This document shows positions 1 through 64,000 of a stretch of 64,000 bases of DNA, piece after piece. Below the pieces are notes generated by a model. That model was not told where the DNA came from and ran no database searches. It worked only from the letters and a program-made list of their open reading frames with translations. The first letter of the stretch is position 1; every line of letters starts with the position of its first letter. Origin of the DNA: Argopecten irradians (Eukaryota; Mollusca; Bivalvia; Pectinida; Pectinidae); the NCBI RefSeq assembly GCF_041381155.1, contig NC_091144.1, forward strand, positions 29,940,980 to 30,004,979, written 5' to 3'. The position numbers and the translations under genes were made by a program.

Positions 1-12
1 AACCATCAAGTA

Positions 13-261
13 CTACAAAACCCGAAGAACGTATGACATTGGATATAACTCTGCATCATGAAGTTTCTCCCGATGAAAATGTGGATCCCCTGTTTGACTT
101 GTGATGTGATACAAAGGGGATACGAGTACTACTATTCCATAGACTGTGAAAGATAACCCAAATAGATAGACAGATCTTCCCGGGAAAAGCTTAACGGCAG
201 CAAATACCGCGCGGTAGTCATTCTTCACGTGTAACAGACGGTAAAGCTCGGATAATGACAT
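13..261 (-). CDS. Possible exon of a one-helix membrane protein
   Basis: An 82-codon open stretch on the minus strand. It has a charged N-terminal part (SLSELYRLLHVKNDYRA), one strongly hydrophobic segment near residues 30-52 that could be a membrane helix, and a polar, histidine-rich tail. An AG just before the ATG on the minus strand (cctgcataagatag) could be a splice acceptor, and GT dinucleotides near the tail could be donors. I do not recognise the family. It lies at the window edge, so upstream or downstream exons may be missing. It could be chance, but the residue composition looks more protein-like than most small ORFs here. Confidence 0.25.
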   Translation of the reverse strand: MSLSELYRLLHVKNDYRAVFAAVKLFPGRSVYLFGLSFTVYGIVVLVSPLYHITSQTGDPHFHREKLHDAELYPMSYVLRVL

Positions 262-1309
262 CTATCTTATGCAGGTACGGAAAGTTTTGAATATGAATAG
301 TCTGCTGATTGTGCGCGAGGAGAGGTAAACAGACATATTAGGCCATGTACAGGAATCGTACGAAATTAACAGTAAATGTAAGTACACCGTAGAGTACTAC
401 AATCGTTACAACTGTGCTCAACTTATGAAGTTTGTGAAACGTTTTGTAAAATATATCTATCCCCAAGCGATAGTTTGTTGATGTGATATTGAGGTGAAAA
501 TATAACATAAACACCAAAAGCTGTATGGTACTCTGTCCTAAAGTGAAACCTTAAGACAATTCATCATCTTACCGAGGTAAAAGTATAACAGAGCGCTGAC
601 ATGTCTTCACTTCCTGTTATATCACAAGTTATGATAAAGCGACATTTTTAACACAGGCACTAGTACTGTAAGTAATTATCTATCAGTGTGTGGGTGTGAC
701 GGGGAATTATGCTGTGTATAGAACGAATATCACAGTCTACTATACCTTTCGGCCAGATAAGAAAGGTTTCCAGTTTTTTATGTGTATAAATGCATTTATA
801 TATGTTTTGTCCAAAACAAACATAACGACAATACTTGATATCTACCGTACCGCTCACTTGCCGTGTAATTTTCCTTCGAAAATACCTACAAATTAATATG
901 TGAAAAAAATGATATAATTTAATATTTCATACGATTCAATTTCAATGCATAGTAGGTAAATGATGTAAAACAAGTACGATAAAATGCATACATTTTAATA
1001 ATGGTTTGCATAATTATTATTTTGCTTCATTAGCAGTAATAGGCACCAATTGTAGCTCTAAAGACGACATCGTTATGTCTAAAAGTCTTCTGAAGCTACT
1101 GCAGCTATGTTGTATATAGATTGATATCAAACTCTGGTACATTGTTAATATGAATTACTAATATATCGAAAAATGTGCGCACCTGTTATTATAGTCATGG
1201 TGTGGTTAGTTTTGAAAGACAATGACGTGATATCACTTGTGTATCAATGACATGGCAGGTTGTAGGTAGTCGGTGTCTATAAGTGTCCAATGGTTGTCGG
1301 AGTGGCTAT
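262..1309. other. AT-rich non-coding stretch
   Basis: No convincing gene or repeat was seen. Small opposed ORFs around 660-896 have no recognisable protein features. The last five bases (gctat, 1305-1309) are the left target duplication of the LTR element that follows. Confidence 0.5.
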
Positions 1310-1794
1310 TTCACAGCGCTACAGCTAGTGTATTGGGGAAATAGCTCTAATGTAGTCTGTGAAAAAGGATAATCCAAAGATGATATTTTCTATATACTGA
1401 TTTATTACAGTCGGGTGCGGAGCGGAGAAATATCCAACTCTACACTTCCAAACCTAGGCCTAAAGTGAATATACAAGTAATACAAAATGATAATATACAA
1501 AATATACAGGAACAAACATGTAAACAGCACTTAGTCTAAACGTGATATACAATAGTCGCTAATTAACTGACGCAGGCATTACCGGTATTGAGAACTGCTA
1601 AGAAGGATTAGCTAAAAGAAACACAGTTAAATACGTTAAAGCAATACATCACTATAAAGAAAAAGCTATTATTTTCAAAATGAAGCTTTGTATTTTACTT
1701 CTAAACATAGAATATTAAGTATGTTCGAGTAGATTAAAACAAATAAATAACATCACAAATGTCCGAATAGGAACCTGTCATAAACCGCGTGACA
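1310..1794 (-). repeat. 3' LTR of the miniature LTR element
   Basis: This is the downstream LTR in the minus-strand sense. It has no difference that I could see from 2844-3328. The terminal bases form a short imperfect inverted repeat (TGTCACGCG at one end, CGCTGTGA at the other), as LTR ends usually do. It is preceded on the minus strand by a purine-rich tract. Confidence 0.85.
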
Positions 1795-1836
1795 GTTTGC
1801 TCCCTCCTTTAATAAGACACGTCCTCGTGTCGCATA

Positions 1837-2748
<912 letters not shown>

Positions 2749-2843
2749 TTATATGTTCCTTGCACTTATCAAGTCTTAGTAATGAGCGACCGTATCGTAG
2801 TCCAGCTAAAAAGTGGACTTGCCCGGAGATTCTCACACCAACT

Positions 2844-3328
2844 TTCACAGCGCTACAGCTAGTGTATTGGGGAAATAGCTCTAATGTAGTCTGTGAAAAA
2901 GGATAATCCAAAGATGATATTTTCTATATACTGATTTATTACAGTCGGGTGCGGAGCGGAGAAATATCCAACTCTACACTTCCAAACCTAGGCCTAAAGT
3001 GAATATACAAGTAATACAAAATGATAATATACAAAATATACAGGAACAAACATGTAAACAGCACTTAGTCTAAACGTGATATACAATAGTCGCTAATTAA
3101 CTGACGCAGGCATTACCGGTATTGAGAACTGCTAAGAAGGATTAGCTAAAAGAAACACAGTTAAATACGTTAAAGCAATACATCACTATAAAGAAAAAGC
3201 TATTATTTTCAAAATGAAGCTTTGTATTTTACTTCTAAACATAGAATATTAAGTATGTTCGAGTAGATTAAAACAAATAAATAACATCACAAATGTCCGA
3301 ATAGGAACCTGTCATAAACCGCGTGACA
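2844..3328 (-). repeat. 5' LTR of the miniature LTR element
   Basis: This is the upstream LTR in the minus-strand sense and matches 1310-1794 throughout. It is flanked outside by gctat (3329-3333), the right copy of the target duplication. On the minus strand it runs almost directly into the TGG-initial primer-binding-like site. Confidence 0.85.
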
Positions 3329-3333
3329 GCTAT

Positions 3334-5140
3334 GTCACATCTCTTGATTAACATTACCGTGAGTAATACTAACCATCGGATAGTGTGGTGGTGTCTATAC
3401 ATATTGATTTTCGACATTAGGCAATACTGGAGGAAGTTATTTGGTAGATGACGGGTTCGCTTATCATGAGGAAGTGGTGTGGTGGCAATGTCCTATAACA
3501 ATATACTGATTGAAATGATTTAAACAGCCCGTTACATTTCAGTAGCAGTTTGGAAATGACAGAATAATGTGATTATGTTCACCGTAAGATAAATTCACCA
3601 GCATGCTGGACCTAGTGACCTTATTTTCTGACCGGATGTTCTTGACCTATGGTCAGTTGACACAGTTTATTGAATTAAAAAAACGACTTCGCCTTTAATA
3701 GTTTTATGAGAAATTGTCAACCAGGACAAAAATGCAAAGTTTAATATTGACCAATGGCCCTGTTACTTTGGCCAAGATAAAATGTTAATATATACCACGT
3801 CTCAATACCTTCATAATGATCATCACAAATTAATGACCTCTGGTACAGGATCATGACCTCTGATACGCTGTCAATGACTTACGGTCAGAGTACCCTTTGC
3901 TTAATTCTAACACATTTGGTTTACGATGTCATTAGAAAATGTTCATAAGAAAACCTGTGATATTACCTTGATATTTGACCTTGACCCTTGACCTTAGCCC
4001 GCGAATTTTGTGACTGCATGCAATTGCACTGCTTCACGTGCTTTAGGTCGGGATCGGAGAGTAGTGTAGTATCCAGATATAAAAAAAAAACCATCCCTTT
4101 GATGCGACAGGGATGTCTTTTCAATTATTCTTGAAATATGATTATTTTTCGTACTCAATTTCATAATTTTGAAATTGCAATGTCAACTTTTAGGCTACCA
4201 CAATTTATTCTTATACGGAAACCATGGATTATTAAGGTTTGTACAAAACCTTATAATAATTGACTTATTCAGATGTAGCTGGCGGTGTGTGAATCAATTA
4301 GAATTATCACTATCAGGTTTTTCTTAGTATTATATGACTATTCACCTCATCTGTTCATGTTTTTATTTTCAATATTGTTGGCTGAACATGAGGCAGTATA
4401 TATTATATAACTTCAATACAAATATATTTAAAAAAAATCCTTTTTCAAACTTGAAAAATCAATTTCAATGATTTTGAAACTGAAAACCCACTACCTTTCT
4501 GAAACGGCTTTTAATTTTGAAAATGTAAAAGGCAATTGATAAGTTTGTACAGTCACAAAAGTTATTAGTTTACTGTTAATACTAACGTATCGTCACCTTC
4601 TGACCTTTTTAATTAAAATAAATCAATTGTTTATCTCAAAACACGAGTCCTCTTATGTTCCCGCCGTCGTCCTAATTCCAACGCCTAATATTTTGTATTA
4701 GTTCAATATCAGTGCGCCAGACGATAAAACAGCGAAATGAATCTTCAGTGTTTACAATCGCATGCCTTTAGTGTTGTAACCCCATCGTTAGGTCATCGAT
4801 ATACATTTTATGTTACTATTGTTTCAACAACGCCTTTAAAATTATGCTTTTTCATAAAATATCTAAGTCATGTATTGATTAGTAGGACAAATTGTAGCTC
4901 ATAGTGGATAAATAATGTTGGTTAATACAGAACCGATTAAGCGATTTAATTACATTGTGAAGCTATTATTTTGTTCTGTGAACACAAAATATAGCAATGG
5001 CAGAATGACGACATCTTGATAAATATATGTAAGATGAGTGTACAATAAAACTTTTATTATGTAATCCAGAAGTGTAAGATTGTCTTTGTTTCATTGGTGG
5101 CACTCCGTGTTGAATTGCCAAACCAAATCACGAGATATGT
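3334..5140. other. Non-coding stretch
   Basis: No gene was found. A few short repeated phrases of the form tgacctctg/tgaccttgacc occur around 3600-4000. The rest is AT-rich sequence with no clear structure. Confidence 0.5.
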
Positions 5141-5144
5141 TGTA

Positions 5145-5635
5145 ACCAGTTAGGGGTATGGGAAGGGGTATAGGGGTGTGGTAGGGGGTATATCTGGTTG
5201 TACCTGGTGTGGTATTGGTATCTCACCAGATAGAACCAGATAGGGGTATATAAGGGGGTATAGGGGTATGGGAGGGGGTATATCTGGTTGTACCTGGTGT
5301 GGTATTGGTATCTCACCAGATAGAACCAGATAAAGGTATGTGAGGGGTTATATCTGGTTGTATCTGGTGTGATATTGGTACCTCACCAGATAGGTGTACG
5401 GGAGGGTGTATAGGGCTATGGGAGGGGGTATATCTGGTTGTATCTGGTGTGACATTGGTACCTCACCAGATAGGGGTATGGGAGGGGTTATACTTATAGG
5501 GGTATGGGAGGGGGTTTAGGGATGTGGTAGGGGCATATCTGGTTGTATCCGGTGTGATATTGGTAGCTCAGCAGATAGAACAATATAGCGGTATGGGAGA
5601 GTGTATAGGGGTATGGGAGGGTGTATATGGACCGA
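5145..5635. repeat. GT-rich minisatellite, about 5 units
   Basis: About five irregular units, 70-110 bp each, alternate two motifs: tatctggttgtacctggtgtg...ctcaccagata and runs of ggggtatgggaggg. Unit starts are near 5186, 5275, 5341, 5425 and 5527. The small minus-strand ORF across it (PYPYTPLYTP-like) simply translates the repeat. The strand asymmetry is strong, with G-rich runs on the plus strand. Confidence 0.8.
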
Positions 5636-5639
5636 GACC

Positions 5640-6828
5640 ACAATTAACTCTGCTATATGTTTCATTGTAACGTTAAAATTCATAATAAATTCCCAAAATT
5701 TCGTTGACAAGTTTCCATCTAACCTGGTCAAGGTCAATATCCGAGGAACAAATTCTGAAAGTTTCAACCTAGCATGACCGGCATTTTCTCAAGATATCTG
5801 TCATCAAGTGTCACCATGTGCCAATTATATACATCCGGGTCATGGGTTGGGGTCAAAACAGGACTTTTTACACAGGATCCTGGAGCAATAAAAACATAAG
5901 AAAATTCAATATTTTACACTATAACAGTTAAAATGACATATACACTACACATCTACATTAAATTTGTTGGCAAATACCAAGTTCACAGGGGCATGCTGCA
6001 TGTTTTCATAAAATACATACATTTCTGAAGGGACTTCATTCGTGGGTACTGAAACCGGAAGTATGTAATTGTGGTCTCAGTCCTCATTATAGGAGACTAA
6101 ATTTTTGAAAAATATAAAATAGGTATTTTCATAAACTAGAAGCTATTTGCAACAACTCTGTGAAAACAGAATTACTCTAAGACAAATAGAACATGAGTTA
6201 GAGAGACTTTAATTACCCCCCCTTACACTGAGAATCCTTGCCCAATTTTACACACATTTACATTACATATTTCACTTAACATGTGTTAGGAAAAATGAAA
6301 CAGATTTTTCAATAATTGACATATTTCAGTTCTGTAAACTGAAATCAAATCTGCAATAATTTCTGCATATAATGTTTACAGACTAGTTTTTCATATTAAG
6401 TTTTAACTTTAATTTAAAACAAACTTAAATCAATTTTTTGAAAAATTTCCCAAAGTTTTGAATTTAAATGAATATTTACAATGTTTTTAAGCACTAATAA
6501 TCCTCAGATGAGACAAGAAATTATCTATAGACAACAGTAAAGACTTCCATTGACCAATCACAGCAAATGACCACCCATGGCCTCACTAACAGACACTTGT
6601 ATACAGACAGCACTTAACCCTATGTGCCAAAGGCAGGGGGGGGTGCCCTGTAGGGCTTTTATCTTAAATGACAAGGCTCTCACAGCTTCTGAAACACAAC
6701 TGATGATTGTTCTGATACAGACAATGATTGTGTATATCACAATATTTACACATCACCTAAATTCATTGTCCTGAGAACTTCTGACCAGTACAGACTGACC
6801 ACTGCTACTTGCAACAGTAAAAGCCAAC
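5640..6828. other. Non-coding stretch before the transposase exon
   Basis: No gene was seen. It becomes less AT-rich after about 6560, with a run of eight G at about 6634-6641, and could hold the 5' region of the Mutator-like element. I did not find a terminal inverted repeat for that element here. Confidence 0.4.
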
Positions 6829-8070
6829 ATGAAAGGAGAAAGATTGCGAAGACAAACTTATTTCAAGCCTGGTAATGTACCAACAAATAAGGGACAGACA
6901 TCAGGGAAAGAATCCAACACACCTGTACCAAGGGCAACAACACCAGTGCTTACCAGAAGACTGACTACCAAGGAAATGGAGCTGGTAACCAAGCCTAGTT
7001 CAGACGGCCTATCCCTGGTATCTGCTGACTCTGAAGACCGACCCTGTCCAACAAGGATCCTGCGTCCTGCATGCAGTCCACCAAAAGAGCCAGACTCTGA
7101 AATTCCTGAAATAGAAGGAAACCGAATTGTAGATGTTGTGCTAATGGTGGAGATGTGGAACAATGTGATAAGCCTCCATGCCTCACAGACAGACCAGAAT
7201 TGCCAAGTACCAGACTTTAAACTGGACACTGAGCGTAGGAGGGCCCTGGGATGGAGCTGTGCTGTAAAATGTGAGAAGTGTCAATACAGGCCACCACTGT
7301 ACAAGCTGTACAGGGAAGCGGACTCGAACAAGCGCGGACCAAAGCCAGCCTTAATCAACAAGTACCTGCCCTCAGCTTTGTGTGGCCAGGCTGTCAGCAC
7401 CAAAGGAGCCCGACTGATTTTAGGGCACCTGAATATACCAGCAGGAGCCAAGAGTGGAATGCAGCGCCAAGCAAACCAAGTGTCCAGAGATATTACAGCC
7501 TTGAATAAAATAGACATGTCAGAGAAGACCAAACTGGTGGTAGAAGCCAACACCCTGAGAGGAGACGAGTCACCGAGCACCATTGGACTAGCAGTAGATG
7601 GCCGATACAACAGCACAACATTTGGCAGTGCTAAGAAGCCCGGACTGAATGCCTCTCAGGGAATCAGCCTCGGTATCGAGACATGTACACCAAAAAAGTA
7701 CATACTGGGCCGTGCTCTGCACAACAAACTGTGCTGGACAGGTGCTTGGCTGAGAGGGAAAGGCTATGACGTCAAGTGTCCTGGTGGTCACCCTGACTGT
7801 ACAGCCAACATCGAACGACATGACGGCCTTTCCGAGTATGCCATGGGAAAGGACATCGGAGACCAGCTTACCAGTCAGGGTGTGCTGATAAGATATGCTA
7901 CGACAGATGGGGACGGAACGGGAGCCAAAGGCCTGGAGGAAGCCATGAAAGCCTTGCATCCAATGTGGAAAGTGGAGAGACTGGCTGACCCAACACACGT
8001 TGGCAGAGCACTGTTCCGGAAATGCAACAGTGCTAAGTTCAGCGAGTCACCCCTTGGGAGGCCTCATCAG
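6829..8070 (+). CDS. Mutator-like transposase exon, 3' part missing
   Basis: The ORF opens at ATG 6829 and gives 414 residues up to a strong splice donor, CAG|GTAACA, at 8071; beyond it the frame runs only into low-complexity residues to a stop at 8151. The protein resembles the Mutator-like transposase domain common in molluscs and cnidarians. Visible signatures are CEKCQ (Cys148/Cys151), STKGARLILGHLNIP, GLAVDGRYNST with Asp257, HNKLCWTGAWLRGKGYD, CPGGHPDCTA, and YATTDGDGTGAKG with Asp360. Asp257 and Asp360 are plausible first and second catalytic carboxylates; the third should lie beyond the donor. No continuation was recognised between 8151 and 9000, so the copy is probably 3'-truncated or has a distant second exon. 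The first 110 residues are Ser/Thr/Pro-rich and low in complexity. GC content is higher than in the surroundings, which fits a fairly recent arrival. Confidence 0.75.
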
Positions 8071-8151
8071 GTAACACAAACGTTACGTGTATTCGTTTCG
8101 ATGTACACAAAACTGTTCGATTTCGATGTACATTTCAATAAGCTAGATTAG

Positions 8152-8999
8152 ACACTATAGGCATCTATAAATCTTTATTACAAAATAATAAGATCAGCAA
8201 AATACCATTGTAATTATAATTTTGTTAATTGCTTGCTTTCCATTCAAGAACAAACACTTTTTGAATAGTTTTTAGCCTAATTTTATATAGAAAATACATG
8301 TAAATTCATGCATGTACAAGATTGTATTTGTAGGTGCACCACGCGTGGAATGCGTGGGATCGTAACGTGCAGTCGATCGCGATCGAACAATGCATTTTTG
8401 ATCGTTAAATTGTCGTTTGTTTGAAGGAACGTACACGTGGTGAAGAACGGGACCCATGTGTGTTCGCTGACCACGTATTTGGCGAGTCTTCAGTGCGTTC
8501 GCCCATGCACGATGTGTTGAAGTTTGTTAGGGAAATTCCACTTTTTTGTGCCTACGCATGCGTACTAGATTGTTTTGGCTCTGGGGCGGAACTACGGATT
8601 TCTCCCCCCTCTTTGAAGAGGGGTTTTCTATTGCTTTTTAAAAAACATGGAAATGTTGGGCATATTTTTATTAGCGGATATTTTTCATAAGGATATATGC
8701 TCTAGTATTCAGCAAAGTTTGGTACTTTATGGACGATATTTTTTCACCCAAAAACATAATGGGGCTTTAACAAGAGTAGTATTTATTGATATAATGTCAG
8801 TCAGGTATCGGTTATGAATAATATATGTCTCTGCAACTTGGAGACGTTTAAAAAGCAGGTGAATTTTATGTGTCCAATATCAGGAGCTCGTGCTTCATAC
8901 CGAATTATAATGTGATTGTGTTGTAGGGTGAGACTACTGTTTCGGACGGAAGGGAGATTAGTACACAATTGAATATCAGAAGTACATTGAAATGATATA
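8152..8999. other. Non-coding stretch after the transposase exon
   Basis: Holds small ORFs without recognisable domains and a self-complementary CpG-rich patch near 8372-8384 (cgatcgcgatcg). No transposase exon or terminal repeat was identified. Confidence 0.4.
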
Positions 9000-9869
9000 A
9001 TGACTTCCAGCGTCCCAACTACCAACCCGGATAGGCCAGATAGCTGTTCAGGCCACACGGAGATCCAAAATGTCCTCTTCATAGACAAAAAGACGTAGTG
9101 CTATACTGTTCATGCTGCAGCGAGAACTCATTTGTAAAGATGTAGCATTTCTATCCACCGGCGCGGTCATAAGCAGATGGAACTGGAAGACTTATATTGC
9201 CTCAAAGGAAATAATCACGCATTCAGAAGGTTTATTAATCCGCGACACAGAAAGAGAATCACTGGTCACAATTAACAACGAAACGAAATAAAATCAATTG
9301 GAAGCCGACCTTATATTCACCGCTCCAAAATACAAGGAAAACAGAGAGTCTTTGAAGTATAAGGAGGAACTCCAGAAAAGGTACGACAGTGCCATAGAAC
9401 AAATTGAAGAATGTAAACAGTGTTGCAATCTGGTACCGCTGTACAGGTTTTTGATGAAACCGCAAATATTGCGAAACTGGAAAGGGAAAATCGTACTCCT
9501 GATACCAAGATGGGAGAATGCAAACAGAACGCTCGGAACGACACCAAGGCACAATATGAAGCGTTTAAAAACAATGCTGGCATTCCTAACAATCCGTCAG
9601 ACATTGTGTTGCGGAAAAAATGTGTGAGTTCTCGTAAATCAGTTCATGACCTATCACCAGCTAACGCGCCTCCACAGGTGCAGAAAGATTCAACAAGCGG
9701 CAATTTCCATGGGGCGAATAGTCTTACTAAAATTCTTCCATCCGAAAGTAATTTGACAGAGGACAGATTCCTAGACCATATGCAAATGGTTGACACTGAA
9801 GTTTTATCAAACAAGAGATCAAGACGAAATGCGATTTACATTCCACCATCAAATCCTCAATTGAATTAA
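9000..9869 (+). pseudogene. Decayed B-box/coiled-coil (TRIM-like) gene copy
   Basis: Fragments in several frames line up, in order, with the two B-box genes at 18-22 kb. MTSSVPTTNPDRPD starts at 9000. GDPKCPLHRQKDVVLYC at about 9059-9109 is the first half of a B-box. SISIHRRGHKQMELED at about 9145-9192 is the second half, in another frame. KYKEELQKRYDSAIEQIEECK at about 9358-9420 matches the coiled coil. LQSGTAVQVFDETANIA, from 9423, matches the segment after it, again in a different frame. One shift falls after Cys-Lys-Gln near 9420 and a stop interrupts the coiled coil at 9289. At least three frame breaks are needed. The linker continues to a stop at 9867, and no beta-propeller follows. This is a third, dead member of the local family, about 9 kb from the others. 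Confidence 0.7.
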
Positions 9870-10010
9870 AGTTTGGTCTATAATCCGGAAAACCTTGAAT
9901 GGTGACTTTATATCCAAACTCAAACAACATTGTTGATATATGGCTAGTCAATTTGAAATGTGTTAACGGAACAAGGTGGATCTAAAATACATTCAAGATA
10001 GGACAACACT

Positions 10011-10155
10011 TAAGGAATAGATGTTTATTTTGTTGAGGTTATGAGAGTACGTGTAAATTATATAACCCCGGCGAAGCCAGGTTACATAAACTTTACACGG
10101 GCTCCATTATCATTATACCCTCATAACCTCAAAAAAAATAAACATCTATTCCTTA
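10011..10155. repeat. 145 bp hairpin element (MITE-like)
   Basis: Imperfect inverted arms of about 35 bp, taaggaatagatgtttattt on the left and its complement at 10136-10155, enclose about 75 bp that includes ataaccccggcgaagcc. No coding potential. It looks like a small fold-back repeat. Confidence 0.7.
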
Positions 10156-10651
10156 TATTTACAGTTTTCTAGTAAATGAATATTTTTTCCCGCTGCAGTT
10201 GCATATTTTTTATTCAAATACCCATATTTTCTCTCTCCCGTCAACGAATTCGGTTGACCAGCTGATTGGAATCGAGTCATTCATATGTTCCCGCCAAAAG
10301 TGGGGTCATGACCCCACGTTGCTACGTCATCGACTATTCACGTAACAATAGAATCGCCGCGCGTGTTGTGCTAACATTATACACTGATAATGATAATACT
10401 AGAACGCATGGTTATTGAGTCCATGTCAGTGCAAACTGTAAATATTAAGGATGTACACCTCTGAGAAGTCAAAATATTCTTGTATTGATTTTTTTCTCAT
10501 ATAGATTTTTGGAAATAGGAGTTCATACCATACAAGAAAATGGAAGAAAAAACATATTTTTCGGTGTGCTTGTTTTTTAGCTATTGTCACTCAAAAGATA
10601 CCAAGTTGACAAAATCTTAGATTTTTGGGGATTTTTGCCGTTTTGACCATA

Positions 10652-12341
10652 CACTGCCCTCCAAAAGTTCTGTTACACATGCATTTTTTATAAATAAATG
10701 TTTCTTTTTACAAAAAACAAAATAATTTCAATATTCATTTAGTTATCACGTGAATATTTTATTGTCCAAATACTTTTACAATTTTTCATGATAATGCAAT
10801 GGCCCTGAGTTCATGTATTGTAATGAAATTGGAATATTTGTTAAAAATAAAAAATCTTGTTATTCTGTTAATATTTGGTATATCCTCCACGTGCTCTAAG
10901 TACTGCCTGTATGCGGTCAGGCATACTTCTGATCAATGTTCTACATCTTCTAGCAGGTATCTCATCCCATGCTAGCTGCAATGCAGCTTCCAGTTCCCCA
11001 AGGTTTCCGCACTTGTGCTTGCGGACTTCCATACCAAGATCTCTCCACAGGTTTTCAATTGGGTTCAGGTCAGGGGATTGTGGGGGCCATTCCAAAGACT
11101 GAATATTGTTTTCATCCTTCCATTCAGTTACTATACGGGCTCTGTGGCATGGGGCACCATCATCCTGGAAGAAAAAGTTATTGCCGTAGCCTAGCAGATG
11201 TGCTGATGGTATTGCACTGTTCTCTAAAATGTCAATGTACTTTATTCCGTTGAGATTTCCTTTCAAAGGAGTAAGATATCCAGTCCCTCGGAAAGACATA
11301 GCGCCCCAAACCGTCACACCACCCCCACCAAACTTAACTGTAGGCACTACACACTCGTGATGTAATTGTTCATTCACTCTTCTTCTCACATACGTTCTGC
11401 CATCTGTTTGGAAGAGAGTGAATCTTGACTCATCAGTCCATAGAACTGTTGACCAGTCCACCCAGGTCCAATTTGCGTGATTCTGTGCAAATGCCAACCT
11501 CTTCTGACGATGGGTAAGAGTGTTTTTTTTGGCAGCAAAACAACTCTTCAACCCTGCATTGTGTTATCTTCTCCTCACTGTTGTATTGGATGCCACAACA
11601 CCAGTTTGGATCTATCCAGTTCGAAGTTTAGGAACGGTCTGCTTACGATTTCTTAGACTGGCCCGGACTAGCAATCTGTCATCCCAATCCGTAGAAATAC
11701 GTGGCCGACCAGAACGTTCCCGAATCTCGTAGTTACCCGTATCCTGGAATCTTTTAATAGCCCTGTACACGTTCTGTCTGTAACAAAAGAGAAATGGTCA
11801 AACTTTAAACTGCATACCAAATTATGAATTGCAAAATCCTCAAAAGTTTCAAGGAAAACAATGATCACTTACCTGCTAGTTCCAAGTATCGTTGCAGTTT
11901 GTGCCGCCGGAACACCATTACGATGGTAAAAAACACACTGGAAACGGTCTTCTCTAGATAATCGCTGCATTTTGTTACATGAATTTTTTTCATAATTAAA
12001 TCATACTTTAAGAATAACAAAAATGATGACACATGGTGAGCAGTGATTGATTTTGTCATTTTAAATTAAATTTCCATGGAAATACTGTCCATATGTGAGT
12101 TTCTTTTACTATTTTTAGGCATTTGATTGGTATGTTTAAAATTTGAAATAATTGAATTATTAATAAAAGCCTTTTTTAGGACATTATTAGGAAAATTATT
12201 TGTGTTAAAACACCAAAGTAGCATTATCCCTCTTTACGTCATTTAAAACAAATGACAAAAAATTTCTATCCCCAATCATTTTGTCAAAAATAATTTTATG
12301 CAGAATTAAGAGAGTTGTAACAGAACTTTTGAAGGGCAGTG
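10652..12341 (-). mobile_element. Tc1/mariner-superfamily transposon
   Basis: Terminal inverted repeats of 26 bp with one mismatch (cactgccctccaaaagttct at 10652; its complement ends at 12341) are flanked by the TA duplication (10650-10651 and 12342-12343). The length is 1690 bp. It carries a degenerate Tc1-type transposase on the minus strand and sits inside the 1 kb repeat, so it arrived later than that repeat. Confidence 0.92.
10868..11970 (-). pseudogene. Tc1-like transposase with a short intron, inactivated
   Basis: On the minus strand an ATG at 11970 begins MQRLSREDRFQCVFYHRNG, the first helix-turn-helix. A 95 bp intron (11778-11872) has a GTAAGT donor and a TTACAG acceptor. The frame resumes with QNVYRAIKRFQDTGNYEIR and a GRPR-like motif (RSGRPRIST). 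Stops lie at 11612-11614 and 11564-11566. The catalytic domain is then open for 227 codons (10868-11551), with the acidic triad in WTDES, FQDDGAPCH and PDLNPIENLW, the last being the DD34E glutamate. The open domain alone could mislead an annotator into calling an active gene. The small number of lesions points to fairly recent inactivation. Confidence 0.88.
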
Positions 12342-13128
12342 TATACACAAGAGTTTAAAGCCATAATTCCCTAATGAGATGTTTGATATGTATGGAAGTT
12401 TGAAGAATTTATTTTCCTGTAGTCTTCTTTAAAAATATACAAGTTTTGATTAATAAGACTGATATTTTTTCTCAGAATAACAACATATTATACCCCTACC
12501 CCTTAATTTTGAGCTACAAAATGACCATTTTCAGCCGCTTTTGCCAAATTTAACCCTTTATAGAAACAATTGTGATATTAAACTTTTGTTAATATTTTGC
12601 ATATCAATAGGGAATGGGTTGTTCTTTTTTAAATTAGGCAGAAAAATGGGGGGTCAGTGTGCTTACTTTTTTGCCCCAATTGAATATGTGTTATTTTTCA
12701 GTATTTTAGAGTAAAAAATAAAAGTGCTCAAATTACCATTAAATGTAAATATAAAGTGACAAAAGCGTATCACTTCACACAATAATACTCAATATTTTAA
12801 TAACCACGAACCTAGTAAAGATTAACAGCAAAATTAAGCTCGATACAGCTATAAATGCTGGTGCAGTGATGATTTAGGTAAAGACAATTTCAGTAAAAAA
12901 TGGTTAAACTGGGGCTCTACTCAAAGAGGAAAAAGACACAATTTCAAAATGGCCGCCAAATGGGCCATTTCTTAAAATTCCTGTATAAAAAAATCGGCTG
13001 AAAATAGAAATGTAATTTTTTGACAAAATTTGCATCTGGCAACTTGCTACAGATATTGATAAACTATATTTGAAAATCTCATAACTTTTTTGATCACTGA
13101 AACCTCAGAAGAATACATCCTTCAGATA

Positions 13129-15099
13129 TAATATAGACGATATCTTTAATATTCAATAAGAGATTTTATAAACATTACGATATTTTGCACATATTATTAA
13201 ATAAAGTTGTACCAATTTATATACTTAACAAGATGTGTTTGACATAAAAACATTGCCAAAGAAAAATTTGTCTCTTTTTATTTTATCTTTTTGTTGTTGT
13301 TGTTGTTGTTTTTGTATTGCACAGGGTTGATAATGTAAGTACGCTATGGTCCAACGCTATTCGTGTTAATCCTAACTTAAGGCTCAAATAATAAGTTATG
13401 TTTAGGGCCCCAGGTTACCTGGTTTCTTTAGCTTTAAACAAATAAAGTACTTGTCTGGTATCAATGTACTTGTCGACGAAATCAAAAATTGTTTCACAGT
13501 TATTTAATACAACAGTATTTTTTTTTCTTTTCTATTCCATTAAGGGAGATAACTCGCAACAGCTGCAATCAAAGGGAATACGAAACTAAGCAATGCGTAC
13601 AACGTCATACATTCCGGGAATGTACCCTGTATCAATCTATTTTTTCAATTGCCAGTCGTAGGCGGATAAATGAATAAAATACCCAACAGAAACCTGATCT
13701 TTATTTACTATCAACATAAACTAACATACATATAAAACATCAAGACTCGGAACTGTCGGTCAATTTAACAATGTCGTCAGGGAAAACAGACGTGACTTCA
13801 TTAATTTCGAGGACGGCAGGACGAAATGGCGGCCTCCGCTAGATTGTAATATATTTTGACGTCCGATTCTTTTTAAAATGTAGGTTTTCTGTTAATTATT
13901 GTAAATACAAATAAGTGTCTCTTAAAGTTGTTTTACATTTCATATGAGATAAGATATTATGAAACTCGCCCGTAGTTTTTAATTTTTGCCTCGCCATATT
14001 TTTATTTATTTGTATGTATGATAATCTATGGAATGTTCTTGTTCCAGTTGATTCATTAGTATAGTCCTATGTGCTGTAGTAAAAATGTGTTGTTACTTTG
14101 TCCGGCCACTCTGAATTTTCCAGGCTAAACGCAGTTTATTATGATAAGACCTCACCAGTACGATGGCCCATATAAGCCGTATATGGCAACTACTTTGCTA
14201 AATGTTGGACACACATCTGTGTTGATTGTACCATCGCAACTACTTCAGTAAAAAAAATACTTGCAACATCTTTTTTGTCATTTTACTCGTTTGGCAACTG
14301 CTTTACTAGAGCTAACTGTATTGCCATCCTTACGCATGGCCTATATCAGTCGTATTGGACAGTGTCTCGCTTTTGAGACAATTACCATAACATTCCACAG
14401 TTTGATAGCGAGCCAAGTTTGAAACCAAAACGATATTTAAGAAACGAAACTTCATTAAGACAAAGGCGATTACAGTTATATACAAATAACATACCCATAG
14501 TTGTTATTTAATAAGAGGTCCTCTTCACAAGATTATTCTTCCCCTAGTGTTTGAAAATTTAATCAGTATATTGTAAGTAGTTGAGACATTCCAACAAGTC
14601 GAGACATATTGCATTAGATTTTTCTTTATCTCCCAAGTTTTCTAGAGGTTGATCTGGTTTAGCAAGGTTTGGATACGTGAATGCTCAAATTCACAGACAG
14701 ATTTTATTGCTACATGGCATTATCTGCTCCACACCACCCTATAAAGTTTTCATTATATGGCTCTACCTAAGGGAAATACCCAAGTTTCACCAATTCAATA
14801 CACCGATATTTGAATTGATGAGATTTATAACAGGTGTATTTAAACTTTCCTCTTAACCCTATCTTGAGGGTATCTTCACATAATTAGATTACTTTCATTT
14901 TTTTTTTTTTTTTTTCCAATCGTCATCATTTGACCCAGAATGCTATTGTGTTTAATAAACATTAGTCCTTCCGTCCTCCAATCAAGGATTCTACGCCAAG
15001 AAAAGGGGGTTAAATAGTGGGGGGTATCGATAAATATTATTTACTCTGGTTTTCAAATAGGTCATTTAAGCTCCATAAACCTCACACCCAAGGTACAGG
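13129..15099. other. Non-coding stretch
   Basis: No gene was recognised. It has a (TTG)n run near 13290-13312, a poly-T run near 14898-14917 and ordinary AT-rich sequence. Confidence 0.5.
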
Positions 15100-15325
15100 T
15101 TTTATGTTTTAGATTTTACGTCCCCTGTTAAACATGCCAGGGATCATATAAGGGACGTGCCAGGTTTGGTTGGTGGAGGAAAGCCGGAGTACCCGAGAGG
15201 AAAAAGACCACCGGTCCAGCGGGTCAGTACCTGGCTACACTGCTCCCACATGGGATTCGAACCCGCATTCCAGGAGGGTGGGAGGGGATTGTGGTTATAT
15301 AGATTGTCCCCAAAAGCCAGGACAC
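15100..15325 (-). repeat. tRNA-derived SINE remnant (copy 1)
   Basis: On the minus strand, 15263-15252 reads GGTTCGAATCCC, a textbook pol III B box. It is followed by a conserved body (ggtactccggctttcctcc, cctggcacgtccc, the ctggcatgtttaac motif) shared with the copy at 31540-31712. The A-box part is diverged. This body type is widespread in bivalve and gastropod genomes. Confidence 0.65.
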
Positions 15326-16059
15326 TCGCAATTATGGCATGACAAAACTGGTTACACTAGTAAAGAAGTTGCCAAACGAGGTTAAAATGACCCAAAAACG
15401 TTGTTGACAAACTGTTGCCTGAGACAGTTGCCACGACAATCAACACAAATTATGTCGCCATCGTCGGCAGATATGTACATCGTACTTACACTAGCACATG
15501 TATTTCACGTCCGTCCATGGATTCAAATTTTAATTCATTAAAATGGAAGTATATCTACAAACTCCGATTTTCTGATTGCCGATTCGTCTTCTTCATACCT
15601 TCTATGAATTAAAAAATCGGAAATGGCATGAATCGACGACATTGTCGTGAAAACACCGTCTACCCCACTCTGTTATATAGCGATTAAATTGTTGCATTTT
15701 CAAATATCGAATACATCCATTAATATGATTGTTATATTGCAGTTGATGTCCTACACATGCATCAAATTGTGCAAATGGGATAAATTTTTATCACAAAAAT
15801 CATAAAACGCGTTCACGAACAAACTTTACATTTCTCCCTAACGATGTATCTTCAAACATGAAGCTATATAAAAAGTAGAGTAAATATAATCAAAGAAAAT
15901 TATACCAATTTATGCTTATTTCGTATGGTTACTAGGGTAACTGATTTAGAGCTGCAAAATAACACCTTAAAACTGAATCATGGATGCATTTAATATACTG
16001 TACATCAAATACACTAAGTTAAATTTCTTAACGCTAAAATGAAAATGATTATTTTGAAT
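15326..16059. other. Non-coding stretch
   Basis: Nothing was recognised beyond AT-rich sequence. The small ORF at 15415-15612 has no domain signature. Confidence 0.4.
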
Positions 16060-16065
16060 CGAGAA

Positions 16066-16564
16066 TACGGAAGCCGTCTGGTGCCACACCAAAAATATAT
16101 TTATTGTGTTCCCTCACAATAATATTGTAAGGCCACACAATACTATTGTGAGGTGACACAATCTTATTGTGAGGCCACACAATACTTATTGTGAGGGAAC
16201 ACAATCTTATTGTGAGGCCACACAATATTATTGTGAGGGAACACAATCTTATTGTGAGGCCACACAATATTATTGTGAGGGAACACAATCTTATTGTGAG
16301 GGAACACAATCTTATTGTGAGGCCACACAATAATTATTGTGAGGGAACACAATGATTACTGTGAGGGAACACAATATTATTGTGAGGGAACCTCACAGTT
16401 ATAATGTGTTCCATCACAATAATTATTGTGTGGCCTCACAATAATATTGTGTTCCCTCACAATAAGATTGTGTGGCCTCACAATGGCATTGTGTGGCCTC
16501 ACAATAGTATTGTGAGGGAACACAATAAATACATTTTTCGGTGTGGCGCCAGACGGCTTCCGTA
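16066..16564. mobile_element. Palindrome-filled TIR element with 6 bp target duplication
   Basis: The ends are inverted repeats of about 55 bp (tacggaagccgtctgg inward). They are flanked by a matching cgagaa at 16060-16065 and 16565-16570, taken as a 6 bp target duplication. The whole interior consists of about 20 short units, each itself palindromic (cacaataNNattgtg joined by aggcca or agggaa). Unit orientation flips near 16390-16420, so the element is a palindrome at both scales. ORFs across it encode PHNKIVFPHN-type repeats that merely translate the units. The superfamily is unknown. Confidence 0.85.
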
Positions 16565-16570
16565 CGAGAA

Positions 16571-18478
16571 AAACCAAAAAATCACAATATAATATGTTTT
16601 GTTGTTGAGTAGTGAGTAGACAAAGCAATGAAGCGCAATTGCTATGGTAATGAGAAAGTAAAATAATCGAAGGTGGAATATGGGTAAGTGAATAAAAAGG
16701 TTTGCGTAAAACAAGCATAATACTAATTATTAATCATTTATGATTTGTTTTAACATTTTTTCGATACAAATGGCGTAATTCATGATCTTATCAATCAAGC
16801 ATTAATAATTTGATATTAAATATTTCACAACATGTTTTTTTAATACAATATGATATAGTAAATCCTCTTAATTTCGAGCTGCAGTGAACCTGGTTAATAC
16901 AATGAGGAATTCGAGTCATCCGTGGTTGGTCAGTCAGTAAAAACTGTGATCTGAAATTATGATAAACCGTACATAATGATGCATGTCAATGACTTTTAAA
17001 ATTCTGTGTTTCATAAAATTTTGATGGTTTATAGAGATAGTTATTTTCAACCATCCATTATAATATACTACTCAAAATTAGTTATAGATACATGTATGGA
17101 TAATAATGCACGTGGAAATGCAGCTGCTGATAAAATAATCCAAAGGGCCAACCACCTGTTCGACGAATAGATGATCCAAATATGGTTAAGATAGTTAAAT
17201 ATTTGAAGGAAATTGAAATAAGAAGTATTAAGGGTATTCGTCGAATATCCCTTATGTCTATTAGTGGAATAAGAGGTATTCGTTCTACATATCATGGGAT
17301 TTGGTATATAAAACATACAACGTACAGGTGAAACTGGTCGACTTATGGAGGTTATTCGAGGTAATTGAGTTAGAGGTAGAGAGGTTATACTGCATTTTGA
17401 AATAAGATAAAAAAAACCGAATCGCTTATGTTAAACTATAGACTCAAAATGGACATGTATTAGCGTGGTGTAATCAGAAATATCCAGCCAGTAATGTTTT
17501 GTTCACTTCTCTAACACGTAGGCTGTGATTAAAGTACTACCAAGTGTACCATACAAGGACTATGTTCCATCATATCAACATGCACTTGATGTTTTAATGA
17601 GGTGGGAATACCTGGTCAAGGTTTTGGTAAAAACTTCTCGCCTTAACGAGAATTTGGCCTGTTAAGAGCTCCCGGTGGCGCACTACGACAGACAGCATGA
17701 AAGCTTGGTCATCCCGGCCATTTAGGACTAAAAGGACAGAAATATGATATTGATAAAAATATATATAATAGTTACTAGGAATGACATCTACAAGACATAA
17801 ATCGAGAATTTAACAATTTATTCAAATCATAACACAATCTTATACTTTAAACATTTTAGAAAACAAATCATATTTGGTGCATGTGCATTGTGTATGATAT
17901 TTTTGAAAAGCAAAAATGATTTCATTATCCTTTCAAGTAGAAAAGAAACGTCTCCATTGGTTCTGCCTCAAGTTTTGATTCGCATTGAGCACATCATGAT
18001 TGCTTTTACGAAAATAGAATAAAATGACTCCTTACTAACTGTTCATATTTTTGGCATGATTTGATTAATCCCTCTGAAGGACAATAAATGTTCAAAATGG
18101 GAAAAATATACAGATATTAAACTATTTCTTTTAAGGAAGTTCTAGTCTATATAGATGCGTTTTGCAAAGTATCCATTCATATTGCGACTTTCATGCGTAT
18201 ACATGTATATACAATATGGTGGTCTCTTTTTTAAGGTTGTTGAGTTACGACCAAGAAATCCGGTATCAACGATGATTTAATCCATTAGATGTTAAAGCCA
18301 TTTCACGGTTAAGAGTTGATATTTCCATAACAAAATAAATGACGTCATAATAGTCACGTTTTGGATGTCAGTTGTATCATCATAGACTTTACCTTGGCTT
18401 GGTTAGTTTATATAGAAATTGTGACTAGCTAATGTAAATCTTTCATTTCCAATGCATAAGTTACGGAGTGCGGAAAGT
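16571..18478. other. Non-coding stretch downstream of the minus-strand B-box gene
   Basis: No gene was seen. The part nearest 18478 may be the 3' UTR of the minus-strand B-box copy; possible poly(A) signals on that strand (TTTATT on the plus strand) occur at about 17817 and elsewhere. Around 17170-17300 gaatatccctta and ttattccac phrases recur in both orientations. Confidence 0.4.
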
Positions 18479-20032
18479 TCAATAATATTTGTAGTATCGA
18501 ATTGTTTTGATGTTGGACACTGTAGTCGAAGTGATTTGTTTCTTCTGCTCTGTTAGTACAGATATCCACAGGACATTTCCGGCCTGAATCCCAAGTGCTG
18601 ATATTCTATCTTGCTCCACGCTCACACTCTTAATATATTGTCCACCTCTGTCGATCAACAGCAGTCTTCTTTGATTTGCAACAAATGTCAAAACGATTAG
18701 ATACCCTCTGCTGTCATATGCGGCTTCATCAGCAATGTGATGCTGTCTTAGGTTTGATTTGAATTTAAATTGTAGGAAGTTGTCATACGCCATTAGTTTT
18801 GCACAAAACATATCATCATCTTCTTCGTAGTTCACAAGTACAGCTAAGTTGGATGTGACTGGACACTGGCAGACTGTCGGTATTTCCACGTTAATTACGC
18901 CTCTTGGAAGTTCATTTAACACTGTTTTAGTATCCATCTTCCGACCTGCGGTTGCGTAGATTGATATGCTATCATTTGCTATAGCCACAATATTGTCTTC
19001 TTTTGAAATGCAAAAGCAGGACGGGCATGAACGAAATTTAAAATGCCTAATGGGGCTTTTTGATGTGAGAAGAAGTTCATAGATCCACAAGTCGTCTTCA
19101 CAGAAAAACCAAAGATTGTTTGTTCTGGGTGATAAAGCAGTAGAAGTCACATTGCATGTGTGCTTAATAGTCCGTTTTGTACGGCCTTGGAAGTCAACAA
19201 GCCGTAGCTCTGTCGAGTCATAGTCACTCATCCATACACCTGAGTGAAAGGGATGGATTGATGTACATTCAAATTTAACCTGAAACAGCATCTCTTCTGA
19301 TGGCTTTTTGAGAAAGTCATCGGTGTGTGCCACACTATTCATGGCAGGTGATTCGAAGTTGCCTTCAACTTCATGCTGTTTCTCAATGCAGTACGAACTA
19401 GTGGCTCATTCTCCATGTTCAGTAGAAGTTTGTCTACCCAATTTCTTTCTCAAGTAGTCAGATATTGACACACATGACTGAAAGTCGACTGTGTGCAGTA
19501 ATGGTTTGTGTGGGAGTTTCAAAACATCAGCAGAAAAGTCGGATGTAACATCATACACCAAGACAGGTGTAGCAACCTGTAACACGGTCTTATACTCTTT
19601 AACTTGTCCTAATATATAGCTGTGCCTTTGTTGAAGTGCATCAATGTATTCTAGCAGCAAATGTCTATTTTTCCCTGCCTGGCTTATGTTTTTGGAAACA
19701 AACAATGAAAGTGCTTCAAATTTTGTTTCATTTTCACCATTTTTATCTAGCATATTTCCAACCATCTAGATGTTGTGTTTGAGTTGATGCAGTGTTATAC
19801 GTTCCGTTTCGTTGATGACACTCTGAAGTTCAGCTCTCTTCTGAGGAATTATTTCACCCAGTTCTTTTTGGCTATGACCATTGTGAGTTGAAATACTGCA
19901 TGAAATACAAATGAGTTCATCACAGTCTAAACAGTATATTTGTACCTCTTTTGTTCTATGTTTAGCACATCTAGAATCCCCTTTCTGTTTCACACACACC
20001 TGTCCTAATGTTATTCGTCTTTGTAACGCCAT
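18479..20032 (-). pseudogene. B-box/coiled-coil/beta-propeller gene with two in-frame stops
   Basis: From ATG 20032 (MALQRRITLGQVCVKQKG) one frame runs 517 codons to the stop at 18479-18481, interrupted only by TAG at 19766-19768 and TGA at 19406-19408. There are no frameshifts. It is collinear and almost the same length as the divergent paralog at 20868-22424 (518 residues). Order: B-box (CAKHRTKEVQIYCLDCDELI continuing through CSISTHNGH), coiled coil, a linker in which the TGA lies, then a C-terminal domain with NHL-like strands (YDSRGYLIVLTFVANQRRLL). The TAG falls where the paralog has Ser in ISLVQSML. There is no RING finger. It is either a recently disabled gene or an allele carrying nonsense changes; readthrough is possible but unsupported. 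An acceptor, TTCTAG|GTACAG, precedes the ATG, so a non-coding first exon is likely. Confidence 0.75.
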
Positions 20033-20050
20033 TGTGTATATCACATACAA

Positions 20051-20867
20051 TTGCTGTACCTAGAAAACAACACCTATTTATGGTATAATCAGATGTACGA
20101 CTACGGTTAGCAGATATCTTGTGGGTCTGTTATCAACAAAGTGACATCATAATCATTAAAGGGATATTCGTTCATATTGTTATCAAGTAAAGGTTGATAA
20201 TGCTCATATTAGATAAAAACTAGAAAGTTGAATGCACATGATGTAATGTTTATCAAGTATAATGAAACCATTACCGAACCATGCTGCAAATGGAATAAGC
20301 AGAAACAGATAATATAGATTATTAGAGATAATGTTTATGAATTTTGACGACGTAATGATTTAAGAACTTCGATTGAATCAATCGAATGTATTGATATATG
20401 ATTTATCTAATTGTTTTATCTCAGAAACACAAGTGACGAAGGATGGTAATTCTATGACTCGTGCCCTATCCAAGCTTCGAACTTAATATCGATCTACAGC
20501 ACTCAGTAATCTAGCAATATATAGCTTATATATAGTTTGAATTTACAAACACGAAAAACTTGAAATGAAACTAGATTAATGAATTAATCCTACCCCTGGC
20601 TAAATAAGTTCGACATATTTTAACATCAATGCTTTACACATTGCATTGACGAATGTCTCTTTAATGTATATCAATGTCCAAATTTAATTGATATGTAACA
20701 AGTGATTAGACTCCCTCGGATTGTACTCCAACATTAATTATCAGTTATCAACTCGGTTATCATAGAAATCTAGTTCAAGTTTAAAGATATGCATTTAATA
20801 AAGTAATTTGCATATCACTAAATACATACGTATTCAGGTACAACCACCGCCATATAGGGCAAATACA
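20051..20867. promoter_or_regulatory. Shared intergenic region of a divergent gene pair
   Basis: About 830 bp separates the two head-to-head B-box coding regions. Both have a splice acceptor just before the coding start: TTCTAG|GTACAG on the minus strand (around 20060) and ATTCAG|GTACAA on the plus strand (20837). The similar acceptor context suggests the duplicated unit included a 5' UTR exon. No TATA or other core element can be assigned with confidence. A bidirectional promoter is an inference. Confidence 0.4.
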
Positions 20868-22424
20868 ATGGCATCCAACAAGCCACCGCTGACGCAAAAA
20901 GGAGGGGATGCTGTTAGACCAAAAAGGGAATCCAAATGTTCCATTCATGGAAATAGGGAAATAATGTTATGCTGCTTAGACTGTGATCAGCTTTTGTGTG
21001 TTACATGCAGTATTTCTACTCACCTCGGGCACAGGCAGGAGGAACTGATAAATATAATACCAGAGAAAAAGTCTTCACTTCAGCATTTCATCAACGATGC
21101 TGAAAGCATAAAACTGATTGAACTCGAAAGCGAAATCAGTTTAGTGCAAAGTATGCTGGTTGGTAATGAAGAACATTGTAAAAGATTTCGGGAATTTCAG
21201 GAACTTTTATCCTCAAGTGCAAGGCAAGTCATACTAAACAAAGATTTGTTGCAAAAGTACAAGAAAGAACTGGAGAATAGATTTGGAACTCTTCTCGAAC
21301 GAGCGGAAGAATGTAAAGTAATATTACGATCTGGTACTCCTGTACAGGTGTGCGATGCAGTGAATGATTTTGCTGTAGGAGATCCCAAATTTCCGGACGA
21401 AGTTATCTTATTTAAAATTGATATCGGTCCCATTACATCGATGCCCACCGAATCACAGGACGAAAATGGAAAGGCCACTGCTTACCCAGAGACAAGCAAC
21501 AATGGAGCGTGCTCTAAGGATACTGAAAACCAACAACAATCAGAAAACGTCATCTCCAATGTCATGAAAAAGCAGGACGACGACTTCCTCAAGAATCCCG
21601 AACTTCTATTGTTATTCAATAGTACTATAGAGTGTTATACAGTACACCCCATGGCCTTTGGTGTCTGGCTTAGGGCATATCGATCGAAGGAACTACTCCT
21701 GGTTGACATTCGAGGGCATGCCAAACGGAGGATTAAAACCGCTCGTGCCATTACATGTACTTCTACATCACCGACAACAAACAATATTTGGTTTGGTTGC
21801 GCAGGTGATTTATCGATATATGAAGTATCTCAAGATTCAAAATTGCCAGTCAAGCGTGTTACAGTGGATTCTGAAATTATCGGCCTTTGTATAACAGCGA
21901 AAGAACAGGTTGTAGTACTTTCTGATATAAACCTTGTGATCTTCACTCCAAACGGTGGCGTACTTGCCTCATTACTATTGGGAGTTGCGATGACAAGCAT
22001 TCATATTTCTTTGAAAGCAGGAACCATCTCTCAGTGTCCAATAACAAAGAACCTTGCCATTAATGTGAGGTATGAAGAAGAAGAAGATGATATTTGGTTG
22101 GGAAAGTTAATGGTGTATGACGAATCACTTCAACTCAAGTTTGACTACAGTGGCAGAGGAGATCACCTTCCGTGGAAATCTGTCTATGATAGCCGGGGGA
22201 ACATTGTTGTTTTATCCGCCGGCGCCGTTGAACGAAGGATCCAGCTGCTAAACAGCGCGGGAGAATATGTAAGGACTATATACGTGGACGGATCCATGGA
22301 TATGGTAGGGATCGGGTTCCGGTTAGATAGATTGTGGGTTTCGATACTTGAAGAGAACTCGAAGAGATTTGCACGTAACACAAAATCGAGCATTTACACC
22401 ATCGAGTACTTTAAATCTAAGTGA
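20868..22424 (+). CDS. TRIM-like protein: B-box, coiled coil, NHL-like propeller
   Basis: A 518-residue intronless coding exon. I chose the ATG at 20868 (MASNKPPLTQ) because it follows a likely acceptor (ATTCAG|GTACAA) and aligns with the start of the minus-strand paralog. Residues 24-55 form a B-box zinc finger (CSIHGNREIMLCCLDCDQLL, then CVTC...H..H). Residues 65-150 are a coiled coil, 185-245 a polar linker, and 255-518 a repeated-strand domain with NHL-like strands (YDSRGNIVVLSAGAVERRI, LLNSAGEYVRTIYV). It belongs to the large bivalve group of TRIM2/45/71-like proteins lacking RING. Such proteins usually act in oligomeric complexes in innate immunity or RNA control, but without RING it should not be a ubiquitin ligase by itself. 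Its function is inferred only at family level. Confidence 0.85.
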   Translation: MASNKPPLTQKGGDAVRPKRESKCSIHGNREIMLCCLDCDQLLCVTCSISTHLGHRQEELINIIPEKKSSLQHFINDAESIKLIELESEISLVQSMLVGNEEHCKRFREFQELLSSSARQVILNKDLLQKYKKELENRFGTLLERAEECKVILRSGTPVQVCDAVNDFAVGDPKFPDEVILFKIDIGPITSMPTESQDENGKATAYPETSNNGACSKDTENQQQSENVISNVMKKQDDDFLKNPELLLLFNSTIECYTVHPMAFGVWLRAYRSKELLLVDIRGHAKRRIKTARAITCTSTSPTTNNIWFGCAGDLSIYEVSQDSKLPVKRVTVDSEIIGLCITAKEQVVVLSDINLVIFTPNGGVLASLLLGVAMTSIHISLKAGTISQCPITKNLAINVRYEEEEDDIWLGKLMVYDESLQLKFDYSGRGDHLPWKSVYDSRGNIVVLSAGAVERRIQLLNSAGEYVRTIYVDGSMDMVGIGFRLDRLWVSILEENSKRFARNTKSSIYTIEYFKSK

Positions 22425-22805
22425 AAGTACACCATGGATTATTGCAAAAGTGAAAGACGCGATGAAATGAAAGAGTCTTGAAGTTTTACATTGGTATATT
22501 AGATAGGCTCCGATTTTTCACTTATCTCATTCGCGACTTATACATGAACACGTGGGGTTTGATATATAGCATATCGACTATAGGTTTCATGTTAAGAACC
22601 ATTGAGTCAATAATGCTTTTGTGACTTCATAACTGGGTCGATTTTGTGCTTGTGAACTTCATTGCCCAAACCTTGATTTTTAGGGAAGCGCTATGGTCAT
22701 CGTCCTCCTATGAATAACATGCACAACAAATATAATTTCGGTCATTATATATTTTACAGGGACAGTGAAACAAAATATGAACCTCAACAACGCACCGTGA
22801 TTAAT
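22425..22805. other. Probable 3' UTR and spacer
   Basis: Follows the stop of the plus-strand B-box gene. No canonical AATAAA was noticed before the 75 bp repeat array. No other feature was seen. Confidence 0.35.
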
Positions 22806-23025
22806 AAATATACTACCATATACATGTGTACACACCAGCGGAAAGTTAAAAGTAATAGTGCATTGCACGAAATAATTGATAAATATACTACCATATACAT
22901 GTGTACACACCAGCGGAAAGTTAAAAGTAATAGTGCATTGCACGAAATAATTGATAAATATACTACCATATACATGTGAACATACCAGCGGAAAGTTGAC
23001 AATTAATAGTGTTTTGTACGATATT
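22806..23025. repeat. 75 bp tandem repeat, 3 copies
   Basis: Units start at 22806, 22881 and 22956 (aaatatactaccatatacat) and contain the phrases cacaccagcggaaagtt and agtgcattgcacgaaataat. The first two are nearly identical and the third is diverged. Because the unit is 25 codons long, both strands show short repetitive ORFs that are not genes. Confidence 0.9.
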
Positions 23026-23382
23026 ATGAAAAGATAAATTGAGATGTAAGGGAATTCACTCTTATGTTAGTTTTGTAGTTCCTTCATAAGGTTATTTAGT
23101 GTGAATACAGCAGCATTGCTTAGTGAATCCGAAACTCGTAAGCCTGATTATAAAAAGCTAATGTAATCATGTAACAATCATGAAGTATGCAAGTATATTC
23201 TAATTTATTTTTCTAAACAATGACCTTTCTGTTTATTGATTTAAACATATTTATTGTGATATTTTATATACAATGACATTGGGAACATGTTTTCAAACTT
23301 GTGTGAAGCCCTGTCGATTCATTATTATAATTAGTAGCATAAGAAGGATCACACGATATACATATATATATAACTATTTTCA

Positions 23383-23513
23383 GAGAGAGACAGAGAGAGG
23401 GAGAGAGGGAGAGAGTGGGAGACAGGGGAAGGGAGAGAGTGGGAGACAGGGGAAGGGAGAGAGAGAAATGCAGAAAGAGAGAGGGGGGGAGAAAGAGTAG
23501 AGATAGAGAGAGG
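23383..23513. repeat. GA-rich simple repeat
   Basis: Purine-rich gagaga/gggaga sequence with two copies of gtgggagacaggggaaggga. Low complexity, no coding meaning. Confidence 0.9.
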
Positions 23514-26380
23514 TGAGATATGTTAGTATGGGGTGGAGTGTATTTATGATACTACATGGACATATGTATATATGCATATAGTTTCTTAATTTCTATAGTA
23601 TTATGTAATCTCTTCCGATGCTGAGGACAGGAGTTACACTGATGGCTGTTCAAATCTCGCTGCTTTTACAAAGTTCACTTTCTGTTGACATTAGTTCTCC
23701 TATTTAGATTTACGAACATTCTTATTTTGGAAAAAGGAACGAAAGAGAAAAAGAAAATAAATATATAACGTAGCATATATTATTATAAAATATCATCTTT
23801 CTTCTTTGATTTTATACTACATTCTGTTTAATATTTACAATTTACATGAATTACTGATATACAAGACACAGTGGTTATTATTTAATATGTGGGTGAAGGG
23901 TAATGGAGAAAAGATAACCATTAGAACTGATTCTAATCAAATTGTATACTCTATTATTTATATAAGTATCTTTATGTATCCTGACTTTCCATTCCCAAAA
24001 AAAGGAAACAAGCATCGTTATCAGAAATATTTATCAATTATTGGAGGTATAAATGTTATCTGGGTGGCAGTCATATAGAATAATGTCTATTATTTGTACT
24101 GTTAAACTCTTTATTTTCGAGAGATATGTAATCTCTCGCTTATGTTCGCGAGAGAGTTTCAACCCGAATTCAAATGATTCACAAATAAATATTTATTTAC
24201 ATTTTTACTGTAGCCCTACTATGTAACCTTACCGAGCGCAATTGACATTCATCTGTCTATGAACTGTCATCCGCTTATCATGACGTCATCATCTTTGTCA
24301 TAATTCAATTGTCGTACCAGTGATCACGGTAGATGGCTATTCAAATGGCTGTTCCGTGTTTAACGGTAATGAATACTGTATTCGTTTTAGTAGATATAGG
24401 CATTGAACGTCTTTCAGTTGCCAATATAAATGTCAACTGCACAGAGACAAATTCTATGACGCGCGCTAAGGAATTCTTGACGACAATGTATTCTTTATGC
24501 ATTATATGTACATAATCTCTTGAGATTTCAACATTATCAAATGGAAATATAAGCATTGGACTGCATTCAATAGGCAATTATGGGAGTATGGATGACAACT
24601 GAACAACGGCAAATTCAACCTGAAGCGCTAGTACGCTTCATTAAATTTGCCACTGTCCAGTTGGAATTAACTCACAGAATTACCAACAGTTCGCAAATTT
24701 CACATATTAAACGTTAGGCATGAATTAAAGTATAAATGGTATTTTTTCTCTATCAAAAGCAAGAGCAATTAGTATTTTTCTTCAGTTACAAAAGTTACTT
24801 ACTTTACACTATTGCCACCATTGAAAAATTTGAACTTCTAATTTTACTTCAAGATAAAAATATGAAAAATAATTAATTGCATCCCGCAAAAATTCCGTGC
24901 CACTTTATCCTATGAAGTATTGATTGCGCATGCACTAAAGACAAAATACATTATTTTATATTAATTTTTGTGTTAATTAGACGTATATACATGTATACAC
25001 GATTAAACACCAATTATTGTACAAATGATGAATATCATTTATGAGCTGTCGGTGGTGGAGCGTCTTTAAGCAAACCAAGATATTTTCGCGGTGACTTTTC
25101 ACGGCTTTATCCCATACTAAAACTGGAGGCGACACAACAGAACTGGTAATTTAGTTATATGATGCTAATCAAAAAGAGCTTCATACAGTTTTACAATGAG
25201 ATAGTCCAGGGATGTAGCGATCGTAAGTGATCGGAACCCCTGGAGTATCGAAGATGATATGGTTATGGCTGGTACTTGATTTGGGCTAAGGACATTTTTG
25301 CGACGAATAACTTTCACGATTTATTACCACTTGCGAAAAACGCTTACAGTATACAACGTTAATACTCCACCAAACTTAATTGATTCACAGTAACATCATC
25401 TCGTCATATAATTTGCATTGCGTACAACCGTGCCTGCTTTAATGGATTTGTTTCTCAAGGACTAAAGGAAGTTAGTTACTAAAGAAAAAAACATTCATGG
25501 TAATAAGGTATAAAACATTATTGATTCTGTAGGACTTTGTCCCCCTATAACCTGAGGTAAATGTCCGTTATGTTTGTTTACCTGTCTATGGTAGTGGTAT
25601 ATATATATATAGCATCGATAATACATTGAGTCTGTTTAATTGTTCCAAAAATTATTGTGAGTTCATGGCCTGCCATTTCTATTTAATAGATAACAGATTT
25701 TGCTATCAAAGCAGAATAAATCTTTGCAACTATTTTAAATATAATGTGAACTTGGGTATTTTAATTCAGCCTTTCATCTGATGTCATAGTAGTCAATCCA
25801 TTTTTAAAGTTTAGGCAGATTGATATATATATATATATATAATAATAATAAATAAAATCAATGGCGATATATTTGACAACAAAATAATTAAAAAAACTAT
25901 ATACTCATAAAGGAAAGAAGAGAAACACTTTTCATAGCTTATTCATGACTGCATTTATATGAACGGAACACATCTTATAACAACTGGTTATTCTGTTGTA
26001 TTCAAAAATATAGGTCATATTATTATATATTTTTTTATTTTTTTTTTATATTAGTAAAACACGTTATATTCCTGTTCTGTTAAGTCGTCTGCACCTATAT
26101 TTAAAGCATTCATCCTCTGAAACGCATTTAAAAAAATCAAAGGCGGGATTTTTTATTATAGATTGTCAGCGATGAATAGGTTAATGTGTATTCTTTTTAG
26201 AGAAATATAATAGATATTATTTGGTTTTATTGAAGTGTCAGTAAAAGGGAAACTCAGGACAAATAGCTCTTGATGACAAACGCGATCTTACCTAACGACA
26301 TTATATTAACATAACATTGGAAGGCATCTGTTAGGACATAAAAAATATCAGACAACTAGAAGTCACTCTATTGAATCACA
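23514..26380. other. Non-coding stretch upstream of the PAN-CCP gene
   Basis: No gene was seen. It includes (TA)n runs near 25601-25611 and 25823-25842. At 25205-25247 there is an inverted pair, tccaggg and cccctgga, around gatcg motifs, which resembles a dispersed bivalve repeat. A short hairpin lies at 24119-24140 (gagagat...atctctc). The promoter of the gene starting at 26381 presumably lies at the right end. Confidence 0.4.
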
Positions 26381-26677
26381 ATGCTTAAGCTATTGTTTCT
26401 ACTTGCTGGACAATTGATACAAATTGTCAATTGCTTTATCATTTCGGATTATCAATTCGGTTATAACTTAATTTCAAAATCTTACGATGGAATAGATAAT
26501 GTCGGATTACAAATGTGCGCGAGGCTTTGTGGTATGTCGACCGACTGCCATTCCTTCAACTACAGAATGGATTGTCTCAGATGCACGCTTAATTATGTTG
26601 ATGTGACTGAAGCCAGTAGTGCATTGTTTCTGCAGGACTCGAGAAATGTTTACGGTGATAGCTGGGCTATCGAAAGG
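26381..26677 (+). CDS. Exon 1: signal peptide and PAN/Apple-like domain
   Basis: It gives 99 residues from ATG 26381. Residues 1-18 (MLKLLFLLAGQLIQIVNC) are a clear signal peptide. Cysteines at 46, 50, 56, 65 and 68 (MCARLCGMSTDCHSFNY, then DCLRC) have the spacing of PAN/Apple domains. The donor AGG|GTAATT at 26678 leaves phase 0. Without splicing the frame would stop at 26713 after a few residues. Confidence 0.8.
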
Positions 26678-29600
26678 GTAATTCTTAAGAATATAGATGT
26701 GTTCATTCCGTAATATTGCATGATGGTGAATTTTGTTTTACATATAAAACACACAACGCCGATAATACTGATTTCGTTTTCCATACTTTTAAACAAATTT
26801 TGCAATCTTTATGTTGATTTAAGCATCATATGTATATGTTTTTTCTATTTAATATTATTGCCAATATAATAATGCAAAAACGTACCAAGGAACGGAATAT
26901 TTTAGGGTTTAAAAATAAAAATAAATAAATAGATTTTAATCATTAAACTACAATTCAGTATTTGTACTGTTAACTAACTAATGTTTGTTGCGACTTTTTT
27001 AGCGATATCTTATTTTTGTTTTCGCGGCAATTCAATTACGCGATTTAAGATTTTAAAAAGACCAGCCAGTTTTTGTTTTCCGATTCAGTTTTGCGAAAAA
27101 TATGTTTAATCCAATCGAAAATAGGTTTGTTTATATTTGTATGATAATTATATATCTCCATATTTGTTGATGGTTAACATCTTCCATTCACGTGATATGA
27201 ATATTTGATTTCAAAATAGAATTTTGCATTAAAAGTAAATAAGAGTTCAATTTTGACAAGGCAAATTATCAATGCTAAGATGTTAATACACTGAATATCA
27301 GGCAATTAAATTTGAACTTATGGAATTTTGGCGATGTGACAAATTAAACTATGTGACTAATCTATCACTGTTTTATTTTGCGCGTCAAAGTTTTACGACC
27401 CTACTGATGATAATTCATGTCCCGCTAAATCGAAAAGAAATGTCCCGAAAAGTTACCGTATATTTATTATGACACCACTTCATCATGGCAGGACGTAGAA
27501 CTTATGGGAGCATGCACAAACCATACCTGTCCGGAGCATACTTCCTGTGTAGTGACAACTTCCGGGGTCAAAGCGTGTATCATATCAGGTAAGGTTGTGA
27601 CAATTTCGGGATCATATCGTGTATCATATCTGGTAAGGTTGTGACAATTTTGTGATCAAATCGTGTATCATATCTGGTAAGTTTGTGACAATTTCGAGAT
27701 GAAAACGTCTAACCTATCAGGTAAGTTTGTGACAATTTTTGTGATCAAATCGTGCATCATATCAGCTAAGGTAGTGAAAATTTACGGGGTCAAAACGTGT
27801 ATCATATCAGGTAAGGTTGTGATAATTTTGTGATCAAATCGTGTATCATATCAGGTAAGGTTGTGATAATTTTGTGATCAAATCGTGTATCATATCAGGT
27901 AGAGTAGTGAAAATCTACGTGGTCAAAACGTGTATCATATCGGGTAAGGTTGTGGCAATTTGCAAATTCAAAACGTGTATCATATTAGCTAAGGTTGTGA
28001 CAATTTCCGGGGTCAAAACATACATTATATCAGGTATGGTTGTGACAATTTACGGGATCAAAACGTGTATTATATCATGTATGGTTGTGACAATTTACGG
28101 GATCAAAACGTGTATTATATCATGTAAGGTTGTGACAATTCACGGGATCCAAACGTGTATCATGTCAGGTAAGGATGTGACAATTTACGGGATCAAATCG
28201 TGTATCATGTCAGGTATGGTTGTGATAATTTACGGAATCAAATCGTGTATCATATTAGGTAAGGTTGTGAAAATTTCGGTATGAAAACATGTATCATATC
28301 AGGTAAGGTAGTCACAATTTCCGGAGTCAAAAGGTGTCTCATATCAGGTAATGTAGTGACAATTTCGGGATCAAAACATGTATCATATCAGGTAATGCGT
28401 TGTAATAATTGAGCTGACAATGTAACGATGAAGTATTATTTTGTATCCAACGTTATTTTAGTTAATAGCTGTTTTCTCCAAAGGCAAGAAAAACAATATA
28501 ATAATGCAGTTTGCCACAACCTCACAAAATGTGGATTCATTCACACACGAAACAAACTCAGAATAAGACGTTAACATTTCCAAACAAAACTGACTGTCAT
28601 TTCCTTTAATACGACAGATTAGATATAAAACCGTGACAAGGTTTTTACTTGTTTGAGTCCATTAATAATACTTTTTTTATGTACAGTATAGTTTATATAT
28701 TGTTATTATTATTTCCCTTGAATTTCATCAACGAACAAAATAATAACTTTGTTGGTCAAGGTTATCATAGTGAATATGATTGGCAAGCGAAGTTGCTCAA
28801 TCATTGTTCCTGTTGATAAAAAATTTTAAAATGGGGAAACATCTTCAACATCATCTTTGGTTATCCACGTAATCAGCCTACACTACGTTGCAGAGCACTG
28901 TGTTTTCCGTGGTTGGCAAACGTTGGGGACGGGATAAGTCAACAATTTGCTGTAAACAGGATAAATTCTCGAGTGTTCAATTTTGCAATTAACTTTTCAT
29001 GATGTTCTTATTTTCGCGCAAATCACACATATCAATTTTTTGAACATAGCCTTATATAGCAAATATTAAGCGCGGTAAAATTGTTTACAGTGAAAAGCCT
29101 TTTGCGTGACTAGCGTAAATTTTCCTCACGTAAATTTTCATGTTTACAGTTTGTCTCCCTTGTTTCATTACAGGAGAAATTAAACAATACATTCATTTCA
29201 GGATGTGGACCGCCACCCAATGTTACAGGAGCAGACGCTGATGTCGCCCCCTACCCTGTGGCATATATCTATACTTACACGTGCTTGCCGACCTTCCAAC
29301 TAGTCGGTGGGCCTATCACGTGTTTGACGAATGGTAACTGGACAGAACCAGGTGTTCAGTGTTCCGATACTCAAGGTTGGTACCTATATTTCTACCATTT
29401 TAATAACTTTTTACGTAATGATATTCACCGAAACTAACTGTATTATGTAATATATTTGAAATATTAAATTATATCACAGTATAGACACTATGAGCCTTAT
29501 ATCCGCCTTGAAACAACCCCCATTTTGCGTTATTGTTGGATAGTTCATAGCCCCTTTTGTGTTCATATTAGACAGGAACACTGTCCACGTATGTGCAATC

Positions 29601-32600
29601 GATTATGAAGTTTATTGATAATGCAGAGGAAGGTGTTGAATATAGCTCACCTTGTATGCTTATTTCATGTTTAATATACTAGAGGTGTGTGAAATCATGG
29701 GCGAGGTCATTTTTAGTTTTATTTACCAAAATATCACCTGTGTGTTACATGTAGGATGGGTGCCAGCACAGATAACAACAGTCTTGTGATTTTTCTGCGT
29801 CAAAATGGATTGAATGTGATTAATACATTAGAAATACGGACTTTATTTACTTATATAAGTAAATCATACAATCAAAAGTAGTGGAACGATTATAGTACTT
29901 AGTGTATATTATAAAATGATGTGCAATATGCGGAAAGGATTAATATCATCAATGTTTCTCGGAATCTCCTAAGGAATCATAAAGTTCTGCAAGTGCATAA
30001 ATAATGAAGAATTATTGTAGATAATATAGATCTGATGGATATTTCGCGCTGGAATGTGTATATTATAGTAAAGTACTTGGGTATATGTTTTGAATCTGTC
30101 ATCATTTTAGATTATTACCTGTATGCGGAGGATATGGTCGTTGGAATTTACTTGTTGATATTTGCAGTGATATATTTGAGAAAAACATGGATTTTGGTTT
30201 TTCTAATTTTCTGTTTTCATTATTAATTATGTATTAAAATCATTGCCTACTAAAGCCTTCCCCTGGTACTTCTTAATATATGTTACCCTTGACAGTCCAC
30301 TATTAACATACAGCTGTCCCATAAGTTATTTGACAGCTACAGGTAAATAATGGACTGCTAAAGGTAACATCATGGACAATGACAGGTGAGGTCTGTTGCT
30401 TCCGTTAGATATTGTACCAAAAAGACAATGGATGATATCACAGCTGTGTTTTATTTTTTAAGATATTAAAAGGAACAAATAATCCTTTATAACGCACTAC
30501 TGCCAAATATGTTATAGTTACATCCACAATGCAGAAAAATGAGTACGTACATGTATGACCATCAAGTCAAGTTGTGCTCAACTATTACTGTTCCTAAGTT
30601 CCTGTTAAGTGATTTATGCAAGTATATTTCCATATTAAAATACAAAAGGTATTGTACATCGCATACATTCTGTGTTTTGACTAATGTTTATAAGGCATTA
30701 GTCCATTTGAAAGTTTTTCACTGCTGAATTCATCAAACCTTGATTGTTTTCAAGATATTCATAACATGTCAAAGTCTGCGCAAAGTTATGGCACATATAA
30801 GTTTGAACAGATTAGCGTAAATTACATGATATTTTCGACTGCGACGTATATGAAACTTTGTTTCAAAACGATATTATTTAATAATTGTTCGCTTTCTTTA
30901 TTCCGTCTTTGAATATCACAAAATTAGCTCCCTTGCGGATAGATATCGATTGTTACGTCATTATTTAGTGAGTGCAATTTATATGCTTTCTCTGAAAACA
31001 ATGACGTTACGCTCGCAAATACATGCCGTCACAATCCAAATGGAACCGCTATTGCAGATTACTTTATCATATGCAAATATGGAATTGAAGGAACTATGAA
31101 AGCATACAATACCAAAATTTATGTAACGTAAGTGTAATGATATTAATTTGTTAATATGGATTTTGTTTTCGTTTTGTGGGATACGCTGCATGTAAAGAAA
31201 CTATAAGGAATATACAATACAGATATGTATGTATCGTAAATTTCATTAAAATATTTGTTAATGTGTATATTTTTATTCTTGATTTTTTGGATTCCGCTTC
31301 AGTGGTTATGTGTCCAATGGCTCCAGTGCTGTCTAACGCCACAGCTGTAGGGGTAGGGAGGAACGTTGGAGACAATAAAACATATGTGTGTGCGTCGGGA
31401 ACCACTGCCAACGGCTCAGGGGACATCACATGTCTGGCGGGAGGGTCATGGTCACCGACTTCTCTGGTGTGTGAGCCGGGTAAGAAAAAAGTTTTCAGTT
31501 TTGTTTTTTATTACTTTAACGTCTTATATATTAACTGCCAGGGTCATTTAAGGACGTTTTAGGTCTGTTGATGAAGGAAAGGAGCTGGAGTACCAAGAGA
31601 AAAAACCAGCGGTCAGTATCCGGCAACAGCCCCATATGGGATTCGAACTAGCAACCTAAGGGTGAAAGATATGTCGGGACATCTTAACCAGTTTTCCACT
31701 GTGGCCCCGGCACACTAACGGCAGCTTTGTATAGTATTATGTAATATATAAGATTTTCATTGTATTCAATGGTCCAACGAAGAAACACCCTTTACCCAAT
31801 TATATTCCATCTAGTACTGTCTCCGTAATTCTGATGGATCAAGTCTTTTTGTCTCTATTGATAGAGACGTTGATTGTAACGTTGGATGCTTGGTTTCGAT
31901 CCCTTGTTAGGATATTCGAGAGGCATTGGATGTTCCTCTACATTAGCGCGCAACTCACTGTCGGTGGTTTGATAATTGTATCTTCTCCTCGCCTCTTTTC
32001 CCCCACGTGCCTTTGTAAACCCCCTTTGTTCTATCCCTTGACAATGCCATTCTAAATTGATAAAAAATGTCAATATATAGGGATCAACCAACTAAATAAA
32101 AAAAGAACTTCGAAATGGCCCCTGTGTATACAAGATTGAGCCCAGGATAGAATTTTAACCCGGCCGCTGATTGGCTGGCTAATTATGAATTTCGAAAGTA
32201 AAAATGTTTTCTGACAGGTAATTATTCCTAGATAACCATGATATGAATTTGGAAATTCATATTGCGATTTAGGTTCAAAATATCAACTTTGATAATGAAT
32301 AGGTAAAAGCATTAGAATTTCAGGATTTTTTAGTGCAAAATAAAGCTACCCTGGTTGAAGTTTGAGCAGAAGGACCCAATTTTTTTTTCTATTTAGTGTT
32401 ATATGAGAACCTAGACTTTAATTATAGAACACAATAGCTAACTAATATTCATTTGTTTTAATAATACAGTACAAAACTTTAATAAAGTTTAACACTGTTA
32501 GGCCATGGGCTAGGAGGGTCCCACATGCACCCCCCCCCCCCCAAATCTCCGAACCAATATTTTTCTGAACCCTTATGACCCACTGATCACAAATCCAAAT

Positions 32601-35600
32601 GTTAACATTGCATAAGTTGGGATGAACTTCCGGTTATGACGTCATCAAGATGGCCGCCATCTCGAATTTCACTAAAAATTGAAAAATAGTCATAACATTA
32701 ACATTTTTCAACCGAAGTAGACAAATGAGGTATCAAAATGACCACAATAGAACAACAAATACATATCAGGACCAAAAAATCCAATATATGTAGTGATTTC
32801 TACGCAGGAAATGAAAACATCGGATTTAAAGCTCAAAAATGGTGATTTTTCAGCAAATTTTTCATATTTTGTTTGACGCAGCAAAAATGTTTCCCAACAA
32901 CAATCTATTATTTCTAATAAGTTTTTTGACCTTTTATCAATCAGTTTAAACAACAACAACAACAAAAACCAATGTTAACATGGTATAGGTTCCGGTTATG
33001 ACGTCATCAAGATGGCCACCATCTCGAATTTCACTAAAAAATGAAGAATAGTCATAACACTAATATTTTTCAACTAAAGTAGACAAATGTGGTATCAAAA
33101 TGACCACAATAGAACGACAAATACATATCAGGACCAAATAATCCAATATGTGTAGTGATTTGTACGGAAGAAATAAAAAAATAAGCTTTTAAGCTCAAAA
33201 ATGATGATTTTTCAGCAAATTTTTCATACTTCGCTTGACGCAGCAGAAATGTTTCCCAACAACAAATTATTACTCGTAATCAGTTATTTAAACTCCTATC
33301 AATCAGTAAAAACAAAAACAACAACAAAAATATATAGAAATGCAAAAAAAGAATTATTGTTATACCCTCAATTTTGTAGATTAGCAGCGTCTCAAAAATA
33401 ACACAACACCTACTGATAGCGTAACAAATGTAACCTAAGCTAAGCCTGTGTTTCCGTTAATATCATTAACAGTTCCCAAAGCGTTTGTGTCTTTGAAAAT
33501 GAGCACATTCATTGTTTATTTCCTATGCATAGCATAAGCAAAATGTCATATGGTTACTACAATGTCACTAATATGTCTTTCACTGGTTCTCAATGATAAC
33601 CATTATCATTGTGCGTGCTTTCTCGCCTCACTGACCTATCCACTGTAGAGACTCGGCATATCTGGTAGCTGGTACATGCAGTCCGAATCAGAGTACTCGA
33701 GATATCGGTATTCAATTCGTCGAAAGCCAGATCGACGTCTTCGATGTCGATGAGCTCATGTGACACTGCATTACCAGTGTTGTTCTAGCCTTTTATGACC
33801 CATCCATGACCAGAGTTCATATCAGGAACAACAGGTTCAGGGATATGGGATCTCTTTCAGATTCTAACATATCGTACGTATATGCTGTTTCAGACTTCTC
33901 CGGCATAATGGAAATTACACCAGATGCACATTCTTCTAATGGTGGAATTGGTTCACTTTAGCACATAACTCCATAATTCGTATGAAGTACTATTCATCAA
34001 TCTTGTGGACCCTCGTGCAACCATAAATGGCATCGAGGTCATTAATGAGGGCATAAATGTTAAATGTTTTTCATTGGTCTGACTTTTCCCACTCCCTTGA
34101 AGGTGCTGGTTGTGTCACATCTGGTGTATGCGCAAAGAGACCATTGAAGACTCTCCAGTAAAAAGTTCTCTAAAGTGCTTTCCAGACTTGGCAAAGAGTG
34201 AAACTTCACTGCAGACCTCATTTATGACCTCAAAGAATCCACCTGTGCCACCTATGGTCACTGAGGTTCACAAGAATGAGGAATTGTGCTTCATACGAAT
34301 TAAGGAGAACCAACTCAACCCTCCGCAGAATGTTGATCTGGTGTCTTTTCCATCATGCCGGGGAAGTCTGGAACCTCATATACCATATGTGAATCTAGGT
34401 GAAACTAGGTTGGAAACAGGAAGAGCTCCCACATCCCTGAAGCCGATGTTTCTGATCTTAACTCTGACCATGGACAGTTGACAAGTTAGAACCACGATGG
34501 TAACCCGGTAATGTAATGTCACATCAGGTCACCGAGGTCGAAGACGACACTCTGGCGAGAAAGCACGCACAACGAAAATGATTAGCATTAAGAACTAGTG
34601 AAAGAAATATGTGACACTGTAGTAACCATCTTATATTTCCTTGCGTTATACACAGGAAATAAACAATGGATGTGCTCATTCTAAAAGACACAATATGTTT
34701 CGAAAAGTGTCATGGTATTTACGGAACTTTAATTTGATACCTTATAGCTATTAGTTAGCGTTTTGCTGTAATAATTCAGGTTGAGAGGCTACTAGTCTAC
34801 AAAATTTCGAACATGAAAATGGATTATTTTGAAGTCCCACTTAGATATTCAGCCAACTTTAAATTCAAATTTGTTAAGATATAAATCGTCAATAGCCAAT
34901 GTTATATTCAGGAAATTCCAAGACACCAGGAAACTGTAGTGTTAGCGGTTTGGAAAAAATAACAATCATATGCCGCATCCGGTGATGTTTTGTAAACCAA
35001 ATGATGGTATAACAATTCTCTTTTGCATTTCTATATATTTTTGTTGTTGTTGTTTTAACAGATTGATAAGAGGTCAAATAACTGATTGTGAATAATAATT
35101 TGTTGTTGGGAAACAATTTTGCTGCGTCAAGCCAAATATGAAAAAATGCTGAAAAATTACCATTTTTGAGCTTAAAATATTATTTTTTTTCATTTCCTGC
35201 GTTCAAATCACTACATATATTGGCTTATTTGGTCCTGACATGTATTTGTTGTTCTATTGTGGTCATTTTGATACCTCATTTGCCTACTTCAGTTGAAAAA
35301 TGTCAATGTTATGACTATTTTTCATTTTTCGAGATGGTGGCCATCTTGATGACGTCATAACCGGAACTTATACGATGTTAACATTGGTTTTGGTTGTTTT
35401 TGTTGCTTAAACTGATTGACAAGTGGTCAAAAAACTTATTAGAAATAATAGATTGCTGTTGGGAAACATTTTTGCTGAGTCAAACAAAATATGAAAAATT
35501 TGCTGAAAAATCACCATTTTTGAGCTTTAAATCCGATGTTTTCATTTCCTGCGTAGAAATCACTACACATATTGGACTTTTTTGGTCCTGTTATGTGTTT

Positions 35601-37240
35601 GTTATTCTATTGTGGTCATTTTGATACCTCATTTGTCTACTTCGGTTAGAAAATGTTAATGTCATGACTATTTTTCAATTTTTAGTGAAATTCGAGATGG
35701 CGGCCATCTTGATGACGTCATAACCGGAAGTTCATCCCAACTTATGCAATGTTAACATTTGGATTTGTGATCAGTGGGTCATAAGGGTTCAGAAAAATAT
35801 TGGTTCGGAGCTTTGGGGGGTGGGGTGCATGTGGGACCCTCCTAGCCCATGGCCTATGTGGTCTATGTAAAATTATTTAGTTGGTTGCTCTCTATAAGGG
35901 TCAATAAACCTTCGGTGGTCACTAAGACGTGATTGCATGGCGTGTGCTGTTCGATGTCATATTTGCAGTGTGTTTTGTTAGATAATAGCACTTAAAATGG
36001 GCAAGAGACCTATTATTACACGCAGAAAAATCACCAAAAAAACACCCATTCATCAACAACAACATATCACACGCAATGGGGCGTCTTTCCTCGATCATGG
36101 CCATTTAAAGGTCGTTTTCATTCGACTGTTTGTAATATTCATAGATTTAAATATTTTGACGTAACATTGGCTTTTTAAAAAACCAGTTTGATATGACAGT
36201 ATTCGCCAAATTCAATACCCATTCTTTGCTATATTTTGGAATATATTATAAACGAACTTATCTGCTCTCCTTTAATTCCTCACAATGACTTCCCGTAGTC
36301 ATGTTTCTCTTTGTTAAAATCATTCAAGCATCGTCACCGAAACATACATTCCATATACATCGAACACATGTTTATTAAGCACAGCTATGATATCTCCACA
36401 CAATTCACTGGAAATTTTATGAGTCAAAGGCGTTATGTTGATGTTATACAAGATACAACTAGTCTAGGAATCAATTTTGGAAGAGTTACCTTTCTTGGAA
36501 CATATTTTCGAAAAATGATATTGTAATAAAGCATCCTTTGTTAATGATTAACGTACGTTTCATAGTCCTGTGATCTTAGCATTGGAGTGTTTTTCTAAGT
36601 CCCTCATACAATCGATTAAAACTGTCATTGAAATCAGTCAAGGAAATATTACGATTCAAATAAATTCAATACGCGACATAATTGTTTTATAGATTAAATT
36701 TATCAGATAATCGCTGCAATATTTTTGAAAACACATTCATTAATCAAGCTGGTCGTTTGTATGTATACAGGGTGCAGATTTGATAGGGTATTTCATCATA
36801 CTGATGGGATTCACGTTTTGACCTCTGTAATGTTATTCTTTACGTTTGGCTACGAATTTGACAAAAAACAAGAAGACACCAGAAAAAATACTGTAATCCT
36901 TCGAAATACTTATACCGCTTACACAGGAATTCGCCCTTGAACTTCAACAACAACTGTTAAGCGGACATGAAGCATAATAATCAACCAATCCCCTTAATGT
37001 ATAATATATATATATATTTTCTCAAACATTTGAATGGTGTATGTTGTAGATTGTACAGGCGCCTCATCACAACCTGCTACTTACAGTCTCCCTTTACATG
37101 AAACATCAGCAGCATTTGGGGACTTCATCTGGTATACATGTCAGACCGGCTTAACTCGAGCAAGCGGCGACGGCAAGAGAACATGTGGGCCAGGCGGAGA
37201 ATGGCTTCCGGAGAATATCATGTGTGGCAAATCAGAGTGA
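26381..37240 (+). CDS. Secreted PAN/Apple plus sushi (CCP) domain protein, five exons
   Basis: I assembled five exons from splice signals and matching phases: 26381-26677, 27492-27588, 29202-29375, 31303-31479 and 37050-37240. Together they give 936 nt, 311 residues. Exon 1 ends in phase 0; every later junction is phase 1, typical of shuffled extracellular modules. Order: signal peptide (1-18), PAN/Apple-like domain, a short EGF-like cysteine module, and three CCP domains, each one exon. Such proteins are secreted, and PAN and CCP modules bind proteins or glycans; roles in pathogen recognition or extracellular matrix are known for relatives in molluscs but are not shown here. Extra exons may have been missed in the large introns. 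Intron 2 begins with a donor-bearing minisatellite, and intron 4 holds a SINE and an inverted-dimer element. Confidence 0.75.
27492..27588 (+). CDS. Exon 2: EGF-like cysteine module
   Basis: Acceptor CATGGCAG|GAC and donor ATATCAG|GTAAGG frame 97 nt that encode DVELMGACTNHTCPEHTSC and then VVTTSGVKACIIS. The four cysteines (C-x4-C-x5-C-x9-C) look like part of an EGF fold; the next cysteine comes at the start of exon 3. It enters in phase 0 and leaves in phase 1, matching both neighbours. The last ~38 nt and the donor are the first unit of the minisatellite that follows. Confidence 0.7.
27551..28398 (+). repeat. About 45 bp minisatellite repeating the exon 2 end and its splice donor
   Basis: About 19 units of 42-48 bp with the theme gacaatttccggggtcaaa, then cgtgtatcatatcaggtaag. 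Unit 1 is the true 3' end of exon 2 with its donor, so the array grew across the exon-intron border. About ten units keep GGTAAG. Positions 27874-28284 carry units of exactly 45 bp, which gives an open frame of 15-residue repeats (KTCIISGKVVTIYG-like). That ORF is a product of the periodicity and not a separate gene. Confidence 0.9.
28399..29201. other. Rest of intron 2
   Basis: AT-rich sequence after the minisatellite, ending at the acceptor CATTTCAG before exon 3. No further exon was recognised. Confidence 0.45.
29202..29375 (+). CDS. Exon 3: sushi/CCP domain 1
   Basis: 174 nt, phase 1 to phase 1, with acceptor CATTTCAG and donor CAAG|GTTGG. It encodes one CCP module with four cysteines in CGPPPNVTG, YTYTCLP, GPITCLT and GVQCSD; the conserved Trp is present in GNWTEPG. 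The Asn-Val-Thr and Asn-Trp-Thr sequons could carry N-glycans. Confidence 0.85.
29376..31302. other. Intron 3
   Basis: About 1.9 kb of AT-rich sequence with no recognisable exon. It ends at the acceptor GCTTCAG before 31303. Confidence 0.45.
31303..31479 (+). CDS. Exon 4: sushi/CCP domain 2
   Basis: 177 nt, phase 1 to phase 1, with acceptor GCTTCAG and donor CCGG|GTAAG. Cysteines lie in VVMCPMAP, KTYVCAS, GDITCLA and SLVCEP, and Trp in GGSWSPT. It resembles exon 3, as expected from module duplication. Confidence 0.85.
31540..31712 (-). repeat. tRNA-derived SINE (copy 2) in intron 4
   Basis: On the minus strand there is an A-box-like TGGTTAAGATGTC (31690-31678) and a B box AGTTCGAATCCC (31649-31638). 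They are followed by the body shared with 15100-15325 (tactccagctcctttcc, then aaatgaccctggc). Both pol III boxes are present, in the order and spacing of a tRNA-derived SINE head. Confidence 0.75.
32610..33340. repeat. Two ~365 bp direct sub-repeats in the left arm
   Basis: Each unit (near 32610-32965 and 32970-33340) begins with ttccggttatgacgtcatca followed by agatggccgcc or agatggccacc, and ends with caacaacaacaaaaa. The same two units recur inverted at about 35045-35395 and 35395-35760. Each holds a CRE-like TGACGTCA next to a YY1-like AAGATGGC site. Confidence 0.8.
33400..34556. other. Centre of the inverted dimer
   Basis: Contains the point of symmetry near 34.1 kb. The open frame at 34110-34481 (plus) and the decayed frames on the minus strand at 33640-34150 descend from the same ancestral protein, one from each inverted copy. 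Neither is a usable gene. Shared phrases include cttcatacgaatta and the atgccgg-gaagtctg motif in opposite orientations. Confidence 0.5.
35907..37049. other. End of intron 4
   Basis: No exon was recognised. A (TA)n run lies near 37005-37016, followed by the acceptor ATGTTGTAG at 37049. Confidence 0.45.
37050..37240 (+). CDS. Exon 5: sushi/CCP domain 3 and stop
   Basis: 191 nt from acceptor GTTGTAG|AT to TGA at 37238-37240. The CCP module has cysteines in DCTGASS, IWYTCQTG, KRTCGPG and NIMCGK, and Trp in GGEWLPE. The protein ends four residues after the last cysteine (GKSE), so there is no membrane anchor; the product should be secreted. Confidence 0.8.
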
Positions 37241-37681
37241 TAGGTGGTTAAGAAACTACATTTCCATATTCAAATTGTCATAAAATGGCGTCTTGTGACA
37301 CAAAATAACTACGCACAACTAAAGGACAATTTGACCATTCGACGAATTAAGCCTATCGCCAGTAGATACGTACGAATCTGTTAACACACTTTGACAACAA
37401 TCTTTGGAAATATTTTCGCATAAGCTTAATTGTTTCTTTCCACGCACAAAGATTTCCAACGGCTTTTTTTCGATTAACTGACAGAATGGATGTAATAAAC
37501 ATGTGTTTCAACTGTTTCGCGGTGATTGTTTTCCTCAACATATATCCCACAAAACAATAATTTGGTTTACAATATGAAAAACACTCGACAACGTTCTTTA
37601 TTCAGATTCAACGGCAAACCGTAGGTCAGCGTTTTCCTTTTTTTTACGTGGTACTTTTTAGAACTGTTGTGAGTCTATTAA

Positions 37682-38664
37682 GGATGTATTCTTCTGAGGT
37701 TTCAGTCCCGTTGAAGTCTCGTTTCAACATAGACCAAAGAAGTTATGAGATTTTCAAATATAATTTATCAGTATATGTAGCAAGTTGCCAGATGCAAATT
37801 TTGTCAAAAAATTACATTTCTATTTTTAGTAGATTATTTTATACGGGGATTTTAAGAAATGGCCCATTTGGCGGCCATTTTGAAATTGTGTCTTTTTTCG
37901 CTTCAAGTAGAGCCACAGTTTTACCATTTTTTCCTGAAATTGTTTTTACTTAAATCATCACTGCGCCATCATTTTTAGCTGTATTTAACTAATTTTTGCT
38001 GCAAATCGTTACTAGCTTAGTAGTAATTAAAAATATTTAGCATTAATATGTGAAATGATACACTTTTGTGACTTTCTTTTTACATTTAATGATAATTTTG
38101 GCACTTTTATTTTTTTCTCTAAAATACTGAAAAATAACAAAAATTCAAATAGGGCAAAAAAGTAAGCACACGGACCCCCAATTTTTCTTCCTGATTTAGA
38201 AAGAACAACCGTTTCCCTATTGATATGCAAAATAATAACGAAAGTTTAATACCAGAACTTTTTCTGTAAAGGGTTAAATTTGGCAAAAATGGCTGCAAAT
38301 GGTGCATTTTTTAGCTCAAAATTAAGGGGTAGGGGTAGCATATGTTGTTATTCTGAGAAAAAATATTAGTCTATTTGATCAAAACTGATATATTTTTAAA
38401 GAAGACTACTAGAAAATGAATTCTACAAACATTCATACATATCAAACACCCCATTAGGAAATTATGGCTTTGATCTCTATCTTATATGGTCAAAACGGCA
38501 AAATTCCCATAAAATCCAATATTTTGTTAACTAGGTATCTTTGAGTGACAATAGCTCAATAACGAGCACACGAACATATGTTTTTTCTTCCATTTTCTTT
38601 TATGGTATGAACTCCTTTTTCCAAAAATCTATATGAGAAAAAAAATTTAATACAAGAAAATTTT
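37682..38664. repeat. About 1 kb non-coding repeat (copy 2, inverted to copy 1)
   Basis: A reversed copy of the repeat at 10449-13128, 983 bp, without the Tc1 insert. It begins ggatgtattcttctgagg and ends acaagaaaatttt. A perfect 31 bp direct repeat flanks it (37651-37681 and 38665-38695; gtactttttagaactgttgt at its start). The terminal ~20 bp of one inverted end found in copy 1 is missing here. Small ORFs inside are not genes. Confidence 0.8.
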
Positions 38665-38794
38665 GTACTTTTTAGAACTGTTGTGAGTCTATTAACTTAA
38701 ACATGTGGTTTAAGCAACAAGATGTGTCTACAATAGAGTTCTGTTTTAAAATAATGTCAATGTATCTATCGTTTCACTTCAGCATGCTATTCAG

Positions 38795-39652
38795 CCTCTT
38801 CGGAGACCCACGGGTGATCACACTACACTACGCTACACTTATCACCCGTGGGCAAACTCATCGTAAAATCCTCGTAGAATATGCTAATTCACATACTAGA
38901 ATTGACCAATCAGAATACTAGATATATAGTTCGGAACTCTTCAGAATGAAAGCTGGTTTGCCAGCTTGAAGATAAACAAAAAACTGGCGGCACCCATAAA
39001 AAACAAGGACAAATCATACAGATATATATCTTCCAAAACTATCTCATATGACCACATAGGTCATGGTAGTATGGTGAGGATGGAAGTATGACACCAAGGG
39101 TAGAATGGAGTTGTTGACCACGGTGAGTGTAACCAGCTGTGTTTACGTGGTTACAATATGTAGGTCAAGGCGGTGTTGGCTCCATGACGTTGAGCTACAA
39201 CATACGTATGCCCTAATTAATACCTTATACCTAATAACATTAAGACTATTAGTATAAAACACTCATATGACAATACCTATTTCTGCCCTAATAAAGCATA
39301 ATATTATTACAAAAATACCTAATAAAATCCTATACTGCTATGAACGAAGCTAACAACGCTTTTGTTCATAGTTTACCTAACCCATACACACACGTGTATA
39401 CACCGCACGTGCGCCCACAGTATCGTGTACCCAAACATTCGCCAGGTGCAAGTGTTGGCCATCCTTGTTTCTGCTGCCGTATACTGTATATAACGCTTAC
39501 TCTGATTGGATGAAATCCCATCGCAAAAACGTACTTGAACCAATCAAATTCTTCATGCATATAAATTACCTACGAGGATTTTACGATGAGTTTGCCCACG
39601 GGTGATAAGTGTAGCGTAGTGTAGTGTGATCACTCGTGGGCGTCCGACGATG
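38795..39652. mobile_element. Non-autonomous Mutator-type TIR element
   Basis: 858 bp with inverted arms of 83 bp (38795-38877 and 39570-39652), flanked by a 9 bp target duplication, gctattcag (38786-38794 and 39653-39661). Nine-base duplications are characteristic of Mutator-like transposons. Each arm also contains its own small palindrome (cacgggtgat...atcacccgtg), so each end can fold into a hairpin. No ORF of note. A Mutator-like transposase exon lies at 6829, but no link between them is shown. Confidence 0.85.
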
Positions 39653-40605
39653 GCTATTCAGATAAATTATGTATTTCTAGCGACAATGTAAAAGGTTGCG
39701 CGTACTGTTTTTATACTTGTGAAAAATTGCTAAACAGAGTTTAAAGACAAAAAAAGTTCAAATCTGGTTGAGATTCGTGACAACAAGAATATATTTCATA
39801 GAATTGGCAATTTTTGGATGTTAATCGTAGATATGTAAAGATGTATAACATATGACGGATTGTTATCTTCCTAGAAAACAATAAGATTATACAATGTATT
39901 CTAGAAGTAGAAACGTTTTGAATGACAGATGATATGCCCCTGCATGTAGTTATGTTAATTAATATTACGACAAAATCTTAACGAGATTACTTCTTTCAGA
40001 ACAGCCTATTAGGCTAACAAGTACTAAAGGGACCACAGAATCAAACTAAATATATAGATTTATGCCCTTTTAGGACAGAAGATTTCACAGGGAGGTGAAT
40101 GTTTCGGAGACTGCTGGTTGGGTATTTAAGTTTCAAAAAAAAAATATTATGTGGGTTGGGCAATACATGTAAATATAGTTGAAACCTCATTTTAGACTAT
40201 TGATATAAGTTTTGCTGTTATTGTTGTTTTTTAGAAACTTTTATTTTTGTTTCGGAAAGGTGACTGGCTATTAAATATAGACCATCTTTAATATTAATGA
40301 GAAATGTACGTTTGCACATTCGGTTAATGGTTTTGTTATATCAGATATAAGCTAGAATAGCACATATTGTATCAACTATACTTTGGATTAAACAACAGGA
40401 AAGACGAAATAAATTGACTACGTCATTGTTTGTAGAAAGACATATCAGAACGCCTACCTCTATATTACATACTACAGATTTATTCTGCCCTTGTGGGTTA
40501 TCGATTGAGACGCTATTTGTTTGCGAGTTTGTCTTTTGTCTAAAAAATATTAACATAACCTTATAAACACAAGGACAGATAACTTTGTAATACCGTATAG
40601 CCGGC

Positions 40606-40742
40606 TATTTTCGCGGATCAAATTCTCGCGATATGGGTATTAAAAGTAGATATTTTCGCGGATCAAATTCTCGCGATATGGGTATTAAAAGTAGATATCA
40701 TTCAACTATTCCTCATTAATTCGCGGATCAAATTCTCGCGAT
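40606..40742. repeat. 45 bp tandem repeat rich in TCGCG
   Basis: Two exact 45 bp units (tattttcgcggatcaaattc, then tcgcgatatgggtattaaaa) start at 40606 and 40651. A partial third (ttcgcggatcaaattctcgc) follows at 40721. The same ttcgcg/cgcgaa words occur singly elsewhere, for example near 25085 and 50930. Confidence 0.85.
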
Positions 40743-41300
40743 CATAGCAATGTGTTGCCAAATCGCGAAAATATCGTCTGGGTGAAAATCTCGACTAATG
40801 GAAATGAATAGATAACAAAAGTAGAATAAACGTTCTTTGTGTATTTACAAATTGTCCTCTTCTTACATTTTTCCCCCAATCTCTACTAAAATTAGCGTTT
40901 GTATGTATTTGTTTGAAGTCAATTCATTTATTGATTTTTAAGGTGTGTCACTATCAATGGTCTTGATTTTGAGTATGTGGATAATCCCTTGAATAGATGT
41001 GTCCTTCTGCAACTTGTGTTGTACTTGTTCATTCCTTAATGCGAACATTTGTTAATGATTCGCTCACTTTCTGTTACCATTCATTTGTCATTATTACATC
41101 TCAAACTAACCAAACCATTGTGATGCCTATTATACACTAATTGCCGTCATTGTGACGTCACTTGTGTGGTTACCTCAACTGTACTCTGTCAAAATGGCTG
41201 CTCCTTTTGATTTAAACTAAACATCTCATCGACAAAGACCCTTGAATGAATAAATAATTCATATATAAACATTAACCTATTGGCTTCTATAGTCGACGAA

Positions 41301-41366
41301 GATGCCATAGATTTGCAGACAATAATTTCATAAGATGCCATAGATTTGCAGACAATAATTTCATAT
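41301..41366. repeat. 33 bp tandem duplication
   Basis: Two copies of gatgccatagatttgcagac plus aataatttcata, starting at 41301 and 41334. Confidence 0.9.
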
Positions 41367-44300
41367 TGTGCCATATAATGCTAGACCACATAAGATATAG
41401 CTGTCATAGAGAAATTTGAGATGTTCTTTGTTGTTATATAATTGTATATTTTACCTATAGATGTGTTGATCAGTTTAAAATCTACCCTAGGCATTGTGGT
41501 CTTATTTTTGTGGAGTGACCACCAATTACATATAGTATTCACATGTCAAAGTGTTTATAATCTTCCTTGAGGCAATGGTGCCATTGATAAGCTTAAGTAG
41601 ATATATTTCATATCAAACTGTCGATATATTGTCAAGTCGTTTAATTGTGATAATATCTTTATGCTATTAATCTTGATTACATCCGGGTTTACCTATTGGA
41701 CAATGGTCATTTTATTATAAAAACTCATGTCTGATTTATGAACATCAGTTGGATTTCCAACCTTCAAGGCGGTCACTACGGATATTTCTTGGATTACCAG
41801 ATAGTGAACTGTGTGTGAACATTATTCAAATTCGGAACTTTTATAAGGTGGATCGCCATCTACGGACAACTAATTCGGTGTCTACATATTGGATTACCAA
41901 TACGAGTGAACTTTCATTTTATTTCTATGTAATGTGCCACATATGTTGATATGTGGGAAAGAAATACAATACAAGAGAAAATCAAATTCTACTTGAATTC
42001 TTCGTTTTGTGTCCTGTGATTTATATAATTACCAACGGTCCGAACTGAACTTGAAAACAACACACATTTTCTTTATTAAATATCGATTGTCTGCAAAGCT
42101 CCGACTTTTAAATAGACCGTAGATTCAAGAAATATGATTGAATGTTTAAACAGATATTGATATGAATAAGTGACTTTGATATAATATTACTTATAATATT
42201 TTTTGTTATTGCATATTTCCCCTTTTCATTCTAAGTCATATTTCTTTCACTTTTATTCACTGTTTTAACATGCTAATGACTAACACATTGTCAATACACT
42301 AACCTTTCCACTGCCATATACTGTTGATCTGATAAGATTCTATTAACCGGTCTAAGGTTATTTGCTTTCCTATTAAAGGTTTAGCGGAGATTGACTTATC
42401 GCACAGGCGGCGCCAGTGATTGTCATATTAAGATATCACAATTACCTGACAGCACCTCCTCATCTGGCCGATGTGATTAAATAAAGACTAAAATCAAAAG
42501 ATATTCTTTGTCATAGAGACCAACGAACCTAATCCATTTCCATACACAATAGTTGTGGCATCTCTTATTAAAACTACGGATTTAATAACCGCTTTCATGT
42601 TATAACATATAAGTTCTCATATAACACTAAATATAAAAGGTTGGTTCCTTCCGTTCAAACTCCCAACAGGGTTGCTGTGTTGAAATAAGACGCATTCTGA
42701 ACTAAAAATCCTGATATTCTAATGTTTATAATTAATTATTATAGCAATTGACACTTTGTACCTAAATTCCAATACTATTTTTTAAATCTTAGTTTAATTT
42801 TCCAGATTTGTAGCATTTGTTACCTTGGGATAATTATCTGTCAGAAATATCTTCATTTGATAAACATGTATGGAAATTTGAAGTATATATCTGTGTTTGA
42901 ATTTCTGAAAAACAAGATGCGTGACATTTAACATTTCAACAGAGACAGTCTAATCTTGACTATCAGAGAGGAAATTTTACAAATGCCAAATGAAACCCAC
43001 ATAACCCATTTAAGATATGTTTTTCGTCATAGCTTTCAATATAAAATGAAATTGACTTGAGCTAAACTAAAATAGGTGTTGACACGTATGAATAAAATGT
43101 CAACACAATGTGGCTATATAGAGATGGATACCAAATTAATTCCGAGGTGAACGTTCTCTGCTGTGATGAAGACATCGAGTTAAGTTCCTTTAGACGAGAC
43201 ACGTCACAATCTATAAAGTTTGCGGATTCGTACCAGTTATTATAAATTGACACGGCACTGCCAAATGAAACGTGTTTGGATTTTCCCATGATGGAGGCAC
43301 ACATATGAAAAATACACTTCGACTATAAATGTCTAGTGTTTTTGGTGTTACCAATGAGCTGGATATTGATTTAATATCTAAATAGTTCCTAGTGATTTCA
43401 TCGTATATAAATACTCTCTGTCTTGTTTTCAACAAAGAAAACATTTCGATGACAAATGAATATCTTGAGTTTGTCATCTTGTATCCAAGTGGTACCGGTA
43501 CAGTTCTGCTGGTACGGCGCGTTCTATTTGAGATACAGCAGATTCCCACAAATGGAACACACGAACAGTTTCTGCTCCTACTTAGTGTTCGTTAATACGA
43601 AAAAGTGACGATTGGTTTGTCCATAGTCATTATAGTGTGACCGAGTGGGATTGCTAGTCGGTCATTGATAGCCAATCATTGAATAAGTACATGTAATATC
43701 AAATGGTCAAGACAATGACACGTAACTTGCTCATACCGCAGCCTCCCAAACCCAGGCTACATACACATTATATTTCATAAGGAGAGGTTTGTCTTAAAAT
43801 TGCTTTTGTTGTAAATAGGCCGTTAAACCTATCAACTAATTATGTATGGAAATTATAAGTGAAAAATAAACCCATGTGTTCCAGTAGCATTAGCGTATAC
43901 TGTATAAAATCTGTATATTAGTGTCTTGTCAATATTGCTTTTTTTCCCTTAATTGTACCATGTTTGTTGGTCTTTAAATATTTTGAAAATCTATATTGGT
44001 CACAAGCCCTGCTGGTCAGTTATCTAAAAAACCAAGGGACAAATTTGAAAAAACAGCGTAAAGATCAAGTGTATATCATACACACAATATTCCTACGTCT
44101 GCTTTCTTGTGATTATGACCCCTTTAACATCAGGATGGAGTGGAAGACGTTCGCTAGGTATGCCATCCACGCAGTGATCGACACTTCAACCGCTTAATAG
44201 CTAAGTAGATTAGTAATGCTGGCGACTTTATCGGCGTACAATTGACAAATATTTGTCAGGCAATGACTGTTCTGATAACGTTTCCAGCTTATCAGATACG

Positions 44301-44569
44301 GAATCAACTGTGTCACTCTTCATTAGCCACAACCACTAACACAATGGATGTTTGACACGTAACGTAAATTATATGTGATCGCTAACGATGATAGTGTATT
44401 CTTTATGTTGAAGTATTGAATAACCACAGTTAACAGGTTTACAATTACAGTCAAACCTGTGTATAAACACCATCCAAGTTAAAGGCGGTCTTTATCGCCA
44501 GGTGGTCTTCTATACATAGGTTAATTTATGTTATAAATGATCATTGGGTAAGCTTAAAATGTGGTTGTA

Positions 44570-47335
44570 TTATGCGTGTGATCTTTACACAGAGGTGGTC
44601 GCTAAGGTAACTTTGACTGGTCTCACTAAGCAGGTGATCTTTATACAGAGGTGGTCGCTAAGGTAACTTTGACTGGTCTCACTAAGCAGATGATCTTTAT
44701 ACAGAGGTGGTCGCTAAGGTAACTTTGACTGGTCTCACTAAGTAGGTGATCTTTATACAGAGGTGGTCGCTAAGGTAACTTTGACTGGTCTCACTAAGCA
44801 GGTGATCTTTATACAGAGGTGGTCGCTAAGGTAACTTTGACTGGTCTCACTAAGTAGGTGATCTTTATACAGAGGTGGTCGCTAAGGTAACTTTGACTGG
44901 TCTCACTAAGCAGGTGATCTTTATACAGAGGTGGTCGCTAAGGTAACTTTGACTGGTCTCACTAAGCAGGTGATCTTTATACAGAGGTGGTCGCTAAGGT
45001 AACTTTGACTGGTCTCACTAAGTAGGTGATCTTTATACAGAGGTGGTCGCTAAGGTAACTTTGACTGGTCTCACTAAGCAGGTGATCTTTATACAGAGGT
45101 GGTCGCTAAGGTAACTTTGACTGGTCTCACTAAGCAGGTGATCTGTATACAGAGGTGGTCGCTAAGGTAACTTTGACTGGTCTCACTAAGTATGTGATCT
45201 TTATACAGAGGTGATCGCTAAGGTAACTTTGACTGGTCTCACTAAGCAGGTGATCTTTATACAGAGGTGGTCGCTAAGGTAACTTTGACTGGTCTCACTA
45301 AGTAGGTGATCTTTATACAGAGGTGGTCGCTAAGGTAACTTTGACTGGTCTCACTAAGCAAGTGATCTGTATACAGAGGTGGTCGCTAAGGTAACTTTGA
45401 CTGGTCTCACTAAGCAGGTGATCTTTATACAGAGGTGGTCGCTAAGGTAACTTTGACTGGTCTCACTAAGCAGATGATCTTTATACAGAGGTAGTCGCTA
45501 AGGTAACTTTGACTGGTCTCACTAAGTATGTGATCTTTATACAGAGGTGATCGCTAAGGTAACTTTGACTGGTCTCACTAAGCAGATGATCTTTATACAG
45601 AGGTGGTCGCTAAGGTAACTTTGACTGGTCTCACTAAGTATGTGATCTTTATACAGAGGTGATCGCTAAGGTAACTTTGACTGGTCTCACTAAGCAGGTG
45701 ATCTTTATACAGAGGTGGTCGCTAAGGTAACTTTGACTGGTCTCACTAAGCAGGTGATCTTTATACAGAGGTGGTCGCTAAGGTAACTTTGACTGGTCTC
45801 ACTAAGCAGATGATCTTTATACAGAGGTGGTCGCTAAGGTAACTTTGACTGGTCTCACTAAGTAGGTGATCTTTATTCAGAGGTGGTCGCTAAGGTAACT
45901 TTGACTGGTCTCACTAAGCAGGTGATCTTTATACAGAGGTGGTCGCTAAGGTAACTTTGACTGGTCTCACTAAGTATGTGATCTTTATACAGAGGTGATC
46001 GCTAAGGTAACTTTGACTGGTCTCACTAAGCAGGTGATCTTTATACAGAGGTGTGTCGCTAAGGTAACTTTGACTGGTCTCACTAAGTATGTGATCTTTA
46101 TACAGAGGTGGTCGCTAAGGTAACTTTGACTGGTCTCACTAAGCAGGTGATCTTTATACAGAGGTGGTCGCTAAGGTAACTTTTGACTGTGTCTCAGGCT
46201 AAGGTATTGTGGTCTTTAAACTTTATACAGAGGTGTCGCTAAGGTAACTTTTGACTGGGTCTCACTAAGCAGATGATCTTTATACAGAGGTGGTCGCTAA
46301 GGTAACTTTGACTGTCTCACTGTGTCTACAGAGGTGGTCGCTAAGGTAAGCAGATGATCTTTATACAGAGGTAGTCGCTAAGGTAACTTTGACTGGTCTC
46401 ACTAAGTATGTGATCTTTATACAGAGGTGATCGCTAAGGTAACTTTGACTGGTCTCACTAAGCAGATGATCTTTATACAGAGGTGGTCGCTAAGGTAACT
46501 TTGACTGGTCTCACTAAGTATGTGATCTTTATACAGAGGTGATCGCTAAGGTAACTTTGACTGGTCTCACTAAGCAGGTGATCTTTATACAGAGGTGGTC
46601 GCTAAGGTAACTTTGACTGGTCTCACTAAGCAGATGATCTTTATACAGAGGTGGTCGCTAAGGTAACTTTGACTGGTCTCACTAAGCAGATGATCTTTAT
46701 ACAGAGGTGGTCGCTAAGGTAACTTTGACTGGTCTCACTAAGTATGTGATCTTTATACAGAGGTGATCGCTAAGGTAACTTTGACTGGTCTCACTAAGCA
46801 GGTGATCTGTATACAGAGGTGGTCGCTAAGGTAACTTTGACTGGTCTCACTAAGCAGATGATCTTTATACAGAGGTGGTCGCTAAGGTAACTTTGACTGG
46901 TCTCACTAAGTAGGTGATCTTTATACAGAGGTGGTCGCTAAGGTAACTTTGACTGGTCTCACTAAGCAGGTGATCTTTATACAGAGGTGGTCGCTAAGGT
47001 AACTTTGACTGGTCTCACTAAGTAGGTGATCTTTATACAGAGGTGGTCGCTAAGGTAACTTTGACTGGTCTCACTAAGCAGGTGATCTGTATACAGAGGT
47101 GGTCGCTAAGGTAACTTTGACTGGTCTAACTAAGTAGGTGATCTTTATACAGAGGTGGTCGCTAAGGTAACTTTGACTGGTCTCACTAAGCAGGTGATCT
47201 TTATACAGAGGTGGTAGCTAAGGTAACTTGGACTGGTCTCACTAAGCAGGTGATCTGTATACAGAGGTGGTCCCTAAGGTAACTTTGACTGGTCCAACTA
47301 TGTAGGTGATCTTTATACAGAGGTGGTCATTAAGG
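44570..47335. repeat. 56 bp satellite, about 49 units
   Basis: The unit is ggtgatctttatacagaggt, ggtcgctaaggtaactttga, ctggtctcactaagca. Copies are very similar. Variant forms at the junction (caggt, cagat, taggt, tatgt) occur in ordered blocks; tatgt units nearly always carry gtgatcgct in place of gtggtcgct. A scrambled patch lies at about 46180-46345. The left flank (44450-44570, tcaaacctgtgtataaacac and ggtctttatcgccaggtggt) looks like a diverged ancestral unit. No coding potential. Confidence 0.95.
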
Positions 47336-47339
47336 CAGG

Positions 47340-47831
47340 TTTCCCTACATTACAAAAGTACAATGACCACAAAAAGCTCAAAAATAAAGGTTGTTTTTAG
47401 GCATGCAACACAAAATGTTATTTTCTACCATATCTTCACTAGTAATACTGATTTATCTCGTGAAATAAACTTATGTCGTATGAGACCATATCACACGGCA
47501 ACCCATGCAGTACAATCTCTTGATGTCATGGCGTAAAAACAAAATGACCAGTTTCGCTGTAAAATTTCAATGTAATTGTCAGAAACTAGACTCGTATAGT
47601 TGTAAAGAACGAAGTCAGTGGTTTGCGTTAAAATATTATTTTTCACTTGAAACACGTTTTTATCAACCTTTTTCGCCGTATACAAAGACAAATACAAAAG
47701 AAGCAAATTGATTTCCAATCACAGATTTCTACTTAGTCAAATTGACGAGATATTTTTAATGCGAACATTGTAATAATAACAACGAGGTATGAGAGAAAAA
47801 TATACGCAGAATAGTGATATTTTCTACCCTC
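47340..47831. other. Non-coding stretch
   Basis: Overlapping small ORFs on both strands at 47306-47718 show no domain signature. Nothing else was seen. Confidence 0.4.
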
Positions 47832-48113
47832 AGGATTACAAAATGTTGTGCCACGGCACTTTGACATAACCTACATATGTATATCTTAGAGACTGTATCA
47901 CGTGATTACACATGCAATTCCTTTCAGTCATATCATGGCATCAAAATAATGGCTGTCTTAGAAATATACATAAATAAACAGGATAATGATATTCTACCTT
48001 TGGGGTCACAAAATGTTGTGCCTTGGCACATTGGCATAGCCCAGATCTGTATCATATGGTTACCTATGCAATACATTCACGTCACATCAAGGCATCAAAA
48101 TAATGGCTGTCTT
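47832..48113. repeat. Tandem duplication of about 130 bp
   Basis: 47832-47960 and 47999-48113 share cacaaaatgttgtgcc, ggcac, and ggcatcaaaataatggctgt. The copies have diverged considerably. The ORF at 47877-48218 spans both copies and is not supported as a gene. Confidence 0.75.
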
Positions 48114-48553
48114 GTCGGTGACATTTCAAAACCTTTTCAGAAACTAGGCTATGGATTTAATGCGAAGGACGCAAGCAGTGGAAAAGGTGTTAATAGCATT
48201 GTGCATAAAATAAAATAAATTGATAATCGATTTTCAGTCATAGTTTTCGGTGTTAATGCTAGATGAATGTTCAAAATGATGGGATATGTTTATGGAAAAT
48301 TGCAGTAACAACGGCCGTTTCAGTCGGTATATAATGCCAGCCGCTGGTATCAATAAGTAGTGTGGTCAAATAAAAGGGTATAATATATTCAAAATACATT
48401 TTATCACATAACTGGTCCGTTCAGCCATGGCATACGGTCATGTCATAAATATCGTAAAACACATAATAGCACTATTATGGCGTCACATATAGTTTTGACT
48501 TTATAATCTACATATGACGTCGCATCATTGTCTCAGTAGACGGAAAAGTCACA

Positions 48554-48569
48554 CCCTAACCCTAACCCT
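48554..48569. repeat. Short interstitial telomere-like tract
   Basis: Nearly three perfect CCCTAA repeats in an otherwise unremarkable AT-rich region. TTAGGG is the usual metazoan telomere unit. Confidence 0.7.
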
Positions 48570-51500
48570 AGATCTAGTGGCGAATTTAAAACTTTAACTG
48601 ATATAATTATTTTAACAAAAGTATATGATAAATAGAAGTATACACTCCTGACTATTTAGTTTGAAATTTATCACGCTCTTAAGGCTCGTGACATCAAATG
48701 ATTGAACTCGTTTGATAAATTTCATATTACACTCATGCAAGATCTTCTTCATACAGGTTCAGAAGGCATATGTTTTCTATATGGGTAAATATAAAGAAAA
48801 CATAACAACTCAACAACAAACATCTAAGTGGAACTTTGTCGTTCGCGCGGGACCACGAACACGAATGCAAATGTTGCCAATTGTATATAAATGAACCTAC
48901 ATCAGCACAACCTGTTGATAGCGGATTTTTGTATTCGAAAATATGTTGAATATATTGTAGACAAGAAAAATAATATTACAGTATAAATGTCAAATCAGAC
49001 TTTATGTTAACTAAAGCAAGTAAAAGGAAGTAATATGGGAGATATGCATTTATCCTAGCAATTCTTTGTAACAATAAAAAACAATATTCAATTCAGAAAT
49101 CGAAAAAGATGACATAACGCTGATAATCTGAATACAAATACGGAAAATATACAGACAGACTTTCTTATGTGTTCATGTTAGAAACCCTACAATGTAAACA
49201 ATTTTGTTTATCTCTTTCAGGCTCCATAGAAGTAAGCCTTTAACCATATTACTTAATAAGATTCTTCCAAACGAGCTTTCGAGGAAAGGTCTCCCTTTTC
49301 ATAGTTTCATAAATAATTACGAAGGCATCGAGTACGATATTTTTATAGCAATATCCTCGGTAAGGAAATACATATAGAAGCTAATCACGTGGAGTTCATT
49401 GAACTTTTACGGCGAATCAATTTGGTTAAACAGAATAAGGATGATTTTATTATCGGTCGCATTGAATAGATATTTCCATTTTCTATTGAACTCAACCTTC
49501 ATGAACCTACCAAAGCTTACCATTTTTACTGAACTTTATTAATGCAGCATGGGAATGCAGTTGCCAATCTTAAATCTTTAAAACATAATTATCTCAACTT
49601 GTTTCAAGTACTGCTGGTTTATGAATTATCAATAGATCTGTTATATTTTCATATGAAAAATTATTTCAGCTTAAAAATCATTTATATAGCTTAAATTCCC
49701 ACACTTCGATACTTCCGTGCTAGGTTTGCAATACAAAATGAAAAATAAATATAAATAGTATTGCGAATCCTTTATTGGTTTTCTTTTGGATTTAACGTAC
49801 TATTAACAGCTAGTTTCATTTAATGTGTGCAATGTGTTGCGGTCTGTATGTTTTGAAAAGCTGTGGTATATTTGTGTCTCTTTGTAATAGTGTTTTAAGA
49901 GGATGTGTTATATTTGTGCTGTGTCTCCTTGTGATAGTTGAAGTCTAGCCCTTTTTAAAGTGTTATATCAAGGCATAATTTCGTTATTATTTCGTTGTTT
50001 TAAAATCATTTTTCTTTTGTTTGTACACATAATGCATTATTGATTGAGTTTTTCTGTTGTTCTTATTCTTTACTTATTTCACGAGAAATTTAAAAGTAGC
50101 CTTAGAAATAGGTTATTATCATTCATTTTAAAATCATATCTCAATCATATGGAGGTTTGACAAAAATATCGTTTATATTCATTCGCATGAAATTGCGGTA
50201 TTAGAAGTTCCATAAAACATTCTTTAATATTTAACATTTCAAATACATAGTTTGATGGCTTGCCAAAATAAACCCAACGAAGATAGTGTCGACAAGATAT
50301 TATGTCGATATTCGTGCTCTGTATGTCGTTGAAATTTTTGACGAAAATTTTCCTTTGAATTAATTATACTTCATAAAGACGTAAAACTCATTACATTGTA
50401 GTCTCTATTAGGAAAACCAGTAGGAATAATCACGTTCTAAGAGCAAAATTGACATCTCTTTTTTTCCTTAATGAAATGCCATAAAATAAATTTACAGATA
50501 TATACATATTTGGTGCATTGTTGTGTGTTTTGTGATTAACGTTATTGACAAACCCAATAAGGGTAAAATACCTATACTGGGCGGTCGATATAACTTTTCG
50601 GACTCATTCCAGTGAAATGGATATTTGTTAATTTCTTTGTTTAACTAATTCATCTGAGAGTTAGTATATTGATAATACTTATTTTACCAAGAAATATATC
50701 TTTAACAGAATATGCGACTAAAGTAATAAATGCATTTTCTTACAGAATGACATCTTTTCTCATTTATTTACTTAAGTCCTGGGAATAAACTGTTGCAGAA
50801 TTGAACATATAATCCTAACTTCAACACAATATATATATAAATTAAATATTCTTTATCGCGATATCTGGAAAATATTTGTGCCGTCTAAAGTACCTTCAAC
50901 TTAATTTTGCGTAGAATTTACTTTCGCGATTTTTTCAACGTAAATTCGCGAATGTTTATTTTCGTGAGTTAACATCTACATCATTTATATTGATCACCAA
51001 ATCCACCCGCAAACGGTTTTTTTTTCGTGAAGTTGATCGGAATTGAAATTTTATAATATAAATCAGCGAAAGAAAGTTAAAGTAAATAAGGAAAAGGGGT
51101 TTACATCGTATTCTCTTAAATTCGATATGTTTGAGTCATGTTCAGATCGGTTTATATATTGTTTTGCATATGAAAAATCCATTGCATATGTACGCAAACA
51201 TCATTAAGCTCTACAGTGATATGTTTAACGTATTAATCAGTACTTTTATCTGACGGTCCAAGACGTGTTTACTTCTATTGATCTGTTAATTATATCAAAA
51301 TTGCCAAATTTTACTAGTTTCACGTAGAAATGTGAGTCGGTTTGGATATTTGATGCCCGATTGGAATGCGCAAACATTACGCAAAAACATCATAACAATT
51401 GCTCAAACAAACTCGCACAATCACTGTTTAGCTTTATCATGCTGATAATCAGAAGTTTCTGAAATATTGGTTAGTATTCCTGTTCAGACTTGATGACTTT

Positions 51501-52109
51501 CTTTTATCCCTTTGCCAAGTACAAACTATCATAAAAAAGTGGTGTAATATTTTGATTCTAGTGTTTATGTTAAACATCTGTGTTCTAAAACGGAAGTAAC
51601 ACCATTTTGGAACTTTAAAAAATATGAGACATTTGCTTTTATATTAAAAATATTATCTCTGGAAGTTTCTCAATCAGAATGCACGTACATGTTATTAGGT
51701 CTCTAAATGATTCATCTAGCTAGTCTAAAATAACAGTATTCTAGAAAACAAACTGAAAAAGAAATAAATATCGAAGAAAGGAGGGAAGAAGCATATTCCC
51801 TTGGCGGGTTACACAGAAAGACCCACTTGTGATGCATTAATTATTGTGAAATAATCCCGACAAACCGATATCTTGCATTTACTATCGAATTGTTATCGCT
51901 TTCATAATTAATGTTCAATGCAAAGATAAAACTATAAACATTCATAAGATTCATATCGTAAAATGTTCTCTAATTATCATTATTATTTTTGCTTGTAAAC
52001 ACTATTGGTACTACAATAATGTGTTTTCCTATTTCATTTTAGTTTATATACAAAATTTCGCGGTTTATTTAGAGTACACTTTATATCTTGACACATAACT
52101 ATAAAATTT
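48570..52109. other. Long AT-rich stretch without a recognised gene
   Basis: No coding sequence, RNA gene or mobile element was recognised. It contains tttcgcg/cgcgaa words near 50930-50990. Confidence 0.45.
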
Positions 52110-52133
52110 GTGTTTTCATACACAGGTAGAATC

Positions 52134-52304
52134 ATGTATACACTTCCTTTCGTATTTTTCATTCAAGCGATGAACTGCATTCAGTTCGAAATGATAGGAG
52201 GAGAACGCCAGATGGAAAAGGACATATCAAATGAAGCGCGCGAGAGCTTTGTATTGACTTTGCCGTTGTCAGTTGGCATTTATGCTCTCATATTTGCCAA
52301 CTGA
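52134..52304 (+). CDS. Possible small secreted peptide or first exon
   Basis: The ATG at 52134 follows a likely acceptor (CATACACAG|GTAGAATC). It encodes MYTLPFVFFIQAMNCIQ, which resembles a signal peptide, and about 40 further residues ending at TGA 52302-52304. The end of the ORF overlaps a hairpin (agttggca...tgccaact). No family was recognised. This is weak support. Confidence 0.2.
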   Translation: MYTLPFVFFIQAMNCIQFEMIGGERQMEKDISNEARESFVLTLPLSVGIYALIFAN

Positions 52305-52645
52305 ATGTAGTTCAATACTTATATTTATATTTAATAGTAACCTTTGATTAAAATCTCGAGAAATTTTGCATCTAAACTGAAATTTGTTATCGTCAAGAAC
52401 GGAAAAGCCATTTCAACTGCCTCCTTGCTTGTTCTCTGGCACGACAACGGTGATCAATATAAAGATGGCTTCAAAATCGGCAAATGACATGCAGTTCATA
52501 CTCTCAACAACGCCAACTGCCTTTGGTAAAACTACATAGTGGGGTTGTAGTGCACATATGTATGATCCATCAAACAATTGAAGGTACCCCTTATCTACAG
52601 GACTTGGGAGTGAGATGGTACGTAATAGGTTATTTACCAAATGCA

Positions 52646-52722
52646 ACTTTTTAGACGAAATATTTTTATCTTTTTAGACAAAATATCTTTTATCTTTTTA
52701 GACAAAATATCTTTTATCTTTA
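52646..52722. repeat. 24 bp tandem repeat, 3 copies
   Basis: Units of ctttttagacaaaatatctt plus ttat; the first copy is slightly diverged (gacgaaatatt). Confidence 0.85.
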
Positions 52723-54386
52723 AAAAATATAAATCGATATTTTCGTTAATAATAATATTTTGTGTCATATTTGACGACGCATTATTTAAAAGCACAAAAA
52801 TAATAAATAACTACAATTACATTGTCGACATTAAATAACAATGTGTTTAACAAACTGTGATGGTAAATTTGATAATAGATTATATTGAAGCTACCATAAG
52901 GATAACAAATTCATTTAATTTTTATGTATCATTTTTCATGGATATGTGTCAAGAACAATGGTGGTCGGAATCTAGATATCAGTAAACATCGCTAATTAGC
53001 ATATTCATTAATGTAAATATTACGAATTTGATAAAAAAAATTACAATTATCATTCAAAAACATACATGAAATCACATCACATTAAAGAAAATTTCCTAAC
53101 TACATCATTCCACAATAAAGTAATAATCATCGAAAAATAAATGTGAGTTCTCAATAACATTAAATCTTGCGCGATATCTTGAATTACATTAAAAGAAGTA
53201 AAATAACTAGGGGAACATTAAAATAATACACTTGATGAAGTTCTAATAGGTTTATGATATATGTCTTGAGTCAAACATTTTCTTCCCCGTTCGTCAGACA
53301 GACGTGCGCGTCGCTTTCTGAGATCTGAAGTGAGTGAGTAAGGACAGTGAAGAGAAAGGTCTACCCGGACTGGGACCCGTGGGGGTGAAATGTAAACATG
53401 TCGGGTATGATTGAATATCTGTGTTTGAGCTAGAGATAACAGAGAATACAAACATATACTTAACGGGGATTACCCTGTATGTGTGTATAGCAGGCTGAGG
53501 GATACAGCATTCATATTGTTACCGAAACCTATCAGTTCAAATGTGATTTTCATAATAACTTTTTTGAGGCAGTTTTGGATATTAACCTAAAATGAGCTTG
53601 TAAGTAGACAATTTTCTAATATCTAGTATTCATGATTTTTTTTTAAATCTATTACTAATATTTTATCCAGTTTCAAAATCCAGTCATATTAGGGTTTTGC
53701 ATGTTAAAATGTTATGCATTAATAACATTATAAAATATCTTTTAATTTTGGCTTTAAATTAAAGCTTTTATCGGGTTATTTTATTTTCAGTTTAGAATAC
53801 ATGTGAATGTAAGGACTTTCTACTGATAAAGTAAATTAAACTCGACAGATAATTTAGTAGATCTTTAAGAAGAATGGCTGAAGTTTCATAATGGAAGTAA
53901 TAAACCAGATAACGATTTGAGATAGGGAATTATAAAGTTAAATATATATCATTATACGACAATGCTTGGACAACCTAGTTCATTTGGTTTGTTTATCATG
54001 AACAGAAAAAGAAGATGAAAAGAGAAATGTTTATAGTGCAGCATAAAGTTTTATTAAATCGTCTTTACATACGACTTTTCAATACTGCATATTGAGGAAA
54101 ATAATATAATTGATTGCAAGTACTCTCATTTTCAAAGAAAAACCTAAATTTCCATGATGTACAGAAAGAATAAAAACAAACACGTTTGTGGAAAGACATG
54201 ACTACATGCATTGAAGCCCATTAAAGTTTGATTACAAAGTAAATGTATACAATTATTTATTATTTTAATGATTATTTTGTTTTTCCCTCTACCCAGGTAG
54301 TGTGTAACGGTGTTGTTCCTTGTATAGTCTTGTGTTTTACCGTCTTGAAGCACATATTCAAGACGTGAAGACGGTTCATAATAAGA
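52723..54386. other. Non-coding stretch
   Basis: No gene was recognised. The minus-strand ORF at 53218-53451 is less AT-rich than its surroundings but has no domain features. Confidence 0.4.
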
Positions 54387-55861
54387 ATGGATATAGAAAC
54401 GGAATGTAAGTCGAGAATCTATATATCTTTCTATAATACATCCACATCATTCCACGGCAGACATTGAAATATTTACAAAAATGATTAAGATGGGTATACT
54501 ATTTGCTCAAAAGCACAGCCTAAGTTCTTTGCACAGTGTATCCTTGAATATATAAGATAATTGTATGGTATTTTATTATTATTCAACGTCATGCACATCC
54601 AATATACAGTAGACAAATAAATGTTAAACTTCCATGTCTGCCAAAATTATATAAAATATCAATTCTGATATATACACGTACAATCAATTTGATTAAATTC
54701 AAATATGATAAATACGATTTAACACTATGAGACACGAAATAGTGTTATCATACAAAAGTGTAACCGCTCAAGTTAAGTTTTCTATCAATTTGTCTGCTAT
54801 TCAAACGTACATATGATTTTTAACTGCATTAATAAATGATTCAGCATTGTTATTTACTAATGAGAATTATATACATGAAAACATGTTTTGGATATATACA
54901 CCATTTTATCGTATATTACAGGTGAGATTAAGAAAGAGGCAGGTAATACTGTTTCCGGTCAAGGATCAAAGGACAGAGGATCAAATAAAATTGACCCAAG
55001 GTCAGTACAAATAATCCCTTAAGAGAACCCTCACTTCAATCACATCAGCAAACATCCACAACCTCTGCCTCGATTCTCTCCTTTGTGAACGTCCAATGGG
55101 CAGTATTTCAAAGAATCGTAAAATATCACCATCTTGATATACACAATGAAGTTGTCGTAGTCAATTGAAATATTTGATACTATTCAACAGTACAATACCT
55201 TAGCCTGGCTTTAATTTTGTTTTGAGTCGAAAGATTAAGAAGCAAGAGCATAAACTGAGTTTCTGAATCGTATGATCATTATGGTATTATACACTACCTT
55301 TGCGGTAGAATACGTCAGACACAGATGCAGTGAATCAACTAGATGTGGTTGCTGAAAAGAAAGGAAACATAAAAACAGAGGAATGATTTAACGCCTAAAT
55401 TGATTATAAGGTGAAGTGGAAGTGCAATGTAAGAGGATGAACTTGAAAAACCAGAAGTGTAACAGTTTAAAAAATGGAAGGTTTGGTGGATACATCAAAG
55501 GAAACAAATAGGATTTTGTAAACAAAATGATAGAAATAGAAGTGTGTCATTACAAATCATTTATAATAAATTTCATAATGTGATAGCTGTATTGGTTCAG
55601 CATTTTTCAGATGGAAAACATTAGATCAATTTTAGGGTAAAACAATTAATGACAAAGATATATAGAATTTAATACAGAAAATGTCAAGAAGAATCGATGA
55701 TAGCAGATAGATAATATTCCATTAATTACAGAGCTGGGACCAGACAAGTAAAAATACTATACTTTCGCTGTGCTTGTGAAAATTTGATCTGCAAAATATT
55801 GAAGAATGGTTCACTCATATATGCCCCCGAACGCCAGAGAGCAAAGAGAACAAAAATTTAA
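54387..55861 (+). CDS. Candidate three-exon small protein
   Basis: The splice signals and phases fit: 54387-54405 (MDIETE, donor GTAAGT), 54922-55000 (acceptor TATTACAG, donor CCAAG|GTCAGT) and 55732-55861 (acceptor AATTACAG, stop TAA at 55859-55861). Joined, they give 75 residues: a lysine/glycine-rich polar part (EIKKEAGNTVSGQGSKDRGS) and a C-terminal part with two or three cysteines (YFRCACENLICKIL) and a basic tail. No family was recognised. The exons are small and the evidence rests only on splice-site quality and phase agreement, so this could be chance. Confidence 0.25.
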
Positions 55862-56191
55862 AGCAGCTAAAATTTAATTTGCTCGTAAATGACCGCTTAA
55901 ACGATTTAACAAAATCAGACATAAAACGTATGTATTTGAAACATGAAAATCATATGGTAGACACATTTGTATAAGAAAAACACACGTGTTATGACAACAA
56001 TGAATAATAAATATGTAAATACTAAAACAAAAACTATAGTGATGTCATCATTATGAAATTTACATCATCAACAACGGGAATACATTGTACAGTACATTAA
56101 AAACCGCGAATGTGACACAGTGGCTAAATTATTATGCTATACATATATACGTATAACAAATTTTAAGAAAAATCCTTACGGACGAAATCCA

Positions 56192-56267
56192 TAAGAAATT
56201 AAAACAATAACGACTGACTAGTTCATTCAAGGGAGCTCTACTCAGTCGTTATTGTTTTTATTTCTTA
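56192..56267. repeat. Hairpin with ~25 bp arms
   Basis: taagaaattaaaacaataac plus gactga at 56192-56217 pairs with 56242-56267; the loop is 24 nt. It is a nearly perfect stem. Confidence 0.8.
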
Positions 56268-56596
56268 CGTTTAAAACGTATATATACGTATACAAGTAAC
56301 TACTGCCAAAAGAAATTAATTATATCATTCAAATAATGATAAACAATAATGTAACGGAATAAACACAGAGCTTTCATGTTTGTCATGGAAAGTAAAGAAA
56401 AAAGGAACGAATGCTATTTGTTCTCCTTGATTACCTTAAAGCAGTATTCATAACTTTTTAGAAGTTTAATCTCCTCAATTCATGAAATATTTCTATTTTT
56501 CTGATGAAATAATAAGAAAAAATCATAAGAAAACAACTATGGTTGTCATTTTTATCGATTTTCCTTTGAACCTTTTATTTTCATTTTAATTAAGCA

Positions 56597-56720
56597 TTGA
56601 TGTCACTATTTTTCAATTTTATCGGGTTATGAAAAAAAGTGTTTGCAAACTGTGTGAATCCGCGTAGCAAACAATTTGTTTTTCATACCCCGATAACATT
56701 AAAAAAAATAGTGACATCAG
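56597..56720. repeat. Fold-back element with ~40 bp arms
   Basis: gatgtcactatttttcaatt and the atcgggttatgaaaaa motif on the left pair imperfectly with 56680-56720. The loop holds tgaatccgcgtagcaaac. Its size and plan are similar to those of the element at 10011-10155. Confidence 0.7.
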
Positions 56721-58214
56721 TACTTATAATTAATTTTATACTCTATTTGATAAAATCAAGTATGTTTAAATGTAACATTATAGTGGTTTTTCAAGGGATT
56801 CTTTTTTTCGAATCAATATGCAACGTCAATGTCTCTATTGTGACGTCACGATAATTGTCATCACTTGTGCCGTATTCACCTGAATATTTTGAAATCTTTA
56901 ACTATTTTTGGACAAAACAATATAGACTAGAATCTAAAAGAGACAACGTCCATGCGATCAACATTAACACGTAGTGTAGATATATTCAAATAATTTTGCG
57001 TGGCTGTTTGAACATAATCCTAGCGCTTGTCATAATCGCTTGTGCACACATATTAATTCGTGTGTATATTTACCAGTAGAATTAGCCTGAATACCGCAGA
57101 CAGATTTTGTCCGGATTAATAACAAGGATACACTCGTATTTATACACATCCGATTTGGGTGATCATCTTCATACAAAATTTTTTGGTAAAGTATCACTCT
57201 AGAATACATGAAAGGAAATCTATGGTTTTATGAATATGCATATATGTGTTAGAGTATATTTTTAAAATATTATATTAATAGATTTAACTTTCTGGTACAA
57301 AGATTGATCCTAGAGAGTGTATAAAACATTTGTTTTTAATATTAAGTGGCATGTGCCTTGTATATACTGTAAATGTGATCTACCCATGATAGTTTAACAG
57401 GTAATTTTAATGTTTTTTTGTGTGAGAAATAGGGGCAAAAATATTTTTAAACGTTAAACGCTAATGAAATTATCTAGACATATGTTTGATTGCTTCGGAA
57501 AAGTTTACAATCAATCTTAATCAATCTAAGTGTTCCAAAGCCCGATTTAGCGGGTACACTCGCGAAATTACTCCTTCTAAATAATTTCAGAACTCCAACA
57601 ATGGTTACTGAAAGCACCTGTTACCATAAAGTACTTCGAGTTTACTCATGCATATTAATTTTCCTAACTGGGACAATTGAATTCCTTACACAATGGTTGA
57701 GAAAAGAAGCACAGACAAAATTTTTACAAAGTTTCCATGGGCAGTAATTGTAATTTTTTTAAATGTTATTTTAGTGACAACAGGTGTAAATACTCTAAAA
57801 AATTATATTTATATCAATTATACATTTACAAAATATTGATCAAATTTAGACTAGACTATGGCTTTAGTTTACGTTATGTTAACCAACAAAGGAGGTCATA
57901 CACGCTGGTTCAGATTCTTGGTCTTGACCTTCAATTTAGAAAGGTCACCAACTGATACCGAGACTACATTGATAAGTAGTTATAAATTAATGCAATACTT
58001 ATGACAATATTTATCGATTTCTCATTGTTAAAATATTCTGATGCAGATGCGGGTTTGTAAAAGTTTTAAAAATTATATTAAAAACGTCAAACTTTAACAA
58101 ATAAATGAATGAAAGTAAAATCTAAAAGCAAAAAAGTATGTATTTTGACTTGAATGGGATTAAACAGGAAGTTTTAATAATTAAAATCCTCATTTTTATC
58201 GTCGTTCATAGCTC

Positions 58215-58714
58215 TCAATGTATGCCTTGTCTCGATTTAATTTCACCATTATTTCCTAAAAAGTAAAACCTGTGAATGAGAATTTGTATATCTAAACCGG
58301 TTACTAGACCTACTACCAATATCGATTGACATGGTATCCAAAGCAATGGCTTAGTATCCTTTCTCGATGAAAATGGTACACCATGAAATCCAAAATTCTT
58401 CGGAGCGTAATCCTCGCATTTCAAAGTGAAATAAAAGATCCTTAATCACTGATTACGTAAATGAAATCTAGACCTCTTCCGGAGAGCACAAAATTCTCCA
58501 TGAAAAATCCTTGTTCATGTAAATTATGATGAGCAGTATACCACATGGTCTCAGAAGAACTTGGTACACTGAAATGGAAAGTTTTAATCGGGACTATGGG
58601 TTTATATGTACAATTTACGGAAGTTTTTAAGATCGTGTGGATTTTGTAACTTAATCCGCACGACTCTCTCCGTTTTGTTGACCTGGTTTGCTCTGATCGT
58701 GTTTCCAAAACCAT
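58215..58714 (-). other. Possible decayed coding sequence
   Basis: Two adjoining minus-strand open stretches in different frames (58442-58714, then 58215-58424) read MWYTAHHNLHEQGFFMENF, SGRGLDFIYVISD and CEDYAPKNFGFHGVPFSSRK. Their composition is protein-like and they abut, which suggests one frameshifted ancestral gene. I do not recognise it. Confidence 0.25.
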
Positions 58715-61020
58715 TCAACTAACCGAATCCTGCACGAACTGTAAAAATGGCCGCCATTCGGATGACAACTCTCCAAACAAAATCGTACCGATTCCTGTTG
58801 ACAAGAGCAAGATTCGTGAGCACTCAAGCTTAATTTGATTCACGAACTTGAAAGCGAAGCAAAGTTATAGATTCCAAACAATTTAAATTTACTTGTGTAA
58901 ATGGTGTCTGTCCTTAAGTACGTATACTAATTGTAGTTTTGACAGAGAACAGTGGGCACCGAATGAACCACAATATTTACATAGGGGATTTACTTCTACA
59001 CTGTAGTGTCTCATCATTGCATGTAAACAACAATTGCTATTAGTCGCTCATTTTGTTTTGCAAATACTATATATACGAGTTTTCGTCATATTATTTGTTC
59101 TGAAAATTAGTATTTCTTGAAACATACAGTATGTGTATAACATTCCGAACTTAATTTAAACTTTGTAATAAACTTATTATCCCAATCGAATATTTATTGA
59201 GACAATGCTCCGCCTCTGAGTCGAGACCTCGGATACATAAATAAGTAGTAGAAACGTCCATAGTATCAAACATACGGAATGATATGTCGCTATACTTTAA
59301 TGCCTATCTGTTTTTCTATGTCCAGTTTCGTCAACATTTCCTTAACTTTTAGAAATTCCTTAAATTATACCAAAAAATAAGAAAGAAAAAAATCTTTGAT
59401 TTAAGTACTATTGATGATGCTTTCTCATGTATAAATGTTTTTCTCATGAATGGGACAGAATCGTGTTTCAAGTTTTCGAAAAAAAAAGTTTCCTTTCGAC
59501 AAGTAAGCAGTATAGGAAGCCGTTGGAAGAACCTCGTTGTAATGCTTTCGAATAAATGACTTGTGTTATTGTTGAATATTGCAACTGCACTTGGACAAGT
59601 AAATATTCCTAAACATGTTTTTTTTTTTAAGTTGAAAAATATGGTTTATTTAATTATATTAAATATGTTCCGATTTTTCGCCACTCTCATTGGCTGATAC
59701 ACTGTCACGTGGAGGGGAGATTTAGCATATCGACTTGATGTTTTCATTTTTGAAAAGCATATTGACTCGATGTTTCCATTTTTAGAAACACCGAGTCAAT
59801 ATTCCCTATTGTGAAGTCACACCCGAATCGATATTCCTATTTTGACGCCACTCTCAAGTCTATATTATGACGTCACAATAGCCCTCCGTCGAGTTCTTCG
59901 GGAAGATGTAGGACTTCAAACCATTCTCCATGAATTTCTATATTAATTAGCACGAAGCAAACATTTAAAATAATTATCATATCTAATATGAAAATTAAGG
60001 ACTTCTGTTTCGGTCCATATGAATATATTACCCTTGTAGAACTTCAAATAATGACCTCGATCATTATTTATTCTACTCGGGAAATATAATAAGACTCTTT
60101 CATTCGTGGATATGAAGGATAGGGATATTCTACCCGAGAGTAACAAAAAGGGTAGATTTTTTTCTCCCATACCTCGACGTTTTCTTGCAATTTTACTGCT
60201 ATTAATTTCCGCCATTTTGATATAAATTCGAAAATAAACGTGACTGTAAGTTAAATCTCCATACATAAAAAATTGCGTGATATTTTCAACGCAAATCCCG
60301 TTGTTTGCGTCTTTAAAAGTAAATCCAGCTTAATTCCAAAAAGAAATTCTTAAAATTGTGCCTAGAAAACAGTAATTTTGTTGACGCTGTAACGTCACGA
60401 GGCTTTATTGCATGAGTAGCCATGCAATACAGCCTCAGGCGACATGGGTGTATTGCCGTGGACCAGCCAGTATTACACGTGTAGGTATACGATAAAACAC
60501 CATAGAGACCTCAACAAAGTTCCATAATTGATATTAATGGTATTTATCTATTTCTTCAATGAATGAAACCTGTAGAAACAGCACTGTATTTTTAGTATTC
60601 ATAAAAGAATTGATTTCATTTTTATATATTTGTAAACTCTGTCGGTATATGAGATAAATGATAAATTGACAACATGTGTCAATGATCGAGACTTGTCAGA
60701 AAACTAAAATTAATGTATTATTACAATTACCGAATGCGGAAGTATTTTAGCAATGTGCAATATTAATTTTCTTTTTGCGATGTCACGTTTTCAAGCCACG
60801 TTTTTCCTGTGAGGAAAATTGACTAAAATTAAATAAAGCATACAAACAACGAGGATTTTTTTTTTAAATTTTATTATTATTAATTATCAATATTCAGATA
60901 TACAATGTATGTTTTTTATATAAAATAATTACAAGTCGTTTTATAATATCAGTAATTATAGAATCTGCTCGAGTGTAAGGAGATCGAAATCAACAACTGA
61001 AATCGATGATCATATGACTA

Positions 61021-61751
61021 CTGGGTCGCGACCAGTTACCGTGATGTACCAATTACCGTGATTTCGGCGCACACTCTTTTTCCCGCACAATTTTTTTTTT
61101 TTTAACAGCTAAATCATGGTAGCTATGCTAGTGTTCATTCAACAAAAAATTGTTCATTTGCAACCGATATTGCCAACACATCTATGTTTTCCTTTTGAAA
61201 TCAAAGTTTGCAACACTCAATCACAGCGGGGTATGGCTTGAAATCATGACTTACTTGCATATTAATCCTAAAATTTCATGAAATCATCGTTTATTTTGTT
61301 TGTCACTCGTTTTCAAAATTCGTCTGCATCAAAGTAGGTCAAAATAATAGGTATACAGTCCTTTTTTCCGTGATGCTTTCGATCAGTACCTGGATCCCAA
61401 AATAACCATGCATTACGATTATATCATTCCACTAAAAGATAAAATATTGGTCACTTTAATGAAACACATAGTAAGTTTTGGTGCAATAAGCATGGTTTTA
61501 AAATCGCATTTCCTTTCCATTTTGAAATCACGGTAACTGGTACTGTATGTATCGTCAACTGTACCAATTAGCGGTGAAAATAAATGGCGTCTGGTCAAAA
61601 AACACATTATAAAAATTAAACAACGACTATTGTTACTGAAGTATCTTGGACTAAAGATAATTCATGTTAATTTTCAACGCCTTCTGTGCGTTAGTTTTGA
61701 CAAAACCCTTAAAAAACCTCGAGAAAATTACGGTAACTGGTCGCGACCCAG
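61021..61751. mobile_element. TA-flanked TIR element (mariner-like MITE)
   Basis: 731 bp with inverted ends of 22 bp (ctgggtcgcgaccagttacc inward at 61021; its complement ends at 61751), bordered by TA at 61019-61020 and 61752-61753. The tip contains the palindrome GGTCGCGACC. Further copies of ttaccgtga or cacggtaact lie inside at about 61050 and 61528. There is no transposase. The TA target fits the Tc1/mariner superfamily, mobilised from elsewhere. Confidence 0.75.
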
Positions 61752-61753
61752 TA

Positions 61754-62660
61754 CGGTACATTTGCATACCGAATAATGTTCAGACAGACTTTCATATATG
61801 TGTAATGCTGATTTGTCATTAGATGTGAATCTGACCGATTGACGCAAGATGAAATGAAATAACACTCTACTAAAATTTTACCGTAGGGCTGCTGCTACAT
61901 AGAATGTTTATGAAGATCGAAATCCCTGTTAAGCCCGTGAATTTACGGTAATTTGACTTACATATCTTTTCCATCATCTTAAGCACTTGTATAAAAATGA
62001 TTTCACCGCTTTGTACAAGTCATTCTTTGTTAATATCTTCAATATCAAACAGCGCGGCAGTTCTGTGTATATAACCTGGGTGAACTCCTACAAACGGCAG
62101 AGCGATATTCAAAGGAAAACAAATCTCAAGCAGTTATTTCAAACATTTTATCAAAGTCAAAACTTAATGCATTTCGGATCGACTGTTTTTCCTGTCTCGA
62201 CATTGTCTGAGCAGTGACATCATGGAGTGCCACTTGTACAAGATTGATTTGGAGGCGGTAGTGTTTGCATGTTCGCCGAAGTTAATAAATTGTTGTCGAT
62301 TTCTTGCGCGTTGGTCAATTTCACACAAACAATCACAAACTTGTCAACAAATATGACTTTCGAGTGTTTGTGGTTTTTAAGTTTATGATAGCGGAATGAC
62401 ATCGCGCCGGGAGATGGGGGACATGTTTGAACACCTAGACAACTCGAGCATACCATAGTTGAGATCTTTACCTAGGTTTATTTTGGTGTTTCTTATTGAA
62501 GTCAGTAGCTTTGACTGTGTATATATAATTACAAGAAAACTCGCAGCAGGATATTGAACAAATTATATAATAAATAATGCATATATTCAAGATAACGCCA
62601 AAAAATACTACATTATGAAAAAAAAAAAAGAAAAAAACATTAGGCTTAGTACATAAACTT
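61754..62660. other. Non-coding stretch
   Basis: Small ORFs at 61987-62217 (plus) and 62220-62456 (minus) have no recognised domain. Nothing else was seen. Confidence 0.4.
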
Positions 62661-62985
62661 GAGTATCAGAGTCTGGATCTATATTTAAAATAGATACAAT
62701 ATCATCCACACAAACTATATCAATGATATCCCTCAGGAAAAAAACAACAACAAAATATTAGTATATAAACATGAGTATCAGAGTCTGGATCTATACTTAA
62801 AATAAATACAGTATCATCCACACAAACTATATCAATGATAACCGAGTATCAGAGAGTGGATCTATACTTAAAATAAATACAGTATCATCCACACAAACTA
62901 TATCAATGATAACCGAGTATCAGAGTCTGGATCTATATTTAAAATAAATACAGTATCATCCACACAAACTATATCAATGATAACC
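62661..62985. repeat. 71 bp tandem repeat, 4 copies
   Basis: Units begin gagtatcagagtctggatct at 62661, 62773, 62844 and 62915, and end in catccacacaaactatatca plus atgataacc. The last three are exactly 71 bp apart. About 41 bp of A-rich sequence separates the first from the second. Confidence 0.9.
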
Positions 62986-64000
62986 ATATAAAAAAAATAA
63001 TAAAAAAGATTCAGCAATAGAATATCCACGAATGATAAACAAAGCACGAGAACAATGTGTTTTGGCATATGAATCAGTAGAATGAAGAGACGACAGTTCT
63101 CTTCAGCACGATTTCTACCACATGTAATCTGATTCAGGAAGCAAACTGTGAAAGTTGTGGTAATGCGTACACTACTTTTTTGAGTGTCGAACACACATCT
63201 AACTGCTTGTAGGGAGCTTTTTAATTCTTTACACAAGAATCACAAGTGAATTTATTTATTATTGTGCGGAAATAATGTCTTTTGACTTAAATTGTAATTT
63301 TTTATCACATATTTTTACTAGATCCAGCGGAAGTTTTTAGCATGCTTTGATGTAATATCGACTTAAGATTTGTGTGTGTTAATGTAAGTTTTTTTTCGTT
63401 TAAAGATAAACTTTATTCCACTGATTCATATACAATTCATATTATACAATTTAGGAATTAAAACGGGAATTTTATTCGTAACAAGTCTTATAAGTTTTAT
63501 TGTATCATATTTTTTGTTTTATGTGATTGTATATGTTACAAGTATTAACTATCACCTATTGTCTATGTAATTATGTAAGGAAATGACAGATAAGTTTTTC
63601 TCACCTATGTCAAATCCTTTATCTTTTTGGTTCATAAAAAATATATAAAGACAATTCATTGTTTTCTTGTGTATTATAAAGCCGAAAGCAAGACATATGG
63701 GGTCATTGTCCTGAACAAAACGGAAAACATAAAATGTTATCGAATGTACTTTGATATTCTTATTCTAATCACGATAAAGTTAAATAATCAGTAAACAAAA
63801 GATAATTACCTATCACGAGCAAAAATAGACGTTTTGCTGACGGAAATGAAAAAATAATTGAATGCATCGATATTGGCCAGAGCAACATGATTTGAAAAAC
63901 GGAAAACAAGGTTTGGCGATTAACAATTGATTATCATTTCGGCTTCCTGCTTTCTTTTGTCAAGGTTTGTTCCGTGCAAAATTGAAATATTATGTCACGA
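62986..64000. other. Non-coding right edge
   Basis: AT-rich sequence without a recognised gene. The minus-strand ORF at 62898-63236 overlaps the 71 bp repeat and is not supported. Confidence 0.4.

Follow-up and report, generated by a model that had tools for sequence, protein, structure and literature searches.

The minisatellite of IFI6 (G1P3) has a short, 12-bp repeat unit and is situated at an exon/intron border. Its repeats supply splice donors (Turri, Cuin and Porter 1995), and two downstream repeat units are reported to act as donors, giving rise to three mRNA species and different isoforms (PMC4526556). Tandem AG|GT sites are described as being used in UBC, with VCX3A as a similar case (Duan et al. 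2024, PMC10809524). In the potato RdRp gene, a duplication across an intron/exon border has been reported together with the detection of a new intron (Ma et al. 2016, PMC4974935).

Here, we describe a tandem array at the end of exon 2 of a gene encoding PAN and CCP domains, found in a window of 64,000 nucleotides (the whole stretch of DNA that was analysed). As in IFI6, a donor-bearing tandem unit lies at an exon end, and a strong donor consensus survives in several copies, with GT at 17/19 donor positions, GGTAAG at 10/19, and the U1 pairing energies given below. The unit differs in size (44 or 45 bp), and whereas several IFI6 donors are reported to be used and to encode isoforms, the downstream positions here are frameshifted or preceded by a stop codon. 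Judged from its sequence, the array is an IFI6-like DNA architecture in another animal gene, but a variant rather than a member of the IFI6 type, because 0/18 downstream positions keep an intact frame. The likeness to UBC and VCX3A resides in the AG|GT within the tandem unit, a candidate donor and acceptor at once. The UBC repeats, however, are coding, 228 nt long and in frame, and they are spliced out or kept, whereas the repeats here are intronic and 44 or 45 bp long, and their splice sites are putative. With potato RdRp, the array shares a duplicated segment that spans the boundary of intron and exon and brings splice signals with it, but the copies here sit in an existing intron, whereas a new intron was found there.

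Conceptual splicing of five exons produced a 936-nt reading frame with a terminal stop, corresponding to 311 amino acids, and the five-exon gene model appears intact as far as can be read from the DNA. It also agreed with a first-pass annotation of this DNA on the limits of exon 2, on its donor at 27589, and on an acceptor that ends at 29201. The exons are as follows.

26381-26677, plus strand: exon 1, with a signal-peptide-like start (by eye) and the PAN domain; donor AGG|GTAATT (conceptual splicing and Pfam)
27492-27588, plus strand: exon 2, a four-cysteine EGF-like stub; phase 0 in, phase 1 out; counterpart exon in paralogs L034-L037
29202-29375, plus strand: exon 3, CCP (Sushi) 1
31303-31479, plus strand: exon 4, CCP 2
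37050-37240, plus strand: exon 5, CCP 3 and the stop codon; CCP 3 is marginal, at 20.8 bits versus a cut-off of 20.7

The gene product is probably a secreted animal protein, the signal peptide being called from a hydrophobic start judged by eye. The domains were identified with Pfam, PAN with E 1.3e-5 (PF00024) and three copies of Sushi/CCP (PF00084) with E 2.9e-6, 1.7e-6, and 5.3e-4, the third barely over the cut-off. Exon 2 is called EGF-like for its four cysteines and a Pfam match that is weak and below threshold (E 0.21).

Intron 4 of the gene contains a large fold-back structure (32499-35856), with arms such as 32532-32779 and 35578-35825 that are 97% complementary and with ∼2.8 kb between the arms, including a 362-bp tandem duplication; this is possibly a fold-back mobile element. 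Elsewhere in the window, a 56-bp minisatellite occupies 44578-47335 in two adjoining blocks of ∼31 and ∼18 copies (94% matches by Tandem Repeats Finder). At 16101-16528 there is an array with a unit of ∼21 bp, whose consensus contains TATTGTG and CACAATA, mutual complements that could fold back. Two adjacent, opposed groups of open reading frames, at 18482-20059 on the minus strand and 20802-22421 on the plus strand, have a B-box/TRIM-type look, a label given by eye.

At the end of exon 2, Tandem Repeats Finder detected a period-45 array (27552-28395) with 18.9 copies and 83% matches, and anchoring on the donor motif gave 19 donor positions from 27589 to 28392. These data agree with the first-pass annotation, which had described about 19 units starting inside exon 2, each a copy of the exon end together with its 5' splice site, with unit 1 as the real exon end. 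Its count of about ten units with GGTAAG was equally accurate, as the hexamer is retained at exactly ten positions when the exon's own is counted in, and in 9/18 intronic copies. The unit sizes of 42-48 bp suggested there were not recovered, the spacing between donor positions being solely 44 bp (seven times, including the first three) or 45 bp (eleven times). GT is lost at donor positions 5 and 10, AG is retained at 14/19 positions, and both AG and GT are retained at 12/19. With the unit boundary placed eight bases into the intron, the array and its reading frames can be listed as follows.

27552-27596, plus strand: exonic unit 1 (37 bp exonic, 8 bp intronic); contains the true donor CAG|GTAAGG at 27589 (donor 1)
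27597-28399, plus strand: 18 intronic copies of the exon end and donor, with a mean pairwise identity of 81%
27642-27644, plus strand: TGA in the exon 2 frame, encountered whenever a transcript extends as far as position 3 or beyond
27859-28281, plus strand: open frame across consecutive 45-bp units, matching the exon-like frame of the individual units but not the frame of exon 2 itself

Compared with the intronic consensus, the exonic unit has three substitutions and one gap column, and its mean identity to the intronic units is 83%. A protein search of the same genome returned 60 matches, with at least 30 loci listed, three of which are the gene's own exons; seven more regions around listed matches were added, three of them overlapping L005, L026, and L029. 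An exon 2 end with CAG|GT recurs at the corresponding place in four intron-bearing paralogs (L034-L037). Two of them, L034 and L035, are nearly identical and adjacent, so the four stand for at most three independent lines. Scanned for repeats, none of the four showed a tandem array at the exon 2 donor. L034 and L035 gave no repeats at all, L036 contains a 40-bp run of AT, and L037 has T-rich and 30-bp repeats, all of them away from the exon 2 donor and unlike the array unit. Because the paralogs share the exon end without the array, this comparison indicates that the exon end and its donor are ancestral and served as the template of the array. The converse idea, that the exon end is itself an invading repeat, was rejected on the same grounds.

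The join between exons 2 and 3 is likewise conserved. Of 29 alignment rows that span it, three (L034, L035, and L037) run on into an intron and one (L040) is a second row for L005, so that 25 distinct loci with an unbroken join remain; L039, whose alignment is split in two and has a longer linker, was left out of the count. Exactly C-x4-C, as in donor-1 splicing, is kept by 24 of these 25 loci, three of which (L020, L024, and L028) have stops in the matched stretch, so that not all are intact genes. The exception, L014, has ten more residues.

Many PAN/EGF-like/CCP paralogs have no intron at the exon 2/3 join (L005-L013, L015-L025, L027, L028, L030, and L031). They are found on contigs C13, C543, C164, C937, and others, with clusters on C13 near 23.0 and 24.4 Mb and on C543 and C164, and could have originated by retroposition followed by local expansion.

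When the intronic part of the array was compared with the 846-Mb assembly in a DNA search, the matches consisted of the array itself and the exonic unit alone, in a search that skips simple repeats and very common words and whose single-locus result is not proof of absence elsewhere. A 25-base motif, allowed up to three mismatches, matched the assembly 18 times, with 16 matches in the array and two on contig C15, both at three mismatches; the backwards control pattern gave one match. A dispersed repeat family is not supported by these searches, which place the array at one locus, the two C15 motif matches aside.

We then compared the rate of change across the unit, with tests of selection that are approximate, as the units are related by descent. 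Relative to the intronic consensus, substitutions affect 18/162 bases in the donor 9-mer and 65/630 elsewhere (Fisher p = 0.77), and 11/108 in the six core donor bases versus 72/684 elsewhere (p = 1.0). The donor block is only the 31st lowest of 44 circular placements by substitutions, and at the substitution rate outside the core, 9.2 intronic copies would be expected to retain GGTAAG, versus nine that do. Thus, neither the 9-mer rate, the core rate, the block placement, nor the intact-core count revealed significant selection on the donor bases, the 9-mer decaying like the rest of the unit. In the eleven 45-bp units, 17/56 changes are synonymous versus 15.8 expected. None of the 56 substitutions creates a stop, versus 2.4 expected (p = 0.067), or 1.3 expected when shared changes are counted once (p = 0.22). 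Codon constraint on these units is therefore not significant, whether all changes or distinct changes are considered, and the deficit of stops may be taken as a weak hint of coding constraint.

Splice-site strength was scored by U1 duplex energy and pyrimidine content, not with a species-specific matrix. Donor 1 has a duplex energy of −11.5, which is equalled by donors 6, 7, 14, and 17 and surpassed by donor 4 (−12.1), placing five array donors (27721, 27811, 27855, 28169, and 28303) at or above its level. Among 2387 plus-strand GT sites (∼20-60 kb of the window), seven match donor 1's U1 pairing, six of them inside the array, where the donors are copies of one another and hence not independent. 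Six other donors, those of exons 1 and 3 of this gene and of exon 2 in the four paralogs, have energies between −6.0 and −12.9, and five of the six are weaker than donor 1. On these scores, site strength does not dictate the choice of donor 1. As for acceptors, the longest pyrimidine run upstream of the array positions is 2-4 at 19/19, versus 5-8 ahead of exon 2 in the four paralogs. By this measure the array AGs would be weak acceptors, but so would three of the gene's own four (longest runs of 4, 3, 6, and 3 for exons 2-5).

To follow the consequences of later donors, exon 2 was lengthened to the 18 downstream positions in turn, joined to exons 1 and 3, and translated. In this haplotype, none of the 18 yielded an intact product. 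Use of donor position 2 (+44) shifts the frame and leads to a stop after 179 residues, and transcripts from donor positions 3-19 all run into the TGA at 27642-27644 after 149 residues, an outcome that follows from the first three spacings of 44 bp. Therefore, donor choice alone yields no in-frame cassette, and isoform-encoding alternative donors of the IFI6 kind were not found among the downstream positions of this haplotype. The first-pass annotation had envisaged a ladder of competing donors in which later donors add short cassettes. Several intronic copies do have good strength on paper, as it implied, but the cassettes were rejected for this haplotype, as every extension ends in a frameshift or premature stop. 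Likewise, the open 45-bp stretch that it noted exists, because the 45-bp units copy a coding exon end, but it is not in frame with exon 2 when read through the array. An in-frame cassette requires an internal AG acceptor in addition to a later donor, and 24/91 such pairs are open and in frame. Going by the unit lengths, an allele without the first three 44-bp units would put donor 6 in frame, position 5 having lost its GT, and in-frame cassettes could arise in such an allele.

Together, these data are best explained by a neutrally decaying ladder of donors behind a dominant true donor, with leakage leading to unproductive mRNA, a reading to which we assign a probability of roughly 0.7. It builds on the anatomy, the ancestral exon end, the single locus within reach of the search, the reading frames, and the decay rate computed here. 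The last ∼37 bp of exon 2 and the first bases of intron 2 would have undergone a tandem duplication, which would have expanded in this one gene to 18 intronic copies that then drifted and decayed like neutral intron DNA. Splicing most likely continues to use the donor at 27589, which defines a 97-nt exon. We infer this dominance of donor 1 from the definition of that exon, from the conservation among paralogs, and from its being the sole productive choice. Leaky use of a copy would give a frameshifted or early-stop mRNA, an expected target of nonsense-mediated decay; at best, a truncated protein with the PAN domain alone would be made.

The same unproductive outcomes could instead serve a function, if regulated or allele-dependent use of a later donor sent transcripts to the TGA at 27642 and so to destruction, with array length tuning output. 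The five array donors that equal or beat donor 1 in U1 pairing are consistent with such a role, as is the unproductive nature of every downstream position, and decay would be expected, since the joins of exons 4 and 5 lie downstream. However, the donor bases are no better conserved than the rest of the unit, and we regard regulation of this kind as unlikely. The retention of both AG and GT at 12/19 positions points to another possibility, that each AG|GT acts as acceptor and donor, so that the array is removed stepwise or masks errors of its own making. Because each unit copies the exon end, the correct mRNA would be restored if donor 1 were joined to an internal AG, or if a later donor were used and the RNA then spliced again. 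UBC is reported to use such an array, and human introns sized as a multiple of the surrounding repeat are reported in 8.4-fold excess (PMC10809524). The short pyrimidine runs at all array positions speak against this mechanism, though the acceptors of exons 2, 3, and 5 are also limited to runs of 3-4, and we consider it quite improbable.

A narrower form of the idea, in which a wrong donor leaves an AG at the junction (in the copies that keep AG) and donor 1 then re-splices to give the correct mRNA, so that the ladder cancels its own errors, seems very improbable to us. If true, this would make the array a repeat able to tolerate, and perhaps to buffer, the splice errors it causes, and copy number would set the frequency of mRNA loss. 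The least credible role is a coding one, in which alternative donors or micro-exons lengthen the linker from the EGF-like stub to CCP 1 by blocks of 15 residues. Each of the eleven 45-bp units has an open exon-like frame, and the 24 open, in-frame acceptor/donor pairs would permit such insertions. Against this, donor choice alone leaves the frame intact at none of the 18 positions in this haplotype, most blocks would add a single cysteine, synonymous changes are not in excess, and the acceptors are weak; we hold this possibility to be highly improbable.

The locus offers a natural competition experiment, with 17 GT-bearing near-copies of one donor behind one exon, several of them with identical 9-mers. 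Donor use here would test what position, exon length, and U1 pairing each contribute to the ranking of a donor. The array also bears on why repeats of an exon end are tolerated, either because wrong choices would be unproductive or because AG|GT copies may be spliced away.
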